In this document: positions 1 to 30,675 of the stretch, one piece after another
Layout of the letters: the number at the start of each line of letters is the position of its first letter
Numbering within the stretch: the stretch's first letter is position 1
Virus record (IMG/VR): IMGVR_UViG_3300031576_000232
Coordinates: 1 to 30,675 of that record
Direction: 5' to 3' (one strand)
DNA length: 30,675 nucleotides
From: a virus
Made by a program: the position numbers and the translations under genes
The notes under the pieces: model-generated
What the model was told of the DNA's origin: nothing
Seen by the model: the letters and a program-made list of their open reading frames with translations, nothing else
Database searches by the model: none

Positions 1-127
1 CCCTTTGAGCAACGTGGTTCCGTCAAAAAGACTGACCCGAAGGTCCGCGCGCTGTTCCCCGGTGATCCTATAAATCCCGTCCTCTTTAAAAACGAAGCAT
101 GAATCGCGGAGAGCGATCACGCGGTGG
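1..127. repeat. Terminal direct repeat, left copy (assembly overlap)
   Basis: Bases 1-127 are identical to 30549-30675, the last 127 bases of the window. The repeat lies inside the nozzle reading frame, which continues correctly when position 1 is joined to position 30548. A 127-base overlap equals a common largest k-mer of de Bruijn assemblers, so I read it as the signature of a closed circular or circularly permuted assembly rather than a biological terminal repeat. Confidence 0.95.
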
Positions 128-1494
128 ATGGATTGGTTGGCCGAACCGACTTCGATGTAATTCAGGAGCGGGACAGATTCTGGTTGGAGGACTTTAGAGA
201 TGAAGATTTTGTTCTGCGCCGTGTCGTTGGTTGAGGTGTAGGTGGTCCCGGTGTCGGGGATGGTTGGGCTGAACGCACCGCCACGGCTCGACGTGGCCAC
301 AAATGCCGCCCCGCCGAACACACGCTCCTCAATCAAAATCTGCCCTGGCAGGTCCTGGTACCCGGAAATGTAGTAGGCGTAGACGAGAGTGTTCCCTGAG
401 TATCTGTTGATGGCACGGACTAGGCTCCTAGCGGTGCTGTCGATATTCTGCGCTGCCGTCCCTGAAGTGTCGATTTTGAATTGTGCGGAGGCAATCGTCT
501 CAGCGGCTTTCCCGGTGTAAACCACTCCCGCGATGGTCACGATATCGTCGTTCACGAGGCCGACGGTCCCCCCGACGGAAATGATGGTCAACGTGAGGCG
601 GTGCTTGCTGACCGTGTTTGCGTAGAAAACCATGTTCTTATAGTAGGTGATGTCTTTGGCCAGGGGGGGCGGTTCGTTGGCCGCCCCGATGCCCTGTTGG
701 GAAGGCGAAGTGTAAATCGTGGCGCCACGCAGTGAATCAGGCGTCTGGTCGGTGTAGGTGATGGAGCCGGCGGAGATTTCGCCGGGGGCCGTGTTTTTCT
801 CGACGACCAATTGGAGCTCGTCGTTGGGCTCGATCGAAACGCCGCCAGAGATGGCGGATCGGTAGATTTGATAGACGTGGGAGGTCGTGACCCCGGCGGG
901 GACCGAAAAGGTGATGGCTACGTCCCGTGTCCCGCCTGAATTGTTCGTCACGATGCTCCGTTGGGATGGCGCGCCGAGGATTTTGTTGTTGTTGGCGTCG
1001 GTGATCCCCCACACGACCCGGTAGGCGGCCTGGTTGTTGTTCGCCATCCACCCTGACGCACCTGAAGTCACGGCTGATCCGTCAAGTGCCTTTATCCCCC
1101 CCGCCCCCACGACTGCGCCGTTGTAGGCAGAGATTTTTTTGATCCCGACTGAGGTGGTTAAGTAAAGGTTTTTGTTCGCTTCAACAGACTGCATCCGCAA
1201 GGCCCCTGCTGGCGGTTCAAACGCATCAAAAAGGTCGGACCAGGAGCCAAGGCCGTCTGAATCGTAAGCGAGGAATGGGCCGTGGTGGATGAGGAGCCGG
1301 TTTTGGTAGTTGAAAATTGCGCGCGGGGTGTTTGCCAGGGCGATCCCGTAACGTTTGTATCCCCTCCGCGTCTCAATCACTTCTTCCTTGTCGATCACGA
1401 CGTTGGTGGCAACGAGGAGGCCCCCGTCCGGCGCGCCGCCGAGCGGGTTGGGGTGGGTGTAGAGTCCTTTGGCCCTCAACGTCATCGTCTGCAT
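1..1494 (-). CDS. Tail nozzle / DNA-stabilisation-like structural protein, N-terminal 498 codons
   Basis: The frame opens with ATG at 1494, directly after the adaptor stop (TAA, 1497-1495), and runs without a stop to base 1. It continues at 30548 and ends at 29556, giving 828 residues across the contig ends. The start reads MQTMTLRAKGLYTHPNPL, followed by ETRRGYKRYG near residues 41-50, a pattern common at the N-terminus of podovirus nozzle or packaged-DNA-stabilisation proteins. The product should form the distal tail tube below the adaptor ring. A region near residues 300-350 (VTIAGVVYTGKAAETIA) resembles a beta-rich repeat also seen in the 179-residue protein at 5222-5761. The assignment rests on gene order and family-like motifs, not a database search. 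Confidence 0.85.
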   Translation of the reverse strand, partial: MQTMTLRAKGLYTHPNPLGGAPDGGLLVATNVVIDKEEVIETRRGYKRYGIALANTPRAIFNYQNRLLIHHGPFLAYDSDGLGSWSDLFDAFEPPAGALRMQSVEANKNLYLTTSVGIKKISAYNGAVVGAGGIKALDGSAVTSGASGWMANNNQAAYRVVWGITDANNNKILGAPSQRSIVTNNSGGTRDVAITFSVPAGVTTSHVYQIYRSAISGGVSIEPNDELQLVVEKNTAPGEISAGSITYTDQTPDSLRGATIYTSPSQQGIGAANEPPPLAKDITYYKNMVFYANTVSKHRLTLTIISVGGTVGLVNDDIVTIAGVVYTGKAAETIASAQFKIDTSGTAAQNIDSTARSLVRAINRYSGNTLVYAYYISGYQDLPGQILIEERVFGGAAFVATSSRGGAFSPTIPDTGTTYTSTNDTAQNKIFISKVLQPESVPLLNYIEVGSANQSIHRVIALRDSCFVFKEDGIYRITGEQRADLRVSLFDGTTLLKG

Positions 1495-2424
1495 TTACCA
1501 GTACCCCGAAACCGATCCCTGCTGAAAAATGCCGTTCTTGTTCGTGATCTTTTTGAGCGTCCCTTCCACCCTGGGGTTGATGGACTTGATAAACGACGCC
1601 AACATCTCTTTCGCTTTCTCCTTCACTTCCTCCGCCTGTTCGTCGCGCATGGAGGCGAGCATGTCGCCCGCTGCGATTTGGCAGAGGACGAGCATCCCTT
1701 CGTAGGGAATTTGAGGAATTGGGGAGAACCCTGTCCTGGCGACGTAGTTCCCCGCCGCCAGGCCAGCCGGGAGGCCCCCAGCCATGGTGAACGTCGCCCC
1801 AGCCACTGCCGTGATTGTGTAGTCGTCGCCAGCCGACTCGAAATATGGCGTATCCTTGATAAAATCCACCACCGTCCCGACCGTGAAGATCCCGGCTGGG
1901 ACACTCGCGGTTGTGAATTGGCTAGCCCCAGCGTTGACCGAGACGATGGTCATGGCGTTGGTGGCCAGAGTGAGGTTGTTCGGGCGACGCTCGACGCGAA
2001 AACGAAGTGACGCGGCCCCGCCGACAGGCGTCGGGAAAATCCTGATCTTGTTCCCCTCAAAATAGAATCCGTAGATCATCCGATGGCTGGCGTACCCGGA
2101 AGCGTTTTTCATGTTCATCGGAGTGATCTGAGGGATCATTGATTCGTTGCCGTTCGGGTCAATCAAGGCGAGGTCGCGGAGGGCTCCGGCGTAGGCCCTG
2201 ATGGGGATGGAGTAGGTGTCGGTCCCGTTCACAATAGCCACATCTGAGCGAACGACGAAGAACTCTTCCCGACATGCTTTAATTTCCGGGACGATGGTGA
2301 TTTGTAGAGCGTCGTTCAAAAACTCGACGATGCTCGCGTCTGGGAAAAGAGTCTGCGCCGACGGAGACAGAATCCTCCGCTTGGCGTTGGCGATTAGAGC
2401 CGTCGTCGTGTAATCAATCCCCAT
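1495..2424 (-). CDS. Head-tail adaptor protein
   Basis: This 309-residue protein probably forms the adaptor ring between portal and nozzle. The N-terminus is helical (TALIANAKRRILSPSAQ, then a phage-typical FLNDALQITIVPEI stretch). The middle carries an IRIFPTPVGGAASLRFRVE segment near residues 150-170, typical of podovirus adaptors of the P22 gp4 / T7 gp11 functional class. A beta-rich insertion follows near 180-230, then a helical C-terminus (DEQAEEVKEKAKEM). The ATG at 2424 has a weak GGTGG upstream. Its stop touches the nozzle start with no gap, which suggests coupled translation. The structural class is well supported by position; exact homology is inferred. Confidence 0.8.
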   Translation of the reverse strand: MGIDYTTTALIANAKRRILSPSAQTLFPDASIVEFLNDALQITIVPEIKACREEFFVVRSDVAIVNGTDTYSIPIRAYAGALRDLALIDPNGNESMIPQITPMNMKNASGYASHRMIYGFYFEGNKIRIFPTPVGGAASLRFRVERRPNNLTLATNAMTIVSVNAGASQFTTASVPAGIFTVGTVVDFIKDTPYFESAGDDYTITAVAGATFTMAGGLPAGLAAGNYVARTGFSPIPQIPYEGMLVLCQIAAGDMLASMRDEQAEEVKEKAKEMLASFIKSINPRVEGTLKKITNKNGIFQQGSVSGYW

Positions 2425-2445
2425 ATTCCACCCGCCGCCTTCCCT

Positions 2446-2691
2446 TTACTTCCTCCCGTAACGCCTTTTTAAATACTCGTCCCAACCGCCAGCCCCCGGG
2501 AGTCCCTCCATCTTGCCGCCTTCATATTCTTCCATCTCGTCATATTCCATTGGCTCCGCGCCATCGTCGTCCACGCCGCCCGCCATGATGTCGATTGAGA
2601 GGATCGGCTTCGGCATGTGACCGGTCCGTCGGTCGTCCATGCTCGTCATCAGGTCGCCGAGCACATCGTCATGTATCTTTTTTTTGAACAT
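2446..2691 (-). CDS. Small acidic protein of unknown function
   Basis: An 81-residue protein with a basic start (MFKKKIHDDVLGDLMTSM), a Met- and Asp/Glu-rich centre (MEYDEMEEYEGGKMEG) and a basic tail (YLKRRYGRK). The ATG at 2691 has GGGGAG about 9 bases upstream, and the gene sits 3 bp after the preceding stop. It lies between fibre and adaptor genes in the virion block, so a structural or assembly role is likely. I do not recognise the family. Confidence 0.7.
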   Translation of the reverse strand: MFKKKIHDDVLGDLMTSMDDRRTGHMPKPILSIDIMAGGVDDDGAEPMEYDEMEEYEGGKMEGLPGAGGWDEYLKRRYGRK

Positions 2692-2694
2692 GGG

Positions 2695-3030
2695 TCACAC
2701 TCCCCTTATGGAATTCGTATTTTCGGCGTCCTTCAGTTTCAGAATGGCCTGTGCCAGGAAATGCGCCATCCATCCCGCCGGGTTCGCCAAGCACTTGGTT
2801 TTGAGGAGATTTAATTCTCTGTCCTCTAAAAGAATCTCGTCTTCCTGGTTCGCTCTGATTTTTAGACCGAGGGCAAACATTTCGATGGCCTCGTCTCCGT
2901 CCTTCGGTTGCCCGCCGCCGAGGAGGTTGAGGAACATCTTTTTGAACGTCGGGAGCGACGCGGTCATCACTTCCGGCGCGCTCTCGTCGAAATGCTGGAG
3001 TTTGCTGTTAAGGCCATTGATGGTTTTCAC
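2695..3030 (-). CDS. Hypothetical protein in the virion block
   Basis: A 111-residue, mostly helical protein starting with GTG at 3030 (VKTINGLNSKLQHFDES), with an AAGGA ribosome site about 7 bases upstream. No signal peptide or membrane segment is visible. It contains a Gly-rich turn (LLGGGQPKDGDEAI) and ends NTNSIRGV. It sits 12 bp after the second fibre gene and 3 bp before the small acidic protein, in tight operon spacing. A fibre chaperone or minor virion component is possible from position only; nothing in the sequence shows it. Confidence 0.65.
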   Translation of the reverse strand: MKTINGLNSKLQHFDESAPEVMTASLPTFKKMFLNLLGGGQPKDGDEAIEMFALGLKIRANQEDEILLEDRELNLLKTKCLANPAGWMAHFLAQAILKLKDAENTNSIRGV

Positions 3031-3042
3031 GGGTTATCCTTT

Positions 3043-4311
3043 TTAGTTCAACGTTTCAATAATCATTGTGTTTTCAGTGATGTCGTTATCGGCTGTTGCT
3101 TGCCCGGTGCATTTGACAGCTATAGTGCTTGTATCGGTCTGAGACAATGTCCCGTTGGACCTCGAAGATGCCGCGTCTTCATGGATGTGGCACGAATAAG
3201 ACTGCGCGTTCGCCCCTGTCCTGAAAACTTGCAATTCAACCATCCACGTCCCAACAGCCGACACCGCTAAAGACAACGTCCCGACAAGAGCCGATCCGAA
3301 ATAGACCCTTAACGTTTTAGCGTTCGCATTATTGGCTTTATTACCCCACGCCTTGAATCTGATCCCGCGCCCATTCTGGTTCAAGCTATTGGGTTGGATG
3401 CTAGTTAACACCAAATCGTCTTCGCCTGTCCCAATGTTTCCGACTACCGATGTATTCACGAACAGCGTCCCACCCATGTTCGCAAGAGAGGTCGATCCGC
3501 CAAAAATCATACGGGCCATTGAATTCTCGATACGGATCCTCTCAACACCGCCAGCCGTAATCCCAAGCGTTCCTACTGCTACGCGGAATAATCCAGTGTT
3601 GGTTGAATTGCCAAATGTGACCGACGGAGCCGCAGCCGTCCCATCCCCGACTTCAACCCGGCTTATGCCGACTACGGCGTTGGATCCGCCATCCATGTTT
3701 TTAATTAAGAGGAAAGCAGCCGAATCAAATCGACAAATCTGTTGCCCGGCGGCCACGGCAACAAGGCCGGACCCGCTGTTGAAAAGCCCGGAATCGCTGC
3801 TCCCGATCCGGAACGGCAGGGCGCCGAGGGAGCCGCCCGGCATAGTCAACTGCTCGTTTGCCGAGGTGTCAAGCTGGGCGAATTTTATCGGGTAATTAAC
3901 GAGAGAGAACCAGTTGGTCCCGTCGCACACGAATATCCAATACCCATTGGCGATGTTTAAAACCCTGTCGGAGGCCACTCCGTCGATAGATTCGGCGGCA
4001 AATCGGTGGACCGTGACGTTGTTGGAAGCGGCCCCGCCAGTCACGTCTCGGACGGCGAAGTACGCGTTGGCGGCTGGCGTTGGGAGATTAAATGTCCTTG
4101 CGGCGGAGGTGTCGACGAGGTAGGTTTTTCCGGATACAACGTTGACCGGGCTGGACGAAATGGCTTGGGTGCTGATCCCGCCAGAACCACCTCCACTTGT
4201 GATCGCCGTGGACATCGCGATCATCAAGTCGGTAACGTTCTGCCCCCACGACCGTTCCCCCACATCCGGGACCGTGTAGTTCGAACCTCCGACAATGACC
4301 GTTTTGCTCAT
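3043..4311 (-). CDS. Tail fibre / receptor-binding protein 2 (paralogue)
   Basis: A 422-residue fibre-like protein. The first 140 residues or so (MSKTVIVGGSNY, DVGERSWGQNVTD, VVSGKTYLVDTS, VCDGTNWF) closely match the protein from the next gene upstream (4313-5212), while the rest is unrelated. The middle is Gly/Ser/Ala-rich with repeated beta-strand patterns. The C-terminus (from about residue 335) looks like a compact beta-sandwich ending CTGQATADNDITENTM, a style seen in receptor-binding tips. The ATG at 4311 follows the upstream stop in TGATATG. The N-terminus likely anchors to the tail and the C-terminus likely meets the host surface; both are inferred. Confidence 0.75.
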   Translation of the reverse strand: MSKTVIVGGSNYTVPDVGERSWGQNVTDLMIAMSTAITSGGGSGGISTQAISSSPVNVVSGKTYLVDTSAARTFNLPTPAANAYFAVRDVTGGAASNNVTVHRFAAESIDGVASDRVLNIANGYWIFVCDGTNWFSLVNYPIKFAQLDTSANEQLTMPGGSLGALPFRIGSSDSGLFNSGSGLVAVAAGQQICRFDSAAFLLIKNMDGGSNAVVGISRVEVGDGTAAAPSVTFGNSTNTGLFRVAVGTLGITAGGVERIRIENSMARMIFGGSTSLANMGGTLFVNTSVVGNIGTGEDDLVLTSIQPNSLNQNGRGIRFKAWGNKANNANAKTLRVYFGSALVGTLSLAVSAVGTWMVELQVFRTGANAQSYSCHIHEDAASSRSNGTLSQTDTSTIAVKCTGQATADNDITENTMIIETLN

Positions 4312-4312
4312 A

Positions 4313-5212
4313 TCATTTCCACGCCGGGATGTACGCCGTTGACCCGTCTGATGTTTGCACCTTCAACCATTTGTATGGCGCGCCGAGAGTCACGGCGGGA
4401 GAGTTCGCGCCGAGAGCCGCCGATCCGGCCCCAGTCGATTCATTCCCCGCCACGCTCTTGAATGTCACTCCAGTAAGAAACCCAATTTGCTTCGATCCAC
4501 CTGCTGAAATCGCAAGTTGACCGCTCCCGTCGTTATAAATTCCGGACCCCGTCATCCGAATCTTGGGCAAGGCCGCGGTCCCGTCATCTCCGAAGCTCAG
4601 GTAGGCGTCTTGAATTGCAGAGAAATAAACCTGTCGTTTGAATTCAGTGGTGGTGTCGAAAATAATCCCAAACAAGGATCCTGGAGTAAAATATAGGCCC
4701 GCTCCTACTCCATAACCAGAAACATAAAACCCTGCATCTGGGAAACCGCTGGGCGCAAGACCCGGCAATGTTGAATTTCCTTGCGGAAAAAACATTTGAG
4801 ACTTGACCCCGCTGATCCTAAACCAGTTCGTCCCGTCGCAGGCAAAGACCCAAAACCCTTCATGTGTAGCGAGGACCTTGTCTGCCGCCACACCGTCGAT
4901 CAGTTCTGAACCGAACCGATGTAACGTCACTGAGTTTGCGCCAGTTGTGATAACAACTGAAAAAAATGCGTTTATGGAGGCGGCCGGAATGTTAAGGATG
5001 CGAGAAGAAGAAGCATCGACGAGGTAGGTTTTTCCGCTGACGACGGTGATGGGGGAACTGATGACATTCTGTAAACTGACACCGCCGACCCCAGCACTGG
5101 CGAGTGTGGCAGAGATACCAAGGAGGGCGTCTGTTACGTTCTGCCCCCAACTACGCTCACCAACGTCGGGGAGGACGTAGGACGACCCGCCGATGACGAC
5201 CGTCTTCGACAT
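4313..5212 (-). CDS. Tail fibre / receptor-binding protein 1 (paralogue)
   Basis: A 299-residue fibre-like protein with the same N-terminal module as the next gene (MSKTVVIGGSSYVLPDVGER, SWGQNVTD, VVSGKTYLVDAS, ACDGTNWF; about residues 1-140). Its distal part is different and shorter, ending GAPYKWLKVQTSDGSTAYIP, a short terminal motif common in phage fibre and appendage proteins. The ATG at 5212 has AAAGGAG four bases upstream. The two genes look like a tandem duplication with replaced tips, so the virion may carry two kinds of appendage or a mixed complex. Confidence 0.75.
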   Translation of the reverse strand: MSKTVVIGGSSYVLPDVGERSWGQNVTDALLGISATLASAGVGGVSLQNVISSPITVVSGKTYLVDASSSRILNIPAASINAFFSVVITTGANSVTLHRFGSELIDGVAADKVLATHEGFWVFACDGTNWFRISGVKSQMFFPQGNSTLPGLAPSGFPDAGFYVSGYGVGAGLYFTPGSLFGIIFDTTTEFKRQVYFSAIQDAYLSFGDDGTAALPKIRMTGSGIYNDGSGQLAISAGGSKQIGFLTGVTFKSVAGNESTGAGSAALGANSPAVTLGAPYKWLKVQTSDGSTAYIPAWK

Positions 5213-5221
5213 AGGGCTCCT

Positions 5222-5761
5222 TTAGGAGCGGCCAACGTCGATCTTGTAGTTATTCGCCACGTCCACCCCACCCGCGAACGCGCCGGAGGTGGTGGCGTTG
5301 GTCATAACCTCTGTGGTGGTTGCGAGCCCTTGCGTCCCTGACCGTGGCACCACGGCCGTCAACGTGACTACCCCGCCAACTACGGTCGCTCGAATCTGGC
5401 CTTGAATTGCTGCCGAGGTCGAGGCGTTGACGGACGCGGCGAGGTTGGCGGCGGTTTCGTTGAATGTGGGACCGATGGTGAATTCGTTGGCCAATGTCGC
5501 GGCAGTGCGTGCGGTGAAGGTGACGCCGTTAATTACACAGGTTTCAGCCGTGACGGGTTGCCCGGTGAATGTGATGGTGGAGGTGGGCTGAGTCCCGCCG
5601 ATGTTCACCGTCGATTTCACGCCCTTGCCTTCGTTTAAGCCCTCGAGCAGTTGCCCGATCCGCCCGATAACGAAACGGGGGTCGAGCTTTGCCGGTTTCA
5701 AGTTGTCCAACAAGTCTTGGTTGGACATCGCCACGTCGCAAACGATCATCAAAAGACCCAT
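5222..5761 (-). CDS. Putative minor virion protein with beta-rich domain
   Basis: A 179-residue protein. A short helical N-terminus (SNQDLLDNLKPAKLDPRFVI) precedes a beta-rich domain (CVINGVTFTARTAATLANEF, then ETAANLAASVNAS and VVGGVVTLTAVVP), a pattern found in several phage structural proteins and echoed inside the nozzle. The ATG at 5761 has a strong AAGGAGG five bases upstream. It follows the major capsid gene after a 125-bp spacer with a large hairpin, so it may be a head decoration or neck protein. The exact role is not shown. Confidence 0.7.
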   Translation of the reverse strand: MGLLMIVCDVAMSNQDLLDNLKPAKLDPRFVIGRIGQLLEGLNEGKGVKSTVNIGGTQPTSTITFTGQPVTAETCVINGVTFTARTAATLANEFTIGPTFNETAANLAASVNASTSAAIQGQIRATVVGGVVTLTAVVPRSGTQGLATTTEVMTNATTSGAFAGGVDVANNYKIDVGRS

Positions 5762-5779
5762 GTGGTCCTCCTTGTTTTA

Positions 5780-5829
5780 TAAGACCGTCCGCCCGGGGGG
5801 CTTTTAACCCCCCAGGCGAACCTGTCTTA
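5780..5829 (-). terminator. GC-rich hairpin between capsid gene and next gene
   Basis: A ten-base arm at 5791-5800 pairs with 5808-5817 around a CTTTTAA loop, with six G:C pairs at its core and one C/A mismatch. Flanking TAAGAC (5780-5785) and GTCTTA (5824-5829) can extend the stem. No U-run follows on the leftward transcript, so it is better read as a partial terminator, processing site or 3' stabiliser of capsid mRNA than as a strong terminator. The spacer holds no gene that I see. Confidence 0.55.
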
Positions 5830-5886
5830 CTCCTCCTTGACCCGAGTGTTACCCCTCAAGTTCAACAACGGCCTCGCGGTTTACGC

Positions 5887-7167
5887 TTAGCCATTGACGA
5901 TAGCCGTCACGAGGACCGATCGGGCGGGGGTTTCGATGAAGACCGCCTGGTCCGTGTAGAGCCGGAGTTCATACCCCGCGTTCCCCGTGAGTTCGAGGAA
6001 AATGTCGCCGGGACGGCCCGGACGCTGGAACGTGATGTCGGTCGCGCCCAAACGCATGATCCGCTTCAAGGGGAGGACGAAGGCGTCCCCTTCCTTGATG
6101 AAGATGTGTGGGACCAGCGTCACTTTGCCCGATTGGCTGTAGAACTCAACCGCTTCCTGACCGTTCTGCGATTTCGCTGGGGTGTAGTTGGACCCGTATC
6201 GGCGGAGCGCGGCTTGGTCGGTGGCGATGTTGCCCCAGGCCTTAGGGTTGAGGAAGACTGTGACGTCCTCAGAAAGGCCACGGTTGGAACCTTCCGCGAT
6301 GGCGTCGATGATCTTGCCAAAGGTCAGAGCTGCTGAACCAGACGAGTACGTGCTGCCCTTCCACAAGGTGTACGTGGCCGCACTGATGTTGAACAACGTG
6401 CCAGCGTTGACAAGGATTTTCTTAATCCCCGCCATTTCCTGGAACACCCCCGCCGCATTCGCGCCGAGGAAGAAGACGGTGGCGAGGTCTGGGTTAGCGT
6501 TGACGTATGTGTCGAGGGCTGTGATGTCAGCCGCGATCCCAGACACGACGAACTGGCGGTTCACCAAGTCCACGGAGTCGATGTTGAGGGCCGCGGTGGT
6601 GTTGATCTTGGTGGAGAGGTTTGACTGAAAAACGTCAATCTGCGCCGTTTCCAGTCCCGCCCAAATCCCGGCGGCCCACTCTTTGAGAGTAATGGTGAGG
6701 CGGGTGTGTGTGGTATCGATGTTGGCGCGGGCGGACAATGCGGCGATGCCAACTTGACCGTAGAAGGACTGAATTTCCAGTCGCTTCGCCATGCTGTCCA
6801 TCATGTTGTCGACCACCAGTTTCGTGGTCTCCACGAACGCCTTTTTGCCGTTGGACGCACGGTAGGCGGCGTCGTAGCTGATGGCGGATCGCAAGACAAT
6901 CTGCGAGCCGACAATCTGTGCGTCCTTCATGGCCATGGGGATTTGTGTGTTGAGAGCGAAAGCCCCGGCGCCTGCGGCGGCGTAGGTAAAGCCGTGCTCG
7001 TAGCTGAGGATGACTGGTTGGTGGTAAAAGTTGCCGTTTTCCTTGTCCTTCTGTGTGAAGGGCACGATCTTGGTGAACTTAGATGCACTTGGCACCAGGC
7101 TGACGATGTCGTCGCCATAGACCTCTTTGAAGAGGCCGTTGAGTTGTGCGATGTCTGTAAAAGGCAT
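5887..7167 (-). CDS. Major capsid protein
   Basis: A 426-residue protein placed directly after the scaffold gene, the usual place for the capsid protein. It starts MPFTDIAQLNGLFKEVYGDD and contains long helical and beta segments without membrane regions. The C-terminal part (FQRPGRPGDIFLELTGNAGY, then LYTDQAVFIETPARSVLV) is typical of HK97-fold capsid proteins of podoviruses. The ATG at 7167 has AGGAGG eight bases upstream, fitting high expression. No protease gene is seen, so processing by a phage protease is unlikely. The fold is inferred from position and length. Confidence 0.85.
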   Translation of the reverse strand: MPFTDIAQLNGLFKEVYGDDIVSLVPSASKFTKIVPFTQKDKENGNFYHQPVILSYEHGFTYAAAGAGAFALNTQIPMAMKDAQIVGSQIVLRSAISYDAAYRASNGKKAFVETTKLVVDNMMDSMAKRLEIQSFYGQVGIAALSARANIDTTHTRLTITLKEWAAGIWAGLETAQIDVFQSNLSTKINTTAALNIDSVDLVNRQFVVSGIAADITALDTYVNANPDLATVFFLGANAAGVFQEMAGIKKILVNAGTLFNISAATYTLWKGSTYSSGSAALTFGKIIDAIAEGSNRGLSEDVTVFLNPKAWGNIATDQAALRRYGSNYTPAKSQNGQEAVEFYSQSGKVTLVPHIFIKEGDAFVLPLKRIMRLGATDITFQRPGRPGDIFLELTGNAGYELRLYTDQAVFIETPARSVLVTAIVNG

Positions 7168-7177
7168 GATCTATCCT

Positions 7178-7196
7178 CCTGAATTTGAATTTCAGG
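7178..7196 (-). promoter_or_regulatory. Hairpin abutting the capsid ribosome site
   Basis: CCTGAA and TTCAGG form a perfect six-base stem around a seven-base loop, immediately upstream of and partly overlapping the AGGAGG that precedes the capsid ATG. The 164-bp gap between scaffold and capsid genes has no supported ORF. The stem could tune ribosome access or mark an mRNA 5' end after processing. Confidence 0.4.
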
Positions 7197-7331
7197 CGGG
7201 CTCCTCGTTACGGATAATCCCGAGGGCCGTGGGGATAGACCGTCGCGTCCGAAGATGGCGCGGTCGTCCGTTGGGCTTGGACGTCCTTCTTTGAGTTGAC
7301 CGCTCCCCGCCCTTTGGCGAGTAGTTGCCGA

Positions 7332-8306
7332 CTACATTCCTGCGCGTTTCCTTACCAGTTCATCCCATTCGTCTCTCGAAAGTTTCTTCTTGGACGTGGG
7401 CGCGTCGGTGGTGTTGCCGTTCCCGTTCTGATGGGCCGGAGGCGTCGAGGAACCGATGGCCTCAAGTTCTGCCTTCCTCAGTTGAGAACGAACATCGTCC
7501 CCCAACAAATCGAGCATATCTTTTCCTTGGCGACTTTTCAAGAAGGCGCGGGTGAGTGCGCGGAACTCATCAAGCACACTTGGGACAAAATCAGCCGCCC
7601 GGATGGGCGTGTCGTCCCCTTCCTCACGGTTCCGGACAGCTTGGCGCATGTGGAAGGCGAGGCGTGAAACGGTCTCTGGAGTCTTGGGAAGCTCTGGCGT
7701 CGAATCCATCGCGGAGATGATGTCGCGCGAATAGGCATTTTGCCAGTGAGCCACCTGGGCCAGTTCCGCCTGGGTCATTTTTTCAGCTTGATCCCGTTTA
7801 TTTTCTTCCTCCACCTCCGCCAACCGAATCTTCGCGTCCTCAAGTTCACGTGCCTCCGCGCTCATTTTCTCGCGCCGGACGCCCTTCTCGTAAACGAATT
7901 CAGACGCGACTTTGAGCGGATCGTGCCCAATGCGCTCCAAAACCTTCCAAAGTTTTGCGGGATCACGGAGCGCACCGATTAGGGCGGCTTGGGCCTTCTT
8001 GTATTCAGCGAACTGTTGGAGCGTGACGTCTGCCGCCAGGCCCTTTTGAGCGAGGCGGTGGTAATGATCTTCGGGAACATGGACTTCTTTCCCTTTGACC
8101 ACCAGTTTGAAAGTTTTGGTGGAGTCGTCGGTCTTTTTCGCTTCTGCTTTGTTTGGTTCTGGCGGTTTGCCGTTTTTTCTCGCGTCGGGCGCGGGCGCGG
8201 TGGTTTTGGTGTCAGGAACGGATGGCGTCTTGGGGTCCTGGCCATTCGGCGCGTGGGGCGGACCTGTCGGATCTGTGGGTGTAGGTGCGACGGCTGATTC
8301 GGGCAT
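7332..8306 (-). CDS. Capsid scaffolding protein
   Basis: A 324-residue hydrophilic protein with a disordered N-terminus rich in Pro, Thr, Asp and Lys (first 65 residues), a short ordered part (TFKLVVKGKEVHVPEDHYHR) and long charged helices (AKIRLAEVEEENKRDQAEKM). It ends with a basic tail (KKKLSRDEWDELVRKRAGM) like the coat-binding ends of scaffolds. It lies between portal and capsid genes, the canonical scaffold position. The ATG at 8306 has AGGAG upstream, which overlaps the portal stop. It should guide procapsid assembly and leave the head before or during packaging. Confidence 0.8.
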   Translation of the reverse strand: MPESAVAPTPTDPTGPPHAPNGQDPKTPSVPDTKTTAPAPDARKNGKPPEPNKAEAKKTDDSTKTFKLVVKGKEVHVPEDHYHRLAQKGLAADVTLQQFAEYKKAQAALIGALRDPAKLWKVLERIGHDPLKVASEFVYEKGVRREKMSAEARELEDAKIRLAEVEEENKRDQAEKMTQAELAQVAHWQNAYSRDIISAMDSTPELPKTPETVSRLAFHMRQAVRNREEGDDTPIRAADFVPSVLDEFRALTRAFLKSRQGKDMLDLLGDDVRSQLRKAELEAIGSSTPPAHQNGNGNTTDAPTSKKKLSRDEWDELVRKRAGM

Positions 8307-8315
8307 CTAGGTCTC

Positions 8316-10358
8316 CTATCGTTGGCCAGTGAGGGGGTTGACTGGCATGTTCGGCATTTTGACTTCTGCCGCTTTTTCTAAAGTCGGGCCGGCGTTGTCG
8401 AGGGCCGTGGTGATATGGGCCGCCGGACCGCCAGGCGCGCCACCGTCCGCGGTTGAAGTGAGAGGTGGCAAGCCTGGGATGGCCGGCGGGATCGGCTGTT
8501 CGCCGTTCAGCATAAGGATGGCAGGGTCGGAGGTCCGCATTAAGTTAATGTGATCCTGGATGTGGGTCAAGGCGGCGTTGACGATCATGGGGTTGGCGCG
8601 TGAAGCCGGGGAAGAAAGGACGACGCCGTGTTCGATGATGTGGAGTTTGTGGGAGTCGGTGATGAGAGCTGGGACGGGCTCCCCCTTAGACAGTTCTTCG
8701 TTCTCGGAACGGATCAGAAGTAGTTGAGACTGATCGCCTTCCACCAACGGCTCAAGGTTCCCCGTCATGAGGACTTGGATGTATTCCTGGGGAGTCTTGA
8801 GGAGCCCTTGCCCGAGGAGTGATTCAGCGATCTGCAATTTCCCGGCGGTGGTGCGAGAAAGAGGGTTGCCCATTTCGACTTGGACGCGGGAGATGTTGGT
8901 GAGGTCGGCGGAGGAAAATTCTTGCATGTAGCCCGCGTTGGATTTCCCTGAAATGGCGATCATGCGCTTGGTCTTGGCGAAGGAGGCGAGGATTTTGATG
9001 ATCCCGGTTCCAACGTCTTCGAGGAGGCGGTTGTAGGATTGCTGGAAATTCGAATTAAACTGGATGGCTTGGGAGGCAACGAGGGCGAGGGCTGAGCCGG
9101 ACTTCAAACTCGAATCGGGGTTGCCGCGCGAAACGGAGTTGACGCCAGAAATGATCTCCATGACCTTCTCGACCTTTTCCAAGAAAGCGAATATCTCTTG
9201 TGGCGTTGAGAGAAGTTGGAGGACTTCGGGCTTGGTCGGGGATGAAATGCTGTTGAGTCCGCCGCCGAGGTCGGTGACGGAAATCCCGCCGCCCGGTTGG
9301 GTCCAGATGTTTTGGACGCCGAAATTGCCTTGGTTGGTGAGGATGGTGGAATAAAGTTTGTCGACGATCTCTTGGATCGGGAGGAGGTCGAAGGCGATGG
9401 AGTAGCCGGAGGTTGAGCCGGAAACGTCTTCGGGGGCGAGGCGATAGACGGGCATGCCGTCATACGGGAGTGGAGAGTCGATAGTCACGATGTCGGACCC
9501 AATGCACTCTACGATCCGCCCTTCAGGAACCACCGGGGTCTTTCGGTGAACAAGCGTGTCCACGTAAATCAGGTCGCCATAGCTGGCGAAGTTGCCGATG
9601 GTGGAACGGTCGATGATGTCGTTGGCGTCGAGGCGTTGGGCGATGATCTTGTCGGCGTACTGGGGGTACTTGGCGGCCATGGAGTATTTGTTTTTGAGGG
9701 CGCGGGCGATGTGCCAGTCGCTTTGACCAGCGTCTTCCAAAGCGTAGTCGTAGGCGAGGGAGAGGGGGCCGTGGACAGAAATTGTGATGTCGCCTTCTTT
9801 GATCTTCGCTCCATTCAGACCCACCGCGTAATCGTTTCCGAGCGCGGTGTCCCACCCGAGGATGATGTAGGCCTGGCCAAAGATCAGTCCGATCTCGCCC
9901 GCCTTTTTCAAAAAGACTTCGACCTTCTTCTCCCGGTTGTAATAATCGAGCACACCGCGTGAGATTTTGGTTTGGGCCTGGCTTTTGTAGTCGGTGTTGG
10001 TGGCAACTGGGTTGAAGGTGGGGCGTTGGTTGGCGGCCCCGGAAAGGATGTGGAGGAGGATGTTCCGGAAATGGTTGACCGAGACGTTGAGAAATTCGTC
10101 TTGGAGCCCCGACGCCCAAAGGCGTCCGCCCTTGATAATCCCCCGATAATAATACTCGAAACTCCGACGGTAGAGGTAAAGGCGTCCCGTCTCTTTCAGC
10201 CACTTCACGTAATCGTCGATTTTGTCTTGGACCTGCTTGGCAATTTCGTTCCTTGGTTTCCTGGCAAAATATGGCGCGAGATTCTCGTGGACTGGGATGG
10301 GGTGGGGCATGGGGGCCGCGTTGGATTTCGTAGGAGGATACAGAGTCAGGCTTGGCAT
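8316..10358 (-). CDS. Portal protein
   Basis: A 680-residue protein forming the portal ring at the packaging vertex. It shows portal-like N-terminal blocks: VQDKIDDYVKWLKETGRLYL, FLNVSVNHFRNILLHILSGA, then NQRPTFNPVATNTDYKS, with a helical C-terminal half and a Pro/Gly-rich tail. Size and position directly after large terminase fit podovirus portals of about 650-750 residues. I start at ATG 10358 (MPSLTLYPP). A TTG at 10379 would add seven residues, and neither site has a convincing ribosome-binding sequence. Confidence 0.87.
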   Translation of the reverse strand: MPSLTLYPPTKSNAAPMPHPIPVHENLAPYFARKPRNEIAKQVQDKIDDYVKWLKETGRLYLYRRSFEYYYRGIIKGGRLWASGLQDEFLNVSVNHFRNILLHILSGAANQRPTFNPVATNTDYKSQAQTKISRGVLDYYNREKKVEVFLKKAGEIGLIFGQAYIILGWDTALGNDYAVGLNGAKIKEGDITISVHGPLSLAYDYALEDAGQSDWHIARALKNKYSMAAKYPQYADKIIAQRLDANDIIDRSTIGNFASYGDLIYVDTLVHRKTPVVPEGRIVECIGSDIVTIDSPLPYDGMPVYRLAPEDVSGSTSGYSIAFDLLPIQEIVDKLYSTILTNQGNFGVQNIWTQPGGGISVTDLGGGLNSISSPTKPEVLQLLSTPQEIFAFLEKVEKVMEIISGVNSVSRGNPDSSLKSGSALALVASQAIQFNSNFQQSYNRLLEDVGTGIIKILASFAKTKRMIAISGKSNAGYMQEFSSADLTNISRVQVEMGNPLSRTTAGKLQIAESLLGQGLLKTPQEYIQVLMTGNLEPLVEGDQSQLLLIRSENEELSKGEPVPALITDSHKLHIIEHGVVLSSPASRANPMIVNAALTHIQDHINLMRTSDPAILMLNGEQPIPPAIPGLPPLTSTADGGAPGGPAAHITTALDNAGPTLEKAAEVKMPNMPVNPLTGQR

Positions 10359-10391
10359 CGCAGGAAGTCTACACCCCAAAACACCGATTTG

Positions 10392-11885
10392 TCAATGTCG
10401 GCGTCCCAAAATCTTTTTCAACTGGATCATCTCATGGCTCTTTTTCTGGTCGGGGATGAAGTGCGTGGATTCTCTCACGTGGAGGCTGGGTGGGATTGGG
10501 TTGGTGATTTGATCGAGGGCGCGTGCCCCGTAAATCAAGGCTGCGAGGCCGTCGAAATGGCCGTAGACTGAGGATCTGTCGAATTCTTTTCGATTCTCAC
10601 GCCAAATTCCAAACTTCAGGCACCCGATCACGTGCTTGCACCGTGGATGAACCATCACCCGCCCGGCGGCAACGAGGAGACGGAGGTGGTTGACCATCGC
10701 TTCGAGGTTGTCTTTTGTGGTGGGGCGAAAGACGATCCCGTGGAGGGCCCCCATGTCTTGGAGCATGAGTGGATTGTCGCTGTCGGCCACGCGGACGTAG
10801 ACGTTGGCTTTTGGGCCCCAAAGGCGTTCCTCGGCCTTTTTGTTTTCCTCCGCCACCTTTGCCGTCGTCATCGCCGGGCCGTTCATTACGATCTCGTCCT
10901 CGATGAAAAGCGTGGCGCGTTTGAAATCGTAGTAGGCGAGGAGGTTTACGTTGAAGTCGCGGACGCCCAAATCCATCATGTTGTATTTGTGATAGAACTC
11001 GAAAAATTGGTCGTGCGGAGCCTCTTGAATGTAACTGTCGCGCCACTCGGGGATCACGGCGTAGTTTTCGTCAACGACGAACTGACAGAGGTATTCGCGT
11101 TTCCAAGTTGTCGAGTTTTCCCCGCCGGCTTCGTCTTGAAACATTTTGACCAGCAACGTCTCGTAGCCGGACTGGTGGATATTGAATTCGCAGTAGTTCC
11201 CTGACGACTGGGCGGCCTGTGCCATCTCGGTAAAATCGTGCGCCGGCGTCCGCGGTGGAGTTGAACACATCAGAAGGTGGCCACCGGTGGTGAGGAGTTG
11301 GGGAAGGAGGATGTCGTTGACGACATATTTCAGGTCGTCGATGGAACCAGATTCGTCAAGGATAATTCGATGGGCGATGTTCCCCCGGAGGCTTTCAGCG
11401 TGCCCGGCGTTACACCCAGAGACGTGGCACTCGGAGCCGTTGTGTTTGAATCGGTAGCACCCGTCAATTGTGTCCCACACGGGGCGGATGTCGTTCGGGG
11501 CGTCCTGAATGATATCGCGGATCAATGGGCGGGTAATGTTCCGCATGGCCTTTTGGGTTGGGGCACCGAGACGGATGACCCGGTTGGGGCCCTTAAGGGC
11601 TTCCTCAATCGCGATCAAGCACGCCAGGTAAGACTTCCCGAGACGCCGGGCGGAGTTGACGACGTATTTGAGAGATGTGGCGGCCTGAATGCTCCGGTAC
11701 ATGAGGAGCTGGACCGGGCGGAGTTTGTAAGTGAGGTTCCCGCGCCGCCACCGCTCTCTGATCTCGACCGCCGACCCTTCCTCCGCCTTCAACTTGTCGA
11801 TGGCAAGTTGAATCCCATGAAGGATTGCCTGGTTGGGCCTGGCGACGGCTTTGAAAGGGAGGCGGGCGGGGCTACCCTTCCCCAC
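10392..11885 (-). CDS. terL: Terminase large subunit
   Basis: A 497-residue packaging ATPase/nuclease from a GTG at 11885. Walker A is SARRLGKS (about residues 78-85) and Walker B is RIILDE (about 173-178), followed by a coupling-type motif LLMCSTPP. The C-terminal nuclease half shows acidic positions in MMDLGVRDFNVNLLAYYDF and in the late GHFDGLAALIYG motif. The GTG overlaps the upstream small membrane gene by 14 bp. A TTG at 11927 is the alternative and has no ribosome site. It should translocate genomic DNA through the portal with the small subunit encoded three genes upstream. Confidence 0.93.
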   Translation of the reverse strand: MGKGSPARLPFKAVARPNQAILHGIQLAIDKLKAEEGSAVEIRERWRRGNLTYKLRPVQLLMYRSIQAATSLKYVVNSARRLGKSYLACLIAIEEALKGPNRVIRLGAPTQKAMRNITRPLIRDIIQDAPNDIRPVWDTIDGCYRFKHNGSECHVSGCNAGHAESLRGNIAHRIILDESGSIDDLKYVVNDILLPQLLTTGGHLLMCSTPPRTPAHDFTEMAQAAQSSGNYCEFNIHQSGYETLLVKMFQDEAGGENSTTWKREYLCQFVVDENYAVIPEWRDSYIQEAPHDQFFEFYHKYNMMDLGVRDFNVNLLAYYDFKRATLFIEDEIVMNGPAMTTAKVAEENKKAEERLWGPKANVYVRVADSDNPLMLQDMGALHGIVFRPTTKDNLEAMVNHLRLLVAAGRVMVHPRCKHVIGCLKFGIWRENRKEFDRSSVYGHFDGLAALIYGARALDQITNPIPPSLHVRESTHFIPDQKKSHEMIQLKKILGRRH

Positions 11886-12129
11886 GTTTGGCCTGGCTGA
11901 TCCCGAGCTTGAGGCGCATGGAGTCAACGGTCAAGGTCAGGGCGGCTACGGTCTTTTTGATGTCGTCAAGCTCCTTTTCGGTGATGCCGCGTGGGAGGAT
12001 CGGGCGGGCGTAGGCCATGGCGAGGACCAGGACCATGGCGATGGCCAGGGAAGGACCTGGGGCCCACAGGAGGCGCACGCAGAGGGCCCAGGCGACAACG
12101 TGGAGAGCGTTATTAGACAGTCGCGTCAA
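11872..12129 (-). CDS. Small two-segment membrane protein (holin-like candidate)
   Basis: An 85-residue protein. I choose a TTG at 12129 because GGAGGAGG lies six bases upstream; the reading frame extends further but without support. Two hydrophobic stretches (ALHVVAWALCVRLLW and LAIAMVLVLAMAYA) are followed by a charged helical tail (ITEKELDDIKKTVAALTLTV). It overlaps the upstream gene by 17 bp and terminase by 14 bp. Size and topology fit a small holin or membrane regulator, but it lies far from the endolysin, so the function stays open. Confidence 0.6.
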   Translation of the reverse strand: MTRLSNNALHVVAWALCVRLLWAPGPSLAIAMVLVLAMAYARPILPRGITEKELDDIKKTVAALTLTVDSMRLKLGISQAKRGEG

Positions 12130-12346
12130 GCAGGGCCTCCTCCGCCTGCCACATGCAGACGTCTTTAGAATCGTCCACAGTGTCTTTGAACGAAACAACG
12201 ATCCCATCAACGATTTCTATTCGCCTCATCACCCACAGGCGTCCGTTTTTCTTCACCAGAGCCACGGCTAAGGTCACTTCCCCGGGGCCCGAGACAGGGC
12301 ACGCGGTATTTTTAGCTTTTTTTGTTTTGGACGGGAAGAGTTCCAT
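12113..12346 (-). CDS. Hypothetical protein between terminase subunits
   Basis: A 77-residue protein starting MELFPSKTKKAKNTACPV, with alternating hydrophobic strands (EVTLAVALVKKNGRLWVM, RRIEIVDGIVVSF) and an acidic end. The ATG at 12346 has GGAGG six bases upstream. The gene overlaps small terminase by 35 bp and the next gene by 17 bp, so it is translated within a compact cassette. I do not recognise the family. Confidence 0.7.
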   Translation of the reverse strand: MELFPSKTKKAKNTACPVSGPGEVTLAVALVKKNGRLWVMRRIEIVDGIVVSFKDTVDDSKDVCMWQAEEALLDATV

Positions 12347-12917
12347 GTGTTGCCTCCATTGTAGCGTCGATCACTTCGGACGACGCAAAGTGTTGGGCTA
12401 GGTCTTGAAGACCAGACAAAACATCCGCCCTAGTGTCGAGGGCTTTCCGACAGTGCGGGCAGGTCGGCTTGATCCGCTCGGTCAGCATATCAGCAAACCC
12501 TGAAGTCAGCGAATCCATGATCGCGAGAACTTTCAAGTTAAAATTCTGCATCCGGCTGGCCGTGCGGTATTTCAGGTTCCGAACCTTCAGGATTTCAAGG
12601 AGCACTTTTGAATCCCGCTCCCGATACTCATCCACCTTCTTCCCTTCAAAGTAAACCGGGACGATCTTCCCGATGACCGCCTCTTCCAAAGCCACACGCT
12701 CGATCCGTTCGCCGAACTGCTCGTCCGCCGAATCGAGGGCAGCCTTGAACGCTGGGTCTGCCTTCCGCCACTCGTTCATGGTCTGGAAACTGATCCCAAC
12801 CCTTTCACACGCCGCAGAGTAGGTGCCGAGGGCCTTAAAGGCCTCGATCAACTCTGGCTTGAGGCGTCCCTTGGTTGGAACGCCCTTGGTGGGGCCCTTA
12901 CGTGCGCTGAGTGTCAT
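12312..12917 (-). CDS. terS: Terminase small subunit
   Basis: A 201-residue DNA-binding protein. A helix-turn-helix lies near residues 30-60 (LGTYSAACERVGISFQTMNE, then WRKADPAFKAAL), a layout typical of small terminases. A helical region and a KYRTASRMQNF segment follow. A single CPHC pair near residue 150 hints at metal binding, but I see no second pair. The ATG at 12917 lacks a clear ribosome site. The subunit should select the viral DNA and regulate the large subunit. Confidence 0.8.
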   Translation of the reverse strand: MTLSARKGPTKGVPTKGRLKPELIEAFKALGTYSAACERVGISFQTMNEWRKADPAFKAALDSADEQFGERIERVALEEAVIGKIVPVYFEGKKVDEYRERDSKVLLEILKVRNLKYRTASRMQNFNLKVLAIMDSLTSGFADMLTERIKPTCPHCRKALDTRADVLSGLQDLAQHFASSEVIDATMEATHGTLPVQNKKS

Positions 12918-12962
12918 GAAATAGAGGCAGCCGACCCATTCTATGCAGTAATGTCATACGGC

Positions 12963-14240
12963 TCATCTTTTCGCTTTTTCACCAGTCATCGTCTCCCAGC
13001 GCTCAACAGCAACGTCACAGAATCTCGGGTCAATCTCGATCCCGTAGCAGATCCGCATAGTGTTCTGGCAGGCGATGAGCGTTGAGCCGGACCCGAGGAA
13101 TGGGTCCAGGACGACACCGTCCGTTGGTGCGCTGTTCTTCACCATGATCTCGATGAGCTCCGTGGGCTTCATGGTTGGGTGGTCTGGAGAGAACTTCGGG
13201 CGAGGGACCTCAAAGACGCTGCCCTGGGAGTTGTCCCCATACCAACCTTTCCACCCGCGCCCGATACGACCTTCACCGGCCTTGTAGCCGAAGAGGATCG
13301 GCTCGTGCTTGTAGTGGTAGTCTGAGTGTCCGATGACCATCGAATCCTTGACCCATACCAGACCATTGTGGATTCGCCAGCCCGCCTTGGTGAATGCGAA
13401 GATGAAGTTCGCGACGAAGCCGCCGGACGGGTGGAACACATAGATGGGCGAGCCGGCGGCCAGGAGGGCGTCCGACGTGGCGAAGACGGCTGCCAGGAGG
13501 GCGTCCAGAGCCGGCCCGCTCCTGGTGTCGTTCTTGATCTTGAGAGAGCTCATGGTTCCCCCCGTGTAGTTCACACCATAGGGTGGGTCTGTCAGCATCA
13601 TGACGGCCTGCTTATCACCGAAAGCCTTCTTAGCGGTCTTCGCGTCCGTTGAGTCCCCGCATAAGATGCGGTGGCGTCCGAGCTTCCAGATGTCTCCTAG
13701 CTTCGTGATAGGGTTCTTTGGGATCGGCGGGGCTTTGTCTTCCCGGTCTTTGATGCGTCCTGGGATATCCACGATCTGCTTGAGGTCTTTCTCCGTGAAC
13801 CCCACCAGGGAGAGGTCGAAGGCCCCCTGATCGATATGGAGGAGGAGGGGTGCAAGGGCTTCCGTGTTCCAGTCTGAGCGGGCCTTGTTCGCGCTGATGT
13901 TCGCCGCGATTTCCTTGTCTTCCGGCCAGTTTACCTCGCGGTATGAGAAGGACCCCCATGGGGTAACGACATAGCCCAAAGCGACCGTCCCTCTGGGGTC
14001 TTTGGTTGGCTCTTTTTTGATGATCCACTCTGGGTCAAGAACCTTGACGCGTTGGTGACCACCTACTAGGCGGTCGGTGCGCGTGTTGCGCACGATGCCC
14101 GATAGGTCTCCGAACTCACGAAGTGATGCGGCGAGGCTTTCCAGGCCCTCCGGGGTAATGGTTCGCGGGTTGTACCCCGATGGATGGAGGCCGCCGACCA
14201 CTTGGTCTTTCAATTCGGGTTGCTGTTTAAGATTAGCCAT
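12963..14240 (-). CDS. ParB-like domain fused to DNA N6-adenine/N4-cytosine methyltransferase
   Basis: A 425-residue fusion. The N-terminal 150 residues are a ParB/Sulfiredoxin-like domain (HPSGYNPRTITPEGLESLA; LVGGHQRVK at about 58-66). The catalytic half has DPPY at 218-221 and the SAM-binding DPFLGSGSTLIAC near 380-392, the motif order of beta-class amino-methyltransferases. HPTMKP is also present. This architecture is frequent in phages and usually modifies the phage genome against host restriction. The ATG at 14240 overlaps the cytosine methyltransferase gene by 31 bp. The target sequence cannot be read from the protein. Confidence 0.9.
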   Translation of the reverse strand: MANLKQQPELKDQVVGGLHPSGYNPRTITPEGLESLAASLREFGDLSGIVRNTRTDRLVGGHQRVKVLDPEWIIKKEPTKDPRGTVALGYVVTPWGSFSYREVNWPEDKEIAANISANKARSDWNTEALAPLLLHIDQGAFDLSLVGFTEKDLKQIVDIPGRIKDREDKAPPIPKNPITKLGDIWKLGRHRILCGDSTDAKTAKKAFGDKQAVMMLTDPPYGVNYTGGTMSSLKIKNDTRSGPALDALLAAVFATSDALLAAGSPIYVFHPSGGFVANFIFAFTKAGWRIHNGLVWVKDSMVIGHSDYHYKHEPILFGYKAGEGRIGRGWKGWYGDNSQGSVFEVPRPKFSPDHPTMKPTELIEIMVKNSAPTDGVVLDPFLGSGSTLIACQNTMRICYGIEIDPRFCDVAVERWETMTGEKAKR

Positions 14241-14896
14241 GCTGTCGAAGCCACGACTGGAACTTGTCCGTTGCCAATGGCTTTAAGTCGCTCCACCCAA
14301 TCGGCCATCCCATCAAAACCTCGCTCAGCGTCGGCGTCTGGGAAACCCCATAATCTACCGCCAATGTCTCGGCGAGATATGATCCCAAATGGCTCCCTTT
14401 TTCTTCGTGCTTGCGTCGTGCGTTCTTCAAGTTCTCTACAGAAAACATCAAGCGCATCCCGTCCGACGCTTGTGGAGCTGGCAGTAATCCATACCCTTTT
14501 TCTTTTAATATTCCCCCCCAAAATTGAATATGGAATGACGATCCCTCGGATATCAGGAAAGGAGTTTGCCAAGTCCCGGAGTACTCTTCTTCCGTACGGG
14601 ACAGCAAGGAGATTTGGGACGTTTTCCAACAGGATGTGCCTCGGTCTAACCTTGCAAATCGCCTTAAATGTTTCGGGCCACAAGTTTTTATCTCCGACCC
14701 CATTTTGCCTATTGTTGTTGGCGATTGAAAAGTCGGTGCACGGGAATCCAGCCGTAAGGACATCAACCATCCCCTGATAGCTTTCGGCGAACCCTTCACT
14801 GATGAATGTTCGGATATCGCCGAAGATTGGGGCTTCGTCTTGGTGATTTCGACATAGGCTGCCCAGGAGTGCCGGGATCTCCAAGATAAGACACAA
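14210..14896 (-). CDS. DNA (cytosine-5) methyltransferase, N-terminal motif missing
   Basis: A 228-residue C5-cytosine methyltransferase. Visible family motifs are the catalytic GFPCTDFS (motif IV; Cys 53 if TTG 14896 is used), LLENVPNL (motif VI), IKRKRVWI (motif VIII) and LKAIGNGQVPVVA (motif X). The first recognisable part is the motif II-like EIPALLGSLCRNHQDEAPIF. The motif I segment (FxGxG, SAM binding) that should come before it is absent, because the DNA upstream encodes the end of the nuclease gene. The only in-frame starts near the 5' end are TTG codons, with a GGAGG three bases before the first. The enzyme may be inactive, split or a recombinant; a sequencing error alone would not restore motif I. 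Confidence 0.8.
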   Translation of the reverse strand: MCLILEIPALLGSLCRNHQDEAPIFGDIRTFISEGFAESYQGMVDVLTAGFPCTDFSIANNNRQNGVGDKNLWPETFKAICKVRPRHILLENVPNLLAVPYGRRVLRDLANSFPDIRGIVIPYSILGGNIKRKRVWITASSTSVGRDALDVFCRELEERTTQARRKREPFGIISRRDIGGRLWGFPDADAERGFDGMADWVERLKAIGNGQVPVVASTAWLILNSNPN

Positions 14897-15233
14897 CGAC
14901 CTCCATGGCTTCGATGATCCCCTTGACCAGTGCGACCTTGAACCCCTGGGCCAGGAACAGGTTGAGCATCTCTTGTTGGGCGTCGCTGGCGTAGCCGGTT
15001 TCGCTTTTCAGTTCAATGAACAGGCCAGAGAAGCCGCCGGTGGGGACCGCCAGGAAGTAATCTGGAATCCCAGCGCGGACCCCTTCGGCTTTCAGCTTCC
15101 GTGCGACCGAGATGGCACGGTGCCCCCCGTTCGGGATGGCAAAAAGGAGGCGGTGATCGAGACTCCTCGTTTTGGCCTGGTAGGCCCACCAGTTCAAGAA
15201 GGCGACGGCGATTTGGTGCTCTCGGTCTTTCAT
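14796..15233 (-). CDS. VRR-NUC domain nuclease
   Basis: A 145-residue PD-(D/E)XK nuclease of the VRR-NUC type. Signature parts are LLFAIPNGGHRAISVARKLK (residues 29-48), GVRAGIPDYFLA (51-62, catalytic Asp) and GLFIELKSETG (70-80, Glu and Lys). The family fold should end near YLGDP (residue 120); the last 25 residues are basic, low in structure and overlap the methyltransferase frame. The ATG at 15233 has no clear ribosome site. Phage VRR-NUC enzymes act on branched or flap DNA; here a role in recombination or genome processing is likely. Confidence 0.85.
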   Translation of the reverse strand: MKDREHQIAVAFLNWWAYQAKTRSLDHRLLFAIPNGGHRAISVARKLKAEGVRAGIPDYFLAVPTGGFSGLFIELKSETGYASDAQQEMLNLFLAQGFKVALVKGIIEAMEVVVSYLGDPGTPGQPMSKSPRRSPNLRRYPNIHQ

Positions 15234-15249
15234 AAAACGCGCGCAAGCT

Positions 15250-15420
15250 CTAGGGATCCAGCCTGAGCGTCGCCATGGACAGTTTCAGCTTTTCGTATTC
15301 AACGTCGCACGGCGCGATGGCTTTGCGGGGGTTGTAGGGAGCGGGGGAGAGTTTTTCAACCGGGATGGGCAAGAGGCGCATTTTGTTCACTGGGAGGACC
15401 TCGCCTGCCTGTTGAACCAT
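15250..15420 (-). pseudogene. Truncated ParB-like N-terminal fragment
   Basis: A 56-codon frame from ATG 15420 (alternatives GTG 15390, ATG 15381) to TAG at 15252-15250. It encodes RLLPIPVEKLSPAPYNPRKA, then DVEYEKLKLSMATL, which matches the opening of phage ParB-like proteins (PAPYNPRK followed by a helix with EYEKLK). It then stops where the next strand and GHxR motif should follow. It overlaps the upstream gene by 65 bp. I read it as the stump of a once longer ParB-domain gene, whose remainder was lost when the nuclease/methyltransferase region was joined. A retained short peptide is possible. Confidence 0.65.
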
Positions 15421-15673
15421 TCCCTGCCCGCTTCGTAGATGGAACGGTATGTCTTTTTTGCCAGTTGATACTCTCCACGCGCCCCATCGTTAACGAGCGT
15501 GACGTCCCCTGCACTTGTCGCAACCACCCCTTAAGGATGTTCCGAAGAAATGGGGCTTCCCACGAACTGATTTCAGGCATCATCCGCGTAGCGTGCGCCT
15601 TGATCTCCGCGTACGTCGCCGGCTCCAAATAAACCGTCATACTGAGCCGGCCCTTGTTGATTTTAACCGCCAC
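15356..15673 (-). CDS. Ribbon-helix-helix-like small DNA-binding protein (candidate regulator)
   Basis: A 105-residue protein from GTG 15673 with GGAGG six bases upstream. The N-terminus (KINKGRLSMTVYLEPATYAE, then IKAHATRM) has the strand-then-helix pattern of ribbon-helix-helix proteins. The C-terminal 45 residues are basic and look disordered. It follows a promoter-like sequence at 15840-15868 that carries a version of a motif also found over two early promoters, so autoregulation and early-gene control are plausible. The fold and target are inference. Confidence 0.6.
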   Translation of the reverse strand: MAVKINKGRLSMTVYLEPATYAEIKAHATRMMPEISSWEAPFLRNILKGWLRQVQGTSRSLTMGRVESINWQKRHTVPSTKRAGNGSTGRRGPPSEQNAPLAHPG

Positions 15674-15829
15674 TGCGGACCTCCAAGACTTTCAAACAAC
15701 GTGAACAAAAATAGAATGTCTGCGTGCAACAAACAAACGGCTTCACGCCAGACCGCAGCTCCGAGATCACGACTGAGTGCCATCCAAAAAAACAAAGGAG
15801 CGCGTGGATGGACCTGACCCAAGACAATC

Positions 15830-15868
15830 TCATATAATTATCCTACCGTATCATTTTTTCAGCGTCAA
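15830..15868 (-). promoter_or_regulatory. Leftward promoter with operator-like motif
   Basis: On the minus strand TTGACG (15868-15863) and TAGGAT (15845-15840) are separated by 17 bases, a sigma70-like promoter facing the ribbon-helix-helix gene. The plus strand at 15830-15853 reads TCATATAAT, five bases, then TACCGTATCA. These are the two halves of the motif seen at 19403-19420, here in the opposite orientation and with an insertion. It overlaps the stop of the 33-residue membrane gene. Confidence 0.5.
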
Positions 15869-15952
15869 GCCAAGGAGGAAAAAAAGCATAGTCCACCCCC
15901 CGATGATGTTTAAGATTAGCCACGCCATACAAGCGATGTCTCTTAAGTCCAT
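15851..15952 (-). CDS. 33-residue single-pass membrane microprotein
   Basis: ATG at 15952, TGA at 15853-15851, with GGAGG five bases upstream of the start. The product begins MDLRDIACMAW and is hydrophobic from about residue 7 to 30 (LILNIIGGWTMLFFLLGLT), ending LKK. A charged N-terminus, one long membrane helix and a basic end fit a small inner-membrane protein, for example a lysis modulator or superinfection-exclusion peptide. No family is recognised. It follows a strong hairpin at 15974-16020, which may separate it from upstream transcription. Confidence 0.65.
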   Translation of the reverse strand: MDLRDIACMAWLILNIIGGWTMLFFLLGLTLKK

Positions 15953-15973
15953 TTCTTCCTCCGAGTCATCGAA

Positions 15974-16020
15974 GCAAATCAGCCGCCCGCCCCCCGCTCG
16001 GCGGGGGCGGCTGATTTTGC
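15974..16020. terminator. Strong GC-rich hairpin, terminator-like on either strand
   Basis: GCAAATCAGCCGCC (15974-15987) faces GGCGGCTGATTTTGC (16006-16020), with further C/G-rich pairing between them. Short T runs follow on both strands (TTTTG on plus, TTTG on minus). It lies just upstream of the membrane microprotein on the leftward transcript and may be a bidirectional terminator or attenuator. Confidence 0.55.
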
Positions 16021-16178
16021 CATTGTAAGCCCGAAAAGAAATTTTCTTTTTCTCGGTCGTACAGACCTCAGGTTATTTTGAGGGAACGCCTCAAAAAAAA
16101 ATCAACAACCAGACCGTCTCCTACGGTCAACGGACCCACTGGAAGGGCGCGCCGGGGTTATGGTGATGTTCCCCGCTT

Positions 16179-16254
16179 GAGGAGCCAAAATTTCGGCGGG
16201 TTTGAATCCGCCTATCAGGTTATGCCTTGGGGCATTTCGGGCCCGACGCTCCCC
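16179..16254 (-). ncRNA. Possible multi-branched structured RNA
   Basis: A seven-pair closing stem (16248-16254 with 16179-16185, one G:U) encloses a palindromic CGGGCCCG, an ATGCC/GGCAT hairpin (16222-16226 with 16231-16235) and a GGCGG/CCGCC hairpin (16195-16199 with 16208-16212). The layout resembles a cloverleaf, but loop sizes and the spacing to the acceptor stem exclude a normal tRNA. It could be part of a leader RNA or a small regulatory RNA. Pairing alone is the evidence. Confidence 0.3.
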
Positions 16255-16511
16255 TGAAAAACTCTCCTCTCGATTCCTACAAAACGAAGCCCACCGCGGA
16301 CATGGATTGTCCAACCATGGCGCATTTGACCAAGGAGATGAGCCTTGTGGACGTGCTTGGTCGTGGTGGGCGGTTTGTGGGGCGGCTCAGGGTTCTACCC
16401 GGGCGGCGCGAAGCGTCTTGGACGCCCCAAAATAAGACGGCCCACATCCCTTGCGGGGCGTGGACCGAATGCACGATGAATCCCAGGGGCCTGGTTTTGG
16501 CGTGCGGAAAT

Positions 16512-16554
16512 AGTATAGCAGAATTTGCGCCCCTTGATTCATGATTGGATTATA
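16512..16554 (-). promoter_or_regulatory. Candidate leftward promoter boxes for the accessory/late block
   Basis: On the minus strand an extended -10 (TGCTATACT, 16520-16512) and a separate perfect TATAAT (16554-16549) lie about 40 bases apart. Neither has a good -35 at 17 bases, so an activator or extended -10 contact would be needed. They are the only promoter-like boxes I found between the early block and the virion genes, apart from the one at 15840-15868. Confidence 0.35.
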
Positions 16555-16663
16555 GTTTCTCAGAATCCAAAAAGCCAGCTTTTTCTTAAAACAGTTTCCA
16601 CTCCCAGTTCTTTAAAGCCCTCTACGAAGCGTTCGTGTGGAAGCTCATGGCACTGGGGCCCTG

Positions 16664-16698
16664 GGGGAGGACCGCGCCGGCGGGGAGGACCGCGCCGG
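16664..16698. repeat. GC-rich tandem repeat, copy A
   Basis: Two near-complete 18-bp units that begin GGGGAGGACCGCGCCGG. The first 29 bases (16664-16692) are identical to 21985-22013. The copy lies just 3' of the last early gene (stop at 16713 on the leftward strand) and next to a GGGGCG/CGCCCC hairpin (16697-16711). It may act as a transcript-end or boundary element. Confidence 0.85.
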
Positions 16699-16712
16699 GG
16701 CGGCGCGCCCCG

Positions 16713-17033
16713 TCAGAGCTTAGCCTCAGACTGTTGCTCGTAGCCGTCCCAGTCCTCCAAATACTCACCCGCTGCCGCGCTCTTGTAGTCCGCCTTTTTG
16801 AGATCACCATTTAAGAGAGGGAGTTCCATCTGCAATACCATCGGTTGCGCGGAGGATGCGATTTGCGTGGCTTTTGCCAGGATTGTCGCTAGATGGGTCC
16901 GACGACGCTTCTCCTCTAGGGCTCTGTAATATCTGTAATAGGTGTAGCTCATGCCAAGCACCAAATCACCTTCAAGATTGATGCCTTTTTGTTTGATCCA
17001 TGCCCATGGAGAATCACCACGCCACCACACCAT
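16713..17033 (-). CDS. Hypothetical protein at the end of the early block
   Basis: A 106-residue protein from ATG 17033 (MVWWRGDSPWAWIKQKGINL). A Tyr-rich segment (MSYTYYRYYRALEEKRRRTH) and helices follow, with an acidic end (GEYLEDWDGYEQQSEAKL). No membrane segment or known motif is visible. The ribosome site is weak. It lies 27 bp after the Zn-binding gene and is the last gene before the control region. Confidence 0.6.
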   Translation of the reverse strand: MVWWRGDSPWAWIKQKGINLEGDLVLGMSYTYYRYYRALEEKRRRTHLATILAKATQIASSAQPMVLQMELPLLNGDLKKADYKSAAAGEYLEDWDGYEQQSEAKL

Positions 17034-17060
17034 CTTTCATCCACAAGTCACCTCAGCGGT

Positions 17061-17276
17061 TCACTTTTTATTCGAAGCGGAAAACTTGTTCGCCTGGGGG
17101 CATGTGGCGAAATGGGAAACCATGAAATTGTCCCCCACCCTTTCCGCCTCCGCCTGTCCTCCTTGGATGAACGGATAGACGCGGAAGACGGGAGGCCTCG
17201 GGTCAAGCGGGATTTTCTTCCCGTCCTTTGTCCCTGCCCACACGATCTCCTTCCCGCACCCCCGGCACGCGCTCAT
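17061..17276 (-). CDS. Small zinc-ribbon-like protein
   Basis: A 71-residue protein starting MSACRGCGKEIVWAGTKDGK, with a CxxC pair at residues 4-7 and a later SHFATCP segment that could complete a metal site. This layout is common in small phage early proteins of unknown role. The start overlaps the upstream stop in ATGA, so translation is coupled to the coiled-coil gene of the recombination cassette. Nucleic-acid binding is possible but not shown. Confidence 0.7.
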   Translation of the reverse strand: MSACRGCGKEIVWAGTKDGKKIPLDPRPPVFRVYPFIQGGQAEAERVGDNFMVSHFATCPQANKFSASNKK

Positions 17277-17932
17277 CGCCCCGCCACAACGATCTTTTGC
17301 GGGAAGAACCGAACGCCAGGCACCTTCGCGTCTGCTTTTAACGCCCTGGCCACCGCCGCGAGCTTTTTTTCGTCGATCACCAGATACTCCCTGGGGACCG
17401 CCAGCGGGTCGATAACTTCAGCCTTCCAGTCCTCCCGGTATTTGATCCGATCAACTTCCTGAACCTTCGGCAGTTCCACCGGTGGGACGTAGACAGGGGT
17501 TTGTCGGATCGCTTCGGCCTCTTTCCCGTTCCCGAGGAACTCGTTTTCCGCGGCCAGGGCTTCCCGGTCTTTTTTTGCCTGGGCTTCGAGGGTCTCCCGG
17601 ATCGCCAGCTCCCGATCGGCCTTAAGCTGCTCCAACTTGTCGTGGAAAGCCGCCATGTCGCGCTTGAGCGTGGATTCGGCGGCCTCCATCGGCTTTAACA
17701 TATCCCCGCGCTTTTTGGTGAGTTCCTCCCAAACCGCCCTGGCCTTTTTGACGGGATCATCCCAATAGGCAGTGATCCGCTTCATGGCGTCTTTGATCGA
17801 CACCAGGATCGTCCCGGCTTCGTTGTAGGTCCTGGCGTCGGTCACGGTCAACGCCCCCGCCCTCTCCACCACCGTCAAAGCCAACGTCTCGGCCTGGGCG
17901 GTGTCATCGAGTTGTGCGCTCAGTTCAGTCAT
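17273..17932 (-). CDS. Coiled-coil protein associated with the recombination cassette
   Basis: A 219-residue protein from ATG 17932, chosen because AAGGAGG lies six bases upstream; an in-frame start 24 bases earlier lacks this. The middle is a long charged helix (KRITAYWDDPVKKARAVWEE through AQAKKDREALAAENEFLGNG). The C-terminal domain carries WKAEVIDPLAVPREYLVI and KVPGVRFFPQKIVV, a pattern seen in many phage proteins encoded beside annealing proteins and exonucleases. It overlaps the exonuclease gene by 8 bp. A structural or regulatory partner in recombination is likely; the biochemical role is unknown. Confidence 0.75.
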   Translation of the reverse strand: MTELSAQLDDTAQAETLALTVVERAGALTVTDARTYNEAGTILVSIKDAMKRITAYWDDPVKKARAVWEELTKKRGDMLKPMEAAESTLKRDMAAFHDKLEQLKADRELAIRETLEAQAKKDREALAAENEFLGNGKEAEAIRQTPVYVPPVELPKVQEVDRIKYREDWKAEVIDPLAVPREYLVIDEKKLAAVARALKADAKVPGVRFFPQKIVVAGR

Positions 17933-18572
17933 CGTTTTCCTCCTTGAATCGTGCAATCGTCAAAGCGGCCATCCAAAGGGCTTCCCCGCCGGCGTGCCTG
18001 CTCAGGCAGTAGGTTCCGTTCGCCCGGAGGAGCAGGGACCAACGCGCGCGGGCATAGCCTTCCATCGCTTCCTTTATCGGCTTGAAATCTTCGTGCCCAA
18101 GAGCCGACTCAAGGCCCATCCCATAGCCGGCCAGTTGGGCGGCGGTGGTTTTTGGCACCGACCCGGTTTTGATGTCGAGGGGCCCTGCGGTGTTGTGCGG
18201 GAAGGCCACCACGCGGTCAATCGTCCCCGCATAGCCAAGCTCGTCGTGGTGGAAGGGTTGTTCGATGAGGAGGATGGTGGGGTTGGCTTCGGACTTGAAT
18301 TTTTCGTAGGCCGCCAGGTAGCCAGCCCAAGACGAATCAACGCTCTCGCGGTCCAGACGCCCCTCATCGAGAAACTGTGTCGCCAGGTGGACCGCCCGGC
18401 CACGGCTCATGGCCGCTTGCATGGTCGGTAAATCCAGGCGGACGCCGAGGCCGGCGCGATCAAGCACCTGGGTCACGGACGGCACCAACCTCCCGTCCCT
18501 GCCCACCCGGTAATCGTGGTGGACAGGATCGAAGGTCAGTAAGGGCCAGGGCTTACGCCAAGGCAGTGTCAA
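17925..18572 (-). CDS. PD-(D/E)XK exonuclease (RecB/Cas4-like)
   Basis: A 215-residue nuclease. Residues near the start (FDPVHHDYRVGRDGRLVPSV, then TQVLDRAG) and the core (YAGTIDRVVAF, PLDIKTGSVPKTTAAQLAGY) show the Asp...Asp-x-Lys...Gln pattern of RecB-family exonucleases. I use TTG 18572, which has GGTGGAG four bases upstream and overlaps the annealing-protein gene by 20 bp; no ATG fits. The pairing with the annealing protein suggests a two-component double-strand-break or replication recombination system. Confidence 0.82.
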   Translation of the reverse strand: MTLPWRKPWPLLTFDPVHHDYRVGRDGRLVPSVTQVLDRAGLGVRLDLPTMQAAMSRGRAVHLATQFLDEGRLDRESVDSSWAGYLAAYEKFKSEANPTILLIEQPFHHDELGYAGTIDRVVAFPHNTAGPLDIKTGSVPKTTAAQLAGYGMGLESALGHEDFKPIKEAMEGYARARWSLLLRANGTYCLSRHAGGEALWMAALTIARFKEENDD

Positions 18573-19386
18573 GGTTCTCCACCGCCACCAGTTCCCTGAT
18601 CCCCATGACCGAAACGCGGACGGCGTTTTTGGCTTCGATAGCGTTCTTGATTTTGACCGCCAGGGCCCGGTCGGTAGTCTGAAGGCCATAGCCGTTGACT
18701 GGGAAAGCCGTGTACGTCACCTTCCCCGTCCCGGGATCTTTTTCAGCGATCACCCGCGAGAACACTTTTTCAGACACGCTGGGTTCGTCTTCGTGAGCAT
18801 CGTTCAGCGGTTCAGGGGCCGGAGGTTCCGCCGGGCTAACCGCCGTCGGCATCGGGGCTTCCGTTAACCGCCTCGCGCCGGCCACGGTTTCGATCTCCGT
18901 TTCGTCCATCATCCCAAGCCCGCACAACGACAGGACGGCTCGCCGTTTAGCTTTCGTGATCGCCTTCATGTAGGAGTTGGCGAGGTCGTTCCCTTTGAGG
19001 TTCAAGATCGGGACCGCCCCCATCTCATCCGTCGCCCGCCCGTCGCCCGTCACCGCCCGGACCATCACGATCCGGAGATCGCTTTCGGTCACCTGGCTTA
19101 AGACTTCAGTTTTGATTTTGTGGTTGGCCGCCAGTTGGTCGGTGGCCACCTTCGTGGCGTAGAGGGTCGTTTTCCCTTGGAGCGTCATATACTGGAACGG
19201 CGCGGTCCTCGGGTCCAACCCCGCCGCCTGGCACCTGGCTTTGTAATAAAGCACCTTCTGCACAGGCGTCAACCTCGCCATGTCCCCCGACATCACCAAC
19301 GCCTCAAGGGTTTGAGCGTCGAGGTTGATGAGGTCGGACGCGGGAGCGGCGGCGTTCGGTGTTTCTGCTTTTGCTATTGCGTTCAT
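18553..19386 (-). CDS. Putative single-strand annealing protein
   Basis: A 277-residue protein. The conserved block includes YYKARCQAAGLDPRTAPFQY, GKTTLYATKVATDQLAANHK and GNDLANSYMKAITKAKRRAV, then LSLCGLGMMDETE (about residues 47-165), typical of a widespread phage family encoded beside exonucleases. It resembles Rad52/Erf/RecT-like annealing proteins in layout, but I cannot assign the exact family. A Pro-rich linker leads to a small C-terminal domain (FPVNGYGLQTTDRALAVKIK). The ATG at 19386 has AGGAGG four bases upstream and a TATAAT box about 25 bases before the start. Confidence 0.72.
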   Translation of the reverse strand: MNAIAKAETPNAAAPASDLINLDAQTLEALVMSGDMARLTPVQKVLYYKARCQAAGLDPRTAPFQYMTLQGKTTLYATKVATDQLAANHKIKTEVLSQVTESDLRIVMVRAVTGDGRATDEMGAVPILNLKGNDLANSYMKAITKAKRRAVLSLCGLGMMDETEIETVAGARRLTEAPMPTAVSPAEPPAPEPLNDAHEDEPSVSEKVFSRVIAEKDPGTGKVTYTAFPVNGYGLQTTDRALAVKIKNAIEAKNAVRVSVMGIRELVAVENLDTALA

Positions 19387-19402
19387 GTTTCCTCCTGGTT
19401 TG

Positions 19403-19420
19403 TGATACGGTATTATATCA
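19403..19420 (-). promoter_or_regulatory. Operator-like motif over a -10 box upstream of the annealing-protein gene
   Basis: On the minus strand the 18-base TGATATAATACCGTATCA has a TGATA/TATCA dyad and contains a perfect TATAAT (19417-19412). The 14-base core ATATAATACCGTAT differs by one base from the motif at 21938-21951. The -35 region is poor. It begins at the TGA stop of the preceding gene, so it can start an internal transcript and be controlled by a regulator. Confidence 0.55.
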
Positions 19421-19657
19421 TTTCTCGGTGTTGAGTTTTTTTACCAGCGCGGCTTCCTCCACCCGCACCGCCCTTTTTCTCTCCACCCTCACCTGCGCCC
19501 CCAACCTCGTCGCCTCTGCCCGGATGGCTTCGAGCATGACACCGATGTCGGTAAACGCCTCCCACCCGGCGATGGTTTTAAGAATCCAACCGTTGCTGAT
19601 CGTCTTGATCTTGATTTCCGAGAGAGACGCCTCCCGTTGTTGGTCGGGGCCGTTCAT
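19418..19657 (-). CDS. Hypothetical early protein
   Basis: A 79-residue protein from ATG 19657, which overlaps the upstream stop in ATGA. It begins MNGPDQQREASLSEIKIKTI, then NGWILKTIAGWEAFTDIGVM and a basic helical end (RVERKRAVRVEEAALVKKLN). No known motif. The tight overlap and its end just before an operator-like motif place it in the early transcript. Confidence 0.68.
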   Translation of the reverse strand: MNGPDQQREASLSEIKIKTISNGWILKTIAGWEAFTDIGVMLEAIRAEATRLGAQVRVERKRAVRVEEAALVKKLNTEK

Positions 19658-20043
19658 ACTGCCGCCCCATCTGGTTCGACGCGGAAAGAGAACGGATCGT
19701 CCACGTCTCCGCTCACGGCCACGTCAATGGACACCGCAGGGAACTTCCTGACGATCTCTTTGAAGATCGGCGTGGGTGGGTTCCAAGCGGTGTTGAACTC
19801 AAGCACCAACCGACGGCTGTCGGGCTTGAGCTGGTAAACCGTGATTTCGTGGGCGTTCCATTTGGTCCCCCAATTTTTACACGACCAAGAGTGCCAGTCG
19901 AGCGAACGGATGGACTTCGGCATGGGCTTGATCTTTTTGAAGTCCACCCGCTGTTCTTTCCCGCCGTCGATCCACTTCTTGATCCGCTTCAGGTCTTCCA
20001 ACCGTCCGAAAATGCCGACGTGGTTGGTCACATTATTTGGCAC
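19654..20043 (-). CDS. DUF1281 (Api92-like) ferredoxin-fold protein
   Basis: A 129-residue protein from GTG 20043, with AAAGGAGG six bases upstream. It shows the family pattern MPNNVTNHVGIFGR at the start, a PMPKSI segment, the hallmark CKNWGTKWNA near residues 55-64 and FNTAWNPPTPIFKEI near 84-98. The family occurs on phages and plasmids, and its biochemical role is unknown. Here it sits in the early block upstream of the recombination genes, preceded by two hairpins and a run of nine G on the leftward transcript. Confidence 0.82.
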   Translation of the reverse strand: MPNNVTNHVGIFGRLEDLKRIKKWIDGGKEQRVDFKKIKPMPKSIRSLDWHSWSCKNWGTKWNAHEITVYQLKPDSRRLVLEFNTAWNPPTPIFKEIVRKFPAVSIDVAVSGDVDDPFSFRVEPDGAAV

Positions 20044-20066
20044 TTGCGTCCTCCTTTCCCCCCCCC

Positions 20067-20116
20067 ATCGACTTCGGACGATGGCTGTGGTTTAACCGGT
20101 CGGTGGTCTGACCGGC
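20067..20116 (-). promoter_or_regulatory. Two tandem hairpins before the DUF1281 gene
   Basis: CCGGTC/GACCGG (20097-20116) and CCATCG/CGATGG (20067-20086) each form a perfect six-base stem with an eight-base loop, inside the 81-bp gap after the DUF932 stop. A run of nine G (20066-20058 on the minus strand) and the ribosome site follow. They could slow transcription, stabilise the upstream mRNA end or set relative expression. No U-run follows, so they are not classical terminators. Confidence 0.5.
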
Positions 20117-20124
20117 CCGTCACC

Positions 20125-21183
20125 TTAGTTGCGGTTGTCTCGCGCCGCGTCCATCAGACCCTTCCACCACCCGCCGTCTTGGGAGCAAACGTCCCCCCCG
20201 AGGCGTTCAAGTTCCGTGGCCTGGTCGTAGTCGTGAACGTCCTGGCTAACTCGCGTGATGGCGTTGCCGAGGCCGTATTGGCTGAAGTCCCCGCCCTTGA
20301 TGAGGTAGTTGAGGACGCCGCCGCCCACGTCTGCCGTGAGGGCGTGTTCCCGCTTCACCACCTCCACCACCTTCACCACCTCGGCGTCGATGATCCGGGC
20401 GGCGGCGTCCTTCATTTTCTTGACGATCCGCCCGAACACGACTTCCGAGAACGTCCCCTCAACCACGTCCCTAATTTTCATCCAGAACGCCTTGTCGTCC
20501 GCCTGGCGGGTGTCGTCACGGAAGAACTGCTCCGCGATATCCCCGTTCCCGGTGCTCCGCCCGATGTGGGCCTGGCGCATGGCCAGGTCGTTGATGATCG
20601 CCCCGTTTCGGCACACCAGGCGATAGACCAACGGCTCCACCTTCACCGATCCCATCCCCACCTCCGAATTCGAGATGACGATGCCCGCCTGAACCACGTC
20701 CCCCACGCCGATCTCCGCCGTGATCCGGCTCGTGACGACTTTGATGTAGAGGCGTTTTTGGGTGAGTTCAGCACTCTCGACCGTGAACCCAGGCTTGGCG
20801 ATGAGCGGCATGACCGCCTCCGCCATGTCCATATGGTCCAGGGGGCGGTAACGGTCGGACAGGAACGCCCGGGCCGTGCCGTCAAGGGTGCGGATCAACC
20901 GCTTGTCGTTGTCCTCCCCGAACCAGTGGTTCACGTTCTCCGCGAGCAGTTTGTAGGACGACACCTTCATGCGGTCGTAGTATTTCTGCGGGATTCCAAT
21001 CCGGGAAGCAATCTGCTCCTCCGCGATGGTCGTCATGGGGAAACACCCATGCCCGTTGATCCTGAGTTGACAGTTTAACGGCTCCATCACCAACTCCTTC
21101 GACGGGGCGATGAAGTCCCGCTTGGTGGCCTGTTGGCGTTGAATTTCCTCCGCCAGTTCGACGAGTGTCATGCCTGATTTCAT
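20125..21183 (-). CDS. DUF932 family phage/plasmid-like protein
   Basis: A 352-residue protein from ATG 21183, with AGGAG seven bases upstream. Family-like blocks include FIAPSKELVMEPLNCQLRIN, FPMTTIAEEQIASRIGIPQK, ARAFLSDRYRPLDHMDMAEA and VYRLVCRNGAIIND, in the usual DUF932 order and length. Such proteins are frequent on phages and plasmids, often near recombination genes; their activity is unknown. It is the longest early gene. The open frame reaches 21306, but the extra 41 codons are Pro/Gly-rich and lack a good start. Confidence 0.83.
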   Translation of the reverse strand: MKSGMTLVELAEEIQRQQATKRDFIAPSKELVMEPLNCQLRINGHGCFPMTTIAEEQIASRIGIPQKYYDRMKVSSYKLLAENVNHWFGEDNDKRLIRTLDGTARAFLSDRYRPLDHMDMAEAVMPLIAKPGFTVESAELTQKRLYIKVVTSRITAEIGVGDVVQAGIVISNSEVGMGSVKVEPLVYRLVCRNGAIINDLAMRQAHIGRSTGNGDIAEQFFRDDTRQADDKAFWMKIRDVVEGTFSEVVFGRIVKKMKDAAARIIDAEVVKVVEVVKREHALTADVGGGVLNYLIKGGDFSQYGLGNAITRVSQDVHDYDQATELERLGGDVCSQDGGWWKGLMDAARDNRN

Positions 21184-21313
21184 TTTGTTGCTCCTTTTCG
21201 CGGTCCGGGGTATCGCTCCCGTTCCGGGTGCCCCATCGGGGGCCTTTCGATTTCCTGGACTTGGGACCAGGATGTCGTTTACAGCGGGTTGCCCCGCCGC
21301 CCTCACGATTTCT

Positions 21314-21412
21314 TCATGAAGCCCGGCTGAATCTCCTGTCTGGCAGTTCGTGGATGGTCCCCATCATCCGGTCGAAGTAGCTCAGCCCCGGGATGTCTTT
21401 TTCTTCGCTCAA
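21314..21412 (-). CDS. 32-residue microprotein with TTG start
   Basis: TTG at 21412 overlaps the preceding stop (TTGA), and AAGGAGG lies seven bases upstream. It encodes LSEEKDIPGLSYFDRMMGTI followed by a short basic end, stopping at 21316-21314. The overlap and ribosome site argue for real translation; no family is recognised. The 130 bp between it and the DUF932 start hold only an open extension of the DUF932 frame. Confidence 0.5.
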   Translation of the reverse strand: MSEEKDIPGLSYFDRMMGTIHELPDRRFSRAS

Positions 21413-21669
21413 ATACACTCCTCCTTGCGGTCGTAGTCATCTTCAAAAGGTTCAAGCTCCGCGGGCTCAAACTCCATGCACCCGCAATCCTCGCCGAAAC
21501 AATGCCCGCCCGCCACGGTGCAGGTGACGCCGTATTTGTTGGTGAAGGGCCCGGTGTGGGGTCGGTAGTTGTGCCCGCACGAGCAGAGGTCGATGGGCTT
21601 GGGGTCGATCTCGATGGTGTAGGGCGACGCGGTTTTCCAGGCGTCGTAGCCGGGGATGGATTCAAGCAT
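21409..21669 (-). CDS. Cys-rich small early protein
   Basis: An 86-residue protein from ATG 21669 with GGAGG five bases upstream; the start overlaps the upstream gene by 8 bp. It contains CSCGHNYRPHTG (residues 29-40) and CTVAGGHCFGEDCGCMEF, six or more Cys with His, fitting one or two zinc sites, and a very acidic tail (EPAELEPFEDDYDRKEE). A nucleic-acid or protein-binding early factor is plausible. The longer open frame upstream of 21669 has no support. Confidence 0.72.
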   Translation of the reverse strand: MLESIPGYDAWKTASPYTIEIDPKPIDLCSCGHNYRPHTGPFTNKYGVTCTVAGGHCFGEDCGCMEFEPAELEPFEDDYDRKEECI

Positions 21670-21877
21670 GGTGGGCCTCCAATCGCACACAAGGCATGAC
21701 TGAAAGGGCAATGTAGTGCTCGGGGGCGGGGAGGTGAAGGAACTCGACGCGAATATCGTAGCCGCGCGCTTCGGCGGCTTGGGCAACTTTCTTGAGGTTG
21801 GGGGAGAGGTGTTTGACCGAGGCGAGGAACTGCGTCGGGTTGAGGGTGAGCGTGACCGTATTTCTCGTGGCGACCAT
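21662..21877 (-). CDS. First gene of the early block, hypothetical
   Basis: A 71-residue protein from ATG 21877 with AAAAGGAGG eight bases upstream. It starts MVATRNTVTLTLNPTQFLAS and contains a helix (LSPNLKKVAQAAEARGYDIR) and a strand (VEFLHLPAPEHYIALSV). Compact alpha/beta pattern, no Cys cluster, no membrane segment. It is the promoter-proximal gene, about 60 bases from the -10 at 21935-21940, so it is likely made first after infection. Host take-over is a guess from position only. Confidence 0.7.
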   Translation of the reverse strand: MVATRNTVTLTLNPTQFLASVKHLSPNLKKVAQAAEARGYDIRVEFLHLPAPEHYIALSVMPCVRLEAHHA

Positions 21878-21934
21878 TTGGCGCGCCTCCTTTTGGTAGA
21901 GCCGATCTGGCTACTACCTTCTTCCTGCGATATT

Positions 21935-21963
21935 ATTATACAGTATTATATGAGAAAAGTAAA
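21935..21963 (-). promoter_or_regulatory. Early leftward promoter with operator-like motif
   Basis: On the minus strand TTTACT (21963-21958) and TATAAT (21940-21935) are 17 bases apart, close to the sigma70 consensus. The motif ATATAATACTGTAT (21951-21938) lies across the spacer and the -10 and differs by one base from the copy upstream of the annealing-protein gene. This is the best promoter in the window and drives the early block by host polymerase. Confidence 0.68.
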
Positions 21964-21984
21964 GGCATAGGCCATCGCGCTGGC

Positions 21985-22014
21985 GGGGAGGACCGCGCCG
22001 GCGGGGAGGACCGG
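21985..22014. repeat. GC-rich tandem repeat, copy B
   Basis: One full 18-bp unit and a partial second; 29 bases (21985-22013) are identical to 16664-16692. It lies 14 bp past the stop of the last late gene and 21 bp before the early -35 box on the leftward strand, the same setting (end of one block, before the next promoters) as copy A. Confidence 0.85.
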
Positions 22015-22027
22015 TAGTGCCCAAGCA

Positions 22028-22549
22028 TTAGAAGCGGACCAGGACCATCGCGCCGGGACGGAGAGACACGGTAATGCCCAGGCAAAGGTCGAGGCGTCCC
22101 GCCAACGACACGCCGCCCCACGCCGTCCACCCCGATCTGTCGCCTGGCTTGAAATTCAAAAGGCTTGCCCCCGCCACCCACCTGGGCGGGCGCGCCGGCG
22201 GGAACGCTGGAGCCTCCACACGTGCCGCCTCGGTGCTCTCGACCACAGGGGCCCTCGTTTCCTCCGTTACCGTTTCCTTCCGACCCTCTGTTTCGATCAC
22301 CCGCGTGACAATCCTCACCCGGCCAACCACCCGGACGACCTTAATTCGTTGCTCGACACGAGGGTGAAGGTAGACGAGGCGTTCGCGTTCGAGAGCAATG
22401 CCTTGGAGGCGGACCTGGATGAGGAGGGCGGCGAGGATACCGAGCCCGGTAATGGCGAGGACGCGACGCCAGCTAATCGACGGGAGGTTTAGGAGGTTTA
22501 CGAGATTCAAGAAATTTGTCTGCGATGGTCCCGCCGCCGACGACGGCAA
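22028..22549 (-). CDS. Membrane-anchored spanin-like lysis protein
   Basis: A frame of up to 173 residues, last in the lysis cassette. One N-terminal membrane helix (VLAITGLGILAALLIQVRLQ, about residues 30-49) is followed by a charged repeating part (RIKVVRVVGRVRIVTRVIET) and Pro-rich linker, then a beta-rich C-terminus with Gly and aromatic residues. This fits a periplasm-spanning protein acting after holin and endolysin; no lipobox is visible. The start is uncertain: TTG 22549 overlaps the holin gene by 77 bp and lacks a ribosome site. Confidence 0.55.
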   Translation of the reverse strand: MPSSAAGPSQTNFLNLVNLLNLPSISWRRVLAITGLGILAALLIQVRLQGIALERERLVYLHPRVEQRIKVVRVVGRVRIVTRVIETEGRKETVTEETRAPVVESTEAARVEAPAFPPARPPRWVAGASLLNFKPGDRSGWTAWGGVSLAGRLDLCLGITVSLRPGAMVLVRF

Positions 22550-22700
22550 TGGCGGAGGTGGTTGCCCAAATCCAATCGGAAGCCAGGATCAATTTAGCGA
22601 TCAGGAGAGCCGTGGCGGTGTAGAAAACCCAAAGACCGATCCCGGCTTTTCGGGAATCGTTAAATAGGAGAACGTCGATGATCCTGGGCGGCCAGCGCAT
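22473..22700 (-). CDS. Holin candidate
   Basis: A 75-residue protein from ATG 22700, overlapping the endolysin stop in TGATG. Two membrane helices (IGLWVFYTATALLIAKLILA and WIWATTSAIAVVGGG) are separated by a short turn, with a basic, Pro-rich tail (KFLESRKPPKPPVD). Size, topology and place directly after the endolysin fit a class II-type holin. The longer open frame that starts inside the endolysin gene adds only basic, low-complexity residues. Confidence 0.72.
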   Translation of the reverse strand: MRWPPRIIDVLLFNDSRKAGIGLWVFYTATALLIAKLILASDWIWATTSAIAVVGGGTIADKFLESRKPPKPPVD

Positions 22701-23170
22701 CAGTTTTTTAGCCTTGTCCTGAAGGCGTACATGTCGAACATGGTCCCAGGACAAGTCTTCCGCTCGGCAATCGGGACGCCGCCGTCGGCCTGGGCTTCCC
22801 GGTGCCCGATGACGCACTCAGGTTGAATGTCGAATTGGGTCATCAAGGAACGGCAGAGATTGCCCAGGATGGAAAGAGCGTCTTCCTGCGGAGCCGCCTT
22901 GTCGCAGTCGCCGATCAAGCAAATCCCGATCCCCACGTTGTTCAAGTGCATCTCCCGCGTGTGGGCTCCCATGTCGGTCAGCACCCGGCCCACCAACGTC
23001 TCGACGCGCCCGTTGATTCTGTCGATGACGAAATTATAGCCAATGTCCCGCCATCCGTTGACGTTTACGTGGTAGTCTCGGATGGCTTGAAAATTAAGGT
23101 GGGCTGGGTGGTCGGCGGACGCCGAGTGGTGGATGACGAGGTGTGTCTTTTTTAGTTCTGCGCCGACCAT
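22700..23170 (-). CDS. Endolysin, N-acetylmuramoyl-L-alanine amidase
   Basis: A 156-residue zinc amidase (Amidase_2 / T7 lysozyme type). Probable ligands are His in LVIHHSAS (residues 14-15), His 123 in VIGHREAQ and Cys 140 in KTCPGTMF; YNFVIDRINGRVETLVGR and GIGICLIGDCD are also typical. It cleaves the amide bond between muramic acid and L-alanine. It has no signal peptide, so it needs a holin for export. The ATG at 23170 has AGGAGG ten bases upstream; the holin start overlaps its stop. Confidence 0.93.
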   Translation of the reverse strand: MVGAELKKTHLVIHHSASADHPAHLNFQAIRDYHVNVNGWRDIGYNFVIDRINGRVETLVGRVLTDMGAHTREMHLNNVGIGICLIGDCDKAAPQEDALSILGNLCRSLMTQFDIQPECVIGHREAQADGGVPIAERKTCPGTMFDMYAFRTRLKN

Positions 23171-23259
23171 ATTTCACGATCCTCCTGGCACCGGCACGTC
23201 GGACGCGGGTGCCCTTCGCAGATCACAAACGGCGCGCCGCAATCCTGGCACTTGTCCAC
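23152..23259 (-). CDS. 35-residue zinc-finger microprotein
   Basis: GTG at 23259 follows the previous stop directly (TGAGTG). The product begins VDKCQDCGAPFVICEGHPRP and then TCRCQ, a CxxC...C..H...CxC pattern that can bind zinc. It ends at 23154-23152, overlapping the endolysin start by 19 bp, and its end carries the endolysin ribosome site. The stop-start junction and dense Cys/His pattern support translation despite the length. Confidence 0.6.
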   Translation of the reverse strand: MDKCQDCGAPFVICEGHPRPTCRCQEDREIWSAQN

Positions 23260-23634
23260 TCAAGGGGTGGAAGGCGGCGGCGTCCCAATAGTAGAAAAAA
23301 ACGTAGCCAAGCGTCCTGCATTTTTTACCAGGAACATCGCCCCTCCCGCCGCCATAGTCGTCAATGTGACGACCGTTCCGAACCACCACTTGTGGTCCCG
23401 CTTGTGCTCATCGATGTCGCGCGCCGCTTGGTGCGCGACAATCTTGGCTCCGGCGATCTCGAAAATCTGCTGACCTTGAGCTTTGATGTCCGACTGGATA
23501 CTTCCGAGCATGCCGACTCGGACCTGATGAAGTTCGGCTTCGACTTTCTCTCTCTGAGCGTTCCATGCGAGCAATTCTGTGACCTGGCTTTTCAGCCACG
23601 CCAATTCGGAGATGATCGTTTCTTCGAGCCCCAT
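23260..23634 (-). CDS. Coiled-coil protein with C-terminal membrane helix (XhlA-like)
   Basis: A 124-residue protein from ATG 23634 (MGLEETIISELAWLKSQ); GTG 23652 is an alternative. A long N-terminal coiled coil (EKVEAELHQVRVGMLGSIQS, then IKAQGQQIFEIAGAK) leads to HKWWFGTVVTLTTMAAGGAM, one membrane helix near residues 84-104, and a short Pro-rich end. The layout is that of haemolysin XhlA-like phage proteins found beside holins. It is placed just before the endolysin genes, so a holin partner or antiholin role is likely. Confidence 0.65.
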   Translation of the reverse strand: MGLEETIISELAWLKSQVTELLAWNAQREKVEAELHQVRVGMLGSIQSDIKAQGQQIFEIAGAKIVAHQAARDIDEHKRDHKWWFGTVVTLTTMAAGGAMFLVKNAGRLATFFSTIGTPPPSTP

Positions 23635-23641
23635 CCATCTC

Positions 23642-23932
23642 TCAGGGGACACCGGGTTCGGGGTCCAGGATCGGAGCTGGCTCCGGGATCGTGAGCAAGG
23701 CCTCGGCGGCGAACACCGCGAGAACGGCGGGATCGTAATTCGCCAATGTTTCGTCCAGCTCAGCTTTTTTGAATCTCAAGATCTCCAAGTTCCTCGCTTT
23801 CTTGATCCTGTCGTTCAGGGTGTCCCTCAGCGTATTCACTTCATGCATGAGTTGGATCGTCTGGTTTGATTTCGTGTCAATGACCGGCTGAAGTTCGTCC
23901 TCGATCATCCGGACCACACGGTCGATCCTCAT
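23642..23932 (-). CDS. Helical hypothetical protein
   Basis: A 96-residue protein from ATG 23932, overlapping the upstream stop in ATGA. It is almost entirely helical (MRIDRVVRMIEDELQPVIDT, then HEVNTLRDTLNDRIKKARNL) with an acidic Pro-rich end (IPEPAPILDPEPGVP). It has no membrane helix. It lies between a virion-like gene and the XhlA-like gene; a coiled-coil assembly or lysis-linked role is possible, without direct evidence. Confidence 0.65.
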   Translation of the reverse strand: MRIDRVVRMIEDELQPVIDTKSNQTIQLMHEVNTLRDTLNDRIKKARNLEILRFKKAELDETLANYDPAVLAVFAAEALLTIPEPAPILDPEPGVP

Positions 23933-24258
23933 GGAAGACCGTTGACGAACACGCCGAGGGCTGTGGCGGGGGCCAAGGTCAGGCCGGTGAGGTTGATCCG
24001 GACGAATTTCGGAGCCCAAGGCGTCGCGCCCGAGTTCTTGAGCGTGGCGTCCAGATCAGCCGTTCCATGTGCCACGATGGACGACCAGTCGACCTCATTG
24101 TTAGACCCTTCAATCGTCGCGGTCCAAGCCGTCGCCCCAGCTCCGACGCCTTTTACCTGGATGGTGAAAAACTTTGCTCCCACCTCGTTTTTGATTGTCG
24201 ATCTAGCCCCGTCGGCGACGAGGGTGCGTTCGTTGATGAATAGCGGGTCTGGTCTCAT
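23929..24258 (-). CDS. Small beta-rich virion-associated protein
   Basis: A 109-residue protein from ATG 24258 with AAGGAGG eight bases upstream. It has the pattern of a small beta-sandwich: FFTIQVKGVGAGATAWTATI, EGSNNEVDWSSIVAHGTAD, then FVRINLTGLTLAPATALGVF. Proteins of this type occur as decoration or appendage components in phages. It follows the internal virion genes at operon spacing. Confidence 0.68.
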   Translation of the reverse strand: MRPDPLFINERTLVADGARSTIKNEVGAKFFTIQVKGVGAGATAWTATIEGSNNEVDWSSIVAHGTADLDATLKNSGATPWAPKFVRINLTGLTLAPATALGVFVNGLP

Positions 24259-24259
24259 G

Positions 24260-25909
24260 TCATTGTCCTCCTTCGGTTAAATCGTTCACCATCTGCTGAT
24301 ACTCTGGCTCGCGTTGTTGGAGGACGAAGTTCGCCACCGCCAACGATTGCCCTCCACGCCCTGCCGTTTGTGCCAGGGTTTGAAAATACTGGATGGCTTT
24401 GGGGTGGGCGGCGATGAAGTCGTCCAGCCCCTTCCCAGACGCCGCCAGGAACCGCCCGGCGCGGTCAGGCGTCAAGCCGAGGGTCTTGGCCAGGAGGGTT
24501 AAAGTCCCCCCGCCGCTGCCGTCGGTGGTTTTGAATAGGAATCGGGCGACTTCGTTCCGCGCTGTGTTGAACGCCTCAGGACCGCCAGGGACGTTCCCCA
24601 GAGCTTCCAGGTCGGGGTTGATTGAACGGAGCCCCCCTTGGAGGTCGTTCTTGACCGTTGAAATTACCTTCTGCGAGGTGTCCAGGCGTGGCTGAAGTGT
24701 GTCGAATGTGTCGGCGGCCTTTGCGAAATTTCCTTCCGCCATCCTCAATTCCTGTCCGATTTTTCTCACTGGGCCCGCCGGGACTTCCACGGTGGGGATT
24801 CCCGAAACCGAACGGCTCATCTTCATCGGTTGTTCGGTCACGGAGGCGATCTTTTTGTTCAGTGCGACCCGTAGATTTTTAAGGACCGCCTCAGTCTTCC
24901 CGGGGATTGGTTTGATCCCTTTGCGCGAAAAATCAACCAGATCGTCAATCGCCTGGCGCGTGTCCACCATCGTCTTGAGGATTTCGCGCCCATTGGGCCT
25001 GACGTTTTCCATCAAGCCAAGGGCCTGTCTGACGACTCCCTGGGGATCCCAGTCATGAATTCCTCGCTTCGCGATGTCCTCTGCCTGGTCACGCAACGTG
25101 TCTTGAATCCCGAGCGATTTTTTTACCTTCCCGAGCGCGACTCCAGCGCCTTTTCGATAGGATGTGATTTGGCTTTGGATGTCGTCTACGGCATTAGTGA
25201 TTGATTGCTCGGTCCCCTCCGAATTGAACACCGCCGGCCCCTCGCGCCGTGCCACCCGCGCCAGCCAGTGCGGAAGCCCAGACAGATGCTCCGCCACCTG
25301 CCCGGCCTTGTCCAGAGCGAACCGCCCAACCTTCTGGGCCCCATGAATCCCACCCGCTGTCAATGCGCCCAGGGAGGCACCCTTTCCCGTGTCCTCAGAC
25401 GCCCCCAGGACGTCGCCCTTGGTGAGATCGGCTTCGCTTGATCCCAATCCCTGCGCCCCACCCGCCAAAGCCCCCATTTTCATCAATTGGAGAAGTTTTG
25501 CCCCCCGGACAGGAGCGACGCCAGGGATCAGGGCCGTAGCGGTTCCCCCAGTTAACTGGCCACCCATGAATGTCTTTGGGTTGGCTTGCTCGGCGGCCTC
25601 AATCTTAGCCCGGACAAAATCTCTTGCCTCCCGATACTTGTCGACCGGGTTTTCCTTCCCGGTCAAATACTTTACGCCCTGCGCAGCAAAATTTTCAGCA
25701 AAGTCGCCCCGGGCCGGGTCAAGCCCCAAAGCGTTGGCCAATCCGGCGGCCTCGTCCCCGAACCCAAACGTCGCCCCCTCAGATGCCCCGAGACCAAAGG
25801 ATACTCCTTCCGACGGGCCTTCTTCTACCGGCACAACGCGGGTCTTCCACCCGCCTGGCGCGGTGGACACATCCTCGTCAACCTTGATTGCTCGGTCTCG
25901 CCAACCCAT
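24260..25909 (-). CDS. Large internal virion / ejected protein candidate
   Basis: A 549-residue protein from ATG 25909, overlapping the previous stop in TAATG. After MGWRDRAIKVDEDVSTAPGG comes SFGLGASEGATFGFGDEAAG, a glycine-rich amphipathic segment, and then AEQANPKTFMGGQLTGGTAT with a weakly hydrophobic stretch. The rest is long helices. Similar proteins are encoded at the end of podovirus virion modules and may be ejected with the DNA to help it cross the envelope. No lytic transglycosylase motif is visible. Confidence 0.7.
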   Translation of the reverse strand: MGWRDRAIKVDEDVSTAPGGWKTRVVPVEEGPSEGVSFGLGASEGATFGFGDEAAGLANALGLDPARGDFAENFAAQGVKYLTGKENPVDKYREARDFVRAKIEAAEQANPKTFMGGQLTGGTATALIPGVAPVRGAKLLQLMKMGALAGGAQGLGSSEADLTKGDVLGASEDTGKGASLGALTAGGIHGAQKVGRFALDKAGQVAEHLSGLPHWLARVARREGPAVFNSEGTEQSITNAVDDIQSQITSYRKGAGVALGKVKKSLGIQDTLRDQAEDIAKRGIHDWDPQGVVRQALGLMENVRPNGREILKTMVDTRQAIDDLVDFSRKGIKPIPGKTEAVLKNLRVALNKKIASVTEQPMKMSRSVSGIPTVEVPAGPVRKIGQELRMAEGNFAKAADTFDTLQPRLDTSQKVISTVKNDLQGGLRSINPDLEALGNVPGGPEAFNTARNEVARFLFKTTDGSGGGTLTLLAKTLGLTPDRAGRFLAASGKGLDDFIAAHPKAIQYFQTLAQTAGRGGQSLAVANFVLQQREPEYQQMVNDLTEGGQ

Positions 25910-27021
25910 TAAATTCTCTCGTACCCGTCTTTCACCGCGGACGCTTCGTCCTCCGGCTCGATCCAAAACGTTTCCGTCCCGTTGCTCACTTTCACCTTCC
26001 CGGTGTTTCCGGCGGCGGGCGGAGGAGCGGAGAGCACGCCGGCGGCCCGTTTGTAACCCTTTGCCACCATCCCAGCCTCCATCTTTTGCTTGGCCTGATC
26101 CAGAGTGCTGTCAAGTTGTTCGATAGCCCCAGGCGTGGAGATTTTGAGCGACGCCATCTCGTTCGGGTTGATGACCTGCTGGGAGAGGAGTTCGGCGTCC
26201 GATTCACTCATCACGCCGAGCTGTGCGATATTTTTTAGGGTCAATTTCAGGCCGGTGGCCAAAGACCCCGCCTCGCTTGACCCTTTTCCCATCAGATTCG
26301 TCGATCCGTACCTTCTGATAAGCCCTTTGAGTTGCTCGATCCCTTTCGAAAACGAATCAAAATCAGCGAGCCCTTTCCGCGCCAGCTTCGCTTCCTCGGG
26401 GGTCGGGCGCACGTCAGCTGAACGATCCCACCCAGGGACGTTCAATTCTGTCTCGTCTTGGACCAGTTTGTCCTGGCGTACCGCTTCTTTTACGGCTGCA
26501 GCCGATGCGCGTGTAGTCTCCCGTTCCACCCGAGCCGCTTCAAGAATAGCCTGGCGGTCCTGCCTGGCCTCCCCACGCGCCTCGGCGGTTGCGCGCGCTG
26601 ACGATTCGGCAATTTCTTTTTTGTTCTGCCGTTCAAGTTCGGCCTGGATCGTCTTATCTTTTTGAGCCGCAGCGAATTCTTTGGCCTTCATCAATCGGTC
26701 CACTTCAGTGTCGATTACCGATTGCCTCTGCTTGGCGAGGCTGAGGACGGCATCAGGGCCGCCGGAGAATCCGGCGAGTGCCCCTTGGAGGGCCCCAAGC
26801 CAATCCACGCCGCCTTCCTTGTGTTCACTGACACCAGGCGCAACATCGGCATAAAATTCCTTCCCGCCATGCCTCTCTCCTTCACCCAGAAACGGCTTGG
26901 TAATTTCATCGTTCTGGACGCGATCCGTGTCTTTCTCGTCGTCGTTCGGATCGTAGGCGTGGGCCGTTGGGCCGGCCCCGTGTCGATATCGCCTCACGAA
27001 GTCAACGATTTCAGGTCTCAT
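25909..27021 (-). CDS. Coiled-coil internal virion protein candidate
   Basis: A 370-residue protein. A disordered charged start (AYDPNDDEKDTDRVQNDE) precedes a short hydrophobic Gly/Ala part (WLGALQGALAGFSGGPDA), then a very long charged coiled coil (about residues 100-190, Ala/Glu/Arg/Lys-rich). The C-terminal domain holds MGKGSSEAGSLATGLKLTLK and SESDAELLSQQVINPNEM, a pattern seen in several phage structural proteins. The ATG at 27021 is two bases past the previous stop. Role inferred from position. Confidence 0.7.
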   Translation of the reverse strand: MRPEIVDFVRRYRHGAGPTAHAYDPNDDEKDTDRVQNDEITKPFLGEGERHGGKEFYADVAPGVSEHKEGGVDWLGALQGALAGFSGGPDAVLSLAKQRQSVIDTEVDRLMKAKEFAAAQKDKTIQAELERQNKKEIAESSARATAEARGEARQDRQAILEAARVERETTRASAAAVKEAVRQDKLVQDETELNVPGWDRSADVRPTPEEAKLARKGLADFDSFSKGIEQLKGLIRRYGSTNLMGKGSSEAGSLATGLKLTLKNIAQLGVMSESDAELLSQQVINPNEMASLKISTPGAIEQLDSTLDQAKQKMEAGMVAKGYKRAAGVLSAPPPAAGNTGKVKVSNGTETFWIEPEDEASAVKDGYERI

Positions 27022-27023
27022 GA

Positions 27024-27839
27024 TTACACCACAGCGGCGGCAGGGGCCGCCGCTTGTTTCCCGAGAGTCGCAACGCCGAGCCCTAGGCCCGCCGCGTCTT
27101 TGAGGTACCCATATCTCCTTTTCCGTTTCTCCGCTTCAGCGTCGGCCATCCGTCCATAAACGCCAGCTGAGCCCTCCGCCTGGCGCATTTTGTTTTCAAA
27201 GTCACGCTGGAACAGGTCTTTGTTTCGGATGGTGAAGTCGTTGGTGGTCCCCACGTTCCCGGTTTCGACGTTCTGCTGATTCGCCGTGTTGAACCGTTCG
27301 ATAGCGTCTTGGGCCTCAGCTTGTTGCGCCTGTTCGGCGAAATCCCTGGCTCCCATCCGTTCGCCGGCCAGTCCCGACCTTTCGAGAGCATCCAGGGCGC
27401 GTTGTTGGGCTTGCGACGCGATATCGAGACCCGCCCGGTTCGCCCGTCCCGCGCCTTCCTGTTGGGCGATTAGGCGTTGAGCCATTTCAAGACCGCCACC
27501 TGCCACACCGCGCTCGGCGGCGTTGGCAAGGATGGCCTCTTGGGCCCCACGATTTGAGGCCTCTTGTCCAGCCTGGACTTCGGCAAGGCGAGCACGGTCA
27601 ATAGGAGTTAGGCCGCCTTGCGTGGCTACCTGTTGGAGCCCTGCGAGAGCTTTCATGGCGGCGGACCGCGCCGCAGGGTTCCGTTTAATGTCCGACATCT
27701 TCGTCTTCCCCTGGAAGAATGCGCGTGCCAGTTTAGGGTTTGCCCGCATGTCCTCAATCGAAGGCATCCAGACGTTTTGAATGCGCGCCAGGGCCTCCCT
27801 GAGATATTTTCCGCTGTTGTCTTTGCCAATAAGACCCAT
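27024..27839 (-). CDS. Ala/Gln-rich internal virion protein candidate
   Basis: A 271-residue protein. I choose the second ATG (27839), since GAGGAG lies six bases upstream of it and touches the first ATG. It begins MGLIGKDNSGKYLREALARI and is dominated by Ala, Gln, Glu and Arg helices (QQVATQGGLTPIDRARLAEV and a run with many AQ and EA pairs). The C-terminal tail is hydrophobic and Ala-rich (GLGLGVATLGKQAAAPAAA). This style resembles podovirus ejection proteins that form a channel. Confidence 0.72.
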   Translation of the reverse strand: MGLIGKDNSGKYLREALARIQNVWMPSIEDMRANPKLARAFFQGKTKMSDIKRNPAARSAAMKALAGLQQVATQGGLTPIDRARLAEVQAGQEASNRGAQEAILANAAERGVAGGGLEMAQRLIAQQEGAGRANRAGLDIASQAQQRALDALERSGLAGERMGARDFAEQAQQAEAQDAIERFNTANQQNVETGNVGTTNDFTIRNKDLFQRDFENKMRQAEGSAGVYGRMADAEAEKRKRRYGYLKDAAGLGLGVATLGKQAAAPAAAVV

Positions 27840-27854
27840 ATTCATCTCCTCGTT

Positions 27855-29138
27855 TTACACGAGCCCAAACTTTGGTTCTTTGTCCCACCACGGTAACGGC
27901 GTCAAATCTTGTGCCACAATTGTGGTATTTGGCGCCGGCGTCCAATCTGGCGGCCCGAGTCTGAACTTTCCACCAAACAGGTACGGCTTTAAGAACGATT
28001 GCGCCTTTCCGACGTCGAAGTTTGGATCGAGTTCTTCGAGAATCTTGCTCAGAGCGTCATATCTCGACGCCTGAGTCCTTGAAGCGACTCCCGCCCTTGT
28101 TGGGTCATCGGCGGAAAAATACGGATTGGTGAAAAGCGGACCAGGGAAGAAAAGGTCGTTCAACTGCGCGTCGGGGACCGCTGTCCCATTCAATAGGTTT
28201 TGATAGTCGCCGGCGAAATTCGAGAAGAACGATCCACTGTTTGGGTCTGTGTTTTTAAACCAGGCAGCCATCTTTTCAACGATCGGTCGGTAGGCCCCCA
28301 TAGCTGCCATTTTGTCGTCTTTGATCCCTTGGGCGGTTGTAAGTTGACTGTCCAACGTCCCCGATAAGTCGCTTTTCGCCCCACGCACTTGTCTCGCCTG
28401 ACCCATCGCCTCGTTTGTCCCGATCCGCGCGGCATCGGCTTCGGTAATTGACCCTTGAATGGCCTGGTCGAGGTAGTCGTTCAGGTTTTTGAACTGACCG
28501 ACCTGTGTGTCTATTTTTCCACGCGCCGTGGGGTCTTGGTTTAAGAGCAGAGAATCAAGTTCAACCTGCCCGAGCGTCGGATTTTGTCCCGCACCGTATA
28601 GATAGTCTGTATACCCACCGCCAGGCTGTTCGAGCGTGGAGAGCTTGTCTGAAAACTGCCCAACCTTGCCCCTGACCTCCAACTCTTTATCAGGATCGTA
28701 AATGCCTGTCGGCCCCGTGTATCCGGTCGTGTTTTTCATCTTGCGGAACGCCGAAAGTTTATCCGCATTGTTGCTCCCAAGAAAACCAGACGGGTCTGCC
28801 AAAATCTCGTCTATCAATGCTTGATTTGAGGCCACCGAACCCGACTGGACCATCGTTCCAAATCCGGTCTTGTCCGTGTCAATCCCTGACTTGAGGCCTT
28901 GCCCTTCAGTCCCAATGTTTCCAGCGACCACGTCGCCCATTTGGGACGCCTGTTCACGGTTGGCGTCGAGGTAGGCCCCGACATCGGTGAACCCGCCTTG
29001 GCCAGAAACTTGCGGTGAAGGAAGACTGGGCCCGGTGGACCCAGTGATGTCGCCGCCAGCCGCCGACAGTTCGGGCGCGTTGATCTTTTGCTTCTTTTGT
29101 TCTTCTTCTTCAGGCGACAGGGTTTGTACGAAGGCCAT
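27855..29138 (-). CDS. Internal virion protein candidate
   Basis: A 427-residue protein from ATG 29138 with AAGGAG six bases upstream. It starts MAFVQTLSPEEEEQKKQKIN, has a Gly/Ser/Pro-rich part, a helical middle and an aromatic C-terminus (FLKPYLFGGKFRLGPPDWTP, then PLPWWDKEPKFGLV). No enzymatic motif is visible. It follows the nozzle-proximal gene and opens the series of three helical proteins likely held in the head or tail interior. Confidence 0.7.
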   Translation of the reverse strand: MAFVQTLSPEEEEQKKQKINAPELSAAGGDITGSTGPSLPSPQVSGQGGFTDVGAYLDANREQASQMGDVVAGNIGTEGQGLKSGIDTDKTGFGTMVQSGSVASNQALIDEILADPSGFLGSNNADKLSAFRKMKNTTGYTGPTGIYDPDKELEVRGKVGQFSDKLSTLEQPGGGYTDYLYGAGQNPTLGQVELDSLLLNQDPTARGKIDTQVGQFKNLNDYLDQAIQGSITEADAARIGTNEAMGQARQVRGAKSDLSGTLDSQLTTAQGIKDDKMAAMGAYRPIVEKMAAWFKNTDPNSGSFFSNFAGDYQNLLNGTAVPDAQLNDLFFPGPLFTNPYFSADDPTRAGVASRTQASRYDALSKILEELDPNFDVGKAQSFLKPYLFGGKFRLGPPDWTPAPNTTIVAQDLTPLPWWDKEPKFGLV

Positions 29139-29148
29139 GATTATCTCC

Positions 29149-29556
29149 TTAAATTATCAGAACCGTGAAATCATAGACCGCTCCGTTGGTGAGCCCGGTG
29201 ATCGCGTCAATGACAACTGAATTGTCGTCTCTGGCGCGCCAACTCATCGTCACCGCGCTCAAAAGCGGCGTATACGTCCCGCCCACCTGCGCCACCTTCA
29301 TCGGGATCAATCCTTCCGGACGCCATGTGTTTTCGAGTGCAAACTTATAGACGTTGAGGTCCGGCGTCGCGCCCGCTGTGATTCGGAACGTCTTTTTTTG
29401 GCTCCTGATGTTGTCGGGGAAGGTGAGGTTCCGATTGAGGGCCCCATAGACGTTCTCCATGAACATATTTAGCGTGATCGCCAGTCGGTCAAACCAGGAC
29501 GGAGCGTCCTGGTAGTCTTCTTTGAGAATCCGGCGGACCGAAGGGAGTTTTGACAT
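29149..29556 (-). CDS. Tail-associated structural protein
   Basis: A 135-residue protein from ATG 29556, overlapping the nozzle stop in TGATG. It begins MSKLPSVRRILKEDYQDAPS, then LAITLNMFMENVYGALNRNL, and has a beta-rich end (GLTNGAVYDFTVLII). Small proteins of this kind directly after the nozzle gene are common in podoviruses and probably belong to the tail tip or connector. Translational coupling to the nozzle fits equal stoichiometric control. Confidence 0.75.
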   Translation of the reverse strand: MSKLPSVRRILKEDYQDAPSWFDRLAITLNMFMENVYGALNRNLTFPDNIRSQKKTFRITAGATPDLNVYKFALENTWRPEGLIPMKVAQVGGTYTPLLSAVTMSWRARDDNSVVIDAITGLTNGAVYDFTVLII

Positions 29557-30675
29557 CAGCGCATCCGCTCGCTCACTTCTTTGTAAAAGACCGCCACGCC
29601 CAAGAGAGAAAAAGCGGTCAAGGCCTGGGCATGGGTCAGGCGCATGTTCACCCAATGCCCCTGGGCCTTCTCTGCCGGGAACTGCGTCCGCACGTTCTGC
29701 GGGTTAACGTTGTCGCCGCCCCACGCGGCGGACCCCCACGGGAATTGACCCCAAGGCCCCTCAATAGCCGGTGTGAGCGTGACAGCTTCATCGTCGGGGG
29801 ACAAATCGGTTGAAAAAATCCCAGTCATCTGTCGGAAGATCGCATTCGAGATGACAAATTTGGCGTCAGTGAACTTCTTGACTATCGATGGATTGCCCCC
29901 ATGGGCAGGGAGCCACTGGACGGTTTCAGTGATGGGCGTCATAATCTTGGCCGCGCCAGGAGCCCAGGTGAACGGATCGGCAACGATCACGTGAGTGGGA
30001 TCGGGAATCGATGTGATGACTGCCGCTCGGCTCGGGATGAGGCCGACGAACTGGACGAGAGAATCGCCAACCGCGGCGAGGGCTGAACTCACGACCTGGA
30101 CGGTTGTATCCGCGTAGCCGACAATGGTGATGTCAAACTCGTCGTCGGCGTAATCGGTGGATGTAAAATCCTTGCGCTCCTGGTAGACATATTTCACCGT
30201 CGGATCGGACGAGCCGAAATAGAGTTTGTTGTCGAAGTTTGAAACAATCCCACACGCGATTGGCAAGTCCCACTGGGTCCAGGAATTGGTGACAGAATTG
30301 TAAATAAACTGCTGGTTAGCCGCGCCGTCGGTGGTGTTTGTTACCGTCGAGAAAATGTATTTTCTGTCGCTCTCGTATGGAATCCCAACGCTCACGTTTT
30401 TGAAATTCGAGAACTGGTTGGACGACAGGCGAAACAAGGTGAACTCGATGGGGCGCGAGATGATCGCCACGCCGCTGTCCGAAATGGCCACGATGGTTTG
30501 GTCTGTAAAACAAGTGATCCGATTGTTAAACGGGACGGCTGTCATGAGCCCTTTGAGCAACGTGGTTCCGTCAAAAAGACTGACCCGAAGGTCCGCGCGC
30601 TGTTCCCCGGTGATCCTATAAATCCCGTCCTCTTTAAAAACGAAGCATGAATCGCGGAGAGCGATCACGCGGTGG
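29556..30675 (-). CDS. Tail nozzle protein, C-terminal part (joins 1-1494)
   Basis: The C-terminal 330 codons (29556-30548) of the 828-residue nozzle, plus the repeated 127 bases that duplicate codons already counted at 1-127. Across the join the protein reads FDGTTLLKGLMTAVPFNNRI without a break. Motifs include RDSCFVFKEDGIYRITGEQ and FIYNSVTNSWTQWDLP, the Trp-rich blade pattern of propeller-like nozzle proteins. The ATG-led frame at 30668 is only an internal Met and not a separate gene. Confidence 0.85.
   Translation of the reverse strand, partial: HRVIALRDSCFVFKEDGIYRITGEQRADLRVSLFDGTTLLKGLMTAVPFNNRITCFTDQTIVAISDSGVAIISRPIEFTLFRLSSNQFSNFKNVSVGIPYESDRKYIFSTVTNTTDGAANQQFIYNSVTNSWTQWDLPIACGIVSNFDNKLYFGSSDPTVKYVYQERKDFTSTDYADDEFDITIVGYADTTVQVVSSALAAVGDSLVQFVGLIPSRAAVITSIPDPTHVIVADPFTWAPGAAKIMTPITETVQWLPAHGGNPSIVKKFTDAKFVISNAIFRQMTGIFSTDLSPDDEAVTLTPAIEGPWGQFPWGSAAWGGDNVNPQNVRTQFPAEKAQGHWVNMRLTHAQALTAFSLLGVAVFYKEVSERMR
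30549..30675. repeat. Terminal direct repeat, right copy (assembly overlap)
   Basis: Identical to 1-127. Removing one copy gives a 30,548-bp circle and restores one continuous nozzle gene. Confidence 0.95.

Follow-up and report, generated by a model that had tools for sequence, protein, structure and literature searches.

An AT-rich inverted repeat lies over three promoter regions (sites A, B and C) of a small uncultivated circular phage, and this motif is genuine and exceeds chance expectation, as does its partial copy at A, where the spacing differs. On balance, we take the three sites to be operators of one dimeric DNA-binding repressor that would recognise the half-site TNATAYRR; in the best reading of the sequences this repressor would act at B and C and, with less certainty, also at A. 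The window, meaning the whole 30,675-nucleotide stretch of DNA analysed, consists of a 30,548 bp unit of 57% G+C closed by a 127-bp end repeat. All of its recognisable genes are oriented leftward and, in the part that was scanned, include those for a terminase, portal, methyltransferase, nuclease, PD-(D/E)XK exonuclease, DUF932 protein and amidase. Over the 25 kb compared, no DNA-level similarity was detected among 50,697 phage genomes, and relatives in IMG/VR have merely one to three proteins in common with this phage, at 30-65% identity.

Site B (19403-19420) and site C (21936-21953) each consist of an imperfect inverted repeat of 18 bp, which on the plus strand reads TGATACGG-TA-TTATATCA and TTATACAG-TA-TTATATGA, respectively. 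In both, the half-sites stand 10 bp apart with a spacer of 2, and the two dyads are identical at 15/18 positions. Site A (15830-15853) is a stretched inverted repeat of 24 bp, not 18, TCATATAA-TTATCCTA-CCGTATCA, with a spacer of 8 and half-sites 16 bp apart, 6 bp further than in B and C; none of the three dyads is assigned to a strand. Aligned as plus-strand sequences in a common frame, A, B and C yield the half-site consensus TNATAYRR. Since the half-sites of A are 16 bp apart instead of 10, an identical dimer could not occupy A in an identical way. The strings quoted in the preliminary description were found where it had placed them: ATATAATACTGTAT at 21951-21938 and ATATAATACCGTAT at 19418-19405 on the minus strand, and TCATATAAT-TATCC-TACCGTATCA at 15830-15853 on the plus strand.

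Sigma-70 hexamers or an extended -10 element are present at all three sites. Promoter C (21935-21963, minus strand; TTTACT-17-TATAAT, 10/12) is the highest-scoring sigma-70 promoter in the window; TATAAT occurs twice at site C, once within the promoter spacer (21950-21945) and once at 21940-21935, and the good -35 element belongs to the second of these boxes. Promoter B (19412-19420, minus strand) has the extended -10 element TGATATAAT (TGnTATAAT), whose TGA doubles as the stop codon of the gene at 19418-19657, and a plus-strand TATTAT overlaps the minus-strand TATAAT, placing the predicted starts 18 bp apart. At site A, a leftward promoter (15840-15868, minus strand; TTGACG-17-TAGGAT, 9/12) points towards the gene at 15356-15673, about 160 nt from its start, and a rightward promoter (15809-15838, plus strand; TGGACC-18-TATAAT, 10/12) points towards a 1-kb noncoding stretch; the opposed -10 boxes overlap, with predicted starts about 12 bp apart. 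The earlier claim of three leftward promoters holds for B and C; A is not a third such promoter bearing a TATAAT, as its TATAAT points right and its leftward -10 box is TAGGAT. Site A is possibly one bidirectional region, and A and B, with their near-symmetric -10 boxes, are both candidate bidirectional promoters.

Directly below promoter B, and preceded by AGGAGG, lies the gene of a probable RecT-like single-strand annealing protein (18553-19386, minus strand). The product has no PHROG or Pfam match, and we presume this identity from the pairing with the adjacent exonuclease and from the usual make-up of such operons. That PD-(D/E)XK exonuclease gene (17925-18689, minus strand), the true start of which is probably internal, is downstream in the same operon. 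First below promoter C is a 71-aa ORF with AAGGAGG (21662-21877, minus strand), and the DUF932 gene (20125-21183, minus strand) belongs to the same operon.

Several tests separate the motif from chance, although, with sites that had already been picked in the preliminary description, all of them are partly post hoc. Allowing at most 2 mismatches, the 14-mer ATATAATACYGTAT matches at B and C only, with 0.02 matches expected and 0/100 shuffles reaching 2. The shorter TACYGTAT has three copies in the circle of 30,548 bp, each in noncoding DNA and at most 5 bp after a same-strand TATAAT. Three copies arose in 0/3000 shuffles of noncoding DNA, yet the TACYGTAT pattern alone is weak, since a comparable 3-or-more/0 count is reached by 17 degenerate 8-mers. 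When the local flanks were shuffled with TATAAT held fixed, matches as good as that of B with C occurred in 3/2000 shuffles, as compared to 48/2000 for A with C and 80/2000 for A with B. For the best of these tests, we derived the half-site rule T[CGT]ATA[CT][AG][AG] from B and C only, and searched for inverted pairs with a spacer of 0-13: genome-wide, this B- and C-derived rule identifies A, B and C only, each on a promoter. Any such pair appeared in 3/1000 whole-genome binned shuffles, and 22/20000 shuffles of the A region that kept its TATAAT in place contained one. Many equal-scoring sites inside genes, which the preliminary description had named as evidence against its proposal, were not found, as there are no in-gene copies. 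Across IMG/VR, the exact 15-mer TGATACGGTATTATA has 58 matches, mostly in AT-rich phages, against a rough chance estimate of about 80.

A repressor dimer at B or C would meet half-sites one helical turn apart on the same DNA face, and the 18-bp operator would span the -10 box and start region, such that, with the dimer bound, RNA polymerase would be kept off the promoters of the RecT-like/exonuclease and DUF932 operons. At A, where one and a half turns separate the half-sites across two overlapping divergent -10 boxes, binding would be weaker, involving two units or else a bent complex, and the regulator could tune its own expression if it is encoded by the leftward ORF. In favour of operators we count that B and C drive recombination or early-type genes, that promoter C scores highest and that the consensus -10 box of B is extended by TG. 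Against them we count the wrong spacing at A, the near-symmetric -10 box that makes up some of what the sites share (ATATAATA), the use of the TGA in A and B in stop codons of ORFs ending there, the absence of the motif from relatives and the lack of a recognised repressor gene in the window. The proposal of one regulator for three transcripts gains from the inverted-repeat test, as a dyad shared by three promoters points to a single regulator, but it has to be recast as two leftward transcripts plus the A region. If correct, one repressor sets both the recombination and the DUF932 operons, which would give a view of the regulatory logic of otherwise unannotated small environmental phages.

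Much of the same pattern could arise from strong host sigma-70 promoters whose near-symmetric -10 boxes (TATAATA/TATTATA) fire both ways, flanked by chance with CYGTAT and serving no dedicated regulator, an explanation that we regard as possible, though less probable than operators. Start sites of bidirectional promoters are most commonly 18 bp apart (PMC10268837), the very distance predicted for the opposed boxes at B, and the -10 boxes at A are likewise opposed and overlapping; moreover, the A-B and A-C matches taken alone are reached by the 80 and 48 of 2000 shuffles given above, and the motif is not conserved. However, with TATAAT fixed, the B-C match (3/2000) and the A pair (22/20000) stay rare, and nothing in a -10 box requires CYGTATNA.

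In a special case of the operator reading, which we consider rather unlikely, the repressor would be the 105-residue product of the minus-strand ORF at 15356-15673 (GTG start, GGAGG), a ribbon-helix-helix protein acting at B and C as well as at its own promoter (A). This gene has a ribosome-binding site and is located directly below leftward promoter A, the AlphaFold2 model of its product has a strand-helix-helix order, and a dimer of dimers, the arrangement of Arc/MetJ-type repressors, would fit half-sites spaced 10 bp apart as they are at B and C. That model has a pLDDT of 51, however, and gave no Foldseek match at E below 4; the protein has no Pfam, PHROG or PDB-sequence match, even at loose limits, and no convincing homologue in 50,697 phages. 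Furthermore, its last ~50 residues resemble non-gene sequence and overlap another ORF, and the spacing at A is wrong. We regard the ribbon-helix-helix fold as possible, with low confidence. Among the proteins searched, which do not comprise every ORF, no helix-turn-helix repressor was recognised, and a protein of the host, or a small phage protein that escaped recognition, is an equally likely regulator. The 56-aa ORF at 15250-15420 (minus strand) resembles the start of a ParB-like protein and ends early; it is possibly a truncated or frameshifted gene.

Host LexA (SOS) boxes are very improbable: the TATACAGTA half in C resembles the gammaproteobacterial SOS box, and B and C each differ from CTGT-N8-ACAG at two positions, but two-mismatch sites occur at shuffle level (95 vs 93 expected), A has none within two mismatches, and the LexA box was rejected with CTG-N10-CAG not beyond chance. 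A T7-like promoter, considered for TAATAC, was dropped as no single-subunit RNA polymerase was found among the proteins searched, which were not all of them.

The nearest relatives do not carry the motif, and scans of viral and genome contigs with the terminase and RecT-like proteins gained little or nothing. Upstream of homologous genes the motif was found in 0/79 RecT-like and 0/54 DUF932 cases, and across 50 related records it is absent, save for one one-mismatch site, TATAATAGTGTAT, in each of L093 and L094, two records that seem to represent one virus. Because operators drift fast, the absence speaks neither for nor against a shared operator; with no relative carrying the motif, conservation by footprinting lends it no support. 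In L138, L147, L160 and L084, 16-mers repeated within the locus (e.g. TATTTTCTTGTTGACA) stand upstream of RecT-like or DUF932 genes, and are possibly other shared operators.

The region at 15674-16712 spans about 1 kb without a convincing gene, and has strong hairpins at 15976-16017 and a minus-strand TATAAT at 16554; it is a possible structured RNA or replication origin. Over 601 nt it folds more stably than shuffles (z -5.2 on the plus strand, -3.2 on the minus strand), while in 300-nt windows its fold is not outstanding, and it matched no Rfam family and no homologue in phages, plasmids or relatives. At its left end is a 33-aa membrane-like ORF with GGAGG (15851-15952, minus strand). The sequence GGGGAGGACCGCGCCGG occurs in two tandem copies with an 18-bp period at 16664-16710, and as one copy with partial flanking copies at 21985-22013, where it precedes the box of promoter C by about 35 bp; exact copies exist nowhere else. 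The strongest fold relative to shuffles of any 300-nt window (z -6.1) lies elsewhere, at 5701-6000 (minus strand) over the gap at 5762-5886, and is probably a terminator or structured leader.

The transcript from promoter C carries a second set of candidate control elements, as its DUF932 gene is bracketed by two predicted Twister-P5 ribozymes (RF02684): one upstream (21255-21307, minus strand; 55.4 bits) and one beginning at the DUF932 stop codon (20067-20124, minus strand; 39.3 bits), both above the covariance-model gathering cut-off of 37.6 bits. In L004, the closest DUF932 relative (63% identity), a twister beginning at the same stop codon (11167-11228) has another stem sequence around the conserved core; it scores 34.7 bits, below the 37.6 cut-off, with E 7e-5 in a 2.7-kb search. 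A minus-strand leader hairpin before DUF932, CGGGAGCGATACCCCG then AAAAGGAG (21205-21221), is common to L004 (near 10044 and 9308), where the second copy precedes another gene.

Hammerheads lie beside DUF932 in six other phages, identified by Rfam or by eye. They are found just upstream of the gene in L112 (9916-9981, an Rfam match) and L081 (about 9906-9966; Rfam 34.2 bits, below the cut-off of 37), upstream in L068 (near 8427) and downstream in L067 (about 11283-11340), the last two below the family cut-off. Textbook cores were recognised by eye in L066 (near 9281 and 11083), one lying at the DUF932 stop codon and the other 720 nt upstream, as well as at the stop codon in L103 (near 7765), and no Rfam model scored these. 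A single-strand fold gives the L103 element the three-stem hammerhead shape, whereas the lowest-energy folds of the two L066 elements are not hammerhead-shaped. Across the 50 records, five of the six Rfam matches with a per-record E of at most 1e-6 fall within ~300 bp of DUF932 on the same strand, for which random placement gives roughly 2 in 10^10, assuming independent placement. We tentatively suggest, as a conjecture with less than even prospects, that the promoter C transcript is controlled twice, by the shared operator at its start and then by two twisters that would excise the DUF932 message, and that DUF932 is a preferred cargo of different self-cleaving ribozyme classes in many phages. 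The excised RNA would have 5'-hydroxyl and 2',3'-cyclic-phosphate ends, and might be ligatable into a circle. No paper in the literature searched names both DUF932 and a ribozyme, although the link may still have been reported. If it holds, two ribozyme classes beside the same phage gene in distant genomes would allow a single gene to be used to test why self-cleaving RNAs are present in phages, which is an open question.

A shared operator is ordinary phage gene control, here in a new phage. As in phage repressor operators of the Arc/Mnt, lambda and P22 type, the sites are short imperfect inverted repeats at few promoters and overlap the polymerase site; they differ in that no repressor gene is recognisable and one of the three has a 6-bp longer spacer. 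We know of no described half-site matching TNATAYRR. Bidirectional sigma-70 promoters with near-symmetric -10 elements (PMC10268837, PMC12825309) have opposed -10 boxes such as those at B (starts 18 bp apart) and A (~12), but leave the shared CYGTATNA flank unexplained. As for the predicted ribozymes, hammerheads flank genes in prophages, where they have been proposed to cut long transcripts into gene-length pieces, and which genes they flank varies from case to case (Perreault et al. 2011, PMC3088659). The promoter C transcript would similarly place self-cleaving RNAs on either side of a single gene in a phage operon, but here these are of the Twister-P5 class, and the same gene, DUF932, recurs with a twister or a hammerhead across distant phages.
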